64,000 bases of DNA, from positions 124,001-188,000 of the forward strand of contig NZ_CP038231.1 of assembly GCF_006542395.2 (NCBI RefSeq). Direction: 5' to 3'. The notes beneath the pieces are model-generated. The model was given only the letters and a program-made list of their open reading frames with translations. It searched no databases and was not told the origin of the DNA. Both the position numbers and the translations under genes were made by a program. Position 1 is the first letter of the stretch, and each line of letters begins with the position of its first letter. The DNA comes from Formicincola oecophyllae. GTDB taxonomy: Bacteria > Pseudomonadota > Alphaproteobacteria > Acetobacterales > Acetobacteraceae. Below are positions 1 through 64,000 of this stretch, piece by piece.

Positions 1-1067
1 CGGCGGGCTGGCGTTTTGACCTGCTGGGGCTGGGCAGCATCATGGTGGTAACGCTGGTGTTGATGAAGGGCATCCATGAATCATCACGCTTGAATGACGT
101 CATCGTCCTGCTGAAAGTGGGGGCCATCCTGCTGTTTGTGGGGGTGGGGGCCTTCTGGGTGGACATGAGCAATTTCCATCCCTTCATCCCAGCCTCCAAG
201 GGGGACTTTCAGTTTGGCTGGGGGGGCGTTTTCCGGGCTGCCTCCGTCCTGTTCTTCGCCTACACGGGTTTTGAAGCCGTTTCCACCGCTGCAGCGGAGG
301 CCCGCAACCCCACGCGTGACGTGCCCTGGGCCATTGTGGGGACACTTTTCGTCTGCATGCTGATTTTCATGGCTGTGGCCGCCGTTCTGATTGGCGTGGT
401 GCCTTACCAGGCCTTGAACGTGCCAGACCCCTTGGCTGTGGCCACTCACGCTATGAACAAGCCCTGGTTGGGGCTGCTGGTTTCAGGCGCTGCCACCATA
501 GGGCTTTTCACAGGGCTGTTCGGGCTGCTTTACGCTCAGTCACGCATTTTGATGGTCATGGCGCAGGACGGGCTGCTGCCCCCTGTGTTCGCGCGTTTGA
601 ACAAGCGCTTCCACACGCCTTTGCTTGGCACGCTGATTATTGGCGTTGGCGTGGCGTTGCTGACGGCAGTTCTGCCCATTGACGTCATCGGTGATTTAGT
701 CTCCATCGGCATTGCGCTGGGTTATGCGCAAGTGTGCCTGAACGTCATTTGGTGCCGCAACACCATGCCTGAACGCGAACGCCCCTTTAAAGTGCCACTG
801 GGTGGGGTCACCATCAAAGGGATTTGGCTAGGCACAGTGCCTGTGTTGGGGATTTTGTTTTGCTTGTTGATGATGGTGCCCCTGCTTGCCAACATGCTGG
901 AGGCCCTGGGCAAGGGCAACGCCATCCCCTTTGCGCTCACAGCGCTCTATGTCGGCAGTGGGTGGGCGCTTTACCATTTTTATGGGCGCCACCATTCCAC
1001 CATGCACCCAGACAGGCGCAACGTGAATTTCCAGGAAGGGGAGGGTGCGCCCAGCCATGGTGACTGA
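1..1067 (+). CDS. APC-family amino acid permease, 5' end outside window
   Basis: The frame is open from base 3 with no start needed, so the gene begins upstream and only the C-terminal part (about 354 residues) is seen. It has long hydrophobic helices. The segment around GIHESSRLNDVIVLLKVG and a later stretch with AYTGFEAVSTAAAEARNP resemble transmembrane segments of the cationic amino acid transporter branch of the APC superfamily (YfnA/CAT-like). The likely role is proton-coupled amino acid uptake at the inner membrane; the substrate cannot be read from sequence. The stop is at 1065-1067, after a polar His- and Arg-containing cytoplasmic tail. Confidence 0.85.
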   Translation, partial: AGWRFDLLGLGSIMVVTLVLMKGIHESSRLNDVIVLLKVGAILLFVGVGAFWVDMSNFHPFIPASKGDFQFGWGGVFRAASVLFFAYTGFEAVSTAAAEARNPTRDVPWAIVGTLFVCMLIFMAVAAVLIGVVPYQALNVPDPLAVATHAMNKPWLGLLVSGAATIGLFTGLFGLLYAQSRILMVMAQDGLLPPVFARLNKRFHTPLLGTLIIGVGVALLTAVLPIDVIGDLVSIGIALGYAQVCLNVIWCRNTMPERERPFKVPLGGVTIKGIWLGTVPVLGILFCLLMMVPLLANMLEALGKGNAIPFALTALYVGSGWALYHFYGRHHSTMHPDRRNVNFQEGEGAPSHGD

Positions 1068-1091
1068 AAAAACCACCCTGGCATTTTCCTG

Positions 1092-1120
1092 TTGACAAGG
1101 CCCCACGGAATGCTTTAAAC
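1092..1120 (+). promoter_or_regulatory. Probable sigma-70 promoter of tRNA-Met
   Basis: A perfect -35 hexamer TTGACA at 1092-1097 is followed by a 17-base spacer and a TTAAAC -10 box at 1115-1120. Transcription would start near 1127, about 43 bases before the mature tRNA 5' end. This is a typical layout for a monocistronic stable RNA gene. Confidence 0.6.
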
Positions 1121-1169
1121 AGCACCCATCACGGCAGGCGTGACATTAATTTAAAACCTGCCAGATGAT

Positions 1170-1244
1170 GGCGGCGTAGCTCAGTGGTAGAGCAGGGGAA
1201 TCATAATCCCTTGGTCGGCGGTTCAAATCCGTCCGCCGCTACCA
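1170..1244 (+). tRNA. tRNA-Met (anticodon CAT), elongator type
   Basis: The cloverleaf folds completely. The acceptor stem GGCGGCG pairs with CGCCGCT (G1-U72 wobble), the D arm starts GCTC, and the anticodon stem GGGGA/TCCCT encloses loop ATCATAA with anticodon CAT at 1202-1204. A GGCGG/CCGTC T-stem follows, and CCA is encoded at 1242-1244. The paired 1-72 position and overall sequence match alphaproteobacterial elongator tRNA-Met rather than initiator tRNA (mismatched 1-72) or the lysidine tRNA-Ile. Confidence 0.95.
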
Positions 1245-1293
1245 ATAAAAATTCATCAGGCGTAAAGCCTACGGCTTTATTAGCCAAGCATTC

Positions 1294-1322
1294 AAGGCAG
1301 TCCTTCTGGGGCTGCCTTTTTT
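1294..1322 (+). terminator. Rho-independent terminator of tRNA-Met
   Basis: A perfect 7-bp stem AAGGCAG (1294-1300) / CTGCCTT (1312-1318) with an 11-base loop runs into a tract of six T. It lies 50 bases after the tRNA, closing a promoter-tRNA-terminator unit. Confidence 0.7.
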
Positions 1323-1512
1323 GTGTTCTTACCCCCCTGCCAATTGATCCAACCTGGTCGCGCCCTGGGTGCCTGACTTGGGGCCCAGACGCTGAACAAG
1401 TACTGCCGCTCCTCAGCCAAACACTGGAACAGGAACACCACGCCTGGAACCAGGTCGTGGGCGCTGGCCCATTGCCCCAACGGGACAGGCAAGGAGGGCG
1501 GTACATGGTCCT

Positions 1513-2199
1513 TCAACCCCCCAGAAGCGGCCCTTCATCATCAGAAGGGTTGCCATCACCAGAGCGCATCCAACTGATGTCAGGTTCATCCTCTGCTGGT
1601 GGTGTTGCTGGTTCTGCTTCAGAAGGTGTCTCAGCCTTGGTGCGCGCTTTGCTTTCAGAACGGCGGCGGGTGGGTTTCTCCTGGCTGGGTTGGGCAGGTG
1701 TTGGCTCAGGCGCTGGGGCAGCCTGATTTAGGTCCTGATTTTCTGTGCTCTGGGCTTCATCCCGGTTGCGCTTGCCGCGCTCAGCACGATCAGGGCGCTG
1801 TTCATCACGGCGGCGGCGCTCGCGGCGCTCGTTTGGCTCTCGCTCCTGGCGCTCAGTGCGCTCACCATTCTGGCCTTGATTGCCGCCTTGATTGCCGCGC
1901 TGGCGTTCAGCGCGTTCGGCCTGGGCGTTTTGGCTGGCATGATTGATGGCACTGAGGACACGCGCGTAATGCTCCGCATGCTGGAAACAGGCCTCTGAGC
2001 GGATGCGGTCGCCAGCGCTGGCCATGTCACGCCCCATTTGGGCGTATTTTTCCTGCAGCTGCTGGGCTGTGCCGCGCAAGCGCACTTCGGGACCGTTGCT
2101 TTCAAACACATGATTGCGGTTCATCGGGGCCTGGCCGTTGCCCCCACGCCCGCTTTGAGGGCCGTTGTTGCGGTGATGACGGGTTCTCATGCGCTTCAT
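1513..2199 (-). CDS. DUF4167 domain protein
   Basis: A 228-residue protein. The N-terminal 90 residues carry the DUF4167 signature: a basic start (KRMRTRHH), then NHVFESNGPEVRLRGTAQQL, a helical segment with YAQMGRDMASAGDR, and a FQHAEHYARVL motif. The rest is low complexity, first Arg/Glu/Gln/Asn-rich and then Pro/Glu/Thr-rich, probably disordered. The family is found next to prmC in alphaproteobacteria; its function is unknown and nucleic-acid binding is only suggested by charge. I chose the ATG at 2199 because the family begins with this basic motif; the open frame extends further upstream without homology. It lies 118 bases after the prmC stop on the same strand. Confidence 0.85.
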   Translation of the reverse strand: MKRMRTRHHRNNGPQSGRGGNGQAPMNRNHVFESNGPEVRLRGTAQQLQEKYAQMGRDMASAGDRIRSEACFQHAEHYARVLSAINHASQNAQAERAERQRGNQGGNQGQNGERTERQEREPNERRERRRRDEQRPDRAERGKRNRDEAQSTENQDLNQAAPAPEPTPAQPSQEKPTRRRSESKARTKAETPSEAEPATPPAEDEPDISWMRSGDGNPSDDEGPLLGG

Positions 2200-2317
2200 T
2201 TCGGTGTCCAACCTCGCTGTCAGTGCGCCCCATGAACAGGCCAGTTGCCAAGCCTGGCGGGCAAAGATGTATGATGACTTCCAGGCAGCGCCCCAGCACC
2301 CAAAGGGGGGCGGCCTG

Positions 2318-3274
2318 TCAGGTGGTCTGGGGTTGGTCTGCGTGGGCGTGGCGCAACACAAGGGCACGTTCCACCCCGCCCAGGTCACGCAAACATGCGA
2401 CCACGCCCAGCCCCTGCTGGGCAGCCAGCGCGCTCACAGCGTCCCTCTGCCCCTGCCCAAGTTCCAGGATGGCGCAACCATGGGGCGCCATCAATTCTGG
2501 TAAGGCAGTACACAGCTCTTGGTAAGCCTGCAAGCCATCCTGCCCCGCCACCAAGGCGCGCCATGGCTCATGGTCGCGCACTTCTGCCATCAAATGGGGC
2601 ATTTCATCCTGCCGGATGTAAGGTGGGTTGCTCAACACCACGTCAAAGCCACCCTGCCCCCTGCCCAAGGCCTCTGCCCAGGACCCCACCATGAAAGCAG
2701 CCCGCCCAGCCAAACCATTGCGCGCAGCGTTGGCCTGGGCTTGGCGTGCGGCCCGCGCGGAAATATCCACCCCAACGCCCCAGGCCTGGGGGCATTCGCG
2801 CAACGCAGCCAGAAGCAGGCAGCCACTGCCAGTTCCCAAGTCCAGGATGGTGCGCACGCCCCCTGCCCCACCAAAACATTCTTCCACCTGCGCTAGAAGG
2901 GCCTCAATCAAGGTTTCGCTGTCAGGGCGCGGGATCAGCGTGTCACGGTTTACATTCAGCGTCAGCGACCAGAAATCACGCTGCCCTGTGACGTAAGCCC
3001 AAGGGACATGGCTGCAGCGCTGCCCAAGGGCGCTGATGAAATGGGCTAAGGGGGGGCCTTCCAGCCCTTCAAGGCGCAGAAGTCCCATGGGGCCGCAACC
3101 AGCAGCCCAGGCCAGGATAAGGCGCGCCTCCTGGCTTGGGCTTTCAATGCCAGACACTTTCAGGCGCACTGTGGCATGGCCAAGCAAGCTGCGTGTAGAA
3201 TAAAAGCCATCTGGGCTTAGAACATCTGCAAAGAGCGGGGATATGATTGCAGTGACCTTTTCAAAACGCTTCAA
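2318..3274 (-). CDS. prmC: Release factor glutamine methyltransferase PrmC
   Basis: PrmC N5-methylates the Gln of the GGQ motif of RF1 and RF2 with S-adenosylmethionine. The SAM-binding motif LDLGTGSGCLLLAAL sits mid-protein and the catalytic NPPYI motif follows; the N-terminal helical substrate-binding domain precedes them. The start is uncertain. There is no ATG before the conserved region: the first possible codon is TTG at 3274, which would overlap the divergent gene at 3243 by 32 bases, and a second TTG at 3187 would give a protein starting where family members normally do. In many relatives prmC directly follows prfA; here two plus-strand genes separate them. The function call is secure, the start is not. 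Confidence 0.9.
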   Translation of the reverse strand: MKRFEKVTAIISPLFADVLSPDGFYSTRSLLGHATVRLKVSGIESPSQEARLILAWAAGCGPMGLLRLEGLEGPPLAHFISALGQRCSHVPWAYVTGQRDFWSLTLNVNRDTLIPRPDSETLIEALLAQVEECFGGAGGVRTILDLGTGSGCLLLAALRECPQAWGVGVDISARAARQAQANAARNGLAGRAAFMVGSWAEALGRGQGGFDVVLSNPPYIRQDEMPHLMAEVRDHEPWRALVAGQDGLQAYQELCTALPELMAPHGCAILELGQGQRDAVSALAAQQGLGVVACLRDLGGVERALVLRHAHADQPQTT

Positions 3275-3785
3275 GGGGCGGGCGCGGAAGCTGGCACTGT
3301 GGGCTGGGGTAGGGTTGCTCAGCTGGGCTGGGTTGCCACAGTCCTTTCAGGCCCATGCCGCCAACCGCAAAAGCTTTGCCGACAAGGCGGCGCAACTGGC
3401 CACGGAAGGGCATTTTAACGTTCTGGACATGCAAGAGCCAGAGCAGCTTTCAGAAGATACGCGCCTTTATGTGGCAGGGCACCTGGTGGCCACCTTCCAT
3501 TTCCATGAACCTTACCAAACCAAGGAAGTGCGGGTGAACATCAGCAAGTTTGAAGTTAACGTGCCCTACACCCTCTGCGGCGTCATCAAGGAACGTGACG
3601 GCAAGGGCCATGTGGTGGTTTACCCCATCTCCAGCGATGGTATCCTGCACCATCCTGACGGGCGCCTTTACAAAACCTATGGGGAGAAGGGGTCGCCTGA
3701 CTTCAGGCTGTTGGACGATGACGACCCTGAGGCCGCCACCGTCATTAGAAGCCCATCCAGCGCCTGTCCAGCTGACTTGTCCTGA
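3243..3785 (+). CDS. Small secreted protein, paralogue of the next gene
   Basis: A 180-residue protein of no family I recognise. It starts with a Sec-type signal: basic n-region (KRFKGRARK), hydrophobic core LALWAGVGLLSWAGL and likely cleavage after QAHA near residue 40. The mature part aligns along its length with the next gene: both share LSE(D/V), LYVAG(H/R)LVATF, NVPY(T/S)LCG, a (I/T)SDG(I/L)LHHPDGR block, an acidic DP segment and a C-terminal CP.DLS end. Two conserved Cys could form one disulfide. The start overlaps the predicted 5' end of prmC on the other strand. It probably acts in the periplasm or outside the cell; function unknown. Confidence 0.75.
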   Translation: MIAVTFSKRFKGRARKLALWAGVGLLSWAGLPQSFQAHAANRKSFADKAAQLATEGHFNVLDMQEPEQLSEDTRLYVAGHLVATFHFHEPYQTKEVRVNISKFEVNVPYTLCGVIKERDGKGHVVVYPISSDGILHHPDGRLYKTYGEKGSPDFRLLDDDDPEAATVIRSPSSACPADLS

Positions 3786-3824
3786 CCAGCGCCCCGGCCC
3801 AACCCTCCAGTGTGAGAGGCCTTC

Positions 3825-4439
3825 ATGAATGCGCGTGTGACCACCCCCTACCCTGCCAGCCGCAGCCCTGTGGGCCTGGCTATAGCAGCCTTGGTTTGGG
3901 GACTGCTGTGCCCCCTGGCCATGGCTGCTCCAACCCCCGCCACCAGTGCTGGTACCAGCACTGGCACAGGCAAAAGCGCTCCGCAGGCGCCAGCCCTGCG
4001 GCGCTTAGCTGACGGCACCATGGTGGACAGCGCCTTTGACGGCGCCACCGGTGGCAGCTTCACCGTGATGGATGAACGCGCGCCCAATGAACTTTCAGAG
4101 GTTTCGCAGCTTTATGTGGCAGGGCGCCTGGTGGCCACGTTCAGGCTTAGCCTCAACCACAGCCGGGAACGCGTAATGGTGGCTGTGCCTGCTGGTTACG
4201 AGAACGTGCCTTACAGCCTTTGTGGCGCCATCACAGTGCGTGGTGACGATGGCAAAGTGACCACCCACCGCATCACCAGCGATGGGCTTCTCCATCACCC
4301 TGACGGACGTGATTACGAGGCCTTCATGGATGAGGAGTTCACGCGTTACGAGCTCCTCGACCCTAATGACCCTGACAGCGTGGAAATGGACAGGAACGTG
4401 CGCAGCCCTTCGCGCATTTGCCCCAACGATCTTTCCTGA
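3825..4439 (+). CDS. Small secreted protein, paralogue of the previous gene
   Basis: A 204-residue protein. A signal peptide with core LAIAALVWGLLCPLA is followed by a Thr/Ser/Gly-rich spacer and then the same domain as the gene 39 bases upstream (LYVAGRLVATF, NVPYSLCGAI, ITSDGLLHHPDGRDY, C-terminal CPNDLS). Ribosome site AGAGG lies 5 bases before the ATG. The pair looks like an old tandem duplication: the shared blocks are clear but the rest has diverged, and this copy has the longer linker. No catalytic motif is evident. The two probably form one transcript running against the flanking prfA and prmC. Confidence 0.8.
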   Translation: MNARVTTPYPASRSPVGLAIAALVWGLLCPLAMAAPTPATSAGTSTGTGKSAPQAPALRRLADGTMVDSAFDGATGGSFTVMDERAPNELSEVSQLYVAGRLVATFRLSLNHSRERVMVAVPAGYENVPYSLCGAITVRGDDGKVTTHRITSDGLLHHPDGRDYEAFMDEEFTRYELLDPNDPDSVEMDRNVRSPSRICPNDLS

Positions 4440-4478
4440 CCTGAATTTAAGGTGAGGGTGGAGGAAGAGTGCGGGCCT

Positions 4479-5549
4479 TCAAAGCCCCAGCGTTGCCAGG
4501 CGCTGGGCCTGGTCATGCTCTGTCAGGGCTGTGATGATCTCCTCCATATCCCCCCCCATGATGTGGGGCAGGCGGTGCGTGGTAAGGTTGATGCGGTGGT
4601 CCGTCACCCTGCCTTGGGGGAAGTTGTAAGTGCGGATGCGCTCTGAACGGTCGCCTGTGCCCACCTGGTCGCGGCGGGCGCTGGCACGTTCCTCATGGGC
4701 GGTGCTGCGGGCTTTCTCAAACAAGCGTGCGCGCAGGATGGCCATGGCCTTTTCGCGGTTGCGGTGCTGGCTGCGCTCCTCCTGCATGGCCACCACCACA
4801 CCTGTTGGCAGGTGGGTGATGCGTACGGCGCTCTCCGTTTTGTTGACATGCTGCCCGCCCGCGCCAGAGGCCCTGTAGACGTCTATGCGCAGGTCGCGCT
4901 GGTCTATGGCCACGTCAACCTCACAGGCTTCAGGCAGCACAGCAACCGTCACAGTGGAGGTGTGGATGCGGCCCTGGCTTTCCGTGGCTGGCACGCGCTG
5001 TACCCTGTGGACGCCTGATTCATGCTTGAGATGCGCAAACACCCCTTTGCCTGTGATGCTGGCCACCCCTTCCTTAAGGCCACCAAGTTCACTAGGGGTG
5101 AGGGAGAGGGCCTCAAAGCGCCAGCCCTGGCTTTCCGCGTAGCGCCTGTAAAGCTCCAGCAGCTCCCCAGCAAACAAGGCGGCCTCATCACCGCCAGCGG
5201 CAGGGCGGACCTCCAGGATGGCGCTGCGCTCATCGGTTTCATCGCGGGGCAGCAGGGCCAGCTTCATGGCCTTCTCAAGGGCAGGCAAGGCCCCTTCAAG
5301 CCGTTGCACTTCAGCACGCGCCAGGGGGGCCATCTCCGGATCATGCAGAAGGGCCTGCGCGTCCCCATGTTGGCGCAAAGCGTCCTGCCAAGCACGGATG
5401 GCCGCAACGGGCTTTTCAAGCGCAGCATAATCCTGCGCCAAAGCGGCCATGTCCTGCCCTGCCGTCTCCCCAGCGCCCATCATGGCCTGCAGTTCCTCAA
5501 AGCGGGCGATGATGGGCGCCAAATGAAGGTGAAAAGCTTCCTCTCCCAT
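4479..5549 (-). CDS. prfA: Peptide chain release factor 1
   Basis: A 356-residue class I release factor that reads UAA and UAG and triggers peptide release. The GGQ hydrolysis motif is present in [19 protein letters not shown] and the RF1-type codon-recognition tripeptide PAT in [12 protein letters not shown], which separates it from RF2 (SPF). Length is standard. The ATG lies 3 bases after the hisS stop, and AGGGG inside the hisS end sits 7 bases ahead, so the two are translationally linked. Its modifying enzyme PrmC is encoded 1.2 kb further on. Confidence 0.97.
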
Positions 5550-5552
5550 TGA

Positions 5553-6803
5553 TCAGCCCCTAGGCTTGGCGCTTTCCAAAGCCTGCAGCAAGGCGCCCTC
5601 TGGCAAGGTTTGCTGAGTGCGGTCTTCCAGGTTGCGCAGCTGCACCTGGCCTTGGGCCAGCTCCTCCTCACCCACGAACACGGCAAGCTTAGCGCCCGCC
5701 TTGAGGGTGCGTTCAAGGCGTTTTTTCATGTTGCCGCGCGTTTCAATCTGCACAACATGACCAGCCCGGCGCAGTTGGCGCGCCAATTCAGCGGCCTTGG
5801 CTGTGGTGGCGCCCCCCATGGGCAGGATGGCCAGTGGGCTGGTGGATTGGTGGGGGGCCTCAATCAAGGCTGAAAGGCGCTCCACCCCCGCAGCCCAGCC
5901 AATGGCCGGCACGGCGGGACCGCCCATTTCAGCCACTAGGTCCTCATAGCGGCCACCAGCCAGGACGGTGCCCTGGGCGCCAAGCTTGTCGGTGACGAAC
6001 TCGAACGCGGTGTGGCTGTAATAGTCAAGGCCACGCACAATCAGCGGGTTGTCACGCCACACCACCCCAAAAGCGCTTAAAGCTTGGCGCACATCATCCC
6101 AGAACCGCTTGGATTCGTCATCAAGGTAACCAGCAAACGCTGGGGCGTCCGCCACCAGGGCTTTGTCGCCCTCATGCTTGCTGTCCAAAATGCGCAGGGG
6201 GTTGACGCGCAGGCGCGCGCGGCTGTCAGCGGAGAGGTCGTTTTCAAAACGGGAGAAATGCGCAATCAACGCCTCCCGCCAGGCCTGGCGGCTAGCCTTG
6301 TTGCCCAACGTGTTGAGCTCCAGCGTGACGTCATCCCCCAGCCCCAGGGCCTCGAGGAAGTCTGCGGCCATGGCGATGGTCTCAGCATCGCGCAGGGAAT
6401 CGTCAGCGCCCAGGAACTCAGCGCCAATTTGGTGGAACTCCCTGTAGCGGCCTTTTTGCGGACGCTCATAGCGGAACATGGGTCCTTGGTAGAACACGCG
6501 CTGGGGCAGCGTTTGCGTTAAGCCATTGGTAACCAAGGCGCGGCAGATACCCGCTGTGCCCTCAGGGCGCAGGGTGAGTGAATCACCGCTGCGGTCCTCA
6601 AAGCTGTACATTTCTTTGGAGACGACATCGGAACTTTCCCCAAGGGAGCGGGCGAAAACCCCTGTCTCCTCAAAAATGGGGGTTTCCCATTCAGTGAAGC
6701 CGTAACGGGCAAAGACGCGCCGCCCCGTTTCCACAACATGGCGGAAGCGGGCCATCTCCGCCCCAAGAAGGTCGTGGGTGCCTCTAGGGGGACGCATGGC
6801 CAT
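5553..6803 (-). CDS. hisS: Histidyl-tRNA synthetase
   Basis: A 416-residue class II synthetase. It opens with PPRGTHDLLGAEM, has motif 2 around FRYERPQKGRYREFHQIGAE and the histidine-specific signature RGLDYYSHTAFEF, and ends with an anticodon-binding domain (AILPMG onwards). The start at 6803 has GGAG 8 bases upstream. It is followed at once by prfA and preceded by ispG 110 bases upstream on the same strand. Confidence 0.97.
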   Translation of the reverse strand: MAMRPPRGTHDLLGAEMARFRHVVETGRRVFARYGFTEWETPIFEETGVFARSLGESSDVVSKEMYSFEDRSGDSLTLRPEGTAGICRALVTNGLTQTLPQRVFYQGPMFRYERPQKGRYREFHQIGAEFLGADDSLRDAETIAMAADFLEALGLGDDVTLELNTLGNKASRQAWREALIAHFSRFENDLSADSRARLRVNPLRILDSKHEGDKALVADAPAFAGYLDDESKRFWDDVRQALSAFGVVWRDNPLIVRGLDYYSHTAFEFVTDKLGAQGTVLAGGRYEDLVAEMGGPAVPAIGWAAGVERLSALIEAPHQSTSPLAILPMGGATTAKAAELARQLRRAGHVVQIETRGNMKKRLERTLKAGAKLAVFVGEEELAQGQVQLRNLEDRTQQTLPEGALLQALESAKPRG

Positions 6804-6913
6804 GGTGTGTACTCCGCCTGGATGGGGTTGGGGAAATCAGCCAGCCTTATGCCAGGCCACGGCCAAGCTGTGAAGCCTGCCTAGGGCGCAGCTGTGCTGG
6901 CTGGCAGGGCGTT

Positions 6914-8038
6914 TTAGGAAGCGGCTTTCTGGCTGGCCTCCTCAGCCTGTTTTTTGGCAACCTGCTTCTCAACCAGTTCCACGATGTGGTCCACCATCTC
7001 CTCCGTTGTGGTCACGTGGTCCTTGGCGCCGGCGCGGTAGACCATATGCTTGCCAGAGGGGCCGCCCGTCACGCCCAGATCCGTCATCAAGGCTTCGCCA
7101 GGGCCATTGACCATGCAGCCGATGATAGACAACGTCATGGGGGTGGTGATGTGGGAGAGGCGCTCCTCAAGGGCTGCAACCGTCTCCACCACATTGTAGC
7201 CTTTGCGCGCGCAGGAGGGGCAAGAGATGATCTTCACGCCGCGATTGCGCAAGCCCAGTGTTTTGAGGATGTCCCAACCCACCTTCACCTCCTCTTCAGG
7301 TGGGGTGGAGAGGGAGACGCGCATGGTGTCGCCAATGCCACTCCAAAGCAGCTGCCCCAGCCCGATGGAGGAACGCACTGTGCCAGCGCGCTGGGAGCCG
7401 GCCTCCGTGATGCCAATGTGCAGCGGCTGGTCGCAGCGCTTGGCCAGCTCCTTGTAAGCGGCCACGGCCATGAACACGTCTGAGGCCTTCACGCTGATTT
7501 TAAATTCGTAGAAGTCCTCGTCCCACAGCATTTGGGCGTGCTCAAGGGCGCTTTCCACCAGGGCCTCTGGCGTGGGTTCGCCATATTTCTCAAGCAGGTG
7601 CTTCTCCAAGCTGCCGGCGTTAACGCCAATGCGCATGGCGCAGCCATGGTCGCGCGCAGCCTTGATGACCTCCTTGACCTTTTCTTTGCTACCGATGTTG
7701 CCTGGGTTAATGCGCAGGCAGGCCGCGCCGTTCTGGGCGGCCTCAATGGCGCGCTTGTACTGGAAGTGGATGTCGGCAACGATGGGCACCTCCACCGCCT
7801 TAACGATGTCGCGCAGGGCGGCGGTGCTTTCCTTGTCTGGCGTGGAAACGCGCACGATGTCCACGCCGGCGGCCTCGGCAAGTTTGATCTGCGCCACGGT
7901 GCCGGCCACGTCCGTTGTCAAGGTGTTGGTCATGGTCTGGATGGAAATGGGCGCATCCCCCCCCACGGGAACCTTGCCCACATGGATCTGGCGCGACTTG
8001 CGGCGTTCAATGTGCTGGTAAGGGCGAAGACCATTCAT
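6914..8038 (-). CDS. ispG: 4-hydroxy-3-methylbut-2-enyl diphosphate synthase (IspG/GcpE)
   Basis: The penultimate enzyme of the MEP isoprenoid pathway, converting methylerythritol cyclodiphosphate to HMBPP using a [4Fe-4S] cluster. The TIM-barrel half is seen in [14 protein letters not shown] and [11 protein letters not shown]; cluster Cys are in [10 protein letters not shown] and [11 protein letters not shown] in the C-terminal half. About 374 residues, the one-barrel bacterial form. I prefer the ATG at 8038 because GAGG is 8 bases away; an in-frame ATG at 8044 is only 2 bases from it. The protein ends in a Lys/Ala-rich tail. It depends on cluster supply, for which the SUF operon at 52-58 kb is the visible source. 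Confidence 0.95.
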
Positions 8039-8403
8039 GCTCATAACCTCGTCTGTCTCTTATCATCAAAGCGGTTGCAGCCAGCTAGGACCAGGGCGGG
8101 GCGCCGGGCCAAGCTGGGCCCTGTCGGGGCAGTCCCCTTGGTCATAGGGCAAGCGCCGCCTGGGGGGAACAGCCGACTGCGCACCTAAGCCACCATGCTT
8201 CTGCCCCACCTGCGCTACCAGCTGCTTGGCAAGAGGACTTTACCGGTCCTTTTCAAGCGGCGTTTCCGCATTGCCACAGCTGGCAGGAACTTTCCCAGGC
8301 CAGCTGCCCAGGGCCGCACGAGGCTTGCGCCCCGCTACTTGTTTTCCCAGGCACAGGCATGCTGGCCGCCACCTGCGCTGCGCGTCCCGCTTGGGGCAAC
8401 CCA
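8039..8403. other. Intergenic stretch without a recognisable gene
   Basis: 365 bases between the RodZ-like gene and ispG, which run in the same direction. Short open frames exist on both strands but none has a credible start or family features. I see no tRNA, SRP RNA or strong hairpin with a T-tract. It may hold the ispG promoter or the remains of a lost gene. Confidence 0.4.
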
Positions 8404-9720
8404 TTAAGGGGCCAAGTCAGTCGGGGCCAGATTGGTGGGGGTGGCAGGCGTTGGCTTGGTGTGGACTGGTTCCTCCACATGCCAAGCGCGCTTGCGCTGT
8501 TCTGGGGGGTGCTTGGCTGGTTTTTTAGCAGGGGTGGGTTTGGTTTTCTCCTTTTGCAGCATGTGACTTTCAGCGCTCACCGCTGCAGCGGTGGCAGCGG
8601 TGTTGGTAGCTTCATCCACAGCGGCTGCCGTGGAGGTGGTGGCTGGCTCATCCAAAGCTTGCTGGAGGGTGCCGTTCTCAATCGCCTCCGCCGTTAGGAT
8701 GAGGCGGCGCTTGCTTGCACCCGTAGTCAGGGGCGCTGTTGAAGGCTCCGTGCTGTCCGCCCCCCCTGCCTTGAGGGTGAACTGGCTGCCATTGGCAGCG
8801 CGGATGGTGTAGGGCGCGCCTTCAGCAGGCCCCACCCAATGCTCCCCTTTGTGCATGACGTGGGCAAAACGCACATGGCCGGTTTTATCGCGGACAGAGA
8901 CCCAGCTGCGCCCGTGGGCCTCAAGCGTGAAATGATCATAATGGCGGCTGAAGCCAAGGGTGTCTGCCATCGCCCCCGTTTGGTTGGCTGCCCCAGATTG
9001 GTCGCCAGCCAGGCGGTCCGCGGTGGCTTTGGCCTTCTGGATGTCGCTGGCGGAAACGCCATTGCTGCCATTGTTGCTAGCGCTGGTGGGCGCATTGGGG
9101 AACAGCGGCGCTGTACCGTTCTCAGGCGGCAGGCCTGAAGGGTTGGCCTGGCTGGCAGCCGCTGGGACAGGGTGCGCGGCAACGGGGCTGGCTGGGCTGG
9201 CGACAGGCCCTTCAGCTGAAGCCAGGGCGCTGTCGTCAGGGCCATTGGCAGCTGCCACTGTATCGCTGACGACACCTTGGGCAACCTGGGGGGAGGGGTT
9301 GAAGAAATACCAACCACCATAGGCAAGTCCCAGGAACGCGCAGCCAACCAGCAGCAAGGCCGGCCAGGAAACATGCCCAGCATCCCCATCCCGGACCTGG
9401 GGCATGTAGAGTTTCTCAGTGGGGTCTTTCTGGTGGTTTTTGCAGTACTCAAGCGCCAGGCCAGGTCCATCCAGCCCCATGAAAGCAGCATAAGCCTTCA
9501 TGAAGCCAATCACGTAGGGGCGCCCTGGCAGAGCATCAAAATCGTTGCGCTCAAGTGCTTCCAGGTGGCTTTGCCTGATGTGCAAATGACGGGAGACCTC
9601 ATCCAAGCTCAGGCCTAGTTCAGCACGCCTGTGGCGCAGCACGGCCCCCACGGATTGGGGTGGCGCTTCAGCGCCAGCCGCCTTGGCTTGCTGGCCCGTA
9701 TTCTGCTCTCGGTTCATCAT
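8404..9720 (-). CDS. RodZ-like helix-turn-helix membrane protein
   Basis: A 438-residue bitopic protein. A Cro-type HTH domain at about residues 25-90 (LRHRRAELGLSLDEVSRHL, then YVIGFMKAYA) is followed by one membrane helix at about 116-138 (WPALLLVGCAFLGLAYGGWY). A long Pro/Ala/Ser-rich linker leads to a periplasmic DUF4115 domain at about 258-330, and a Lys/Pro-rich tail ends the protein. RodZ links MreB to the cell-wall elongation machinery. The start at 9720 is supported by AGGGA 6 bases ahead of the double ATG; the frame upstream is not conserved-looking. RodZ-like proteins upstream of ispG are common in alphaproteobacteria. Confidence 0.85.
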   Translation of the reverse strand: MMNREQNTGQQAKAAGAEAPPQSVGAVLRHRRAELGLSLDEVSRHLHIRQSHLEALERNDFDALPGRPYVIGFMKAYAAFMGLDGPGLALEYCKNHQKDPTEKLYMPQVRDGDAGHVSWPALLLVGCAFLGLAYGGWYFFNPSPQVAQGVVSDTVAAANGPDDSALASAEGPVASPASPVAAHPVPAAASQANPSGLPPENGTAPLFPNAPTSASNNGSNGVSASDIQKAKATADRLAGDQSGAANQTGAMADTLGFSRHYDHFTLEAHGRSWVSVRDKTGHVRFAHVMHKGEHWVGPAEGAPYTIRAANGSQFTLKAGGADSTEPSTAPLTTGASKRRLILTAEAIENGTLQQALDEPATTSTAAAVDEATNTAATAAAVSAESHMLQKEKTKPTPAKKPAKHPPEQRKRAWHVEEPVHTKPTPATPTNLAPTDLAP

Positions 9721-9908
9721 GCTGTTTCCCTGCCTGGACTCTTGGTCAACAGTCTCTGGGTTAAAGGGTTGGAAGGTCAAGACGTCTTCTATAGCGCACA
9801 ATGCCTGGCCAAGAGGTTAATCAAGGGCCACGGCACCTTCTTACCCAAGCTCCAAGCCAGCTTGGGACAGTGGTGGCTGGCCAGGCGTACCCAGGGAGCT
9901 GGGTGCGC

Positions 9909-10985
9909 TCAGCTGCGCCCCTCCAGGGCGGCAGCCGCCTGGGCCACCAATGTCTGGATGATAACTGCTACAGGGCGCACGGCCTTGACCATGCCCACGG
10001 ACTGGCCAGCCATCACGGAGCCATTCTCCACATCGCCTTCAATCACGGCGCGCCTGAGTGCCCCAGCCCAGAAATGCTCAATCTCCAGCCGGGCAGCATC
10101 CAGCGCCAGCTCGCCCGCCTCCAGGCGCTGCAGGGTTTGGGCCTGGTGGCGCATGAAATGGCGGCTAGCTTCGTTGCCGAGGCCCCGCACGGGGATCACG
10201 GGCAGACGTTCGTCAAGCTGGGTTGTCACGCCAGCGTCACGGGCATTGGCGCGCACGAAGGCCTTCTTGAACCGCTCATGGGCAATGCTTTCCTCTGAAG
10301 CGGCAAAAAGGGTGCCCAGCTGCGCGCCAGCCGCCCCCCGCTCCAGATAGGAGAGGATGGCTTCCCCCCGCCCCAGCCCACCAGCCACGAACACGGGCAC
10401 TTCCTTGATTTCCGGCAGGATCTCCTGGGCCAGCACGTTGAGCGAAACAGGCCCCACATGACCGCCTGCCTCTGAGCCTTCAATCACGATGGCGTCAATG
10501 CCCTGCCGCACCAGGCGCTTGGCGAAGGGTAGAGCAGGGGCGAAGCCAATGGCCTTGGCGCCGCTCTTTTTAACGCGCCCAATCATGGCGCCAGTCGGCA
10601 GGCCGCCAGCCAACACTACATGACCAATCCCCTCCTCAGCGCAAACGTCAATCAGCGCGTCAAGATCAGGGTGCATGGTGATGAGGTTGACGCCAAAGGG
10701 CTTGTCGGTCAGGGCGCGGGTGGCGCGGATTTCCTCGCGCAGGCGCTCTGGCGCCATGGCGCCACAGGCGATGACGCCAAAGCCGCCAGCGTTGGAGATG
10801 GCCGAAACTAAGTTGCGTTCGCTCACCCAGCTCATCGCACCGCCCAGCAAGGCATAGCGCGTACCTAGGAAGGCGCAGCCACGGGCTGTAAGCGCCTGCA
10901 GCTTCTGAAATCCTGGGCTGCTTTCCAGCTTTTCAAGGGTGGTATTTGCAGGGGTGGCTGTGGTGGGCGACAGGTTGGAGGTCAT
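9909..10985 (-). CDS. Nitronate monooxygenase-like flavoprotein
   Basis: A 358-residue FMN-dependent TIM-barrel protein of the 2-nitropropane dioxygenase/FabK superfamily. Diagnostic segments are GGAMSWVSERNLVSAISNAGGFG near the N-terminus, FGVNLI, the flavin/phosphate region IEGSEAGGHVG, VFVAGGLGRGE and a GAQLGTLF motif. It could oxidise alkyl nitronates, or be an enoyl-ACP reductase-like or detoxifying oxidoreductase; sequence alone does not decide. The ATG lies 3 bases after the lysC stop, so the two are very probably one operon. Confidence 0.88.
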   Translation of the reverse strand: MTSNLSPTTATPANTTLEKLESSPGFQKLQALTARGCAFLGTRYALLGGAMSWVSERNLVSAISNAGGFGVIACGAMAPERLREEIRATRALTDKPFGVNLITMHPDLDALIDVCAEEGIGHVVLAGGLPTGAMIGRVKKSGAKAIGFAPALPFAKRLVRQGIDAIVIEGSEAGGHVGPVSLNVLAQEILPEIKEVPVFVAGGLGRGEAILSYLERGAAGAQLGTLFAASEESIAHERFKKAFVRANARDAGVTTQLDERLPVIPVRGLGNEASRHFMRHQAQTLQRLEAGELALDAARLEIEHFWAGALRRAVIEGDVENGSVMAGQSVGMVKAVRPVAVIIQTLVAQAAAALEGRS

Positions 10986-10988
10986 GGT

Positions 10989-12317
10989 TCAGGCCGCCCC
11001 CTCAGCAGGGCCGTCAAGGCCATAAGCGGTGTGCAGCGCCCGCATGGCCAGTTCAGCGTATTCAGCATCAATCAACACGGATACCTTGATTTCACTGGTG
11101 GAGATCACCTGAACATTAATACCGCGCTCAGCCAAGGTGCTGAACATGGTGGCCGCCACACCTGGATTGGAACGCATGCCAACCCCCACAACGCTGATTT
11201 TGGCCACGTTGCGCGATGACAGCAGCGCGCCATAGGGAATTTCAGCGCGCAGCTCCTCCAACAAGCGAATGGTGCGGGCCTCGTCACTGCGGGCGGCGGT
11301 GAAGGTCAGGTTGGTGGTGCCGTCCTCCCCAATGGCCTGGACGATCATGTCAATGTTGATAGCGGCTTCTGAAAGGGCTTTGAACAAGCGCCCCGCTACG
11401 CCGGGCTGGTCTGGCACGCGGCTCAGGGTGAACTTGGCTTCATCAATGGAGTAGGCAATGCCTGTGACGAGTTTCTTTTCCACGCTTGCATCCTCATCGG
11501 CGACGACGGTGCCAGTGTCGCGGCCTGGTTCAACATCACTGAATGACGACAGGACGCGCACCAGGACGCGTTCCCGCATGGCCAGGCCCACGCTGCGTGT
11601 TTGCAGCACTTTGGCGCCGCCTGAAGCCAGCTCCAGCATTTCCTCGTAAGCGACATGGCGCAGGCGCTGGGCGTTTTTCACAATGCGCGGGTCGCTGGTG
11701 TAGACGCCATCAACATCAGTATAAATATCGCAGCGCGCAGCCCCGATGGCGGCAGCCAGCGCCACAGCGGAAGTGTCCGAACCGCCACGCCCCAATGTCG
11801 CGATGCGCCCTTCAGGGCTGAGGCCCTGGAAGCCAGCCATGACGGGTACTTCGTTTTTCTGGAGGCTGGCCAGAACCGCTTCGCCGTCAACGCTTTCAAT
11901 GGCGGCATGGCCATAAGCAGTGTCAGTGTGCAGCGCCACCTGCCACCCCTGGAAAGAGCGTGACGGCACCCCAAGGTTATTGAGCGCGATGGCCAGCAGC
12001 CCGCTGGTAACTTGCTCCCCACTGGCCACGACGGCGTCCGCCTCCGCCGCTGGGGCGAGGGGGTCCAGGTCGTGGCAGAAGCCAACCATTTGGTTGGTGA
12101 CGCCCGCCATAGCTGATACCACCACCGCAACGCGGTTACCCCTGGCGCGCTCCGCCTGAACACGCTTGGCAACATGGCGAATGCGGTCCAGGTCAGCCAC
12201 GGAGGTGCCGCCAAACTTCATCACCACGATGGGGGCAGTGGCGCCAGTGCCAGGCTCCCCTGATGGAAGGGTTGCAGGGGTGCTAGCAGGTGCTGGTGAG
12301 GGGCGTGCCGTGGTCAT
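10989..12317 (-). CDS. lysC: Aspartokinase
   Basis: Phosphorylates aspartate, the first step to lysine, threonine and methionine. The kinase domain begins at MKFGGTSVADLDR, has GRGGSDTSAVALAAAIGA, and two C-terminal ACT domains follow (one around KFTLSRVPDQPGVAGRLF, one around ISVVGVGMRSNPGVAATMF), the usual site of feedback inhibition. About 442 residues from the ATG at 12317, including a roughly 30-residue Ala/Pro/Thr-rich N-terminal extension before the kinase domain. The frame runs further upstream but without homology and into the ubiG promoter region. Divergent from ubiG. Confidence 0.95.
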   Translation of the reverse strand: MTTARPSPAPASTPATLPSGEPGTGATAPIVVMKFGGTSVADLDRIRHVAKRVQAERARGNRVAVVVSAMAGVTNQMVGFCHDLDPLAPAAEADAVVASGEQVTSGLLAIALNNLGVPSRSFQGWQVALHTDTAYGHAAIESVDGEAVLASLQKNEVPVMAGFQGLSPEGRIATLGRGGSDTSAVALAAAIGAARCDIYTDVDGVYTSDPRIVKNAQRLRHVAYEEMLELASGGAKVLQTRSVGLAMRERVLVRVLSSFSDVEPGRDTGTVVADEDASVEKKLVTGIAYSIDEAKFTLSRVPDQPGVAGRLFKALSEAAINIDMIVQAIGEDGTTNLTFTAARSDEARTIRLLEELRAEIPYGALLSSRNVAKISVVGVGMRSNPGVAATMFSTLAERGINVQVISTSEIKVSVLIDAEYAELAMRALHTAYGLDGPAEGAA

Positions 12318-12443
12318 GCGGACTTGCGCTCCGGTGTGATTTGTTAAAAACAACCTGTTTGAATGAACGCAGTTCCATAGCCGCTGCACAGGGTTTCGTC
12401 CAGTTTTGGCCCCTGTGGCCAGCTTTTGACCGGAGACAACGCC

Positions 12444-13265
12444 ATGCCACCATCCCAGCATGCCCACCAGGGGGGTGGCCATCATGGTTCAAGCCAAGGG
12501 GGGGCGCCCCGCGCCCGCCACGCCAGCAGCATCAACGCTGAGGAGATAGCCCATTTCGATGCCTTGGCTGATGAATGGTGGAACCCTAAAGGCCCCATGG
12601 CGCCCCTTCATGCCATGAACCCAGCGCGCACCGACTGGGTGAAGGCGCAGGTGGAAAAACACCTAAAGCCAGCACCCAGCCAGGAGCAGGGAGGGCAATG
12701 CTTGCATTTGTTGGACATGGGATGTGGCGCTGGATTGGCCAGCGAACGTTACGCAAGGCTTGGCTTTGACACCCTTGGTTGTGATGCAAGCCCCAGTGCC
12801 CTGGCAGCTGCGCGCGCCCACCTTGCCAGCCACCCCTTGGGTAGGGGGGCCGGCACCCTCCATTACCACCACGGCAGCGCTGAGGAGCTGGCGGCGGCTG
12901 GCAAGACGTTTGACGTAGTGAGCGCGCTTGAGATTGTTGAGCACGTCAACAACCCAGCGCAGTTCATCAAGAACTTGGCTGCCCTAGTGCGGCCTGGGGG
13001 CTGCGTTGCGCTGTCCACCCTCAACCGCACAGTGAAGTCATTCCTGGTGGCCAAGGTGGGCGCTGAATATGTACTGCGAATGGTGGAGAAAGGCACCCAT
13101 GACTGGCGTAAGTTCATCACCCCCGCTGAGCTTGAGGCCATGGGCACCCAGGCTGGCCTGCGCCTGGTGGCGATGAGCGGCCTGAACCCCCATGGCAGCA
13201 GCTGGCGCGCTGGCGGTGGTGTTGATGTTAATTACATCACCCTGTTCCAGAAACCGGCCCCTTGA
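12444..13265 (+). CDS. ubiG: Ubiquinone biosynthesis O-methyltransferase UbiG
   Basis: A 273-residue class I SAM methyltransferase acting on both O-methylation steps of ubiquinone synthesis. SAM motif I is LLDMGCGAGLASERYARLG, followed by GCDASPSAL and SALEIVEHVNNP; the family lead-in IAHFDALADEWWNPKGPMAPLH and the C-terminal GLNPHGSSWRAG..VDVNYI are characteristic. The ATG at 12444 has GGAG 8 bases ahead; an upstream in-frame TTG is not needed. A His/Gly-rich stretch of about 35 residues precedes the family start. It is divergent from lysC with a 126-base shared control region. Confidence 0.93.
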   Translation: MPPSQHAHQGGGHHGSSQGGAPRARHASSINAEEIAHFDALADEWWNPKGPMAPLHAMNPARTDWVKAQVEKHLKPAPSQEQGGQCLHLLDMGCGAGLASERYARLGFDTLGCDASPSALAAARAHLASHPLGRGAGTLHYHHGSAEELAAAGKTFDVVSALEIVEHVNNPAQFIKNLAALVRPGGCVALSTLNRTVKSFLVAKVGAEYVLRMVEKGTHDWRKFITPAELEAMGTQAGLRLVAMSGLNPHGSSWRAGGGVDVNYITLFQKPAP

Positions 13266-13336
13266 ACCAGCGCACCGCCCAACCAAGCCAATCCTTGGGG
13301 ACCCCAAGCTGTGAAAACCTTTAAGCCCTGGAAGCA

Positions 13337-13376
13337 GTGAAGCCAGCCTGAGCGACAGTGCCCAGGCTGGCTTCAC
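13337..13376. terminator. Long perfect hairpin between convergent genes
   Basis: A 14-bp perfect inverted repeat (13337-13350 with 13363-13376, loop 12) lies between the ubiG stop and the lactonase stop. No T-tract follows on either strand, so it is either a non-canonical bidirectional terminator or an mRNA 3'-end stabilising hairpin. Confidence 0.55.
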
Positions 13377-13408
13377 GCATTCAGGCGCTGCCTGTCACAT
13401 CAAGCCCA

Positions 13409-14677
13409 TTAGGGCTGGGTGATGAGGAACGCCAAGGTGGTTGGGGTACCCACAGGCGTGTACAGCTTGGTGAACTTCAGCTGCCCATCACGCTTGTTGT
13501 GGCGGAATGACGTCACGGTGTCGGAGCGCTGGTTGGCAACGAACAGGAAGTTCCTTGTGGGGTCGAACTCCATGGCGCGGCCATAGTCAGCGTGGGTCCA
13601 GAGCTCATCCTGGAGCGTCAGGGTGCCGTCAGGGTTGACGCCGAACACGGCAATGGAATCGCCCAGGCGGTTGGAGACGTAAACATGCTTGTCATCCTCG
13701 GAGATGAGGATTTCAGCTGCCAGGGAAGAGCCCTTGAAGTAAGGCGGCAGGGCGATAACGCGCTGCATGACCGTCATGGCACCCGTCTTCGGGTTGAACT
13801 TGGACACCACAACATGGGAGTCCTGCTCGCACAGATTATAGAGCAGCGTGCCCTGCTTGTTGAACACGAAATGGCGCGGCGCGGAGCCGGGCAGCATCTG
13901 GTAGAATGGCACAGCAGCGGGGATGAGCTTGCCCGTCTTAAGGTCAAGGCGCCACACATAGACGCGGTCCAGCCCGGCATCGTCCGCCAGGACGAACTGG
14001 CCGTCAGGCGTGGCAGCGATCATGTGGGGGTGAGACCCTGAGTGGTCGGAGACAGCAAAGTTGCCCACGGGGTTGTCTGCTGCGCGTTCAGGCATTTTGG
14101 GACCTGTGATGCGCACGACGTCTGTGGCCTCCCCCAAGCTGCCATCAGCCTTAATGGGCAGGACGGAGACGCTGCCGCCAACATAGTTGGCGCACAGAAC
14201 ATATTTGCCAGAAGGGTGAATGCTGATGAAAGCAGGTACTGCCCCCCCTGAACTGACAACGTCCTGCTTGGTCAGGGCGCCTGTGCGGGGGTCAACGGCA
14301 AAAGCAGTGACGCAGCCATCGCCTTCCTTGTTGAAGTCGTCAATTTCGCTCAACGCGTAGAGGTGGCGCTGGTTTTTGGACAGAACGATGAAGGAGGGGC
14401 TGTCAATGTCCGTGAAGGTGTCAAGCGGGGTTAGGGCGCCTGTTGAGCGGTCCATCTGGAAAGAGGCAATGCCAAGGCCGTAACCATCCACGCCAGGCGG
14501 ACCATGCTTGGTGTAACCACCAACATAGCAGATAATACGCCCAGGGCCTGTGGGCTCCACGTTGGTGTCTTCCATGTTCTCCACAGAAGCATGGGCTGGC
14601 TGCGCGCTCAATGTGGCGGCGGCGCCCAGGGCGGCAGCGCCCAGGGCGAAATGGCGCCGCGTAACGGTTGTTGACAT
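13409..14677 (-). CDS. Tat-exported lactonase of the YVTN/6-phosphogluconolactonase-like family
   Basis: A 422-residue seven-bladed beta-propeller of the lactonase (Pgl/YbhE) family; repeating blade motifs such as SPSFIVLSKNQRHLYALSE, FISIHPSGKYVLCANYVGG and EILISEDDKHVYVSNRLGDS are seen. The N-terminus is a twin-arginine signal (TTVTRRHFALGAAALGAAA, cleavage after AHA), so the mature enzyme works in the periplasm. That fits hydrolysis of free aldonolactones from membrane-bound sugar dehydrogenases rather than cytoplasmic 6-phosphogluconolactone. The start at 14677 is set by AGGAG 7 bases upstream and the Tat motif. Exact substrate not known. Confidence 0.85.
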   Translation of the reverse strand: MSTTVTRRHFALGAAALGAAATLSAQPAHASVENMEDTNVEPTGPGRIICYVGGYTKHGPPGVDGYGLGIASFQMDRSTGALTPLDTFTDIDSPSFIVLSKNQRHLYALSEIDDFNKEGDGCVTAFAVDPRTGALTKQDVVSSGGAVPAFISIHPSGKYVLCANYVGGSVSVLPIKADGSLGEATDVVRITGPKMPERAADNPVGNFAVSDHSGSHPHMIAATPDGQFVLADDAGLDRVYVWRLDLKTGKLIPAAVPFYQMLPGSAPRHFVFNKQGTLLYNLCEQDSHVVVSKFNPKTGAMTVMQRVIALPPYFKGSSLAAEILISEDDKHVYVSNRLGDSIAVFGVNPDGTLTLQDELWTHADYGRAMEFDPTRNFLFVANQRSDTVTSFRHNKRDGQLKFTKLYTPVGTPTTLAFLITQP

Positions 14678-14759
14678 GGTTGCACTCCTATGGAAGCAGG
14701 GGCCACCGCCATGGCTGCCCTGCAAGCGGGCCTGGCCGTGGGGTTGAGGCACCTTTAAC

Positions 14760-14788
14760 TGTTCATCAAGCTGTTTATAACTTGTCAA
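14760..14788 (-). promoter_or_regulatory. Possible promoter of the lactonase gene
   Basis: On the minus strand a perfect TTGACA (14783-14788) is followed by a 17-base spacer and TGAACA (14760-14765), about 80 bases before the lactonase ATG. The -10 box is weak. Confidence 0.4.
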
Positions 14789-15095
14789 ACATCAGCTTGA
14801 GAGCGTGCCAGACGCAGCCCAGCCCCCACATGGCCGCCCTACCCAAAGCCTTGCCGCTGCTTTGTGATGGCTTCATCAGCCAGCTTTGCCTGCAAAGGGA
14901 ACGCCACCCCCAGACCAACAGCGCCAAGACCAGGACCTATCACTCAAAGAGAGCCCAACAAGGAACGCCAGAACAGCAGTGGCACTGCAAGCCCCAGCCC
15001 TGGCCTGCCAATAACGGCACTCATGGTAATGAATGATTACCAGCGTTTGTCTGGATTTTGTTCCCTAGGGCCAGCAATAGTCAGGGCCCTGTGGG
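14789..15095. other. Intergenic stretch with an operator-like palindrome
   Basis: 307 bases upstream of the lactonase promoter. The only structure I see is the interrupted palindrome at 15024-15042. A 26-codon minus-strand frame at 14944-15024 has no ribosome site and is not called. Confidence 0.4.
15024..15042. promoter_or_regulatory. Operator-like palindrome
   Basis: TGGTAAT, five bases, ATTACCA: a perfect 7-bp inverted repeat, AT-rich in a GC-rich neighbourhood, of a size typical for a dimeric repressor site. It lies 54 bases past the DUF2147 stop and about 350 bases before the lactonase start. No regulator can be assigned. Confidence 0.3.
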
Positions 15096-15788
15096 TCAGT
15101 GAATGTTGGGGTCCATTTTGCATTGGGCGCCTGGTTCAGGCCCCTTGAAGCGCGTCCAGATTTCGGTTTGGCCAAAAATGGGCAGACCGATATAGCCGTG
15201 GAGCTCCATCTGGCCTTTTTTGTTGCGCCATACGGTCGCTTGGTAAATGCGCCCTGTGCGAGGGTCGAGAATGTGCCCCACCCAGCGCCCACTGTGCGTT
15301 TTGTTGAAGCGCATCAACAAGCCAAGTCCACATTCAGAACGCCCCCAGTAATCACGGGGGGGCTGAGGGGTGCGGTATTTCAAGCCGATGATCCAACCGC
15401 ACAGGCGCCGGTCGGTGGCGCTGCAAGGGCCAACATCGAAAATGCCCTCCTTGTTGGAAACCAGCCACTCCCCCCGCACAGCGTCCATGGCCTCCTGCCA
15501 GCTGACTTCCCGGTCATCTGACTCATCGTCATCATCGTCGTGGTCATCAGGCGGGGCCGTAACGGAAGCTTGAACAGCCCCCTGCACTGTGGTGACGGTG
15601 GGTGCGGTACCCTTGCCACCCCCCACAGCCTGGGCAGGAATCCCCCATGCCCCCAGCAGCAGCGCCGCCATGGCGCCAAGACCATAACCTAGGCGCGGTT
15701 TGGCCGCAGGGCGTTGCCGCGGCCCTTCCACAGCCATGCCAGGCTTCCCTGGTTCAGGCTGCCCTGATTCTGTCATGCCAGCGCCCAT
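15096..15788 (-). CDS. DUF2147 exported protein
   Basis: About 230 residues. A hydrophobic segment at about 33-54 (LGYGLGAMAALLLGAWGIPAQA) works as a signal peptide with cleavage after AQA, preceded by a long polar n-region. An acidic run (DDHDDDDDESDD) then leads into a DUF2147 domain: GEWLVSN.EGIFDVGPC, LCGWIIGLKY, GLGLLMRF, WVGHILDPRTGRIYQA and a final HGYIGLPIFGQTEIWTRF. The family folds as a periplasmic beta-barrel domain of unknown function. The ATG at 15788 is 7 bases past the grxC stop; an ATG at 15776 is an alternative. Last gene of the galU-to-DUF2147 run. Confidence 0.82.
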   Translation of the reverse strand: MGAGMTESGQPEPGKPGMAVEGPRQRPAAKPRLGYGLGAMAALLLGAWGIPAQAVGGGKGTAPTVTTVQGAVQASVTAPPDDHDDDDDESDDREVSWQEAMDAVRGEWLVSNKEGIFDVGPCSATDRRLCGWIIGLKYRTPQPPRDYWGRSECGLGLLMRFNKTHSGRWVGHILDPRTGRIYQATVWRNKKGQMELHGYIGLPIFGQTEIWTRFKGPEPGAQCKMDPNIH

Positions 15789-15795
15789 GGGGTTC

Positions 15796-16056
15796 TCACT
15801 TCTTGCCAAGAAGGGGGTCAAGCTTGCCCGTTTGGTCAAGTTTCATCAGGTCGTCACAGCCACCCAGGGAAACGCCATCCACGAAAATCTGCGGCACGGT
15901 GCGCTGGCCGCCTGAACGCTTGATGGCCTCTTCGCGTTCAGCTGTGCCATGGGGGGCGTTGATTTCCGTGAAGGGCACCCCCTTGGCCTGCAGCAAAGCC
16001 ACGGCGCGGTGGCAGTAAGGGCAACCCGGCTGGGTGAAAATCTCAATCTTGGGCAT
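15796..16056 (-). CDS. grxC: Glutaredoxin 3
   Basis: An 86-residue dithiol glutaredoxin with the CPYC active site at residues 12-15, the cis-Pro motif QRTVPQIFVDG and the glutathione-binding GGCDDLMKL. It reduces protein disulfides and mixed glutathione disulfides. The start at 16056 is chosen because the protein then begins MPKIEIFTQ as usual and GGAG precedes it; upstream residues in frame are unlike the family. It sits between comF (50 bases upstream) and the DUF2147 gene. Confidence 0.93.
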   Translation of the reverse strand: MPKIEIFTQPGCPYCHRAVALLQAKGVPFTEINAPHGTAEREEAIKRSGGQRTVPQIFVDGVSLGGCDDLMKLDQTGKLDPLLGKK

Positions 16057-16106
16057 GGGAAGGCTCCCTCCTCTGGGTGGTGATGGGGCGCGGTCACACC
16101 ACCCCA

Positions 16107-16883
16107 TCAGGGCTTGTCATCTGCCTTCGCAGCGCCAGGCTCCGTCACCCTGGCGGCCGTCAGGACAGCCACAGGGCCTGCGCCAGAACTTTTCAGCGCC
16201 TGGCAGCAGGCGGCTGCCGTGGCACCTGTTGTCATAACATCGTCAATCAACACCACAGGCCGCTGGTGAAGCATAGTGCACCTAGCGGCCCTGGTGGCTA
16301 CAACATCGCACAATTCAGCTTGCCGTTCCAGTCGCCCCAGCCCTTCCAAAGGTCGCGTGGGGCGCAAGCGTACCAGGGCGTCCAGGCATAGCTCCACCCC
16401 TGTGAGCTTGGCCAGGGCTTTGGCTATTAAGGCAGACTGGTTAAAGCCCCTGCGCCGCAGCGCTTGGATGTGCAGCGGCACTGGCACCAGAAGGGCCTTG
16501 CTGAACGCGCCACCTTGCCCCCTGCCCAGCGTGCCTTCCCCTCTAAAAAGGGGCATTTGGGCCATGAAACGGCCCAGAAGCCCAGCGCAGGGCTGTTGCT
16601 GGTGGTATTTCAGGTTGGTGACAAGCGTGCGTGCCGTGGCCTTGTAATGAAAAGGCGCCCAAGCCTGAACCCAGGGGGTTTCACGGCCAGGGGAAAAATG
16701 TGGGGAAGCATGGCTGATGAAGGGCAACGCCTTGTAGCAAGACGGGCAAAGCATGACGCCACTTTGGCGCACCGCCTGAACAAACACCCCGCAACAGGCA
16801 CAGCGCGGTGGGTAAAGCCAACTGGCCGCCCCGTGCAGCCAATCGCGCCAGGGCACGGCCCCGCTCACCGCCCCACCGGGCAA
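16107..16883 (-). CDS. comF: ComF-like phosphoribosyltransferase-fold protein
   Basis: ComF family: an N-terminal four-Cys zinc-ribbon (RCACC and LCPSC, residues about 27-50), a middle segment around TLVTNLKYHQQ and a phosphoribosyltransferase domain with VVLIDDVMTTGATAAA near residue 213. RRRGFNQSALIAKALA is a further family motif. It is linked to DNA uptake in transformable species; the enzymatic role is unknown. Start uncertain: the first codon is TTG at 16883, with GTG at 16868 or 16856 as alternatives, and none has a strong ribosome site. It lies 24 bases after the phosphomannomutase stop. Confidence 0.85.
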   Translation of the reverse strand: MPGGAVSGAVPWRDWLHGAASWLYPPRCACCGVFVQAVRQSGVMLCPSCYKALPFISHASPHFSPGRETPWVQAWAPFHYKATARTLVTNLKYHQQQPCAGLLGRFMAQMPLFRGEGTLGRGQGGAFSKALLVPVPLHIQALRRRGFNQSALIAKALAKLTGVELCLDALVRLRPTRPLEGLGRLERQAELCDVVATRAARCTMLHQRPVVLIDDVMTTGATAAACCQALKSSGAGPVAVLTAARVTEPGAAKADDKP

Positions 16884-16907
16884 ACTTGACCAAACAAGCC
16901 TGCGCGG

Positions 16908-18326
16908 TCAGGGGGTGACTTCGGGCGCCTTGACACCACATGCGCCCAAATGGCGGGTGAAATCAGCCTTCAAGCGCTCCAGCCCTTCTGCCGTGCTGGC
17001 CTCCAGGCGCGCCACGAGGACAGCCTGCGTGTTGGAGGGGCGCAGAAGCCACCAGCCATCAGCCGTGTTGACGCGCACGCCATCAATGGTGGTGACGTCA
17101 GCGCCTTCCTGGGCCAGGTGGGCGGCAACCTCCTTCACCACAGCGAATTTGCGGGCGTCATCGCAGGGGAAGCGCAGCTCTGGGGTGCTGACCATGGCGG
17201 GCAATCGCTTGCGAGTGTCTGAAAGGCGCCCTTGAAGGCGGGAGACAACACCCATAGCGCGCACAGCAGCATAGAGGGCATCGTCAAAGCCATACCATTT
17301 GTCAGCATAGAAAATGTGCCCAGACATTTCCCCAGCCAGGGGTGCGCCCGTTTCCGCCATGGCCTGCTTGACCAATGAATGGCCTGTGCGTTCCATGTGG
17401 GGGCGACCCCCAGCGCGCTTGACCTCATCAAACAGCACCTGGCTTGCCTTGACGTCAGCGATGATGGTCTCCCCAGGGCGCTGGCGCAGCAGGTCGCTGG
17501 CCAGGATGGCCAGAATCTGGTCCCCCCAGAGGATGTGCCCCTCATCATCGACCAGGCCAATGCGGTCGGCGTCACCATCAAAGGCCACGCCGAAATCGGC
17601 TTTGTGCTGGCGCACCGCCGCCACGAGGTCGGCCAGGTTCTCCGCCACGGTGGGGTCGGGGTGGTGGTTGGGGAAGGTGCCGTCCACTTCCGGGTAAAGC
17701 ACGATATGCTCCCCAGGCAGCGCCTCGACAAGCTTGCCCAGGACCTCCCCCGCACAGGAATTGCCGTTGTCCCAGACGATCTTCAGCCCTTTGGCTGCCT
17801 CATGGCTGGGGCCGTCATAATCACGCAGGATGCGCGTGACGTAATCATGGCGCGGGTCGATGCGTTCTTCACTGCCTTGGCCGCCCATCACGGCGCCTTG
17901 GCTGGCGGCAGCCCCCAGTTCCTTAATCATAGCGCCAAAGAAAGGCTTGCCCCCCAACACCATTTTAAAGCCGTTGTGGCTGGCTGGGTTGTGGCTGCCC
18001 GTCACCATGATGGCACCATCCGTGCCTGTGGCGGCATTGGCGAAATACAGCATGGGGGTTGGCCCCATGCCAATGCGGCGCACATGGATGCCACTGTCGC
18101 GCAGGCCGCGTACCAGTTCGTTTTCCAATTCCTTTGAAGAAAGGCGCCCATCACGCCCCACAGCAACGCAGCGCCCCCCGCCCTGGCGCACCTTGGTGCC
18201 GAACACGCGCCCCAGCGCGTAGGCGTCAGCAGGGAAGAGGGTCTCACCCACAATGCCGCGCATGTCGTACTCACGCAGGATGGTGGGGTTGAACTGATGG
18301 GTGAAGCGGGAAGTGGGGGTGTTCAT
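16908..18326 (-). CDS. Phosphomannomutase/phosphoglucomutase
   Basis: A 472-residue alpha-D-phosphohexomutase of the AlgC/PMM-PGM type that interconverts hexose 1- and 6-phosphates. All four signatures are present in order: catalytic serine loop VTGSHNPASHNG, metal loop FDGDADRIG, sugar loop GEMSGHIFY and phosphate loop LRPSNTQA near the C-terminus. With galU 45 bases upstream on the same strand it would supply glucose-1-phosphate for UDP-glucose and so polysaccharide, lipopolysaccharide or trehalose precursors. Confidence 0.93.
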   Translation of the reverse strand: MNTPTSRFTHQFNPTILREYDMRGIVGETLFPADAYALGRVFGTKVRQGGGRCVAVGRDGRLSSKELENELVRGLRDSGIHVRRIGMGPTPMLYFANAATGTDGAIMVTGSHNPASHNGFKMVLGGKPFFGAMIKELGAAASQGAVMGGQGSEERIDPRHDYVTRILRDYDGPSHEAAKGLKIVWDNGNSCAGEVLGKLVEALPGEHIVLYPEVDGTFPNHHPDPTVAENLADLVAAVRQHKADFGVAFDGDADRIGLVDDEGHILWGDQILAILASDLLRQRPGETIIADVKASQVLFDEVKRAGGRPHMERTGHSLVKQAMAETGAPLAGEMSGHIFYADKWYGFDDALYAAVRAMGVVSRLQGRLSDTRKRLPAMVSTPELRFPCDDARKFAVVKEVAAHLAQEGADVTTIDGVRVNTADGWWLLRPSNTQAVLVARLEASTAEGLERLKADFTRHLGACGVKAPEVTP

Positions 18327-18371
18327 GATGGTGCTTCCAGGGGGAGGGAGGAAAAGTACCAGGAGGGTTGT

Positions 18372-19241
18372 TCAGACATATTTCTTGAGAATCGCCTTGA
18401 AATCCCCCCCAAGGTCGGGACGCTCCAGGGCTAGCGCCACCTGCGCCTCAAGGAAGCCTAGCTTGTTGCCGCAATCATAGCGTACCCCTTCATAGCGCAA
18501 GCCGTGGAAAGGCTGCCGGCCTATCAGTTCAGCCATGGCGTCAGTGAGCTGCACCTCACCGCCAACGCCTTTTTTGAGGTGCGAAAGGGGCTCCAGAACG
18601 TCAGCTGTCAGGATGTAGCGCCCAATGACGGAGAGGTTAGAAGGGGCATCTTCAGGGCGCGGCTTCTCCACCAGGCCCTTGACCTCCACCTCGCGCCCAT
18701 TGTCAGCGCCAACATCCAGAATGCCGTAACGGTCTGTTTGCGCTGGCGGGACCTCGTCAACAGCCACGACATTGCCGCCAGTCCTGTTGTAAACGTCCAC
18801 AAGTTGGCTCAGGCAGCCACGCTCGCCTTTGACGAGGTCATCAGGCAGCAGGATGGCGAAAGGGTCATTGCCGATGAAGTCACGCGCGCACCAAATGGCG
18901 TGGCCAAGCCCAAGGGGTTTCTGCTGGCGCACAGCCACCATGCAGCCAGCCTCAATCTCGCTGTCGGCCAAAGCCTTGAGGGCGCTTTGCTTGCCGCGCC
19001 TGCGCAGTGTTTCCTCCAACTCATAGGCGACATCGAAGTAATCAATGAGGTTGTCTTTGCCGCGCGCTGTGACGAGGCAGAATTCCTCAATGCCAGCTTC
19101 GCGCGCCTCGTCAATGGCATATTGGATAAGGGGACGGTCCACCACGGGAAGCATTTCCTTGGGCATGGCTTTGGTGGCGGGCAGGAAACGCGTTCCCATT
19201 CCAGCCACGGGCAAAACTGCCTTGCGCAGGGGCTTCACCAT
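18372..19241 (-). CDS. galU: UTP-glucose-1-phosphate uridylyltransferase
   Basis: A 289-residue nucleotidyltransferase making UDP-glucose. The N-terminal nucleotide-binding motif GMGTRFLPATKAMPKEMLP, then FAILLPDDLV, GLVEKPRPEDAPSNLSVIGR and a C-terminal GVRYDCGNKLGFLEA are all typical of bacterial GalU. AGGAG is 6 bases before the ATG. It leads the run galU - phosphomannomutase - comF - grxC - DUF2147. Confidence 0.96.
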   Translation of the reverse strand: MVKPLRKAVLPVAGMGTRFLPATKAMPKEMLPVVDRPLIQYAIDEAREAGIEEFCLVTARGKDNLIDYFDVAYELEETLRRRGKQSALKALADSEIEAGCMVAVRQQKPLGLGHAIWCARDFIGNDPFAILLPDDLVKGERGCLSQLVDVYNRTGGNVVAVDEVPPAQTDRYGILDVGADNGREVEVKGLVEKPRPEDAPSNLSVIGRYILTADVLEPLSHLKKGVGGEVQLTDAMAELIGRQPFHGLRYEGVRYDCGNKLGFLEAQVALALERPDLGGDFKAILKKYV

Positions 19242-19629
19242 GGGTTTCTCCTTGGAATTCCTTCTCTGGAATCCTCTTCTCGAATTCAGGCGGTTTGTGT
19301 GGAGCTACCGCGCGATCAAGCCCACCAACAAGCCTGCTAAGGGAGCGCTTGCGCCCCCCTGGTGCTGGCTGGACGTGTTAAACGCACAAATGAGGCCAAA
19401 AACCGACAGCCCCCGGAATGAAAACCGTGAAAAACGGTGAAATGACCTGCTGGAAGGGCTTCAAAAGGCCTTGAGGGTGCGCATTCATTCCTGCCTCCCC
19501 CTCTGCGCATAGGTCATGGGCGCATCCTGCCCCAGCAAACGGATGCCCAAACAAAAACGCCCCTTGACCCATGGCAAGGAGCGTTCTGGCAGCAACGCCC
19601 TTGGATAGACTAGGGCGCTGATGAAGATA
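19242..19629. other. Intergenic region between tRNA-Leu and galU
   Basis: 388 bases upstream of galU. It holds the hairpin at 19596-19617 just after the tRNA, and a weaker 5-bp hairpin at 19424-19438 followed on the minus strand by four T. Two GAATTC sites flank a GGAATCC-like stretch near 19255-19286. No gene is seen. Confidence 0.4.
19596..19617 (-). terminator. Hairpin 12 bases after tRNA-Leu(GAG)
   Basis: Minus-strand stem CGCCCT (19612-19617) / AGGGCG (19596-19601) with a 10-base loop, starting 12 bases beyond the tRNA CCA end. No T-tract, so it may mark 3' processing rather than termination. Confidence 0.35.
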
Positions 19630-19716
19630 TGGTGCGACCGAGAAGACTTGAACTTCCACGAGGTTTCCCTCACAAGCACCTCAAGCTTGCGTGTCTACCG
19701 ATTCCACCACGGTCGC
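19630..19716 (-). tRNA. tRNA-Leu (anticodon GAG)
   Basis: An 87-base class II tRNA with a long variable arm. Acceptor GCGACCG pairs with CGGTCGC, the D-arm is TGGTGGAATCGGTAGACAC, and the anticodon stem CAAGC/GCTTG encloses TTGAGGT with anticodon GAG, reading CUC and CUU. CCA is encoded. It is divergent from lipB. Confidence 0.94.
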
Positions 19717-19852
19717 AGTGAACAGCTGTTGATGACTTCCTGGGGAGGTTCGCCAACACAGGCTAACACCCCAGGCAACCCTCAAAAGCTGCGGTGGGCC
19801 ATGATATAGAACATGGCTTAAGGCCTTTCAAGCACTTTTCAAGGGACGCAGC

Positions 19853-20593
19853 ATGATTTTCCCCTTTTCCAACCCAGTACCCAGCATCGCTCCGGCAGCT
19901 GGGCCTCTATGGTGGAAAGCGTTCCAACCCATTGCCTACCCCTGCGCCCTGGAAGCCATGGGCAGGCATGTCCGCGCCATGGCTGAAACGCGCGGCCCAA
20001 CCCAAGCGCCACAGGGGGAAGCGGTGTGGATGCTTGAACATCCCCCCCTTTACACAGCGGGCACATCAGCCAAGCCAGAGCACCTCATGAACCAGCAACG
20101 TCACCCCACGTTCCAGGCGGGGCGTGGGGGGCAGTGGACCTACCACGGGCCAGGGCAGCGCGTCATTTACGCCATGCTGGATTTAACGCGCCCCCATGGC
20201 AGCGTGGCAGCGCGCGACATCAGGGCCTATGTCCAAGGGCTGGAACGCTGGCTGGTGGCTGCGCTGGGGCGCCTTGGGGTGGTGGCTTTCACCCGTGAAG
20301 GGCGGGTGGGGGTGTGGTGCCAAGATCCTGCCACAGGCCAGGAGAGTAAAATCGCCGCTTTGGGGGTGCGTGTCAGCCGCTGGGTGAGCTGGCATGGCGT
20401 CTCCCTCAACGTGGCGCCTTGCCTGGAGGACTTCACAGGCATTGTGCCGTGCGGCCTGGCTGATTACGGCGTCACCAGCTTGGCGCGTTTCCACCCAACC
20501 CTGCCAGCCGCCGCTTTGATGGCCGCTGCCGATGAAGCTTTGCTGGCCAGCTGGCCTGGTGTGTTTGGGCCAGAACAGCCCCCGCTTGCTTGA
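19853..20593 (+). CDS. lipB: Octanoyl-[ACP]:protein N-octanoyltransferase LipB
   Basis: Transfers octanoate from acyl carrier protein to lipoyl domains, the first step of lipoate synthesis. 246 residues. Motifs: [13 protein letters not shown], the [13 protein letters not shown] loop, catalytic Lys in [19 protein letters not shown] and catalytic Cys in [20 protein letters not shown] lies 5 bases before the ATG. A short N-terminal addition precedes the domain. Confidence 0.94.
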
Positions 20594-20607
20594 CCATCCC
20601 CAAGCTG

Positions 20608-20626
20608 CAGGCGCAGTCAGCGCCTG
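20608..20626. terminator. Hairpin between convergent lipB and lolA-like genes
   Basis: Perfect stem CAGGCGC (20608-20614) / GCGCCTG (20620-20626) with a 5-base loop in a 65-base convergent gap. There is no T-tract; a non-canonical bidirectional terminator is likely. Confidence 0.4.
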
Positions 20627-20658
20627 GTGCCTTCAACGCCTCATAAGCCTTTGGCCTT

Positions 20659-21330
20659 TCAGGGGCTTTCAAACAAGGCAGGTGCTGGGGCGGTGCCTGG
20701 CGCGAACGGCGTTTTAGGCCCCAACTCCACACGCAGATCATGGCTGCGGCCGTCCACGGCCTCTAAGCTGGTGAAGTCAAGGCCGCCCTTGCCCGGGGTA
20801 CGCTTGAAGCCGAGCGTGACCAAGCCATCAGAGGGGTGGAGGGCGTCAGCCAGCGAAATCTGCAGCCACCCAGGGTTAGTGGTGATGTTGGTCACTTGGG
20901 TGCCACGGGTGAAGTCGACCGGTTGGGCCAGAACGCGCCCCAACGGGCTGCGCCCCAGCCCCATGCGGGTGCGGCTGCCATCTGCCCCAATTAAAAGGAT
21001 GCGCCCTTCGTCAGCTAAAAGGACCTGCCCTGCAGGGCTGGTGTAATCAAGGCGCAGATGGCCAGGCGCGTAAGTCATTTTGCCTGAAGCGACTTGGCCT
21101 TGCCCTGGCCCTTCCTGCCTGAAGGGGGCTGTGAAGGGTTTCTGCGCCCCAAAGGCCCCTTGCGCTGAGGCTAGTTCCTGGCGCTGAAGGGGGGCCAGGT
21201 TTTCCAGCCCACCACTGGCGCAGCCACCCAAGCCTAGGCCGACCACAGTTGCTATGGCGAGCGCAAGCCCCATACCGAACAGGGCTTGAGGGGAGGTATG
21301 GCGACCTTTTTTTGGCGTGGTGGAACCCAT
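20659..21330 (-). CDS. LolA-like lipoprotein
   Basis: A 223-residue protein with the LolA fold signature: ASGKMTYAPGHLRLDYTSPAG, a DEGRILLIGADGS segment and a GWLQISLADAL region. Unlike classical soluble LolA, the N-terminus is a type II signal: a long hydrophobic core (ALFGMGLALAIATVVGLG) then LGGC with Cys37, so the protein is probably lipid-anchored. It may ferry lipoproteins from the LolCD complex (30-32 kb here), or be a LolA-fold relative with another lipid cargo. It begins 8 bases after the bolA stop, so the two form an operon. Confidence 0.75.
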   Translation of the reverse strand: MGSTTPKKGRHTSPQALFGMGLALAIATVVGLGLGGCASGGLENLAPLQRQELASAQGAFGAQKPFTAPFRQEGPGQGQVASGKMTYAPGHLRLDYTSPAGQVLLADEGRILLIGADGSRTRMGLGRSPLGRVLAQPVDFTRGTQVTNITTNPGWLQISLADALHPSDGLVTLGFKRTPGKGGLDFTSLEAVDGRSHDLRVELGPKTPFAPGTAPAPALFESP

Positions 21331-21338
21331 AGTGCCCC

Positions 21339-21704
21339 TCAGCTTGGCGTGTTGAGTTTCATAGTGATGGAGTGAAGGCCTGTGCCGAACTCCTCCTCCA
21401 GCAATTGGTAAACCAGGCGGTGGCGTTCAAGCGGGCGCATGCCCCTGAAGCGCTCGCTGGTGATTTCCACCTCGAAATGGGTCATGGGGCTGGGCTTACC
21501 AGGACGCAGCGCTGGGGCGTGGCCTGTTTCATTCACTTTGCGCTGGTGCTTGTCGAGGATGTGGTCAAACGTGCGGTCATTGATTTGAAGGTGGGTGGGC
21601 GCTAAGGCGCGTTCGAACAGCGCCTTCATGCGGTCAATTCGCCCAATGCGCCCTGGCACGCGCCGTGGTTTGGCAGGTGTGGGGGTGAGTGTTGCTGTGG
21701 CCAT
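21339..21704 (-). CDS. bolA: BolA-family protein
   Basis: About 121 residues. BolA domain hallmarks: an N-terminal helix (IDRMKALFERAL), then THFEVEITSERFRGMRPLERHRLVYQLL, and a C-terminal strand GLHSITMKL. BolA proteins pair with monothiol glutaredoxins in iron-sulfur trafficking and can act on transcription. The ATG at 21704 has GGAG well placed; an upstream ATG at 21719 lacks one. A roughly 45-residue region between the helix and the core is longer than in minimal BolA. Confidence 0.88.
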   Translation of the reverse strand: MATATLTPTPAKPRRVPGRIGRIDRMKALFERALAPTHLQINDRTFDHILDKHQRKVNETGHAPALRPGKPSPMTHFEVEITSERFRGMRPLERHRLVYQLLEEEFGTGLHSITMKLNTPS

Positions 21705-21986
21705 GGAAGGCTCCTTCAAAAGGGTAGAGGTAAACGGGCGGAGAGGTCAGGCAGGCCTTGCCGTAAGCCAGCAAAGGCCATGATAAGAGAAGCTTGAAAA
21801 GTGGTGGCGCAGTGGGGCCTAAAAGTAGGACCTAAGACAGGGGAATGTTAAAAACTAGAATGAAGGCTGCTGTGGTACTGTATCCTACTATGAAACCACC
21901 TGGCAGGTGAAGCGGCCAGGCACTGAAACCCCCGGCCCTTGACCAGGCCCCTTGCACAGCTCCGCTGGCGGCTTCATATCTCCGCC

Positions 21987-22562
21987 ATGGCCCGCCCCCC
22001 TTCATCCAAACGCGCTTTCGCCCCAGACCCCCAGGCCCCTGACCAATGCTGCGACCAGCCAGGCTGCCAGGAGCGCGCTGGCTTCAAGGCGCCGCGCGGC
22101 CCTGACCGCCTGCGGGACTATTACTGGTTCTGCCTTGACCATGTGCGCCAGTACAATGCGCGCTGGAACTACTACCAAGGCATGACCGCAGCAGAGGTGG
22201 AGGCGAGCCTGCGCAGCGACACCGCCTGGGACAGGCCATCGTGGAAATTTGGCACCATGGGTGGAACGGACCCTGGCGCCATCCATGACCCTTTGGACAT
22301 CATGGGCGGTGGGGGGCGCGCACGCACCCAACAGCCAAACCCAGACGCCACCCCACTAGGCCTGGCGCTGCCCCTGGCCACGTTGGCGCTGGATTGGCCC
22401 GTGACCTGGGAGGAGGTGCAGTCGCGCTACCGCGCCCAAGCGCGCCGCCACCACCCTGACCTCAACCCAGGCGATCCTTTGGCAGCGCAGCGCTTCAAGC
22501 AGGTGGGGGAGGCTTACCAGCGCCTGAAGGCGCATTTTAGGCCTGCAGCTGACAAAGCCTGA
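21987..22562 (+). CDS. J-domain protein
   Basis: About 191 residues. A C-terminal J domain ([24 protein letters not shown], with the essential HPD) would stimulate an Hsp70 ATPase. The N-terminal half has Cys residues ([14 protein letters not shown], later [10 protein letters not shown]) that could bind a metal, as in a recurrent alphaproteobacterial J-protein family found beside cobS. I prefer the ATG at 21987; the frame also allows a TTG at 21939. It is divergent from bolA across 282 bases and leads into cobS 76 bases downstream. Confidence 0.85.
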
Positions 22563-22638
22563 TTTAAGATCTGTTGGCTGCAAAGCCCCCATCGGGCCAC
22601 CAGCTGCGCTTGCCCCCAAACTGGTTTAGGGTGCCCTG

Positions 22639-23655
22639 ATGACACACTCCCTCCCCCCCCATAGCTTTGCAGACACTGAAAGTCTTTTCGGCGTCAGCGT
22701 GCCTTTTGCCGTTCCAAGCTTCACCTCTGGCCTTGCCACCAGCCATACTGGCGAACAGGACGGCCAAACTTTGGAGGCAGCCATGGGTAGCGCCCCTGTG
22801 CCTGTGGCAGATCAAGACTATTGCTTCGACCCTGACACTACCCGCGCCGTGTTGGCTGGGTTTGCCCGCAACCGCCGCGTCCTGGTGCAGGGACTGCACG
22901 GCACGGGGAAGTCATCCCACGTCACGCAAATTGCCGCGCGCTTGAACTGGCCTTGCCTGCGCCTGAACCTGGACAGCCATATTTCGCGCGCTGACCTTCT
23001 GGGGCGTGATGCCCTTGCCCTGGAGGGGGGCAAGCAGGTGACGACCTTCCGTGAAGGGCTGCTGCCCTGGGCCATGCAGCGCCCTGTGGCGCTCATCCTT
23101 GATGAATATGACGCAGGACGGCCCGATGTGATGTTCGTCCTCCAGCGTGTTCTGGAGGCGGAGGGGGCGCTGACGTTGGCTGAAAACGGCCGCGTCATCC
23201 ACCCCCACCCAGGCTTCAGGCTGTTCGCCACAGCCAACACGGTGGGGCTTGGCAATAGCAATGGCCTCTACCACGGTGTGCAGACCCTCAACCAGGCCCA
23301 GCTTGACCGTTGGCACATCGTGACAAGGCTGGATTACATGGCCCCTGAAGCTGAACTGGCCATCCTGCGCCAACGCTTTGGCAGCGCTCCTAAGAATGTG
23401 TTGGAAAATCTGCCTGCCATGGTGGCGCTGGCCAACCTGGTGCGTGGGACTTTCCGTGACGGCGCGCTCTCCACCGTTACATCGTTACGTACGCTCATCA
23501 CGTGGGGGGAGAATGCGGCGCTTTTCAATGACGTTGCCACTGCCTTCAGGCTGTCGTTCCTCAACCGTTGCGATGAGATGGAACGGCCCTTGGTGGCTGA
23601 GCTTTACCAGCGCGTTTTTGGCTCATCGCCTGAAAGTTCCCAAAGCGTGCCATGA
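22639..23655 (+). CDS. cobS: Aerobic cobaltochelatase subunit CobS
   Basis: A MoxR-type AAA+ ATPase of 338 residues. Walker A is [10 protein letters not shown] near residue 85, Walker [16 protein letters not shown], and the sensor segment [21 protein letters not shown] is classic CobS. With CobT it forms the ATPase chaperone of CobN, which inserts cobalt into hydrogenobyrinate diamide. No cobN or other cobalamin gene lies in this window. AGGG is 7 bases before the ATG; the end overlaps cobT by ATGA, indicating coupled translation. Confidence 0.93.
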
Positions 23656-25433
23656 AGCTGCAACACCGCCTAGCCGCCCTGCTGGGTCACGCGCCCCTTA
23701 CCCCTAGCCAACTGGCCCAACCCTTGGAAAGCCGTGGCGCTGCTGACGCACTGGCCTTGTGGAACGCGCACCACAACCCCCGCCACGAAACTGCCACGGC
23801 ACCCTCTGGGGCAGGGCAGGACGCCCCCTCAAGCCTGGCGCAGCGCTGCGAGCAGGCGCGCTGCGAATCATTCGCCCCCTGGCCTGGCATGAGGGCCAAT
23901 TTAAGCCAGCACTTGCTTAGGCGCTTTGAGGGGGAGGGGGCCAACCGTGCGCTCACCCCTTCATCTCCCATGGGGCGTGAGCTGCTGCTGCGCGCTGCCC
24001 TGGCGGAGGAAACAGGCCAGACCCTGCCTGCACCTGCGCAAGCGCTGGTGGATTCATGGTGGCCGCAGCTGGGGCGCCAAGCGCGCCAACGCCTGGCGGC
24101 CATGGTACAGTCCCGCCATGACCAGGCTGGTTTTGGGCGCCTGTTGCAAAGCTACATCAACCAGGACCTTGCCCCAGATTCCTCCGAACCTGATGGGGAG
24201 ATGAAAAACTGGATGGAGGCATCCTCCCCCCCAGGCGCTGAAGAAACCACCCCAGCCCTCTCCCCCCAGCAGCAGGGGGAAGGGTTCATACCACCTGAGC
24301 CGCCTGACCCTGGGCCTGAGAAAGACCATGCCCCTGTTGGGAAAAACCCTGAAGCTGACAGCGCCCCCCCAGCCCAACCGCCAAGTGCCGCTGCGGAAAA
24401 GGGCCAAACCAGCCATGCCAACCATGGCGGTGGGGTGCAGCCTGGCAGTGCTGACCAGAAAGGCGGCGCCGCTTACCACGTGTTCACCCCAATCCATGAT
24501 GAGGAAATCACCCCGCGCCAGCTCTGCACACCAGCGCAAGCAGCAGCCCTGCGCGCTGAACTTGACCGCAGCACAGAAGGGCTGCGCCCCTTGGTGCAGC
24601 GTTTGGCCAGGCGGCTTCAACGCCAGCTCATGGCATTGCAGGAACGGCAGTGGCGCTTTGGTGCGCATGAGGGCACCATTGACCCAGCCTGCCTGCCCGC
24701 TGTGGTAGTGGGGGAACGCCAAGGGCGTTTGGGAACGCTGAGCTTCAGGCGTGAAAGCCCAGCCCCTTTCCCAGCCACTACCATCTCCCTGTTGGTGGAC
24801 AATTCAGGCTCCATGCGGGGGCGTTCCATCCGCATGGCAGCGCTGACGGCTGACGTCCTGTGCCAAACCTTTGAGCGCTGCGGCGTCAGCACAGAGGTGC
24901 TGGGCTTTACCACAAAGGCTTGGAAGGGGGGGGAGAGCGCCCGCGACTGGCAGCGCCAAGGCTGCCCTGCGCTGCCGGGGCGCCTCAACGATTTGCGCCA
25001 CATCATTTACAAAAGCGCTTCCCAGCCCTGGCGGCATGCTAAGCACAACCTTGGCTTGATGCTCCATGACGACATTTTGAAAGAAAACATCGATGGTGAA
25101 GCCCTTGAATGGGCGGCTAAGCGCCTTCTGGCCCGGCCAGCAGAGCGGCGCATCCTGCTTGTGGTCTCTGACGGCGCCCCCATGGATGAAAGTACCCATG
25201 CCGCCAACCCAGGCACCTTCCTGGGCGACCATTTGCGCAGCGTCATCAGCAGGCTTGAACGTGACCAGCGCCTTTCCCTTTTGGCGCTGGGCATCCGCCA
25301 TGACGTCACGCGCTGGTACAGCAAAGCCGTGACTATCCGCCAGCCTGAACAGCTTGCCCAAGCCTTGGTGGAGCAGCTGCCCCCCTTGCTTGCCCCCCAA
25401 GGCAGCCCACGGCAATGGCCGGGACGGGGATGA
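23652..25433 (+). CDS. cobT: Aerobic cobaltochelatase subunit CobT
   Basis: A 593-residue protein with an N-terminal helical part, a Pro/Glu/Ala-rich low-complexity centre (about 185-275) and a C-terminal von Willebrand A domain. The metal-ion site DNSGSMRG starts at Asp383, with [12 protein letters not shown] later. CobT binds the CobS hexamer. Length is near the family norm of about 600. The 4-base overlap with cobS shows they act as a unit. Confidence 0.92.
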
Positions 25434-25507
25434 AAACAGGGGCCCAAACAAGCTTGCCCCCGGGTGGCGGAATTGAAAAGCGCGGCTTGGCGCCCCACAT
25501 TCACCCT

Positions 25508-26434
25508 ATGAGCACTCTTCAGAGCAAAGCCATGACCATGACCAGCACCACCAGCCAGCACCGCATAGCCCTTTTCAGAAGCAGCCTGCTGCTGCCCCTG
25601 ATGGGCGCGCTCGCCGTCACGCCAGCCTTGGCGGACACTTTGGGCGATCTGCCCGCCAGTTGCTTCAGCTATGAGCCTGGGCAGGCGCATGTCAGCGGCA
25701 ACACGCTGACTGAGCGTGATTTCTCAGCCAAGCTCGGCAGTACTGGCTATGCCCTTAAAGTGGGAAATGTGACCCTCAAAGACGCCAGCGGCCATGTGGG
25801 CGGCGATGATTTGGGTAAAATCCAAGCCACGGCGGCCTATGGCGTCCTGGTGGCGCATTACCATGGCCTGCCTGCCGCCTGCGCCCACCACAGCTTCCCT
25901 AACGTCACGCTTTTGGTGGCTGGCCAGCCTGACCTGCAGTGGGGGCAAATTCGCCTTGACCGCCCAGGTCACAACTTGACGGCGCGTTCAGCCCACCTTG
26001 AGACGCTTCAAACCACCCCCAAAATGGTGGTGCGCTTCAGCGCCCAGGGGCTTCATGAACCCAACCACCCCTTGGTGCCCAGCCAGGCCAGCGGCGTGTT
26101 CACCTTCACGCCCAACCCCAACCCACCTTTTGACGTCAGTTTCGACCATGTGAACGCCGTGATGGATGGCAGCCGCATCACCGGTTCTGGCCATGTGCTG
26201 GCGGCCTCCAACTTCCCCAGCTCATCGGGGGAGATGCACGTCAGCATCACCAACATTGGCCCATTGATTGACAAGGCCAGCCATGTTGTGCCCGCCACAA
26301 CCACAGGCGCCCTGGTCATCGCACGCATGATGGGCAAAAGCGAAGGCCCCGACCAAACGGGTTGGGACGTGACGCTGCACAACGGCAAAGTGCGCATCAA
26401 CAGCATCAAGATCCCCATCGCTGTGGGGAAATAA
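25508..26434 (+). CDS. Exported protein of unknown function
   Basis: About 308 residues; I do not recognise the family with confidence. A signal peptide (hydrophobic core ALFRSSLLLPLMGALAVTPA, cleavage after ALA) precedes a beta-rich mature protein with repeated statements of G-x-V-T-type strands, a segment FDVSFDHVNAVMDGSRITGSGHVLAASN and a C-terminal DVTLHNGKVRINSIKIPI. The last parts recall DUF2125/AsmA-like periplasmic proteins, but this is weak. Start unclear: ATG at 25508 or 25532, neither with a good ribosome site; a further ATG at 25415 would overlap cobT. A strong terminator follows at 26517, so it ends the cobST transcript. Confidence 0.6.
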   Translation: MSTLQSKAMTMTSTTSQHRIALFRSSLLLPLMGALAVTPALADTLGDLPASCFSYEPGQAHVSGNTLTERDFSAKLGSTGYALKVGNVTLKDASGHVGGDDLGKIQATAAYGVLVAHYHGLPAACAHHSFPNVTLLVAGQPDLQWGQIRLDRPGHNLTARSAHLETLQTTPKMVVRFSAQGLHEPNHPLVPSQASGVFTFTPNPNPPFDVSFDHVNAVMDGSRITGSGHVLAASNFPSSSGEMHVSITNIGPLIDKASHVVPATTTGALVIARMMGKSEGPDQTGWDVTLHNGKVRINSIKIPIAVGK

Positions 26435-26516
26435 AGGCGCACTGGCTGGCCCACGGGGCAGGTTGAGCCGCCTGTGCCAAGCCACTAGCCCTTGAGACCA
26501 TCCCTGCCAAAACGTG

Positions 26517-26548
26517 CCCGGCCCCCTTCCAAGGGAGCTGGGTTTTTT
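26517..26548 (+). terminator. Rho-independent terminator after the cobST transcript
   Basis: Nested stem: CCCGGC (26517-26522) with GCTGGG (26537-26542) and inner CCCTT (26524-26528) with AAGGG (26531-26535), then six T at 26543-26548. On the other strand the same hairpin is followed by CACGTTTT, so it may also serve dnaE, whose stop is at 26555. Confidence 0.75.
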
Positions 26549-26554
26549 GTGCCC

Positions 26555-29983
<3,429 letters not shown>

Positions 29984-30015
29984 GGCGCCATCTTAGCATG
30001 GCGCGCCTGCCTTTT

Positions 30016-30864
30016 TCAGCAGGATTCATCCCCTGTCGCCAAGGGGTAGCCACCTTCAGCGGGCTTGGCTTCCACGCCAAGGTCTTCCGGTGCGATTTCA
30101 CGCACCACGCCGCCATCCAACGTCAGGATCCTGTCCATGCGGGCGGCAAGGGCGGGGTTGTGCGTGGCCACCAGGGCGGCTGCGCCTTCATCACGCACAA
30201 CGTGCAACAGTTCCTGGAAGACGCTTTCAGCGGTGCCTGTGTCCAAATTGCCTGTTGGCTCGTCCGCCAAGATTAGGCGAGGGTGATTGGCCATGGCGCG
30301 CGCAATGGCGGTGCGCTGCTTCTCCCCCCCTGAAAGCTCGCCAGGGCGGCGGTCCCCCTTGCCAGCCAAGCCAAAGCGCCCAAGCAGGGCCTGGGCGCGT
30401 TTGCGCGCTTTGGCAGCGGGCACATTGGCGGCCAGCTGGGGCAGCATGATGTTCTCCGCCGCTGTGAACTCCCCCAGCAAATGGTGAAACTGATACACAA
30501 AGCCGATGTCATCACGCCGCACCTTGGTGCGCGCCTTGTCATCAAGGCTGGAGACATCACGGCCATTGATGGCGATGGAACCACCGTCAGGGCTCTCCAA
30601 CAGGCCAGCCAAATGCAGCAGCGTTGACTTGCCCGTGCCGGAAGGCGCCACCAGGGCCACAATCTCTCCCGGGCGGAGGGTGAGGTCGGCATTCTTGAGG
30701 ACCTCCACCACTGCCCGGTCGCCGTCAGTGAAGCGGCGGCGCACATTGGAAAGCTGGAGCGCAGGCGCGGTAACGCCCTGATGGTTTGGCGTGGCTTCAG
30801 GCATGGCATGGTTCCGAGGGGAAGCTTCAGGGCTGGGCTTCAGGATTTCAGGGCGCTCATTCAT
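30016..30864 (-). CDS. lolD: Lipoprotein-releasing ABC transporter ATP-binding protein LolD
   Basis: A 282-residue ABC ATPase. Walker [14 protein letters not shown]-loop region [21 protein letters not shown] (a LolD hallmark), signature LSGGEKQR, Walker [13 protein letters not shown] and switch His in ATHNP. It powers extraction of lipoproteins from the inner membrane. The start at 30864 overlaps the permease stop by 8 bases; a second ATG 20 codons on is possible, since the first 40 residues are Pro-rich and not conserved-looking. The C-terminal tail is longer than in E. coli. Confidence 0.93.
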
Positions 30865-32107
30865 GGCGCAGGGTCTTGACGGGATCAGTGCGCGCCGCCC
30901 GCCAGGAGGGGTAGAGCGTGGCCAGGAAGCTCAACGCCAGGGAAAGGCCCACCACCCCGAACACCTGGCTCCAGATCAGGCGCGCTGGCAGGTGGGCGAG
31001 GAAATAGACCTGCGGGTTGAACAGGCTCACCCCCGTGACGGCCTCCAGGGCGCGCTTGATGCGCTCAATGTTGAGGGCGAACCCAACGCCAAGCGCCGTC
31101 CCCACCATGGTGCCAGCCACCCCAACGCTCAACCCGCACATCATGAACACCCGCATCACCGCCCCGCGGCTGGCGCCGAACGTGCGCAGGATGGCGATGT
31201 CGGCAGCTTTGTCGCGCACCATCATGATGAGGGAGGAAATAACGTTGAACGCCGCCACCAGGATAATCAGCGCCAGGATCAGGAACATGACGTTCTGCTC
31301 CACCGTCACGGCCTCCAGGAAGCCATTGGCGCTTTGCGTCCAGTCCAGGACCTGCAGGGGGCGGTCATCGAGGACATGGGCCACGGCGCGCCCCACAGGG
31401 CGCACCTCCATGGGATTGGCGGTGCTGACCTGGATCACGCTTACAGCATCCCCTGCAAGAAGGAAGCGCTGCGCCTGCGGCAGGGGCATCAGGATGATGT
31501 TGCTGTTGTAATCATTCCAGTTGGCGTCAAAAATCGCCGTCACATGCGCCCGCATCACCCGTGGCATGGTGCCGAAGGCGGTGGGCCGCCCGTTGGGGGA
31601 AAGCAGCGTGACTTCACTGCCGACATTGAGGCCGGCATGGCTGGCCATGGTCACCCCAATGGCAACGCTGGCTGGGGCGCTGGCCCAATCATGCCACGTA
31701 CCTTCCACCAAACCATTGCTGAGCGCCTTCCAACCCAGCAGGTCAGCAGGGGCCACCCCTTCCACCATGGCGCCAGTGCTGAAGGAGCCAGCCTGCATCA
31801 GCACCGTGCCCTGCAGTAACGGCACGGCCATGGTCACCCCTGGGGCGTGGCGCACCCGTTCAGCCAAGGGCGCGTAGTGATCGATGGGCCGGCCATAGCC
31901 GTAAACCCCCAGATCGCCGTGCAGCCCCAGGATGCGCCCCATCAGATCTGCCTTAAAGCCATTCATCACCGCCATGACGATGATGAGCGTGGCCACCCCC
32001 AGCGCAATCCCCCCCAGGGAGAAGGCAGCGATGACGGAGGCGAAACGCTCCCCCTTGCGTGAGCGCAAGTAACGCCACGCCAGCTTGCGTTCAAAAGCGT
32101 TGAACAT
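30857..32107 (-). CDS. lolC: Lipoprotein-releasing ABC transporter permease, LolC/LolE (LolF) type
   Basis: A 416-residue inner-membrane permease: one helix at the N-terminus ([31 protein letters not shown]), a large periplasmic domain, then three helices at the C-terminus including [20 protein letters not shown], and [16 protein letters not shown] at the end, the MacB/LolC layout. Only one permease gene is present here, matching the alphaproteobacterial arrangement where a single LolF-like subunit replaces separate LolC and LolE. GGAGG precedes the ATG. It is 36 bases after proS. Confidence 0.93.
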
Positions 32108-32143
32108 GCGCCCTCCAAGGGGTGGCAGATGAAGGGGAGTGCC

Positions 32144-33466
32144 TCAGGAGGCCTTCAGGCCAAAGCGCGCCATGAAGTCGTCCACGGGCATTTCGCTGCG
32201 TTCGCCGCTGGCGCGGTTTTTCAGCTCCACCTGGCCGGCCTTGGCGCCGCGCGGGCCGATGATGACCTGCCAGGGCAGCCCGAGCAGGTCAGCGTCGTTG
32301 AACTTCACGCCTGCGCGCTCCTTGCGGTCGTCATAGAGAATGTTCTCAGGGTCAGCGCTGTAGAGGCGCGCGCAGAGCGCGTCCGTTGCCTCATCGCCAG
32401 GGCGGAGGTTGATAAGCGCGAACCGCCACGGCGCCACGCTTTCTGGCCAGATAATGCCATTATCGTCATGGCTGGCCTCAATGATGGCCCCCACAAGGCG
32501 GGAAACGCCAATGCCGTAGCAGCCCATGTCAGGGTGGGTTGGGCTACCGTCCTCCCCCGTCACCGTAACGCCCATGGCTTCAGTGTATTTGGGGCCAAGG
32601 TGGAAGATCTGCCCCACCTCAATACCGCGGCCTTCGCGCCTTTGCTCTGCTGGCACCTTCTCCCAGGCTGCCTCGTCGTGCTTTTCGTCTGTAGCGGCGT
32701 AGTGGGTGGCCAGCACGTCCTGCACAGCCTTGAGGTCCTCGGCGCTGTCAGCGTCCAGGTCGCGCTTGCTCCAGTCAATGCCTTCCCAGGCAGCGTCATA
32801 GAACACGCCGCTTTCCCCAGCGGGCGCCAGGACCAGGAACTCGTGGCTCAAATTGCCGCCAATGGGGCCGGTGTCCGCCTGCATGGGCACGGCGTTGACG
32901 CCAATGCGGCGGAACGTGCGCAGGTAGGCCAGCATTTGGCGCCAATAGTTGCGCTCCGCCCCCTCCTTGCTGACATCGAAGGAATAGCCGTCCTTCATGT
33001 AGAATTCCCGTCCCCGCATGACACCAAAGCGCGGGCGCACCTCATCGCGGAACTTCCACTGCAGGTGGTAGAGGGTCAGGGGCAGTTCCTTATAGGATTT
33101 AACCACGGCGCCAAAGATATCCGTGATCATCTCCTCATTGGTGGGGCCGTAGAGTAGCTCCCGCTCATGGCGGTCCGTGATGCGCAGCATCTCAGGGCCG
33201 TAGGCGTCATAACGCCCAGACCGGCGCCACAAATCAGCGCTCTGCAAAGTGGGCATCAGCACTTCCTGCGCACCGATGCGGTCCTGCTCCTCCCGCACGA
33301 TGGTGGAGATGGCGCGCAGCACGCGCAGCCCGGCGGGCAGCCAAGCGTAAATGCCAGCGGCGGTCTGGCGCACAAGGCCTGCGCGCAGCATCAACCGGTG
33401 GGAAGTGATGGTGGCTTCAGTAGGCACTTCCTTGAGCGTGGGCTGGAAAGCTTCCGTAAGCTTCAT
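32144..33466 (-). CDS. proS: Prolyl-tRNA synthetase, short alphaproteobacterial type
   Basis: A 440-residue class II synthetase charging tRNA-Pro. Motif 2 is seen in [22 protein letters not shown], and motif 3 and the anticodon domain in [15 protein letters not shown] and PWRFALINL. The INS editing domain (about 180 residues) of E. coli ProRS is missing, as in other alphaproteobacteria, so mischarged Ala-tRNA-Pro must be cleared by a free-standing editing protein elsewhere. The start at 33466 gives the usual [15 protein letters not shown]; the open frame upstream is unlike the family. Confidence 0.95.
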
Positions 33467-33553
33467 GGTCTGGGTGTCCGTGTCAGGGAGCGCGCCCCAG
33501 CCCACGCCCCTTCACAAGGGGCTTCGGCTGGGGGCTGGGATGGTTGGTGGCCT

Positions 33554-35524
33554 TCAGACCCGCAGCAGGTGGACATCCACCAGGGGGCGCTTCTGGAGCT
33601 TACGGCCAAGGGCGCGGCGCAGCGCTGTGCGGGCGGCATCGCGGAAGGCGACATTGTCCTCGCGCAACTCATCGGGGATCTCATCGATGGCGCGGGCGAA
33701 ATCAGCCTGGATGCGCTGGGTCTCGCTGTCCTCAGGGTCGAGCAGGCCAGGGGCGCTGATGCGTGGCTCCCCAATCACGTAGCCTTCGTTGTCGACCGCG
33801 AAGCTGGCCAGAACGGCGCCGTTGTAAAGCATGCGGCGGCGGTCGGCCATCACGCCGCCCGTCATGGGCAGCAGGCGCCCATCGTCCACAGCAAGCTTGG
33901 CCACAGGCACGGTGTCGACCACCTCCAGCTTGTCGGGGGTGATGTCAAGGACATCGCCATCCTCAAGCAGGACCACGTCGGCGCCGGCTTCGCGCGCCAG
34001 GGCTCCCTGGGCGGTCAGGTGGCGCCATTCACCATGGGTGGGCACGCTGAACTTAGGCTTGATGAGGCTGTAGAGGTGCCTGATGTCCTCGCTGGTGGCG
34101 TGGCCTGAGGTGTGGGTCAGGGTCTCACGGTCAGTGATGACCTGAACGCCGTTGCGGGTCAGGTTGTCCTGCACCGTGACAACGGCGCGCTCATTGCCCG
34201 GAATCACGCGCGAGCTGTAGATGACGGTGTCGCCCTCGCCGAAATTGATGGTGTTGTGGCTGTCATTGGCGATGCGCGAAAGGGCGGAACGCTCCTCCCC
34301 CTGGCTGCCTGTGATGATCATCAACATTTGGTTGTCGTTGATGTTCTTCACCTCAGCGTCCATTTCCGTCAGGAAGGGGGGGACGTCAGCCAGGTAGCCG
34401 CACTCACGCGCGGCCGCCTCCAGGTTGCGCAGGCTGCGCCCCACCACCATGACCTTGCGGCCAGCGGCCTGGGCAGCCTTAGCGATGCTCTCGATGCGCG
34501 CCACGTTGGAGGCGAAGCAGGTGACGGCCACGCGCCCCTTGCCCTTCAACCCCATGATGAGGTCCGTCAAGGATTTGCGGACGGCGCCCTCCGTTACGGA
34601 AGAGCCTTCCTTGAGGGCATTGGTGCTGTCGCCGATGACGGCCAGCACGCCTTCATCGCCCAGCTTGGCCAGGCGCTCGAAATCGGTGCGCGGCCCCACC
34701 ATGGGCTCTGAATCCACTTTCCAGTCGCCTGTGTGGAGGATGGTGCCTTGGGGTGTGCGCAAAGCAACGGACTGCGCCTCCACGATGGAGTGCGCCATGG
34801 GGATGAACTCAAGGTCAAAGGGGCCGACCTCAAAACGCGAGCCAGGCTGGATGACATGCAGCGGCACCTCGCCCAGCAGGCGCGCCTCCTCAAGCTTGCG
34901 GCGCAGGACGGCGGCAGCGAAGGGGGTGGCGTAAATGGGGCATTTCAACTGCGGCCAGAGATGGGCGACAGCGCCGATGTGGTCTTCATGGGCATGGGTG
35001 ATGACCAAGCCACGCAGGTTCTTGCGGCGCTGGGCGATGAAGGTGGGGTCTGGCACCAGCACGTCCGCCTCAGGGGTGTCATTGCCAGAGAAGCCCAGCC
35101 CACAGTCAATGGCCAGCCAGTTGTCCTTGCCGTCCTTGCGCAGGTTGTAGAGGTTGAAATTCATGCCGATTTCACCCGTGCCGCCCAAAGGCACGAAGAA
35201 CAGGCCATCCTTCTTGGGGGCGGGTTTACGGCCACGCGCTGGCGCCTGGCCAGCGCGGTTGCGGCTTTCCTGGCGCTCCCCCTGGGCTTTGGCGCCAGAA
35301 CCCTGGCGGCTGCGGGGGGCGCTTGCGCGCGGCGCGGAACGGCCCCTGCCGCGTGCTGGCCTGCCTTCGCGTTCAGCGCGGCCACCCTGCTTGGCTGGCG
35401 CGGCTTGCTCCGCCTGAGGGGCAGCCGGCGCTGCGCTGGCTGCTGGCGCAGTGCCCTGGCTGTCAGCGCCCTGGTGGGCAGGAATGTTAATCTGCACCGG
35501 TGCGGGCGCGTTTTGGGTCGTCAT
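33554..35524 (-). CDS. rnj: Ribonuclease J
   Basis: A 656-residue metallo-beta-lactamase/beta-CASP nuclease with endo- and 5'-exonuclease activity in mRNA turnover and rRNA maturation. The zinc motif HAHEDH is in LVITHAHEDHIGAVAHL; a second set includes HTGDWKVDSEP, GDSTNAL and the beta-CASP TSGHATSEDI. The catalytic part starts near residue 106 (DGLFFVPLGGTGEIGMNF). Before it lies a Gln/Ala/Pro then Arg/Gly-rich extension of about 105 residues, likely disordered and RNA-binding. It sits between coaX and proS, a common alphaproteobacterial order. Confidence 0.94.
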   Translation of the reverse strand: MTTQNAPAPVQINIPAHQGADSQGTAPAASAAPAAPQAEQAAPAKQGGRAEREGRPARGRGRSAPRASAPRSRQGSGAKAQGERQESRNRAGQAPARGRKPAPKKDGLFFVPLGGTGEIGMNFNLYNLRKDGKDNWLAIDCGLGFSGNDTPEADVLVPDPTFIAQRRKNLRGLVITHAHEDHIGAVAHLWPQLKCPIYATPFAAAVLRRKLEEARLLGEVPLHVIQPGSRFEVGPFDLEFIPMAHSIVEAQSVALRTPQGTILHTGDWKVDSEPMVGPRTDFERLAKLGDEGVLAVIGDSTNALKEGSSVTEGAVRKSLTDLIMGLKGKGRVAVTCFASNVARIESIAKAAQAAGRKVMVVGRSLRNLEAAARECGYLADVPPFLTEMDAEVKNINDNQMLMIITGSQGEERSALSRIANDSHNTINFGEGDTVIYSSRVIPGNERAVVTVQDNLTRNGVQVITDRETLTHTSGHATSEDIRHLYSLIKPKFSVPTHGEWRHLTAQGALAREAGADVVLLEDGDVLDITPDKLEVVDTVPVAKLAVDDGRLLPMTGGVMADRRRMLYNGAVLASFAVDNEGYVIGEPRISAPGLLDPEDSETQRIQADFARAIDEIPDELREDNVAFRDAARTALRRALGRKLQKRPLVDVHLLRV

Positions 35525-35626
35525 GACGTTTGTCTGTCCTTAATTAAGGGGCGGCTTGCTGTGAAGACGCCCTTGGAAATGGTCTGCCAAGCTGGAAAGC
35601 CTGGATTTTCCGCACCCAACCGCTTT

Positions 35627-36562
35627 TCAGGGAAGCGTGCGAACGAATTCTTTTTCATTGCGCTGCGCCAAAAGGCGCAGCCCATCCAATGTCAGGTCAG
35701 GGGCGATGACATCGAAAATTCCCCCACCCACATCACATCCGCCATTTTGGTGGACCAGCCCCTGGCGCGCACCTAAATGGCTTTTACCCTCCCCAGCCGC
35801 GCCACCAGGGCGCTGAACTGCAAAAAGGGGGGCAAGGCCGCCCGTGGCGATCAAGCGGCAGGAGGAAACCTCCCCCTCCGCCACGAGGTCAGCGGCCAAA
35901 CGGCTGGTGATGCCCCGCACCAGCCCCTCATAACCCCAGTAAATACCAGACTGCATGGCCTCTGTCGTGTTGCGCCCTATAGCGCGCTGGGGCCTTGCAA
36001 TGCTGACGCGCGGCAGGCGTGCGGCCGCATGATGAAGGGCGTCAATGGAAAGGTTGACCCCTGGGGCAATGGCCCCGCCACGGTAACGCCCCTGCCCATC
36101 CACAACATCAAACGTTGTGGCGGTGCCAAAATCAACCACTATCAGCCCCTGCCCTTCCGAACGGTACAGTTCGTGGGCTGCCAAACCGTTGAGCCTGCGG
36201 TCAGCACCAAGCTCCTCAGGGGCGTCCACCAAAACGTCAAGCCCCCAATCAAGCGCTGTCGTCACCTCAAGGGGGGTCACCTTCAGCCAACGTTCGCAGA
36301 AACGCCTGATCTCGTGAACTGCACCAGGTACCACGGAACCAATAATGGCCTGATGGATGGCGCCTCTGTCAAAGCCACTGCGTTCGAGCAGCCACAGGAA
36401 ACTGGCAGCGTAGTCATCGGCTGTGCGGCGCGGGTCGGTGTTCAAGCGCCAACGGCCCAGCCAACGCTCCGGGTTAGGGGCGGCGCTGCTTGGGCTTGGT
36501 ACGTTGTCAGCGCAAAGGGCGAAAACCACATTGGTGTTGCCCACATCAATTGCAAGCAGCAT
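35627..36562 (-). CDS. coaX: Type III pantothenate kinase
   Basis: 311 residues. CoaX phosphorylates pantothenate, the first step of coenzyme A synthesis. ASKHA-fold motifs: MLLAIDVGNTNVVFA at the N-terminus, LGADRRLNGLAAHE, IVVDFGTATTFDVVD and GGAIAPGVNLS, then RLIATGGLAPLFA. Normally only a few residues separate the last motif from the closing DPDLTLxGL segment; here 33 lie between (35720-35818), Gly-, Gln- and His-rich. The ATG at 36562 gives the family start; a GTG at 36568 is an alternative. It starts 12 bases after the birA stop. Confidence 0.93.
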   Translation of the reverse strand: MLLAIDVGNTNVVFALCADNVPSPSSAAPNPERWLGRWRLNTDPRRTADDYAASFLWLLERSGFDRGAIHQAIIGSVVPGAVHEIRRFCERWLKVTPLEVTTALDWGLDVLVDAPEELGADRRLNGLAAHELYRSEGQGLIVVDFGTATTFDVVDGQGRYRGGAIAPGVNLSIDALHHAAARLPRVSIARPQRAIGRNTTEAMQSGIYWGYEGLVRGITSRLAADLVAEGEVSSCRLIATGGLAPLFAVQRPGGAAGEGKSHLGARQGLVHQNGGCDVGGGIFDVIAPDLTLDGLRLLAQRNEKEFVRTLP

Positions 36563-36574
36563 GGGCACCAGTCA

Positions 36575-37426
36575 TCAGGCCAGACAAAGAACGTCACCCG
36601 TCATTACAGCAGCAAGGTTGCCTGAAGCATCCTTCAGAAGAAGCTTCCCCTGCGCGTCCACATCATGAAACATGCCGGTGATATAAGTGCCCGTACCCTG
36701 AACCGCAAGCATCGTGCCTGGCGGATGGGCGCGTTTTCGCCATTCAGCCAGCACAAAATCGCTTTTTCCCGTTCCCCAACCATCCATAAGAGCACCAAAG
36801 GCTTCCATGATGGCCCAGGCCAGGTCCGCAGGGCGGGGCGCGCTTTCCTGGCCAAGCCATACGGCCAAGGTGGTCACAGGGCGGCCTGTGCCTTCAGGGG
36901 CGTGGCGGAGGTTCACCCCAACCCCTATAACGGCGCAACGTCCCCCTCCCATAGCTTGGGGGCGGTGGGCTGTCTCAACCAGCATACCGCAAAGCTTGGC
37001 TGGCGGCAGGCCTTGTTGGTGCACCATGATGTCATTGGGCCATTTGATTTCCAAACGCGCAGGAGAGCCCCCCTCTACTGCCTGGTGGGACCAGAAACGT
37101 TCAAGCGCTTGGTGCACCGCCACAGCCGCCATGAAAGGCAGCATGGCAAGGAAGGCTTCCCCTGCTCCAGGCGTAGCGCCCTGGCTGGAAGTGGGGAAAT
37201 CTACCAGAAAAGAGAAGCTGAGATTGCCAGAAGGCGCTTGCCAAACCCGCCCCCTGCTGCCACGGCCAGCGCTTTGGCGCAGCGCCAGAACAGCCGTGCC
37301 AGAAGGTGCCCCCGCCATGGCCTGTGCCATCAAGGTAGTGGATGTGGAGGGCAACTCCCCATGGCAGGTGAGCTGCCAGGACACACCCTGGGAAGATTTT
37401 ATGGGGGGAGGGGAGGAATCAATCAT
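36575..37426 (-). CDS. birA: Biotin-[acetyl-CoA-carboxylase] ligase
   Basis: A monofunctional BirA of about 283 residues that attaches biotin to carboxylase carrier protein. Motifs: GELPSTSTTLMAQA, biotin loop RQSAGRGSRGRVWQAPSGNLSFS, KWPNDIMVHQQGLPPAKLCGMLVE and VIGVGVNLRHAP. The N-terminal repressor helix-turn-helix of E. coli BirA is missing, so no regulatory role is expected. The ATG at 37426 lies only 5 bases after the tRNA-Val CCA end with no ribosome site except within the tRNA; a GTG 19 codons on is another possible start. Confidence 0.9.
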   Translation of the reverse strand: MIDSSPPPIKSSQGVSWQLTCHGELPSTSTTLMAQAMAGAPSGTAVLALRQSAGRGSRGRVWQAPSGNLSFSFLVDFPTSSQGATPGAGEAFLAMLPFMAAVAVHQALERFWSHQAVEGGSPARLEIKWPNDIMVHQQGLPPAKLCGMLVETAHRPQAMGGGRCAVIGVGVNLRHAPEGTGRPVTTLAVWLGQESAPRPADLAWAIMEAFGALMDGWGTGKSDFVLAEWRKRAHPPGTMLAVQGTGTYITGMFHDVDAQGKLLLKDASGNLAAVMTGDVLCLA

Positions 37427-37431
37427 GATTT

Positions 37432-37507
37432 TGGTGGGCAATGACGGGATCGAACCGCCGACCCTCTCGGTGTAAACGAGATGCTCTACCAGCTGAGCTA
37501 ATTGCCC
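37432..37507 (-). tRNA. tRNA-Val (anticodon TAC)
   Basis: 76 bases with encoded CCA. Acceptor GGGCAAT pairs with ATTGCCC, the D-arm is GCTCAGCTGGTAGAGC, and the anticodon stem TCTCG/CGAGA holds TTTACAC with anticodon TAC. The T-arm GGCGGTTCGATCCCGTC is standard. birA begins 5 bases downstream on the same strand. Confidence 0.95.
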
Positions 37508-37688
37508 TTAGTCACCCTCAAAGCCTGCGCGCAAAGCTTGAAATGGCCACGCACAGCTTACGGGTGGGCTTGCTTAGCGCACTTAAAGGGTTGCTGGCAA
37601 GGCGTATTAGTGAGTTTCAATCCATAAAAAACCTGCCGCACAGCCCCTGAAAAGCCATGACCAGCAGGTCTGGAGCCCAAAAGGCCAG

Positions 37689-37715
37689 CTGCGCCTGGCC
37701 CCTATCAGGGCGCAG
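37689..37715 (-). terminator. Probable terminator of the HU gene
   Basis: Stem CTGCGCC/GGCGCAG (37709-37715 with 37689-37695, loop 13) begins 15 bases after the HU stop; on the minus strand it is followed by CTGGCCTTTT, a short T-rich run. Confidence 0.45.
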
Positions 37716-37729
37716 GGCGCAGGGCGTTT

Positions 37730-38020
37730 TCAGCTTTTGCTGACAGCGTCCTTAAGGACCTTGCCAGGCTTGAAACGCACAGAGGTGGAAGCGGGGATGT
37801 CGATTTCCTCGCCCGTGCGGGGGTTGCGGCCCTTAGCAGCCTTGCGGTGCGCCGTGACAAAGCTGCCAAAGCCAACCAGGCGCACTTCCTGGCCCTTGGC
37901 CAAGGCTTGCTCAATGGTTTTGAGGAGCTCTTCAACAACAACCGTCATTTTAGATTTCGGCAGGTCGGTCTCAGCAGCGACAGCAGCGATGAGCTCCTGC
38001 TTGTTCAGGGGTTTCTCCAT
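37730..38020 (-). CDS. hupB: DNA-binding protein HU
   Basis: A 96-residue nucleoid protein. Family signatures: N-terminal MEKPLNKQELIAAVA, VRLVGFGSFVTAHRKAAKGRNP with the DNA-bending arm and its tip Pro (GEEIDIPASTSVRFKPGK). AAGG is 6 bases ahead of the ATG. It follows lon on the same strand across a 252-base gap that contains two hairpins, so it is probably its own transcript. Confidence 0.95.
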   Translation of the reverse strand: MEKPLNKQELIAAVAAETDLPKSKMTVVVEELLKTIEQALAKGQEVRLVGFGSFVTAHRKAAKGRNPRTGEEIDIPASTSVRFKPGKVLKDAVSKS

Positions 38021-38142
38021 GATGCCTTTTCCACGTCTGGAGGCGCCGCCTGGTGAAGGCCGCCCTTGATAGGCGGCAAAACAGGTCGGCCCTGGTTAAG
38101 TGATCACTTCAGCACTATGGACCGCCTGCCATGAGGTCAACA

Positions 38143-38165
38143 GGGGGTTGCCTAAAAGAACCCCC
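38143..38165 (-). terminator. Hairpin between lon and HU gene
   Basis: Perfect stem GGGGGTT (38143-38149) / AACCCCC (38159-38165), loop 9. No T-tract. It may terminate lon read-through or structure the HU leader. Confidence 0.35.
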
Positions 38166-38247
38166 GTTTCAGGCCAAAAACTCCTCTATGCTGTTTGAAT
38201 GCAACAGTTTCAGGCCTGATGACCCCTATCCTTGTCAGTTAGCCTTG

Positions 38248-38275
38248 TAAGGGGCCGCGGCAGAATGGCCCCTTA
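38248..38275 (-). terminator. Hairpin overlapping the lon stop codon
   Basis: Perfect 9-bp stem TAAGGGGCC (38248-38256) / GGCCCCTTA (38267-38275), loop 10; its upstream arm includes the lon TAA. It lacks a T-tract but is well placed to end the lon mRNA. Confidence 0.45.
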
Positions 38276-40756
38276 GGAAGGGGTCTGGGCCGGGCGGTTT
38301 AGGGCAGCAGCTGGCGGCAGCCCTGCCTGCCGCTTGCCAACGCCAGGCACCAGGGGCTTAGCTGACTTGGTGCCCTGGCGCCGCCCAGGGGCGGCTTTGG
38401 CCGCTATAGGCGCTTTCACCAAGGCGTGGCTCAGCACCTCATCCACGTGGCTGACGGGGATAATCTCCAGCCCAGCACGCAGCTTCTCAGGCAGTTCGGC
38501 AATGTCCTTACGGTTGGCCTCAGGGATGAGGACCTTGCGAATGCCAGCGCGCTGGGCCGCCAGGAGCTTCTCCTTCAAGCCGCCGATTTCAAGCACGCGC
38601 CCACGCAGCGTGACTTCACCTGTCATGGCCACGTCAGCGCGCACGGGAATACCCGTCAGTAAGCTTGCCATGGCTGTGGTCAGGCCAATGCCAGCAGAGG
38701 GGCCATCCTTGGGCACCGCCCCCTCAGGCAAGTGAATGTGGATGTCCGTCTTCTCCAGTGCTTTCAGGTCAATGCCAAGCTGAGGCGCCTGCGAACGCAC
38801 ATAGGTGAAGGCAGCGTCAATGCTCTCCGTCATGACTTCCCCAAGCTTGCCTGTGCGCTGAATGCGCCCCTTGCCAGGCACTTTCAGGGTTTCGATGGTC
38901 AAGATCTCCCCCCCCACCTGGGTCCAGGCCAGGCCGGTGACGGTGCCCACCTGGGCCTCCTCATCCGCTTTGCCGTGGCGGTAGCGGGGTTGGCCTGCGT
39001 ATTCCACCAGGTTTGCCGGGGTTACATGAACAGCCTTGGCCTTGCCTGTGACGATGGCATGGGTGGCTTTGCGGGCCAGGCGGCCAATCATGCGTTCCAG
39101 TTCACGCACGCCAGCCTCACGGGTGTAGAAGCGGATGAGCTGGCGCAGGGCTTCATCATCTACGCTCCATTCCCCCTTCTTGAGTTCATGCTGGGCTGCC
39201 TGACGCCCCATGAGGTGCCGCTTGGCGATCTCCAGCTTCTCCTCCTCCGTGTAGCCAGGCAGCTGGATAATCTCCATGCGGTCAAGAAGCGGCTGGGGCA
39301 TGTCAAGCGAATTGGCAGTGGTGATGAACATAACATCGGAGAGGTCGTACTCGGCCTCCATGTAATGGTCAGCGAACGTGCCGTTCTGCTCGGGGTCGAG
39401 CACCTCCAACAAAGCTGATGAAGGGTCACCGCGCCAATCGCTGCCAACTTTGTCGATCTCATCAAGCAGGAACAGCGGGTTGAGCACACCGGCTTTCTTC
39501 ATGCCCTGCATGATTTTGCCAGGCATGGCGCCAACATAGGTGCGGCGGTGGCCACGGATTTCCGACTCATCATGGACGCCGCCCAGGGCCATGCGCACGA
39601 ATTTGCGCCCCGTTGCGCGCGCGATGGAGCGTGCAAGCGATGTTTTACCAACGCCAGGCGGCCCTACCAAGCACAGGATGGGGCCCTTGATTTTGCGCGC
39701 CCTGCTCTGCACAGCCAGGTGCTCCAGGATGCGCTCCTTGACTTTGTCCAGACCGAAATGGTCAGCCTCAAGCACAGTGGCGGCTTTGGCCAGGTTTTTG
39801 AGGCGCTTGGTGCGACCCTGCCACGGCACGCCCGTCAACCAGTCAAGATAGTTACGCACCACGGAACCTTCAGCGGACATGGGGCTCATAGCACGCAGCT
39901 TGCGCAGCTCAGCTTTGGCTTTGCTTTCCACCTCAGCGGGCATTTTGGCTTTCTCAATGCGCGCGCCAAGCTCGGCTAGCTCGTCACCTTCGTCCTCGCC
40001 ATCATTGAGTTCTTTGTGGATGGCTTTGAGCTGCTCATTCAAATAGTAGTCGCGCTGGGACTTCTCCATCTGCTTCTTGACGGTGCCGCGGATGCGCTTT
40101 TCCACCTGGAGGACTTCGATTTCCGCCTCCAGAGCCGCAAAGGTCCTCTCCAGGCGCTCCGCCACGGAGAGCGTCTCCAAAAGCTTCTGGCGTTCCTCCA
40201 CGGAAAGATTGAGGTGCCCAATAATGGTGTCAGCCAGGGCGGAAGGGTCGCTCAGGCGCAGAATGGCTGTGACGATTTCAGGCGCCAGCTTGCTGTTAGC
40301 GCTCGCGAAGGCTTCAAAGCGTTTGCGCACAGAAGCTGAGAGGGCCTCCAGCTGGCCTGCATTATCCTCCTCAGCAGCTTTGGCATGGGCCATGAAGCAG
40401 CCCTGGCTGATGGTGAGGTCGTCAAGGCGCACACGCTTGAGGCCCTCCACCAGGACCTTGACGGTGCCATCAGGTAGTTTGAGCAGCTGAAGAACCTTGG
40501 CGATGGTGCCAAAACGGTAAAGGTCATCAGGGGTTGGCTCATCAAGGCTGACGTCTTTCTGCGATACCAGCAGAATCTCATGGTTTGTGGGGTCCATGGC
40601 CTCCAAGGCGCGAATGGATTTTTCCCTGCCCACAAACAAAGGCACGATCATGTGTGGAAAAACCACGATGTTGCGCAGCGGCAGCACAGCCATGGTGCCA
40701 GCCTGGCCGCTGGTGGTTTTGATGTCTTTTTCAGTCCCAGTGGGCAGATCAGTCAT
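38273..40756 (-). CDS. lon: ATP-dependent protease Lon
   Basis: An 827-residue AAA+ serine protease that degrades damaged and regulatory proteins. Substrate-binding N domain (MAVLPLRNIVVFPHMIVPL), ATPase with Walker A VGPPGVGKTSLARSIA, and C-terminal protease with the Ser-Lys dyad (catalytic Ser in PKDGPSAGIGLTTA). The end carries about 45 extra residues, basic and Ala/Pro-rich, beyond the usual protease end. AAGGA is 7 bases before the ATG. It lies downstream of clpX as usual, but 385 bases away, so it likely has its own promoter. Confidence 0.97.
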   Translation of the reverse strand: MTDLPTGTEKDIKTTSGQAGTMAVLPLRNIVVFPHMIVPLFVGREKSIRALEAMDPTNHEILLVSQKDVSLDEPTPDDLYRFGTIAKVLQLLKLPDGTVKVLVEGLKRVRLDDLTISQGCFMAHAKAAEEDNAGQLEALSASVRKRFEAFASANSKLAPEIVTAILRLSDPSALADTIIGHLNLSVEERQKLLETLSVAERLERTFAALEAEIEVLQVEKRIRGTVKKQMEKSQRDYYLNEQLKAIHKELNDGEDEGDELAELGARIEKAKMPAEVESKAKAELRKLRAMSPMSAEGSVVRNYLDWLTGVPWQGRTKRLKNLAKAATVLEADHFGLDKVKERILEHLAVQSRARKIKGPILCLVGPPGVGKTSLARSIARATGRKFVRMALGGVHDESEIRGHRRTYVGAMPGKIMQGMKKAGVLNPLFLLDEIDKVGSDWRGDPSSALLEVLDPEQNGTFADHYMEAEYDLSDVMFITTANSLDMPQPLLDRMEIIQLPGYTEEEKLEIAKRHLMGRQAAQHELKKGEWSVDDEALRQLIRFYTREAGVRELERMIGRLARKATHAIVTGKAKAVHVTPANLVEYAGQPRYRHGKADEEAQVGTVTGLAWTQVGGEILTIETLKVPGKGRIQRTGKLGEVMTESIDAAFTYVRSQAPQLGIDLKALEKTDIHIHLPEGAVPKDGPSAGIGLTTAMASLLTGIPVRADVAMTGEVTLRGRVLEIGGLKEKLLAAQRAGIRKVLIPEANRKDIAELPEKLRAGLEIIPVSHVDEVLSHALVKAPIAAKAAPGRRQGTKSAKPLVPGVGKRQAGLPPAAALNRPAQTPS

Positions 40757-41141
40757 ATTTCAGTCCTTCAGCAGGCAGGGACCGCTTCCCGCAATGAAAC
40801 GCTACCTGCCGGTTCAGACCTGGTGAAGGGGTGGCCACCCCACAAGGCCAGGCCTTGGTGTTTGTCGCCATCTGAAGCCAGGTTGGCTTCCATGCCACCT
40901 TTGGTGGTGGCGGCTGGGTGAAGGGCGCGTGGGCCGTTCACCGAAGTTCCGGGTTTTATAGATGGTGACGCAAGCCTGAAATGGGAGGGGCTCCGTCCTC
41001 TTTTTTGGCAGCAGGGGCCTGAAATCTTTTTCAGAACGTCCACCGCGCCGTGCCAGCTGGGCTTTTCCAAAGCCCCTACCCCCTGACCTGCTGCCAAACT
41101 TCAAGCCAGGGGCGCCTTTGCCCGTTTCCTCAAACAGCCCC
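40757..41141. other. lon leader region rich in inverted repeats
   Basis: 385 bases between the clpX stop and the lon start. Three inverted repeats are packed in 65 bases: palindrome CAAGGCC-A-GGCCTTG at 40843-40857, hairpin GAAGCCA/TGGCTTC at 40874-40890 (loop 3) and CCACC/GGTGG at 40895-40907 (loop 3). On the minus strand a TATAAA with a weak TTTCAG 15 bases upstream lies around 40953-40979 and could be the lon promoter, which would place all three repeats in the leader. No gene is seen. Confidence 0.4.
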
Positions 41142-42509
41142 TTAGGCTGCCTGGGTGGTGTCATCTTCAGAACCACCCTCTACAGCCTCAACCCGTTTGG
41201 TTGGCGTGCGGCTTTCAAGGGCGTTTTCAGGTTGGCGCCCCGTGTCAGGCCCATGGCCTGGGGCATAGACGTAAAGGGGGCTGCATTTACCTTCAGCAAC
41301 ATCCTGGTTGATGAGGATCTTCTCCACCCCCACGCGCCCTGGCAGGTCAAACATGGGTTCAATCAGAATCTTTTCCATGATGGAGCGCAGGCCACGCGCG
41401 CCTGTTTTGCGCTCAATGGCGCGGCGAGCGATGGCCTCCAAAGCTTCAGGGGTGAATTCAAGCACCACGCCCTCCATAGCGAACAGGCTGGCATATTGCT
41501 TGACCAGCGCATTGCGTGGCTCAGTCAGGATTTGCACAAGCGCGTGCTCGTCAAGGTCATCAAGGGTGGCGATGGCAGGCAGGCGGCCAATGAACTCTGG
41601 GATGAGGCCAAACTTCATCAAGTCCTCAGGCTCCACACGCCGCAACAGCTCACCAACGCGTTGCTCGTCTTCAGAGCGCACCTCAGCGCCAAAACCCATG
41701 GCGCTGCCTTTGCCCCGCGCAGCGATGATTTTGTCCAGGCCTGCGAACGCGCCACCACAAATAAACAGCATGTCCGTGGTGTCGACTGAGATGTACTCCT
41801 GCTGGGGGTGCTTGCGCCCGCCCTGCTGGCGCGGGACGGAGGCCACAGTGCCTTCCATCAACTTCAGCAGCGCCTGCTGCACGCCTTCGCCTGAGACGTC
41901 ACGCGTCAGGGAGGGGTTATCAGCTTTGCGGGTGATTTTGTCGATCTCGTCAATATAGATGATGCCGCGCTGGGCGCGCTCCACATTGTAATCAGCCGCT
42001 TGGAGCACTTTACCAACGATGTTCTCCACATCCTCCCCAACATAGCCAGCCTCCGTCAAGGTGGTGGCGTCAGCCATGGCGAATGGTACATCCAGAATGC
42101 GGGCTAAGGTCTGCGCCAGCAGGGTTTTGCCAGTGCCCGTGGGGCCAATCAGCAGGATGTTGGACTTGCCGATTTCCACATCATCACGCCCGCCAGCGCG
42201 TTCAAGGCGCTTGTAGTGGTTGTGCACGGCCACGGCCAAGACGCGCTTTGCCTGTTCCTGCCCGATGACGTAATCATCCAGAACGTTGCGGATCTCACGC
42301 GGGGTGGGGACGTGGCCTTCCGTGCGGGCAGGGCGGGCGTTGCGTTCCTCCCGCACGATGTCTGTGCAAAGGTCGATGCACTCATCGCAGATGAACACGC
42401 CTGGACCGGCGATCAGTTTCTTCACCTCATGCTGCGTCTTGTTGCAAAATGAGCAGTGAAGCTTGTTCTTCGCGTCGCCTGAAGTGGCATCGCCTTTGGT
42501 GTCGCTCAT
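41142..42509 (-). CDS. clpX: ATP-dependent Clp protease ATP-binding subunit ClpX
   Basis: A 455-residue AAA+ unfoldase that feeds ClpP. N-terminal zinc-binding domain with Cys19, Cys22, Cys41 and Cys44, Walker [16 protein letters not shown], Walker [11 protein letters not shown] and sensor regions follow. The C-terminal end (after the [13 protein letters not shown] segment) is about 35 residues longer than usual, polar and acidic. The start at 42509 is fixed by the family N-terminus and AGGA 6 bases before; the open frame upstream overlaps clpP and is spurious. 76 bases after clpP. Confidence 0.97.
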
Positions 42510-42585
42510 GGCATTGTCCTGCGGTAGTGTCCGGTAAAGCGTCTTGGTTAAGCTGGGGTTGCCTGGTTGCGCCCAAAGGCAGTGG

Positions 42586-43233
42586 TCAAAGGGCGGGGAC
42601 GGGGCGCCCTGGCGCGTCAACAGCACGGGTGACGACCTCATCCACCAAGCCGAATTTCTTGGCTTCCTCAGCGGAGAGGTAGTTGTCGCGTTCCAGCGCC
42701 TCCTCGATTTCGGGGATGCTGCGCCCTGTGTGTTGATGGTAAATGTTATTGAGGCGCTTGCGCACCTGCAGGATCTCTCTCGCCTGAATTTCAATATCGG
42801 AAGCCTGACCCTGCGCGCCCCCTGAAGGCTGGTGGATCATCACGCGCGCGTTGGGCAGGCAGAAACGGCGCCCAGGCTCGCCAGCTGCCAGCAGGAGCGA
42901 ACCCATGGAGGCCGCCTGACCGATGCACACCGTGCTGACGGGGCAGCGGATGTACTGCATGGTGTCGTAAATGGCCAGGCCAGCTGTGACCACCCCGCCT
43001 GGGCTGTTGATGTAGAACGAGATTTCCTTGTCAGGGTTGACGCTTTCAAGGAAAAGCAGCTGGGCGCAGATCAGTGACGCGACCTCATCGTAGACCGCAC
43101 CCGTCAGGAAGATGATGCGTTCCTGGAGCAGGCGTGAATAGATGTCGAACGCCCGCTCGCCACGGGCGGTCTGCTCAACCACCATGGGTACCATGGCGTT
43201 GCCGAAAATCTCCATAGAGTTATGGATGGCCAT
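42586..43233 (-). CDS. clpP: ATP-dependent Clp protease proteolytic subunit ClpP
   Basis: A 215-residue serine peptidase forming the double-heptamer chamber. The triad is in place: Ser109 (GQAASMGS), His134 (RVMIHQP) and Asp183 (ERDNYLS). GAGG is 7 bases before the ATG. It stands between tig and clpX on the same strand, with a heat-shock-like promoter about 100 bases upstream and a terminator separating it from tig. Confidence 0.97.
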
Positions 43234-43338
43234 TCTTCATCCTCATAGCCAGAAACCAGAAACAAAGTCGCTTCAGCAACACGCCCCCGGTGAAGGGCGC
43301 CCAGCCTGCACGGCGCTTTTATGAAACGCTTTTGTAAA

Positions 43339-43367
43339 ACATGGGGTGGGTGGGCTGGTTCGTCAAA
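43339..43367 (-). promoter_or_regulatory. Candidate heat-shock (sigma-32/RpoH) promoter of clpP
   Basis: On the minus strand TTTGAC (43362-43367) is followed by 15 bases and CCCCATGT (43339-43346), a full match to the E. coli sigma-32 -10 consensus CCCCATNT with a TTGA core at -35. The start would lie near 43331, giving a leader of about 98 bases to clpP. Confidence 0.4.
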
Positions 43368-43435
43368 CGCAAGCTGACCTGCGGCTGGGGACCAGCCTCT
43401 AACACCCACCCCTGCGCCCAAGGTGAAGGGGATTT

Positions 43436-43465
43436 AAAAACCCACCCTTTGCTGGAAAGGGTGGG
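43436..43465 (-). terminator. Rho-independent terminator of tig
   Basis: Perfect 10-bp stem CCCACCCTTT (43441-43450) / AAAGGGTGGG (43456-43465) with a 5-base loop; on the minus strand it is followed at once by TTTTTAAA. It lies 85 bases past the tig stop, so tig and clpP are separate transcripts. The remaining bases up to clpP hold only its promoter. Confidence 0.8.
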
Positions 43466-43549
43466 CCTTCATACCGCACGCTGCCACCAGAACCGCCGTC
43501 AAGCGCAGCGGGGCTGGTTTGCTTGGCAGCCTTCAAAGGCTGGCGTGAC

Positions 43550-44896
43550 TTACGCCGCTTCCTTATCCATGTCGGAGAGGTCGGAAAGTTCCTCAGGGGT
43601 CACTTCCTTGTCCTCGACCTTAGCTTGCTTGAGGAGATGGTCGATGACCTTCTCCTCAAGCAGCGGACCGCGCAACCCTGCGATGGCTTGGGGGTTCTTG
43701 GTAAAGAACTCCAGAACCTGCTTCTCCTGGCCAGGGTAACGCTGGGCTTCCTGCTGGACAGCGCGGGCCAGCTCTTCCTGGCTGACCTCAATGCCTTCCT
43801 TGTGGGCGATCTCAGAAAGGAGCAGCCCCAGGCGCACGCGGCGCTTGGCAATGGCGCGGTAGTCCTTTTTCAGGTCCTCGCCATATTTCTTCTCCTCCTC
43901 CTCGCTCAGGCGGCCCATCTTGTGTTCGGCCTCAACGCTCTGCCAAATCTGCTCGAACTCAGCATCAAGCAGGCCTTGGGGAACCTCGAAATCCGCCTTC
44001 TTGGCAAGCTCGTCCAGCAGGGAGCGCTTCAAGCGCTGCTGCGAAAGCTCCTGGTGGGTGTGCTCAGCGCGGATTTTGAGCAGCTCTTTCATCTTCTCCA
44101 GGCTCTCAAGACCCAGGGATTTGGCGAGCTCATCATCCACCTTGGCTTCAGCGGCCTTCTTCAAGCCATGGGCCTTGATGTCGAAGGTGGCGTCCTTGCC
44201 AGCCAGGTTGGGGGCTGGGTAGTCGGCAGGGAACTTCACGTTGATGGTGCGTTCCTCACCAGGCTTCATGCCAACCATGCCTTCAGCAAAGCCTGGGATG
44301 AAGCCTTCGCCGTTCAGCTCCACGTCAACGCCCTTGGCTGCGCCCCCTTCAAAGGGCTTGCCGTCCAGCTTGCCTTCGAAGTCAACATTCAGGACGTCAT
44401 CCTTGGTGGCGGGACGGTCTTCGTTAAGGTCCTCAAAGCGCTTCTGGCGGGAGGCGATGTCAGCCAACATCTTGTCGAGGACGTCATCGGTAACGGTAGC
44501 GACCTTGCGCTCCAGCGCAACACCGTTCATGTCGGGGACGTCAATGGCTGGGACAACCTCAAAAGACAGGTCGAAGGTCAGGTCCTTGCCGCCGCGACCG
44601 GTGTTCTCCTCAGAGACGCTCACCTGTGGTTGGGTGGCAGGGCGGAGGTCGTTTTCCTGCAGGATTTTGCTGAAGCTTTCCTGAAGGGCCTTGTCGAGGG
44701 CCTCGGCCTCAGCCTGCTCCCCAAAGCGCTGCTTGACGACAGCTGCAGGCACTTTGCCAGGGCGGAAACCAGGCAGCTTCAGATCACGGCCCACTTCCTT
44801 CAGCCGCTCATCGCGTTTGGCTTCAAGGTCAGCGGCCGGAACGGTGACAGTGAAGGTCTTTTTCAGACCTTCGTTCTCTTTGGGCGTAATCTGCAT
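43550..44896 (-). CDS. tig: Trigger factor
   Basis: A 448-residue ribosome-bound chaperone and prolyl isomerase. The N-terminal ribosome-binding signature GFRPGKVP is present at residues 44-51, an FKBP-type domain sits mid-protein (DVLNVDFEGKLDGKPFEGG), and a C-terminal helical chaperone region ends in a charged tail. It leads the classical tig-clpP-clpX-lon order. Confidence 0.96.
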   Translation of the reverse strand: MQITPKENEGLKKTFTVTVPAADLEAKRDERLKEVGRDLKLPGFRPGKVPAAVVKQRFGEQAEAEALDKALQESFSKILQENDLRPATQPQVSVSEENTGRGGKDLTFDLSFEVVPAIDVPDMNGVALERKVATVTDDVLDKMLADIASRQKRFEDLNEDRPATKDDVLNVDFEGKLDGKPFEGGAAKGVDVELNGEGFIPGFAEGMVGMKPGEERTINVKFPADYPAPNLAGKDATFDIKAHGLKKAAEAKVDDELAKSLGLESLEKMKELLKIRAEHTHQELSQQRLKRSLLDELAKKADFEVPQGLLDAEFEQIWQSVEAEHKMGRLSEEEEKKYGEDLKKDYRAIAKRRVRLGLLLSEIAHKEGIEVSQEELARAVQQEAQRYPGQEKQVLEFFTKNPQAIAGLRGPLLEEKVIDHLLKQAKVEDKEVTPEELSDLSDMDKEAA

Positions 44897-45139
44897 GGTT
44901 CAGGACAATCCTTGAAGTGCCGCCCCGGCCGGGCCATGGCAGGCTGTGGGGCGTGTTTCATTTATTGGGTGGCAGCCTGGGGGCGCCACCGACCCATGCC
45001 AACCGGCGTCAGCCAGGGAAGGGCCTTTGCACCATTATGTGGTGCTGTGCGCTGCCATCTCAAGGGGCTGGAGGACAACCCTTTGAAAGGACGGCGCCGG
45101 GCAGGCGCATGAGCTTTAAAGCCCAGGCCGCCTGAAAAA

Positions 45140-45224
<85 letters not shown>

Positions 45225-45261
45225 TGAGAAGCCCTGACCTGCGCCGGGGCTTGGGATGGCC

Positions 45262-45290
45262 CTTTAGCGCATGATGGGGGCACATCACAA
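45262..45290 (-). promoter_or_regulatory. Possible promoter of tRNA-Leu(TAG)
   Basis: Minus-strand TTGTGA (45285-45290), 17-base spacer, CTAAAG (45262-45267); start near 45255, about 30 bases before the tRNA. Confidence 0.4.
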
Positions 45291-45390
45291 GGCCCCTGAC
45301 CTGGGAAGGTTCACAGGCCACAACCAGGAACCCTGGTTCCAGCTGGGGGCCCCCCCTGCGCCAAGGGCGGTTAGGGGTGGGCTGGCTGCC

Positions 45391-47013
45391 TCACCCAGCT
45401 TGCTGCAGCGTGGTCGCTAAGCCGCGCGCACGGCCCAATTCGGCCGCCACGTCTTCAGCCAAAGGCCAGCCGCCTTCACGCGCTGAGGCCGCCTGGCCTG
45501 CTTGCCCGTGAAGCCACACAGCGGCGCAGGCCGCTTCCCAAGGTGCCATCCCCACAGCCAGGCATGTGCCAACGACACCGCTCAGCACGTCACCAGAGCC
45601 AGCAGTGGCCAACCCGTCAGAGGCGTGGGTGTTGATGGCCACACGCCCGTCAGGGGCGGCTACCACGCTGTCACTGCCTTTGAGGACGCACACAGCCCCT
45701 GTGAGGCGCGCTGCCTCCAACGCGGCGAGGGGACGGTTGCGCTTGAGCAGCCCCAACATGCGCGGCGTGTTGAAAACACGTGCGAACTCCCCTGCATGAG
45801 GGGTGATGACAGCGGCGCCCCGCAGCTTTTCAGGCGCGCCAGCTGCCCAGTCCAGCGTGCCTGCGTCCGCCACCACCTGGCGCTTTGCTGCTAGCAGAAC
45901 TGGGAAGCTTGCCATGACTTCAGAGGAGGTCAGGCCAGGACCACACACCCACGTGTGGCGCCGCTTATCTTCAAGCAGCGTTTGGAGGGTAACGCTTGGG
46001 GTCAGCTCATCAATAATGGCCCCTGCGGCACCCAAAATGTAGATCATGGCGCTTTGAGCCTGCACAGCCACACGGGCAAGGCCGCAACCGCTGCGGCGCG
46101 CGCCCATCAGGGAAAGGCGTCCGGCACCGCTCATCACCCCACCACCGATGACGCTCACAACGCCGCGGGTGTATTTGTTGTCCAGGGGGGTTTGCAGCGG
46201 CAGCCGCCACAGCCCAGGCGCATTGTGGAAAAAACGCAACAAACCTTCAGCTTCAGCTGGAACGGGTTCAGTGGGCGTTCGCAGGATAGCAGCGGGGAAG
46301 GCGTCTTCCATGGCCTGGATGGACTCTGGCGGCATCGTCATGGGCACTGCCTTGACGACACCGCAGACCGCTTTGCCTGGCAGCAGCAACTGCCCAGGGC
46401 GCAGACGCCCAAACGCTGCCGTCAACTGGCAGGGCGCAACACCTGGGGCGCAGTCACCGCTCAGCCCATCCACCCCGCTGGGCATGTCCAGTGCCATGCG
46501 GTGCTTAAAGCCCTGTAGGAAAGCGGCTGGGGCGCTTGGCAAATCACCCTTAAAGCCCGCCCCGAAGAGCGCATCCACCACAATGCCTTCAGCATGCAGC
46601 AAGCTGTCTGGCTGGAAGCTTGCCAAAGGGATCACCGCGCCAGACCAGGCTTGGCGGGCAGCCTTGGCCAATTCAGTGCGTGGTTCCCCAGCGCTGACCA
46701 CAGTGACGTCACGCCTTGCTGTGGCCAGGTGGCGTGCCATCACGTAACCGTCACCGCCATTGTTGCCAGGGCCAGCCAGCACCACCACCCTGGCTTGCTC
46801 CCCCAGCCCCAATTCAGGCCCCCTCTCAAGCAGCAGGCGCGCAGCCCCCGCCCCAGCCTGCTCCATCAAGGCTGGCAGAAGGGCGCCAGCAGCCTTGTCC
46901 ATCACGCCGCTTTGCTGGGGGGTGAGGAGAGCATAAGGACTTAAAGTGCCTTGGCCTGGGGCCTGGGAGGCTTTTTCCAAGGTCTGGTTTTTCGTCAACG
47001 CTTGCGCTTGCAT
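45391..47013 (-). CDS. nnr: Bifunctional NAD(P)H-hydrate epimerase/ADP-dependent dehydratase
   Basis: A 540-residue fusion that repairs hydrated NADH and NADPH. The N-terminal YjeF-type epimerase (about 30-235) has VVVLAGPGNNGGDGYVMARHL and MALDMPSGVDG; the C-terminal ribokinase-like dehydratase (about 275-525) has GVVSVIGGGVMSGAGRLSL, ITPHAGEFARVF and ATAGSGDVLSGVV. Both sites look complete. Upstream of it is an unusually T-rich 289-base gap shared with the divergent membrane protein gene. Confidence 0.95.
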   Translation of the reverse strand: MQAQALTKNQTLEKASQAPGQGTLSPYALLTPQQSGVMDKAAGALLPALMEQAGAGAARLLLERGPELGLGEQARVVVLAGPGNNGGDGYVMARHLATARRDVTVVSAGEPRTELAKAARQAWSGAVIPLASFQPDSLLHAEGIVVDALFGAGFKGDLPSAPAAFLQGFKHRMALDMPSGVDGLSGDCAPGVAPCQLTAAFGRLRPGQLLLPGKAVCGVVKAVPMTMPPESIQAMEDAFPAAILRTPTEPVPAEAEGLLRFFHNAPGLWRLPLQTPLDNKYTRGVVSVIGGGVMSGAGRLSLMGARRSGCGLARVAVQAQSAMIYILGAAGAIIDELTPSVTLQTLLEDKRRHTWVCGPGLTSSEVMASFPVLLAAKRQVVADAGTLDWAAGAPEKLRGAAVITPHAGEFARVFNTPRMLGLLKRNRPLAALEAARLTGAVCVLKGSDSVVAAPDGRVAINTHASDGLATAGSGDVLSGVVGTCLAVGMAPWEAACAAVWLHGQAGQAASAREGGWPLAEDVAAELGRARGLATTLQQAG

Positions 47014-47302
47014 GAAAGTGCCCCCAATGGCGCCGTGGACCGCAAAGCGCAGCCCTTGGCGCGTGTTTCGTGTCGTCGTGGCTCAGTAGTTTGAATGTTT
47101 GTAGGCTCTTTGTAAGCTCAGTTGTGTGTTTATGGTGTTCCGCTGTGCGTGCTGTTCACTAACTGTGGCTTGGGACGCCAGCATGGCTCTGGCCAAGGGC
47201 AGGCCCTTTCACAGCCCCACCTTAACAGGTTGCCTTGAGCTGTGGCCTTGATTATCCAATCATAAGCCCGCTGTGGCGGTTTTCGTTTTCTGCAGGAGTT
47301 GA

Positions 47303-47767
47303 GTGACGGCCATGCTTTTGAACCTGATTTGGGCTGCCATGCTGACCCTCCACGTATTGTGCATCAGCTATTGGGTGGGGGGGGCAGTGTACTGCATGCA
47401 GCTGCCGCGCATCACACGCGCTCTGGAGGCTGTGCCAGCCCAGGCCGTTCAGCTTCAGGGTTATGGCCGTTTTCTGCGCGGGCTGTGGCACGTGGCCCCC
47501 TTGGCCCTGTTTTCAGGGGCAGGTTTGGTTGGGTTGATGATGTACCGTGGCCTCAACCTCGACTGGCCTTATCATGTCATGGGCGCGTTGGGGGTGTTGA
47601 TGTTCATCCTCTTCGTCATGACGGCCATGGGGCCTTACCGTGCGGCCCGGCGGGCCATGCGCCCCCAGCCTGCCTCCTTTAAGGCCATGCGGCGCTTCGC
47701 CGTTCTGACGGTGTTGTTGGGGGCACTTGCCATCACCATGGGTGGGCTGGGCCAGGCCGGACTTTGA
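47303..47767 (+). CDS. Small CopD-like integral membrane protein
   Basis: About 154 residues with four hydrophobic helices: LLNLIWAAMLTLHVLCISYWVGG, HVAPLALFSGAGLVGLMMY, HVMGALGVLMFILFVMTAM and FAVLTVLLGALAITMGGLG. The H-x-L-x(5)-W-x-GG pattern in the first helix resembles CopD/HemJ-type four-helix proteins that may bind heme or copper, but the match is loose. AGGAG is 4 bases before a GTG at 47303 and 13 bases before an ATG at 47312, so either may be the start. Function unknown. Confidence 0.65.
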   Translation: MTAMLLNLIWAAMLTLHVLCISYWVGGAVYCMQLPRITRALEAVPAQAVQLQGYGRFLRGLWHVAPLALFSGAGLVGLMMYRGLNLDWPYHVMGALGVLMFILFVMTAMGPYRAARRAMRPQPASFKAMRRFAVLTVLLGALAITMGGLGQAGL

Positions 47768-48094
47768 TGCCAGCAGCGGGCCACGGCTGCCTTGGGCCTT
47801 GCAAGCGTCTTGGGCAAGCGTTCCGCGCATGGGCCCCTCAATAGTGGACTGGGTGGCAGCAAGCGGTCACACGCTTGTTTTCAAGGGCGTTTGCAGTTAC
47901 ATGAAGGGCATGAAGGCCCTGTGCAGCAGGGCTGGTGAACATTCATCCCGAACGACATTCAAAGCTGGCAGTCATGCTCAGGTCTGCTTTCAACCTGCAG
48001 GGCCCCTTCAAGGGCGGCCGGTCACTGCAGGGCCACGATGTGACATCAGACACTGCCACGCCTGACCTACAGGCCTAAGAGGAAGGGCATCAGC
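47768..48094. other. Intergenic region upstream of the DEAD-box gene
   Basis: 327 bases. I see no gene, RNA or clear terminator. There is a local repeat of CTTGGGC..AAGCG near 47800-47820 and two copies of CTGCAGGGCC near 47994 and 48025, possibly leader structure of the helicase mRNA. Confidence 0.35.
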
Positions 48095-50749
48095 GTGGAA
48101 GACAAACCCCAGAACCCCCGTACCCGCAAACGCGCTAGCACTATCAATCCGGAACCAGCTTCATTGGGGGTTGTCGGCAAGTCTGAAACAGTTGAAGCCC
48201 CCCCTGCCCAGGGGGAGGGTTCCAACGCTGAAAGCGCAATCAGCGCCGCTTCCTCTTCACCCAAGCCCACCAAAACCACCACGCGCCGCACAACGCGCAA
48301 AAAAGCTGTTAAGGACGCGCCTGCCCCTGAAAGTGCCCAGCCCCAGACTGGTGAGGGGGCAAGTATTTCTGAAGAAACCCCGATTGAGTCTGCCAGCACG
48401 GAGGCACCCGCCAAGCCTGCGCGCAAGCGTGCCACCCGCGCCAAGAGCGCAGCCAGCACGGCCACCAAAGCAGCCAAAACCAAAACCACCACGCGCCGTA
48501 CAACGCGCAAAAAAGCTGCTGAGGATGCGCCTGCTCCTGAAGGCGCCCAGCCCCAGGCTGGTGAGGGGGCAAGTACTCCTGAAGAAGCCCCGGTTGAGTC
48601 TGCCAGCACGGAGGCACCCGCTAAGCCTACGCGCAAGCGTGCCACCCGCGCCAAAAGCGCAGCCAGCACCGCCACCAAAGCAGCCAAAACCAAAACCACC
48701 ACGCGCCGCACAACGCGCAAAAAAGCTGTTGAGGAGGCGCCTGCCCCTGAAAGTGCCCAGCCCCAGGCGGATGAGGGGGCAAGCACACCTGAGGCAAATC
48801 CTGTGGAAGCTGCCAGCACGGAGGTGGAGGCATCCGCCAAGCCTTCTGAGGTCACCCCTATTGACACTCAGGGCCACCATGACCGCCCCACGTCGGAAAA
48901 CGTGCAGGAAGCGGGCAACAGCCCTCATTGGCATATGGAGGCCGAGCCCATTCCCGGCGGCGTGCAGGTGGAGGAAAGCTATGTGGAACCAGCCCCCCAG
49001 GGGGAAGGCGCAACCACCGCTGAAACCATTATTGACGTGACTTCCAACGAGGTTGCACCTGAAGGGCTGACAGAGCCCACCTACCCAGCCAGCCAAGAGG
49101 GCGGCTTTGCTGCCCTGGGACTGAACCAGGCCATTTCAGGTGCAGTCCAAGCCATGGGTTACGTGGCGCCAACACCCATCCAGGCGCAGGCTATCCCCCC
49201 TTTGCTGCAGGGGCGGGACGTCCTGGGCATTGCCCAGACAGGTACAGGCAAAACAGCTTCCTTCACGCTGCCACTCATCCAGAAGCTGACGGGGCGCCCT
49301 GGCAAAGCGCGTATGCCGCGTGCCCTCATCCTGGAGCCCACGCGTGAACTGGCCCTCCAAGTGGCTGAGAACCTGGAGCGTTACAGCCAAGGCAGCGGGT
49401 TGAGCTCTGCACTGCTTATCGGCGGCACCTCTATGAATGAGCAGCGCGAGCGCCTGCGCCGCGGCGCTGACATCCTCATCGCCACCCCTGGGCGCTTGCT
49501 GGACCTGTTTGAGCGTGGCGCCCTGCTGCTGAACGGGCTGGAATTCCTGGTGATAGATGAAGCCGACCGCATGTTGGACATGGGTTTCATGCCTGACATC
49601 GAGCGCATCCGCCAGCTTGTGCCAGCCCATGTGCAGACAGCTTTCTTCTCCGCCACGATGGCACCTGAGATGCGCGCCATCGCAGACCGTTTCCTCAAAA
49701 CCCCTGTGGAGATCAGCATCGCGCCGCCCGCTTCCGTGGCCAGCACCATTACGGAAGAGGCCTGCCTTGTGGCTGATGGCATGAAAGGCCCTGCCCTGCG
49801 GCGTCTGCTTTATTGCGAAGGGGATGGCAATACCATTGTGTTCTGCAACCGCAAGCGGGACGTTGACGATGTTCAGGCGGAGCTTGCGCGCTATGGCGCC
49901 AAGGTGGGGCACCTCCACGGCGGCCTTGACCAATCCATGCGCTTTGAAACGCTTGAGCGTTTCCGCCAAGGGGAGCTAAAAGTGCTTGTCTGCACGGATG
50001 TGGCAGCGCGCGGCATCGATATCGATAGCCTGTCCTGCGTCATCAATTATGACCTGCCAAGGGCGCCTGAAGACTATGTTCACCGTGTGGGGCGCACAGG
50101 GCGCGCTGGGCAGGAAGGCCACGCCATCAGCTTGTTGACGGAGGATGAACGCCCCCAGCTGGAGGCGATTGAGGAGCTGACCGGCCACAAGCTGGACCAG
50201 GTGTCGCTCGATGGCCTCACCCCAGATGCCAGCGCCGCCACCAAGGCGCAGGAACTGGGCGCTCCCCCCCTTCAGAGCCAGGAGGTGGAACCCGCCCCGA
50301 CCACGCGCCAGCCTTCCACCCATGGGCGCAGGGGCCAGGAAAAGCGCAGTGAACGCACCAAGCAGCGTGAAGGACGCCCAACCTCTGCTTCTCCAGCCCA
50401 GCCCACGCCTGAAACGCAGGATGTGGTGCTGGAAAGTGTGGTTGAAGACACAGACTCTTTGCCTGACAGCTTGCGTGAAGCCATCGCCCCCCGCATGGCT
50501 GAACGCCGTGCAGAACCTTTGCCAAAGCACAGCGACCACGAAAGCCACCAGCATGAAGGCAAGGGCCGCCACAGCCGCCGCCGTGATGAGGGTACAGCCC
50601 AATCCACTGAGGCAGGCCATTACCCGTTGCTCAAAAACGGCCTACTGCCCTCCGTTCCTGAACGGGAGGTGGAGCAGCCTGGGTTTGGCAGCTGTGAACC
50701 TGCCTTCATGCGTGTTTCACACCCGCCCCGCTTCCATTCATTTTCCTGA
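48095..50749 (+). CDS. DEAD-box RNA helicase with tandem-repeat histone-H1-like N-terminus
   Basis: 884 residues. The helicase core starts near residue 337: Q-motif region APTPIQAQAIPP, Walker A AQTGTGKTASF, PTRELALQ, TPGRLLD, DEAD box VIDEADRMLDMGF, SAT, then the second RecA domain with VCTDVAARGIDID and HRVGRTGRAG (RhlE type). Before the core lie about 330 residues of low complexity with 70-residue repeats rich in Lys, Arg, Thr and Ala (residues about 60-245), like histone H1 tails; after it is a charged tail of about 180 residues. Likely roles are ribosome assembly or mRNA decay. The GTG start at 48095 has AGAGGAAGG ahead of it. Confidence 0.92.
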   Translation: MEDKPQNPRTRKRASTINPEPASLGVVGKSETVEAPPAQGEGSNAESAISAASSSPKPTKTTTRRTTRKKAVKDAPAPESAQPQTGEGASISEETPIESASTEAPAKPARKRATRAKSAASTATKAAKTKTTTRRTTRKKAAEDAPAPEGAQPQAGEGASTPEEAPVESASTEAPAKPTRKRATRAKSAASTATKAAKTKTTTRRTTRKKAVEEAPAPESAQPQADEGASTPEANPVEAASTEVEASAKPSEVTPIDTQGHHDRPTSENVQEAGNSPHWHMEAEPIPGGVQVEESYVEPAPQGEGATTAETIIDVTSNEVAPEGLTEPTYPASQEGGFAALGLNQAISGAVQAMGYVAPTPIQAQAIPPLLQGRDVLGIAQTGTGKTASFTLPLIQKLTGRPGKARMPRALILEPTRELALQVAENLERYSQGSGLSSALLIGGTSMNEQRERLRRGADILIATPGRLLDLFERGALLLNGLEFLVIDEADRMLDMGFMPDIERIRQLVPAHVQTAFFSATMAPEMRAIADRFLKTPVEISIAPPASVASTITEEACLVADGMKGPALRRLLYCEGDGNTIVFCNRKRDVDDVQAELARYGAKVGHLHGGLDQSMRFETLERFRQGELKVLVCTDVAARGIDIDSLSCVINYDLPRAPEDYVHRVGRTGRAGQEGHAISLLTEDERPQLEAIEELTGHKLDQVSLDGLTPDASAATKAQELGAPPLQSQEVEPAPTTRQPSTHGRRGQEKRSERTKQREGRPTSASPAQPTPETQDVVLESVVEDTDSLPDSLREAIAPRMAERRAEPLPKHSDHESHQHEGKGRHSRRRDEGTAQSTEAGHYPLLKNGLLPSVPEREVEQPGFGSCEPAFMRVSHPPRFHSFS
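48271..48845 (+). repeat. 210-bp tandem repeat coding for a 70-residue unit
   Basis: Two full units (48271-48480 and 48481-48690) and most of a third, which matches to about 48845. Each opens with CAAAACCACCACGCGCCG. The spacing is exactly 210 bases both times, and units 1 and 2 agree at roughly nine in ten bases by eye. In frame within the DEAD-box gene. Confidence 0.9.
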
Positions 50750-50758
50750 AGGCGCCGC

Positions 50759-51913
50759 ATGACCACAGCCACGACCACCCACGCCATTGCTGCGCCGTGC
50801 CCTCATTTTGGCCGCTGCGGAGGTTGCGCTCTGCAGGACAGACCCCTTGCTGCCAACCTGGAACAGAAGTGCGGCCGGGTGGAAGGGGCCTTGCGCCAGG
50901 CTGGTTTTGAAAACCTGCCCCAGCCGGGGACTTTCCAGGTGCAGCCCCACAGCCGCCGCCGCATGGATTTGGCTGTGGAGCGCGTTCAAGGGGGCGTTCT
51001 GCTGGGGCTACATGCACGCCGCGGCAACCCCATTGACGTAGCAGACGATTGCCTCTTGCCCAGGCCTGAGATCGCCGCCCTTTTCAACCCCCTTGAGGAA
51101 GTGCTGGCCACGTTGGGCGCCTTGACCAAGCAAGGGGGTGTTGCCATCAATCTTCTGGACAGCGGGCCTGACATCACTCTGGAACTGGCAACGGAACCTA
51201 GCGCGCCAGACCGCGCCAAGCTGGCTGACTTTGCCGTGCAGCATGATATAGCGCGCATCAGCTGGCGCCCCGCCCCCCACAAAGCTGTGGAGACCCTAGT
51301 GCTGCGCAGGCCTGTGTTCCACAGTTTTGGTCCTTTGAAGGTCTCCCCGCCAGCGGCGGCCTTCATGCAGGCCACAGTGGAGGCGGAGAAGGCCTTGGCT
51401 GACGCTGTTCTGGTTGGCTTACCTAAGTTGAACCGCAAAGACCGCATTTTTGAGCTTTACGCTGGCTGCGGCACCCTGACTGGCCCCCTTTCAGAAGTAG
51501 GCCAGGTTGTGGCTATGGAAGGGCACGGCCCTGCTGAAGCCGCTTTGCGCAGTGCCACCAAGGGGTTGCGCATCACCACGCAGCAACGTGACCTGGTGCG
51601 CCAGCCTTTGCAGAAAAATGACTTGGACAAAGCGCGCGTTGTGGTGCTGGACCCGCCGCGTGCTGGCGCAGGGCCCCAAATGCAGCCTTTGGCCGCCTCC
51701 TCTGTTCAAGATGTTGTTTATGTCAGCTGTTCGCCTGAGAGCATGGCCAAGGATTTGGCCGTTCTGCGCCGCGCTGGCTTTGCTGTGCTGCAATGGACGG
51801 TGGTTGACCAGTTCCTCTGGTCGCCAGAGGTGGAGACGGTCGTGGTGCTGACCCGTGACCCCAAGCGCTTGAAGAAGGCAGCCAAGCAGTCTGAACCCAT
51901 TGCTCCCACCTGA
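50759..51913 (+). CDS. 23S rRNA/tRNA m5U methyltransferase, TrmA/RlmD family
   Basis: A 384-residue SAM-dependent RNA uridine-C5 methyltransferase. An N-terminal [4Fe-4S] motif uses Cys14, Cys20, Cys23 and Cys98; SAM motif FELYAGCGTLTGPL, the DPPRAGAGPQM loop and the catalytic Cys324 in YVSCSPESMAKDL follow. There is no TRAM domain in front of the cluster. It could modify U747 or U1939 of 23S rRNA, or tRNA U54; the exact target is not readable. GAAGG is 6 bases before the ATG, 9 bases after the helicase stop, so it is probably co-transcribed with the helicase. Confidence 0.9.
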   Translation: MTTATTTHAIAAPCPHFGRCGGCALQDRPLAANLEQKCGRVEGALRQAGFENLPQPGTFQVQPHSRRRMDLAVERVQGGVLLGLHARRGNPIDVADDCLLPRPEIAALFNPLEEVLATLGALTKQGGVAINLLDSGPDITLELATEPSAPDRAKLADFAVQHDIARISWRPAPHKAVETLVLRRPVFHSFGPLKVSPPAAAFMQATVEAEKALADAVLVGLPKLNRKDRIFELYAGCGTLTGPLSEVGQVVAMEGHGPAEAALRSATKGLRITTQQRDLVRQPLQKNDLDKARVVVLDPPRAGAGPQMQPLAASSVQDVVYVSCSPESMAKDLAVLRRAGFAVLQWTVVDQFLWSPEVETVVVLTRDPKRLKKAAKQSEPIAPT

Positions 51914-51922
51914 CGGGCCCTG

Positions 51923-51951
51923 CGCCCTGGGTGGGGAAACGCCCAGGGGCG
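51923..51951. terminator. Hairpin between convergent genes
   Basis: CGCCCTGGG (51923-51931) pairs with CCCAGGGGCG (51942-51951) with one bulged G, in the 59-base convergent gap between the RNA methyltransferase and sufT. No strong T-tract. Confidence 0.45.
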
Positions 51952-51972
51952 TGGTGATTTAGAAAATGTTCG

Positions 51973-52599
51973 TCAAAAAATATTCAGCGCCAAGCGGGCG
52001 TCATCACTCATGCGGCTCATGTCCCATGGTGGCTCCCACACAACGCGCACTTCGCATTTCTTGACCGCTGGCACGGACAGGACAGCATAGCGCACCATCA
52101 TGGGCAGATCTTGCGCGCTGGGGCAGTTGGGGGTGGTGAGGGACATGTCGATCCCCACAGAACCATCATCATGCAGGTCGATGGTGTAAATCAGCCCCAA
52201 TTCGTAAATGTTGACGGGGATTTCCGGATCGTAAACCGTTGAAATGGCAGCGATCACCTCATCAAGCGGTGGCTCACCTTCCAGCTGGGCTGCTTGGGCT
52301 GCCTGAACGTCCCCTTTGAAAGCGTCAAACACCTGCCCTGCCGGGGTTGTGGCTTCCTCAGTGACTACGGTTTGGGGTGGGGTGGCAGAAGGGTTTTCAA
52401 GATTAGCCGCCGCGCCCTCGGCCTCTGTGTCTGCCATGGCCCCTTCAGGCACAGTGGCTGGCCCGTTAGGGGCGGCTGCTTCCACGGTTTGGGAAGGTGC
52501 ATCTTCAGCTTGGCTGGTGGGTACCACTGGTTCTGGTGAAGGGGGGTTGCCACCATTCCCAGGGGTGGATGATGGGCCAAGCGGTGTAGGGTCTGTCAT
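51973..52599 (-). CDS. sufT: SufT-like MIP18 (DUF59) iron-sulfur assembly protein
   Basis: About 208 residues. The C-terminal 105 residues are a DUF59 domain: VIAAISTVYDPEIPVNIYELGLIY, then MSLTTPNCPSAQDLP with the conserved Cys, and VRVVWEPPWDMSRMSDDARL. The family helps cluster maturation. The first 100 residues are Pro/Ala/Thr/Glu-rich and probably unstructured, which is unusual for this small protein. The ATG at 52599 is 11 bases after the sufS stop; it is the last gene of the suf operon and faces the methyltransferase gene. Confidence 0.92.
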   Translation of the reverse strand: MTDPTPLGPSSTPGNGGNPPSPEPVVPTSQAEDAPSQTVEAAAPNGPATVPEGAMADTEAEGAAANLENPSATPPQTVVTEEATTPAGQVFDAFKGDVQAAQAAQLEGEPPLDEVIAAISTVYDPEIPVNIYELGLIYTIDLHDDGSVGIDMSLTTPNCPSAQDLPMMVRYAVLSVPAVKKCEVRVVWEPPWDMSRMSDDARLALNIF

Positions 52600-52610
52600 G
52601 GTGGGGCCTT

Positions 52611-53939
52611 TCAATTCAGCAAATCATGGGCGCGTTCAAGGCCACGTCCAAGGGCGTCAATTTCAGCAGGGGTGGTGTAGGCGCCAAAGCTTGCCCGCGC
52701 CGTGCCCTGCAGCCCCAATTTATGCACCAGTGGCTCAGCGCAGTGCTGGCCGGCCCGGATGGCGATGCCTTGCTGGTCCAGCAGAACGGCCAGGTCGTGG
52801 GGATGCGCCCCTTCCATGGTGAAGGACACAACACCACCACGTTCCTTGGGCTGGCCCAGCAGCTGGACGCCCTTCAGGTTGCCAAGGACGTTCTGGGCGT
52901 GGCGCACCAAGGCCTGGTCATGCTGGTGGATCCAGTCCATGCCGATGGATTCCACAAAGCGAATGGCGGCACCCAACCCGATGACCTCCAGGATGGGGCC
53001 TGTGCCGGCCTCAAAACGGTGGGGGGTGTCAGCCCATGTGCTGCGCTCAAAACTAACGGAGCGGATCATGTCACCACCCCCCATGAAGGGCGGGAGCGCC
53101 TGCATGAGGTCGTACCGCCCCCACAGAACGCCCACCCCTGTGGGGCCATAGAGCTTGTGGCCTGTAAAGGACATGAAGTCCACATCCAATGCCTGGACGT
53201 CCAGTGGTTGGTGGACAATGGATTGTGACGCGTCAATATGGATGCGCGCGCCGGCCTCATGGGCCATAGTAGCTAAGACCCCCACAGGGGTGACGGTGCC
53301 CAGCACGTTGGACATGTGGGTGATGCTGACCAAATCAACGCGCCCGTCAGCCAGCAGTTTCCTGTAAGCGTCCAGGTCCAGGTCGCCTTCAGGGGTGATG
53401 GGGCAGACACGCAGCTCCAGGCCAGTGCGGTCACGCAGCATCTGCCAAGGCACGATGTTGGCGTGGTGCTCCAGCTCTGAAATCAAGATGGCTTGCCCCG
53501 GCGCCATGGTGGCGCCATAGCTGTGGGCCAACAGGTTCATGGCGGCGGTGCTGTTGGCAGTGAACACCACTGAGCGCGCGTCAGGCGCGTTGATGAAACG
53601 CGCAACATCGCGCCGCACCCCTTCGTAAGCGGCTGTGGTGCGTTCGCTCATGCTGTGCAGGCCACGGTGGATGTTGGCGTAGCAATGGCGCGCAGCCTCT
53701 CCCATGGCATCGATGACCATGTCTGGCTTCTGGGCGGAGGCGGCGCTGTCCAGAAAGACCAAGGGCTGGCCGTTGACCTTCTCCTGCAGGATGGGGAACT
53801 GGGCGCGCACCCCCTCCACCTTGGCAGGGTCGTAAGGGCGCCCCTCATGGCCGTGGTGGCCAGGCAAGGGCACTTTCTGCCCAGCCAAGGCGGCGTCAGG
53901 GGCGGTGAAGTTGGTTTCAGCAGTTGGTTCAGCAGTCAT
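52611..53939 (-). CDS. sufS: Cysteine desulfurase SufS
   Basis: A 442-residue PLP enzyme that removes sulfur from cysteine for cluster building. The PLP lysine is in SFTGHKLYGPTGVGVL and the persulfide Cys in RAGQHCAEPLVHKLG; LDSAASAQKP at the N-terminus is typical of class II desulfurases. A His/Pro-containing stretch of about 35 residues precedes the fold. Its start overlaps the sufD stop as ATGA. The usual activator SufE is not in the window. Confidence 0.96.
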   Translation of the reverse strand: MTAEPTAETNFTAPDAALAGQKVPLPGHHGHEGRPYDPAKVEGVRAQFPILQEKVNGQPLVFLDSAASAQKPDMVIDAMGEAARHCYANIHRGLHSMSERTTAAYEGVRRDVARFINAPDARSVVFTANSTAAMNLLAHSYGATMAPGQAILISELEHHANIVPWQMLRDRTGLELRVCPITPEGDLDLDAYRKLLADGRVDLVSITHMSNVLGTVTPVGVLATMAHEAGARIHIDASQSIVHQPLDVQALDVDFMSFTGHKLYGPTGVGVLWGRYDLMQALPPFMGGGDMIRSVSFERSTWADTPHRFEAGTGPILEVIGLGAAIRFVESIGMDWIHQHDQALVRHAQNVLGNLKGVQLLGQPKERGGVVSFTMEGAHPHDLAVLLDQQGIAIRAGQHCAEPLVHKLGLQGTARASFGAYTTPAEIDALGRGLERAHDLLN

Positions 53940-55225
53940 GGGAAGCAGCTCTCCTGCAGCCAGTTGCGCAGCGTTTCGTCCGCTGTGCCCTCTAAGGCGT
54001 CCTCCAGGAAGGCGCGCACCAGCATGGCGCGGGCCTTTGGCTCTGGAATGCCACGTGCCCTGAGGTAGAACAGTTGGTCTTCATCAAGCGCGCCTATGGC
54101 GGCGCCATGGCTGCAGGATACATCATCCGCATAGATTTCAAGCGCTGGCTTGCTGTCCACCCATGCTTTTTCAGACATCAGCAAGGCCTGGTTCATCTGC
54201 GCGCCATCTGTGCCGTCAGCCCCACGGGCAACATACACCCGCCCTTGGAACACGCCATGACCTTGGTCATCAGCCACAGTGCGCACAAGCTGGCGCGAAC
54301 GGCAGTCTGGGCTTTGGTGGCGGATGTCAGAGGTGAAGTCGGCAAAACGCCCCCCCTCCAAGACCTGAACGCCATCAAGATGCACAAAGGCATGTGGCCC
54401 CCCAAGCCTGACCACGCTTTCCAAGCGTGCCAAGGCGGCACCCCTAGTGATGGCAATAGCGTGAAGGGTGGCGTGGCTGTGAAGTTCAGCGCTCAAATGG
54501 GCCAGGTGGAAGCCCCCTTCACCCTCCCTGTGCAGGCGCGCGTAATCAAGTCGGGCATGGGAAGCTACATCCAGGTGGAGGCAAGGGTTGGCCAGGCATA
54601 TTCCCTGGCTTTGCTGGACCTCTACCAAGCGAAGGGTAGAGCCCTCCTCCAAATGAAGCTCCAGGCGCTCATGGGTGGAGAGGGGCGCGCTGCCGCAAGC
54701 TTCATGAAGCATGACCAGCGCCAGCGTTCCAACTTCCATACCTTTGGCAACGCGCAGGCGCAGCACCTGGCCGCACAGGGCCTTGTTGAGGTTGTCGGTA
54801 AAGGCGCTGCCATCCTGCAAAGCGGCGGGCGCACCTTTAGGGCCTTCAGTGCCTTCAAAGCCCTGGTTCAGGCTGGTGTCCGCAGCCCTCACTTCCAGGG
54901 TGACGCCGGCCGGCAATTTGGTAAGGTCCTCCACCAAGTGACCATTGGCCAGAACAACCTGCCCAGCCAGCCCAGGCGGCAGGGTGATGGACCCAAGGAG
55001 CGCGCTGGCAGCTTCCAGGCTCAGGGCAGGCGCCTGCTGCCACGGCACCTGCGCCACAGGCAGCAGTGACGTGTAGTGCCAGGCTTCCTGTTTGCGTGTG
55101 GGCAAGGCCTCCCCCAGCAGGGGGGCTGCCTGGCCTGCGCGCGCCCTAAAAGCCGCCATGGCAGGCATAGCGCCTTCCAAGCCACCCTTGGGCTGCGTTG
55201 TGGTTTCAGCTGTGGGGCCGCTCAT
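53936..55225 (-). CDS. sufD: SUF scaffold subunit SufD
   Basis: A 429-residue SufB/SufD-family beta-helix protein. Recognisable parts: the N-terminal helix pair (PTRKQEAWHYTSL), HLEEGSTLRLVEVQQSQG, SDIRHQSPDCRSRQLVRTVADD and the C-terminal DDVSCSHGAAIGALDEDQLFYLRARG. It forms the SufBC2D complex. It overlaps sufC upstream and sufS downstream by 4 bases each, so the three are translationally coupled. Confidence 0.94.
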   Translation of the reverse strand: MSGPTAETTTQPKGGLEGAMPAMAAFRARAGQAAPLLGEALPTRKQEAWHYTSLLPVAQVPWQQAPALSLEAASALLGSITLPPGLAGQVVLANGHLVEDLTKLPAGVTLEVRAADTSLNQGFEGTEGPKGAPAALQDGSAFTDNLNKALCGQVLRLRVAKGMEVGTLALVMLHEACGSAPLSTHERLELHLEEGSTLRLVEVQQSQGICLANPCLHLDVASHARLDYARLHREGEGGFHLAHLSAELHSHATLHAIAITRGAALARLESVVRLGGPHAFVHLDGVQVLEGGRFADFTSDIRHQSPDCRSRQLVRTVADDQGHGVFQGRVYVARGADGTDGAQMNQALLMSEKAWVDSKPALEIYADDVSCSHGAAIGALDEDQLFYLRARGIPEPKARAMLVRAFLEDALEGTADETLRNWLQESCFP

Positions 55226-56034
55226 GAGCGCTGCTCCTCAGCGTGCTTCTCCAGGAAGTGGCTGTAGCCTTCACGCTCAAGCTGCCGGGAAACCTCAGGC
55301 CCACCAGAATGGATGATGCGCCCCCCCGCCATGACGTGGACGCGGTCAGGCACGATATAATCAAGCAGTTTCTGGTGATGGGTGATAATGAGGGCGGAGA
55401 AGCCAGGCCCGCGCAACGCGTTGACGCCTTGCGCCACAATGCGCAGGGCATCGATGTCCAGTCCACTGTCCATTTCATCAAGAATGGCTAAGGAGGGGTT
55501 GAGCATTTTCATTTGCAGGATGTCATTGCGTTTTTTCTCACCGCCAGAGAAGCCCACATTGACCGCCCGCTTGAGCATGTCCTCAGGGAAGGAAAGCGCC
55601 TTCATCTCCGCCCGCGCAGCCTTAAGGAACGCCACCGGGGCAAGCTCCCCCTCCCCCCTGGCGCGGCGCACGGCGTTGACTGCAGTGCGCAGGAAGGTGG
55701 CATTGTTAACGCCAGGCAGCTCCACCGGGTTTTGAAAGGCCAGAAAAACCCCTTTGGCGGCGCGTTCCTCAGGGGGCATGGCCAGCAGGTCCTCGCCCCG
55801 CAGAGCAGCCTGGCCTGAGGTGACCTCATAGCGGGGCTGGCCAGCCAAAACGTTGGAGAGTGTGGACTTGCCGCAGCCATTAGGCCCCATGATGGCGTGG
55901 ACCTCGCCAGCGGGGACTTCAAGGGAAAGCCCTTTGAGGATGTCCTTGTGCGCGCCGTCCGCCTCAATGCGGGCGTGAAGGTCATGGACGGCCAGGAGAG
56001 GGCGGCTGGTTTCAGCAGGCTTATGGGTGGTCAT
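55222..56034 (-). CDS. sufC: SUF ATPase SufC
   Basis: A 270-residue ABC-type ATPase of the SufBC2D scaffold. Walker A MGPNGCGKSTLSN, signature FSGGEKKRNDILQM, Walker B LAILDEMDSGLDIDAL and switch His in IITHHQKLLDYI. The start at 56034 has AGGA 8 bases ahead and gives the usual length; an upstream frame extension is not conserved-looking. It starts 80 bases after sufB, the one real gap in this operon. Confidence 0.95.
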   Translation of the reverse strand: MTTHKPAETSRPLLAVHDLHARIEADGAHKDILKGLSLEVPAGEVHAIMGPNGCGKSTLSNVLAGQPRYEVTSGQAALRGEDLLAMPPEERAAKGVFLAFQNPVELPGVNNATFLRTAVNAVRRARGEGELAPVAFLKAARAEMKALSFPEDMLKRAVNVGFSGGEKKRNDILQMKMLNPSLAILDEMDSGLDIDALRIVAQGVNALRGPGFSALIITHHQKLLDYIVPDRVHVMAGGRIIHSGGPEVSRQLEREGYSHFLEKHAEEQRS

Positions 56035-56114
56035 GGCTGTGATCCTGAAAGCGTGGGCAGGGGGTGCTGCGGCCAATCAGCGGCGGGAAGTCAAAGGCAG
56101 GTCGGGGCTCTGGC

Positions 56115-57695
56115 TCAGCCTACGCTGCCCTCCAAACTGACTTGAAGGAGTTTCTGCGCTTCAACGGCGAATTCCATAGGCAGTTCATGGAGGACGTCAC
56201 GGCAAAAACCGTTAACGAGCATCCCCACAGCCTCCTCCTCTGAAAACCCGCGTGAGCGGCAGTAGAAAAGCTGGTCATCTGAAATTTTGGATGTTGTGGC
56301 CTCATGCTCGATGTGGCCCGTCATGGAGCGACTTTCGATGTAGGGGGCCGTGTGCGCGCCGCATTCCCCCCCGATAAGCAGGCTGTCGCACTGGGTGAAG
56401 TTACGTGCCCGCCGCGCGCGCGGCATCATTTTCACCAAGCCCCTGTAGGTACTGTCAGAATGGCCTGCGGAAATGGTCTTGGCGATGATGGTGGAGCGCG
56501 TGTTGGGGGCCAGGTGGATCATCTTGGTGCCTGTGTCGGCCTGCTGGTGGTTGTTGGTCACCGCAACGGAGTAGAACTCCCCCACTGCCCCCTCGCCTGC
56601 CAGGATGCAGGAGGGGTACTTCCAAGTGATGGCGGAGCCCGTCTCCACCTGCGTCCAGGAGATGCGCGCGCGCGCGCCTTTGCACAGGCCACGCTTGGTC
56701 ACGAAATTGTAGACACCACCACGCCCTTCAGCATCGCCTGGGTACCAGTTCTGCACAGTGGAGTACTTGATGCTGGCGTCCTCCATGGCGACCAGCTCCA
56801 CCACGGCTGCGTGGAGCTGGTTCTCATCACGCTGCGGCGCCGTGCACCCTTCCAAGTAGGAGACGGAGGCGCGGTCGCAGCAAATAATGAGCGTGCGCTC
56901 AAACTGCCCCGTATTGCGGGCGTTGATGCGGAAATAGGTGGAGAGCTCCATGGGGCAGCGCACCCCCTCAGGCACGTAGACGAACGTGCCGTCCGTAAAC
57001 ACAGCCGCGTTGAGGGCGGAGAAGAAGTTATCCCCCACAGGCACAACGCTGCCCATGTATTTCTTGATGAGGTCAGGGTATTTGATAATGGCCTCTGACA
57101 TGGGGCAGAAAATTACCCCTGCCCTCTCCAGCTCCTTGCGGAAGGTGGTGGCGACTGAGACGCTGTCAAACACGGCGTCCACAGCCACTTTGCGCTGCGG
57201 GGCTGCGCTGCCTTCGCTAGCGCCTTGTCCCCCCTTCCCGCCCAGGCTGGCAGCTTTCTCCGCCGCTTGGCGTTCCGCTGCTCCTTCCACGCCAGCGAGG
57301 ATCTCGCGCTCATGAAGGGGGATGCCGAGCTTCTCATAGGTGCGCAGCAGTTCCGGGTCGACTTCGTCAAGGGATTTTGGCCCTGTCCCTGCCTTTTTGG
57401 GTTGGGCGAAGTAGTGGGCGTCCTGGAAATCAATGGGGGGGATATTAAGGTGCGCCCAGTGCGGTTCCTTCATGCCAAGCCATGTCTGGTAGGCCTTCAG
57501 GCGCCAGTTCAGCATCCATTCAGGCTCCCCTTTGCGCGCTGAGATAAAGCGAATGATCCCCTCGTTGAGGCCTTTGGGGGCGATGTCCATGGGGATGTCA
57601 GTCTCAAAACCCCATTTGTAGCCGCCATCCCCCACCAGGGATTCAACATCCTGGCCTGAAGGCCCTGAATCGCCCTGCGCTGGTTTCCTGGTCAT
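56115..57695 (-). CDS. sufB: SUF scaffold subunit SufB
   Basis: A 526-residue scaffold on which the cluster is built. Characteristic blocks: [95 protein letters not shown] and the final [25 protein letters not shown] Gly/Ala/Ser-rich insert at about 145-170 is longer than in E. coli. Its ATG overlaps the regulator stop as ATGA. Confidence 0.96.
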
Positions 57696-58144
57696 GAAAG
57701 GCTCTCCCCTGGTGTGGGTGGTGTTGCAAGCTGGGGTGGGTTGGCTGGCTCTCCAGTGGCCATGTCAGCCAAGGTGATGCGGCTCAGGCTTTGCCTGATG
57801 GTATTGTTGACAACGTCCCAGCGCCCGTACATGCCGCAGGTGAGGCCGCGCGCGCAGAGGGCGCCATCACAGCAGGCCACCACGGCGATGGGACCGTCAA
57901 TGGCCTCTATGAGCGCAGCAACGCTGATGTCTTCAAGGGGGCGGGCAATGCGGTAGCCACCGCGTGCGCCGCGCAGCGAAACCACCAGGCCAGCGCCAGC
58001 CAGTATTTTGAGCAGCTTGGCGACTGTTGGCTCAGGCATGCCTGTTTCAGCGGCTAAGACGCCAGCGGCGACCAATTCACCATGACGGCCCAACCGCACC
58101 AGGATGGCGGCAGCGTAATCAGCAAGTTTGGACAGTCTCAGCAA
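57692..58144 (-). CDS. Rrf2-family (IscR-like) SUF regulator
   Basis: A 150-residue winged-helix repressor. It starts with [17 protein letters not shown], has the recognition segment [34 protein letters not shown], and three cluster-ligand Cys at 91, 97 and 103 with the C-x5-C-x5-C spacing of IscR. It most likely senses cluster status and represses its own operon. The start is a TTG at 58144 with AGGGA 10 bases upstream; no ATG is near. The stop overlaps sufB as ATGA, so regulator and scaffold are coupled. A 233-base upstream gap should hold the operator; a TTGACG at about 58290-58295 is a possible -35. Confidence 0.92.
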
Positions 58145-58377
58145 AAGGCCAGATTCCCTGTTCGTCAGCTAGCGGCGCTTTGGCGCACCAGCGTCCTTGG
58201 TTGTTTGCACCTGCGCCCAGGCGTGACGCATGGCCCTGTCCAAAGATACAAGACCCAAGCAGTCCTTTTAAGTGCCTCCAACCCCCTTGCGTCGTCAAGC
58301 CTCATTTCATGAAAAGACGCCCATTTTGTCAGGCCCTGCGTAGAGCGGCCAAGGTGCGCATCTTCCACCCGCAGCCC

Positions 58378-60000
58378 TCAACTGCCAAAGCACAGCATGA
58401 AAACGCCCTCCAGCAAGGCACCAGCCAAAAGTCCCACCACTGTGCCGTTGATGCGGATAAAGGCAAGGTCCTGCCCCACCCCCCTTTCCAGGCGTTCTGA
58501 AAGGCCAGGCCCATCCCAGCGCTCCACCACTTGGGGGATAAAGCGAGCGATTTCCGCGCGCGCTGCAGGCAACATGCGCAGCAAACCTTGGCGCACAGCG
58601 CTGTTAATGCCTTCATCCACAGCGCGGTTAGTGTCGAGCGTCTCAGCGAACTGCTTAATGAAACTGTCAAACACCTGGGCAGTCCAACCATCATCACGCC
58701 CAGAATCAGCCACCGCACGGCTTTGCAGGCGCTTCCACAGTTCACCCCCCCATTCACGCAAGCTGTCATGGCCTACAAAACCGCGCACAGCTTTCATCAT
58801 GGCATCGGCCCGTTCTGGCTCCGCCTCCATGCTATCCACCTTGCCCCTAATCCAACGGGTGAAGCCATGGCGCAGGTCCGAATCCATAGGGTCCACGCGC
58901 TCAAGCTCCATTTTGAGCGCACCCAGGACCTGGTCAGCTACAGCGCTGCCCAAAGCCCACCCCACCAGGCGCCCACCCTGTTCGCGCACGCGCTTGGCAA
59001 CGAAGTCCCGCAGCTCCGTTTCACGCGTCATCACAAGGTCGCGGAACTGCGCCAGGAAAAAGGAGAAGACCTCCTGGTGGACATCGCCCGCCACCATGGC
59101 CTTCAAGCCGCGCACCACAGCTGGGGTGAGGTCGGCGCCCTGCAGCAGCCCTTCCATCACATTGCTGACCGTGCGCGCCCCCTCCTCCCCATTAAGCTTG
59201 GCCAAGACGCCAGGAATGGCGCCACGCAGGCGCTGGTTGAGGGCCTGGGCAGTTTCAGGCGTGCTGAGGGCGCGCGCCAGAAGGCGGGCAAAATCCACCT
59301 TGGCCAAAACGCGGCTGACGTCTGCGTCTGTGAAGAATTGCTCTGCCACGAAGCGCCCAAGCCCTTCGCCGATCTGCTTTTTGCGCGCTGGCAGGATAGC
59401 CGTGTGGGGAATGGGCAGCCCCATGGGGTGCCTGAACAGGGCGGTGACCGCGAACCAGTCAGCAAGGCCACCCACAACGCCCGCTTGCGTACCAGCCCTA
59501 ATCATGTCCAGCCACCAAGGGTGCCCCCACCACCTGACCCACACTGGCAGGGCGGCTGTGGTGGCCAGCCCCGCCATGGTGATGAGAAGCCCTGTGGCCA
59601 GGGCTGCGCCACGGCGGCGTTTTTTATGGGATTCGTGCTGGTGCTGGCGTTGATCAGCCAGCTCCGCCCCGCCAGGGGTGGTGGCGCCTGCCTTGGGGGC
59701 TTCTGGTGTGATGTGTGGCGCCTTGTCAGCATCAGCGCGGGCTGAAAGCTTCAGAAAGCCACTTGGGGCCTTCAAGTCCTGTTCAGGCCGGGCCAAGGGC
59801 GCAGGGCTGCCAGAAGAGTCGCTGGCAAGGGGGGCGGTTGAAAGCACGCCATCTCCCCCTGCAGCAGGACTAGCAGGGTGGGCGCCTTGCATAGCTTGGG
59901 AGGTACCGTTGTCTTCAGCGCCTATTGCGGCCCCTGGGGGGGGTGCAGTCCCTGCTTGCCCTTCTGCTTGGCGCGCTGGTTGCCTTTGGGCAGGGTTCAT
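58378..60000 (-). CDS. DUF445 membrane protein
   Basis: About 540 residues. The first 125 are Pro/Ala/Gly-rich and probably disordered; a basic stretch KKRRRG then leads to a membrane helix (ALATGLLITMAGLATTAALPVW). The DUF445 domain follows (AGTQAGVVGGLADWFAVTALFRHPMGLPIPHTAILP, with repeated amphipathic helices), and a C-terminal helix (VGLLAGALLEGVFMLCF) closes it. DUF445 proteins are membrane-attached with long coiled segments; function not established. ATG choices are 60000 and 60021. It is divergent from the PEP-carboxylase-like gene. Confidence 0.85.
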   Translation of the reverse strand: MNPAQRQPARQAEGQAGTAPPPGAAIGAEDNGTSQAMQGAHPASPAAGGDGVLSTAPLASDSSGSPAPLARPEQDLKAPSGFLKLSARADADKAPHITPEAPKAGATTPGGAELADQRQHQHESHKKRRRGAALATGLLITMAGLATTAALPVWVRWWGHPWWLDMIRAGTQAGVVGGLADWFAVTALFRHPMGLPIPHTAILPARKKQIGEGLGRFVAEQFFTDADVSRVLAKVDFARLLARALSTPETAQALNQRLRGAIPGVLAKLNGEEGARTVSNVMEGLLQGADLTPAVVRGLKAMVAGDVHQEVFSFFLAQFRDLVMTRETELRDFVAKRVREQGGRLVGWALGSAVADQVLGALKMELERVDPMDSDLRHGFTRWIRGKVDSMEAEPERADAMMKAVRGFVGHDSLREWGGELWKRLQSRAVADSGRDDGWTAQVFDSFIKQFAETLDTNRAVDEGINSAVRQGLLRMLPAARAEIARFIPQVVERWDGPGLSERLERGVGQDLAFIRINGTVVGLLAGALLEGVFMLCFGS

Positions 60001-60134
60001 GGAACATTCTTCCTCAACCATTCTTAGATTCCCCTGCCCAAAGGGCCGTCCACCAAAGGCTGGCTGGCACGGGCCAACCTTCTGGCAGGACCGCCACCGT
60101 GCCCCATGACTTCGACTGTGAAAGTTTAGCCACC

Positions 60135-62945
60135 ATGACTGACATTCCTTCAGCGCCCCTTCGGTCAGCGGGGGATTATGCCTCAGTGTTGAATGCTGAC
60201 TACCGCGCCGCACCTGATGCCTTTGACGACATTATTATAGAGCTGCGGGAAAAAAGCACAGTTCCAGGCGGCATGGACAAGCTGGAGGCCATGGTGCGCG
60301 CTTTGCGTGACCAGAACTTTGAAGAACGCGCCAGCGCCTTGCGCCGCTACGTTGGTCTTGGGGATGGTACGGACCAGCAACCAGAGCACCGCCTGGCTGA
60401 AGCCGCCAAGGCCATTGTGGCAGCTGCCCCCAACCCGGCTGCCCTCGCCACTCCCTTGATTGCAGGTGTGTTCACAGCCCACCCCACCTTTGCCCTGTCA
60501 GACCAGGTTTACGATCTTCTGGCACGCAAGGCAGCCCACCCGGAAACGGAGGTACCCCACCTTCCAACGCACCGCCGCGCCCACCCCCCCACCCTGCCTG
60601 AGGAACTGGCCCTAGCCCTAGCCGCCATCAGCAGGGGGCGTGACGCCCTAGACGCCTTGGCAAGTCACATCATCACGGAAGCGCGCAAGCGTTGGCCTGA
60701 CGCTGAATTGGCCCCAGCACCAGTGCTAATGGCCAGTTGGGTGGGGTTTGACACAGACGGGCGCAATGACATCGGCTGGTGGGATACCATCCGCATCCGC
60801 CTGGATATGAAAATCGCCCAATTGCGGCGCCTTTTGCGCAACCTGGGCGCCCTTAGCGGTATGGAGGGTGCTCCCCTCACCTTGCGCGTGGCCACCGCCC
60901 TAGCCGCGACAGAGGTGCAGCGCGCTGCCTGCCCTCCCAACAATGGCGGTCGCAAGCCTGAGCCAGAGGTGGTGGCCCGCTTTGCCCGCCGCCTGATAGA
61001 ACTGCGTGAAGACGCGTTGCTGGATGCATCCTCCCTCGACCCCTTGTTCAAGTCAGCCCGTGCTGACCTCTTAGCGCGCGGCGACACAGAGGGTGCGCTG
61101 GCGCTTGAGGTGCAGCGGGCGGGTTTTTTCGCCCATGGCCTGGGGCTGGCGCAGATTCACACCCGCCTCAACGCTGCGCAAATCTACAATGTGGTGCGCA
61201 CGCGCCTGGGCTTGACGGACGACCCGGCCCTGCAGGCGCAGCGCCGCGTGCTGATTGCCCGTATTGACGAGGCCATGGACAAGCAGGAACACCTGCCAGT
61301 GGATTTCGGCGCTTTGCTGATTGAACCCAGCGCGGCAGCACGCCTGATGATGACCATGGCGCAGATCCTCAAGCACATCGACAGTGGCGCGCCCATCCGC
61401 TTCCTCATTGCTGAAACGGAAAGTGGCTATACCCTTCTGGCCGCTTTGTGGCTGGCGCGCTGCTTTGGCATCAAACCGCGCCAACTGGACATCTCCCCGT
61501 TGTTTGAGACTGAATACGCCTTGGAAAATGGCGAAACCATCTTGGAGGAGGCTTTCCGCTCCAAGCATTGGCGCGATTACCTGCGAGCCAATGGGCGCCT
61601 TTCGCTGCAGTTCGGCTATTCTGATTCAGGGCGTTATATCGGCCAGCTTGCGGCAGGCACTTTGATTGAGCGCCTGCGCCTGCGCGCCCTGGCGCTGCTT
61701 AAAGAACATGGTCTGGAGGATGTCACCCTCCTGATGTTCGACACCCACGGTGAAAGCATTGGCCGGGGCGCTCACCCCTATTCCATGCGGCAGCGGCTGA
61801 ACTACTTCTCCCCCGCCCACACGCGCCAGGCCCTGGCCAAGGCCCGTATGCCAGCGCGCGTTGAGACCGCCTTCCAGGGAGGAGATGGCTATACCTTGTT
61901 CGGCGCCCCTGAACTGGCGGCATCCACCATCGCCACCATGGCTGAATTCGCAGCCGAAAGCCTGAAAGGGCTTGAGAGCGGCCATGCCCCCCACCAGCCA
62001 GACCCCCTTTATGAACGGCCTGATTTCGGTGTGGACTTCTTCTCCACCATCGCCATCAAAATGGCGGAACTAGTGGACGACCCAGGCTACACAGCCCTGC
62101 TCAGTGCCTTTGGCCCCGCCTTGATCGACAAAACAGGATCGCGCCCTGCAGCGCGCCAAACAGACAGCGCCACCGTCACGCGTATCACCCACCCCAGCCA
62201 GATCAGGGCGATTCCCAATAACGCCATCCTCATGCAGCTGGGTTGGTGGGCGACTCTCCTGCATGGTTTGGGCGGGGCAGCGCAGCGTCACCCGGAAATC
62301 TTTGAGAAACTGCGCCGTGAATCACCACGCTTCAGGCAGATGATGGACTTTGCCCGCCAGGCCTGCCGCCACTCAGACATTGAGGTGCTGCGCGGCACAT
62401 TGCGCAGGCTTGACCCTGGCAATTGGCTGGACAGGGCAGGCCGCGCCAAGGAGGGGGAGCGCCAGCGCGCCTTTCTGGCCATTGCGCACACGTTGGAAGG
62501 ACTGCAGTTCTGGAAAAGCCTGCCGCCCATGTTCCGCAGCTTGCAGCGTGAGAACATCGCCCTCAAAGACATCTGGCCAGAGGCCGAGGGCATGGCAGGG
62601 GAGGAAAAACTCCTTCATGCCATCCGCTTTGCCCTTCTGGAGCGCATCTGGCTGCTCTCAACGCGCATCCCCTATTTTGGGCCGCGCGGCACCTTGACGC
62701 GTGACGCCATTAGCACGCTCATCATGTGCCTTGACGTGCCACGCGCCTTGACGCTGCTGGATGACCTGTTCCCCATTGAGGCCCCGAGCATCGCCGATCT
62801 TGATTTTGGGGAGGAAGGCGGTAGCGCCGCCGCCCAAGGTTTTGCGCGTGAGCATGAGCAGCTGTTCAGGCCTTTGCGGCGTTGCTTTGAACTTCTGCGG
62901 GAGGTGGGCATCGCCATCCAACATGCCAACCACGCCTTTGGCTGA
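60135..62945 (+). CDS. Divergent phosphoenolpyruvate carboxylase-like protein
   Basis: A 936-residue protein of PEPC size and layout. Conserved anchors: FTAHPT at 113-118 with the catalytic His116, SPLFETEYALENG, FGYSDS at 493-498, GSRPA at 668-672 and a RAIP segment near 695. Several signature positions differ from true PEPC: TAHPTE is TAHPTF, GYSDSxKDxG is GYSDSGRYIG (Lys to Arg500, Asp to Tyr501), FHGRGGSxGRGG is FDTHGESIGRGA (Arg to His538, Gly to Glu540), and the C-terminal QNTG is replaced by NHAFG. It could be a PEPC subtype with changed kinetics or substrate, or an inactive relative. PEPC would make oxaloacetate from PEP and bicarbonate. Confidence 0.8.
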   Translation: MTDIPSAPLRSAGDYASVLNADYRAAPDAFDDIIIELREKSTVPGGMDKLEAMVRALRDQNFEERASALRRYVGLGDGTDQQPEHRLAEAAKAIVAAAPNPAALATPLIAGVFTAHPTFALSDQVYDLLARKAAHPETEVPHLPTHRRAHPPTLPEELALALAAISRGRDALDALASHIITEARKRWPDAELAPAPVLMASWVGFDTDGRNDIGWWDTIRIRLDMKIAQLRRLLRNLGALSGMEGAPLTLRVATALAATEVQRAACPPNNGGRKPEPEVVARFARRLIELREDALLDASSLDPLFKSARADLLARGDTEGALALEVQRAGFFAHGLGLAQIHTRLNAAQIYNVVRTRLGLTDDPALQAQRRVLIARIDEAMDKQEHLPVDFGALLIEPSAAARLMMTMAQILKHIDSGAPIRFLIAETESGYTLLAALWLARCFGIKPRQLDISPLFETEYALENGETILEEAFRSKHWRDYLRANGRLSLQFGYSDSGRYIGQLAAGTLIERLRLRALALLKEHGLEDVTLLMFDTHGESIGRGAHPYSMRQRLNYFSPAHTRQALAKARMPARVETAFQGGDGYTLFGAPELAASTIATMAEFAAESLKGLESGHAPHQPDPLYERPDFGVDFFSTIAIKMAELVDDPGYTALLSAFGPALIDKTGSRPAARQTDSATVTRITHPSQIRAIPNNAILMQLGWWATLLHGLGGAAQRHPEIFEKLRRESPRFRQMMDFARQACRHSDIEVLRGTLRRLDPGNWLDRAGRAKEGERQRAFLAIAHTLEGLQFWKSLPPMFRSLQRENIALKDIWPEAEGMAGEEKLLHAIRFALLERIWLLSTRIPYFGPRGTLTRDAISTLIMCLDVPRALTLLDDLFPIEAPSIADLDFGEEGGSAAAQGFAREHEQLFRPLRRCFELLREVGIAIQHANHAFG

Positions 62946-62983
62946 GGGCGCAAGCCGCACAACAAGGATGGGCTAGGGTAGGG

Positions 62984-64000
62984 TCAGAACCTTATCCAGC
63001 GCCCCTTGTTGTGGCGCAGCAAAGCTTTGCCGTAGCGGGCCAGGCCATGGTGGGCGCGCTGCTGGCGTGCGCGCAGCTCCTCCACCGTTAGGCCGGCGGC
63101 GAATTCCTCATACCAATATTTGGGCGTCATCACGCGTTGGAAGCCATAAAGCCCATCATGGCCTGAAACAGCATAGGCGATGATACAGGCCATGGCGTAA
63201 TAGGCCAGGTTGGCGGAGCCGAAAATCTCAGCCGCCATCACAGTGCAGGTCAGAGGAGTGTTGGCAGCGCCAGCGAAAACGGCCGCAAACCCAGCCGCCG
63301 CCAGGAGCGGCGTGGGGGCGCCCAGCCAGGGTGCCAAGGCATTGCCCAACCCAGCCCCGATAAAGAACATGGGTGTGACCTCACCTCCCCTGAAGCCACA
63401 ACCAAGCGCCACCAGGGTAAACAGCAGCTTCCACGCCCAGGCCCAGGCGTAGTGGTGCTGGCCAAAGAAATTCACCACGCTGGCGCCATGGGGCTGGGGC
63501 GCCACAATACCCAACCCCAGAAAATCATCACTGCCGCACAGCCATACCAGCGCCAGCGTGGCCACCCCACCCAAAGCTGGGCGCAGCCACTGTACAGCGC
63601 ACAGGCGTGCTGAAAGCGCACGCGCCTGCCTGATACCACCAGCGTAAAGACGGCTGACCACGCCAAAGGCCAACCCCGCCACGCCTACCTTGGCCATCAG
63701 CCACGGGTCCGGCCCCGTGAAAGCCCAATGACCACTGTAAAAGGGCTGGAAGCTCATATGGCCGTCTAGGCGTTCAAAACCGATGTAAGCGCTGGTAACA
63801 CGGCACGTCTGGTCTGCCACCAGGGCCGTGAAGGCGCAGGGAAGCAAGGCGCCATAGCCCATCTCCCCCAAGGCCGTCACCTCAAGCCCAAACAGGGTGC
63901 CTGCCACAGGCGTGCCGAAAACCGCCCCAAACCCTGCGGAAACACCAGAAAGGATGATGAGCTTACGGCGCCTGGCATCCATGCGGCACAGCCGCGCCAG
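62984..64000 (-). CDS. ClC-type chloride channel/antiporter, 5' end outside window
   Basis: The C-terminal 338 residues of a ClC-family membrane protein; the frame stays open to the window edge. Recognisable parts are SGVSAGFGAVFGTPVAGTLFG (the selectivity-helix region with a Glu in FGLEV), a mid segment GCGFRGGEVTPMFFIGAGLGNA and the helix FAAVFAGAANTPLTCTVMAAE. The N-terminal gating motif (GxEGP) would lie beyond the window. These proteins move chloride or fluoride, often against protons; acid tolerance is a plausible role. It is convergent with the PEPC-like gene, 38 bases apart. Confidence 0.88.
   Translation of the reverse strand: MARLCRMDARRRKLIILSGVSAGFGAVFGTPVAGTLFGLEVTALGEMGYGALLPCAFTALVADQTCRVTSAYIGFERLDGHMSFQPFYSGHWAFTGPDPWLMAKVGVAGLAFGVVSRLYAGGIRQARALSARLCAVQWLRPALGGVATLALVWLCGSDDFLGLGIVAPQPHGASVVNFFGQHHYAWAWAWKLLFTLVALGCGFRGGEVTPMFFIGAGLGNALAPWLGAPTPLLAAAGFAAVFAGAANTPLTCTVMAAEIFGSANLAYYAMACIIAYAVSGHDGLYGFQRVMTPKYWYEEFAAGLTVEELRARQQRAHHGLARYGKALLRHNKGRWIRF

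Follow-up and report, generated by a model that had tools for sequence, protein, structure and literature searches.

The genes for peptide chain release factor 1 (prfA) and the release-factor methyltransferase (prmC, also hemK) are separated in this genome by two open reading frames (ORFs), A and B, on the opposite strand to both. The window analysed here is the whole stretch of 64,000 nucleotides in which this junction lies. The initial annotation described the two ORFs as tandem secreted paralogues without a recognised family, and attributed them to a lineage-specific gain followed by duplication. These claims raise the question of how old the gene is at the junction, which part of the arrangement is particular to the window lineage, and what the encoded proteins may do. 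Here we describe the locus, its history among relatives, the predicted structure of the products and the readings of their role.

Tandem paralogues at the prmC-prfA junction

The coordinates, the Pfam assignments of the flanking genes and the alignment of the two products confirm a tandem pair of paralogues between prfA and prmC (Table 1). ORF A is followed head to tail by ORF B with a spacing of 39 bases. The products are 40% identical over 166 amino acids (E 2e-38), and all four of the motifs that had been named as common to them (LYVAG.LVATF, NVPY.LCG, SDG.LHHPDGR and CP.DLS) are present in both. Both proteins exceed the median length of 154 amino acids for the 111 family proteins, and their N-terminal parts are longer. 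The linker between the signal peptide and the beta domain of B is rich in Ala, Thr, Ser and Gly. A long low-complexity stretch lies within positions 3825-4030.

Table 1. Coordinates of the genes at and around the prmC-prfA junction (window positions)
Feature	Position	Strand	Description
DUF4167 gene, far side of prmC	1513-2388	-	Pfam; conserved neighbourhood (synteny)
prmC (hemK), release-factor methyltransferase	2318-3274	-	Pfam PrmC_N E 1.6e-10 and methyltransferase domains
ORF A, faster-evolving paralogue	3243-3785	+	180 aa; signal-like start, beta domain; Cys112, Cys175
ORF B, more conservative paralogue	3825-4439	+	204 aa; signal-like start, linker, beta domain; Cys133, Cys199
prfA, peptide chain release factor 1	4479-5549	-	Pfam PCRF 7e-62, RF-1 2e-45; convergent with ORF B
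hisS	5553-6803	-	Pfam; conserved neighbourhood (synteny)

The longest ORF of prmC has a TTG start and overlaps the start of ORF A (window 3204-3274). Because the PrmC match opens at residue 22 or beyond in most relatives, the true prmC start is probably further in, and prmC and ORF A would then be divergent and nearly gapless. A scan for promoters and terminators gave no signal exceeding shuffled controls. No further copy of A or B was found at E 0.001 in the genome itself (1.96 Mb in three contigs). No RNA family was found on the two small contigs (8000 of the 9362 bases of one were scanned), and the larger of the two gave no plasmid match.

The relationship of the two copies was resolved with an alignment of 84 rows, which comprises A, B and 82 relatives. 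Two relatives with broken genes (G149 and G309) were dropped, as were 27 of the remaining 109 that were more than 93% alike by ungapped comparison. In the resulting tree A and B are sisters (support 100/99), nested in a 14-row group (90/98) of otherwise single-copy relatives. When the 84-row profile was run against 397 genomes from this bacterial family, an intact pair was found only in the window genome. The other matching genomes gave one match each, save G149 (L131) and G309 (L122), where one broken copy is seen as two pieces. The duplication is therefore borne out by the sister relationship and by the single copies elsewhere. The two broken copies are either pseudogenes or sequencing errors.

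The copies have diverged asymmetrically since the tandem duplication, because the branch of A is far longer (1.31 vs 0.29 for B, or 4.5 times) and more conserved columns are changed in A than in B. Taking the 34 columns with agreement in 80% or more of the 82 relatives, we find 6 that are changed in A only, 2 in B only and 4 in both. The changes found only in A are, in the numbering of B, Glu89 to Gln, Leu108 to Phe, Thr137 to Lys, His148 to Tyr, Ala166 to Thr and Phe172 to Ser. Both copies retain the Cys pair and Glu92.

Distribution, inheritance and loss

Two profiles were used to trace the gene. Profile A1, for which A and B were the only input, matched 112 of the 397 same-family genomes, that is, 111 beyond the window. 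Profile A2, built from the 84 rows, matched 113 of the 397, in 33 of 102 genera; the A2 scores of A and B themselves are circular, as both are A2 rows. Matches of B to relatives by sequence reach E 4.8e-34. In a sample of the class (385 genomes, 22 of them listed by handle, the number outside the same bacterial family not being shown by the listing) the only matches were to the window genome and to one genome of the same family. In these samples the gene appears confined to some members of a single bacterial family, which we take to be the acetic acid bacteria (Acetobacteraceae). Two candidates were set aside. G007 has a match to B at E 2e-4, yet is missed by the profile and was treated as a non-holder, and a match at a Devosia locus covers residues 1-38 only.

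The flanks were mapped at 112 loci, which are the A1 holders including the window; G075, the 113th genome found with A2, was left out. At 97 of the 112 loci (96 of the 111 others) the gene is enclosed by prmC on one side and prfA on the other, with its strand opposite to theirs. The packing is tight, with a median of 18 bases from the stop of the gene to the stop of prfA (n=96). At the remaining loci the stretch fetched showed only prmC (7 loci), only prfA (1) or neither (6, including G151, which is cut by a contig end). In G001 the gene adjoins prmC and prfA is about 6 kb off. Membership of A and B in this junction-protein family is evident from sequence similarity, from position and strand, and from the Cys pair, the conserved Glu and the signal-like N-terminus. 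Five distant members (L025, L026, L124, L126 and L127) are sited away from prmC-prfA and have no common neighbour; genes seen beside them by eye include uppP-like, rarA-like and acyl-CoA dehydrogenase-like ones.

Since 97 of 112 loci share one junction, most holders have inherited the position. The gene is old there and was not recently gained. The lineage-specific gain of the initial annotation is thus contradicted by the relatives, since 96 of the 111 further loci have a single copy of the gene in this position. The comparison of junctions across relatives separates two things that had been proposed together: the duplication is indeed lineage-specific, and a gain at this level is rejected, the locus being inherited. 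Only the second copy is new and particular to the window lineage. The original gain would be older, shared by a large part of the bacterial family.

The reverse comparison used 30 PrfA loci, one per genus, of which 19 come from genomes without the gene; distances were read off by eye. The matched ends of prfA and prmC are less than 150 bases apart in 16 of these 19 junctions, all within the same family, and within that scope the adjacency of the two genes anticipated by the initial annotation is upheld. The three exceptions are L155 (291 bases, with a partial PrmC match), L149 (593 bases) and L162 (PrmC not seen). Because 16 of the 19 hold prfA and prmC adjacent, the gene is an extra piece inserted within a pair that is otherwise adjacent. 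G006 holds the gene elsewhere in its genome, yet its prfA and prmC are adjacent.

The gene also seems to have been lost or broken in places. The nearest sampled genome to the window in the PrfA+HisS tree is G029 (L142; support 96/94, on a long branch and with unusual composition). This 1.9 Mb genome lacks the gene, and its prmC is about 20 bases from prfA. The absence from this nearest sampled relative, together with the adjoining of prmC and prfA, suggests that a clean loss is likely. In genus g65 three genomes of the class sample have no match and a fourth, from the family sample, has one. Four changes are needed to explain the holder state on the 30-genus PrfA+HisS tree, so the history is not a single clean gain; two holders in that tree (G006 and G019) have distant members sited off the junction. 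The gene appears dispensable, and essentiality is unlikely, because it is absent in G029 and the three g65 genomes and broken in G149.

Predicted export, conservation and fold

Both ORFs open with a hydrophobic signal-like segment, in agreement with the signal peptides first proposed. By a simple measure all but one of the 111 family proteins have such an N-terminus (110, with A and B among them), and a small residue at -3 with Ala at -1 is seen in 99. Start codons of the relatives were chosen by a rule that favours signal-like starts, and five were trimmed by hand; because of this rule the signal-type counts lean upward. No second membrane segment and no Tat-like motif was found in any of the 111. 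A lipobox-like pattern is present in 7 of them, neither A nor B. Export of A and B as lipoproteins or by the Tat route was rejected, as neither carries a lipobox and the Tat-like motif occurs in 0 of 111.

The two conserved Cys of the initial annotation are found in 84 of 84 aligned rows. Judging from this conservation, they probably form one disulfide, which would tie the LCG strand to the C-terminal tail. The dN/dS ratio has a median of 0.10 (range 0.02-0.29) over 56 close pairs of relatives, which are non-independent; for A no value was obtainable, as it has no close relative in the sample. The gene of the relatives is under purifying selection. Base composition by codon position fits coding, which is weak evidence alone. 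Paralogy, homologues and dN/dS rule out spurious ORFs.

No recognised family had been assigned to the pair, and this stands: A and B fall below the Pfam and NCBIfam cut-offs. The best Pfam match of A is DUF2863 (13.9 bits vs a cut-off of 25) and that of B is ACCA_BT (13.5 vs 27), and NCBIfam gave none for either at E up to 10. When the 84 members were scanned singly, with curated cut-offs seen for the first member only, the commonest Pfam match was Tcp10_C (9 of 84, best E 1.9e-4) and the best NCBIfam match had E 0.0031. Among PDB sequences a profile search reached E 0.044 at best (eS21 ribosomal proteins), and for the pair PHROGs matches were seen at E 0.27 and 0.03, with none below 0.03. The DUF2863, ACCA_BT, Tcp10_C, eS21 and PHROG matches are weak and were set aside as chance. 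PADLOC returned 0 families for A and B at E up to 1, and so gives no sign of an anti-phage defence protein. B has no match among plasmids, phages or viral contigs, and an origin from any of these was likewise set aside.

Structure prediction yielded a confident all-beta domain. For B, AlphaFold2 run on the 84-row alignment gave a model whose pLDDT averages 80.6 and rises to 89-97 (block means) across residues 71-190; the model of mature A has a pLDDT of 88.8. Both models are almost all strand, with nine to ten strands in a domain of about 120 residues. Confidence is low at the N-terminal linker and reduced in the tail around the second Cys (block mean 76 in B).

Foldseek gave no match in the PDB at E 0.001 for either model, and no viral model matched B at E < 0.001. 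The check by profile search and structure prediction that had been suggested thus leaves the pair with a confident domain and no named family. The best row for B is 2mca (E 5.8e-3, probability 0.99), which is rank 2 for A (E 0.063) behind the cytolysin 1s3r (E 0.028). The beta domains of cholesterol-dependent cytolysins also align (Z 6.2). The listing names 2mca merely as a protein of Eubacterium rectale (YP_002937094.1); its likeness to the two models has Z 6.1 and 6.6, with 2-14% identity and no match at E 0.001. The top VIA-align rows are PUD-1 (Z 7.1), the PepT1 ectodomain (6.6), the HGSNAT luminal domain (6.6), TssJ1 (6.4) and transthyretin (6.4). These five have the general beta-sandwich arrangement of A and B, at 4-12% identity, and none appeared in the PDB sequence-profile search. 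The best Z per family is 5.7-7.1. Because these values are all below 8 and tied, the matches would reflect a common arrangement and no kinship; nor would the folds listed argue against any other fold.

The likeness to transthyretin, with best Z values of 6.0 (B) and 6.4 (A), is tied with that to unrelated beta domains. Transthyretin and 5-hydroxyisourate hydrolase are absent from the 12 Pfam families that any of the 84 members hits at E 0.1 and from the 15 PDB sequences matched up to E 10. Unlike the T6SS lipoprotein TssJ, A and B have no lipobox Cys. The single-copy junction protein of the relatives has the same domain, junction, strand arrangement and Cys pair as A and B. It differs from them in having one copy rather than two, a shorter N-terminal part and no diverged copy A.

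Proposed role and its alternatives

The locus and the fold are well supported, and the biochemical role is our inference. Our leading reading, tentative and falling somewhat short of even confidence, is that the gene encodes a soluble periplasmic binding or accessory protein that is Sec-exported, disulfide-locked, non-catalytic, and useful but dispensable, and that is duplicated and diverging here. A single old gene at the prmC-prfA junction, oriented against both neighbours, would have been duplicated in tandem in the window lineage. Its product would be exported, presumably by Sec with cleavage, as a soluble all-beta domain, which one disulfide may lock in its mature periplasmic form. Its candidate partners are a small ligand and a second protein of the envelope. 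The ancestral role has probably stayed with copy B. Copy A, altered at conserved positions with both Cys kept, may be drifting to a changed specificity. The placement beside translation-termination genes would be inherited packing with no functional coupling. Several points stand against this reading: Asp83, Glu89, Glu92, Tyr130 and His148 could equally form an active site, the fold matches are low and tied and include cytolysin beta domains, the second Cys of the proposed disulfide is in the less confident tail, and the five distant members off the junction have no common neighbour that hints at a role. A broader proposal, possible and on balance doubtful, is that these proteins represent an undescribed disulfide-locked family of exported beta proteins, characteristic of much of this bacterial family, with an envelope function suited to an acid-producing, periplasm-oxidising lifestyle, the second copy having been neofunctionalised in the small window genome.

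A small periplasmic enzyme, with acidic and His/Tyr residues that are conserved in the beta domain as its active site, is unlikely. Among the other 82 rows Glu92 is invariant (82), and Tyr130 (81), Glu89 (80), Asp83 (79) and His148 (67) are widely kept; the transthyretin-fold 5-hydroxyisourate hydrolase 3qva is also among the structural alignments (Z 5.8). However, those Z values are low and tied, no enzyme family was reached by sequence with A or B or by the PDB profile, and in paralogue A two of these residues are replaced, Glu89 by Gln and His148 by Tyr. The fast branch of that copy (1.31 vs 0.29) would also suit an inhibitor or interaction protein (lysozyme- or protease-inhibitor type) that is secreted or periplasmic, faces a host or competitor and is expanding in an arms race. 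The small size, predicted export, beta fold and conserved Cys pair are of the right kind, and lectins occur among the Foldseek rows for B (BclA at E 0.016, but with an rmsd of 16 A). The relatives, however, keep a single copy at a fixed core locus under purifying selection (dN/dS 0.10), B is unmatched in plasmids, phages and viral contigs, and neither A nor B is matched in PADLOC, and we regard the inhibitor as quite improbable.

The remaining alternatives concern the locus rather than the product. The position maintained in 97 of 112 loci, with short gaps on either side, would fit functional coupling to prmC or prfA through a divergent promoter or convergent antisense transcription. Such coupling is nonetheless very hard to credit for a product predicted to be exported, when prfA and prmC are adjacent without the gene in 16 of 19 non-holder junctions and five holders carry the gene elsewhere, one of them (G006) with prfA and prmC side by side. 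Almost no credence is left for a recent lineage-specific gain followed by duplication. The duplication is real, and no holder was sampled outside this one bacterial family, of which only part has the gene, but 96 other genomes have the gene at the same junction, and A and B are nested among them.

What seemed an oddity of a single genome is now a conserved, taxonomically restricted exported protein for which we found no assigned function. The fixed locus makes the gene simple to locate and delete in model relatives, and the result is useful for annotation. The window genome offers a natural test, with one conservative and one fast copy, while its nearest sampled relative is without the gene.

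We found no published function for the gene, in a literature search that would miss a paper using a locus tag alone. The accessible parts of PMC12041372 and PMC10727944 hold no mention of it that we could find. PMC2241609 lists 14 proteins as unique to Acetobacteraceae. PMC8602642 describes 550 of 3283 genes as undisrupted in Gluconobacter oxydans B58, where a hemK mutant exists.
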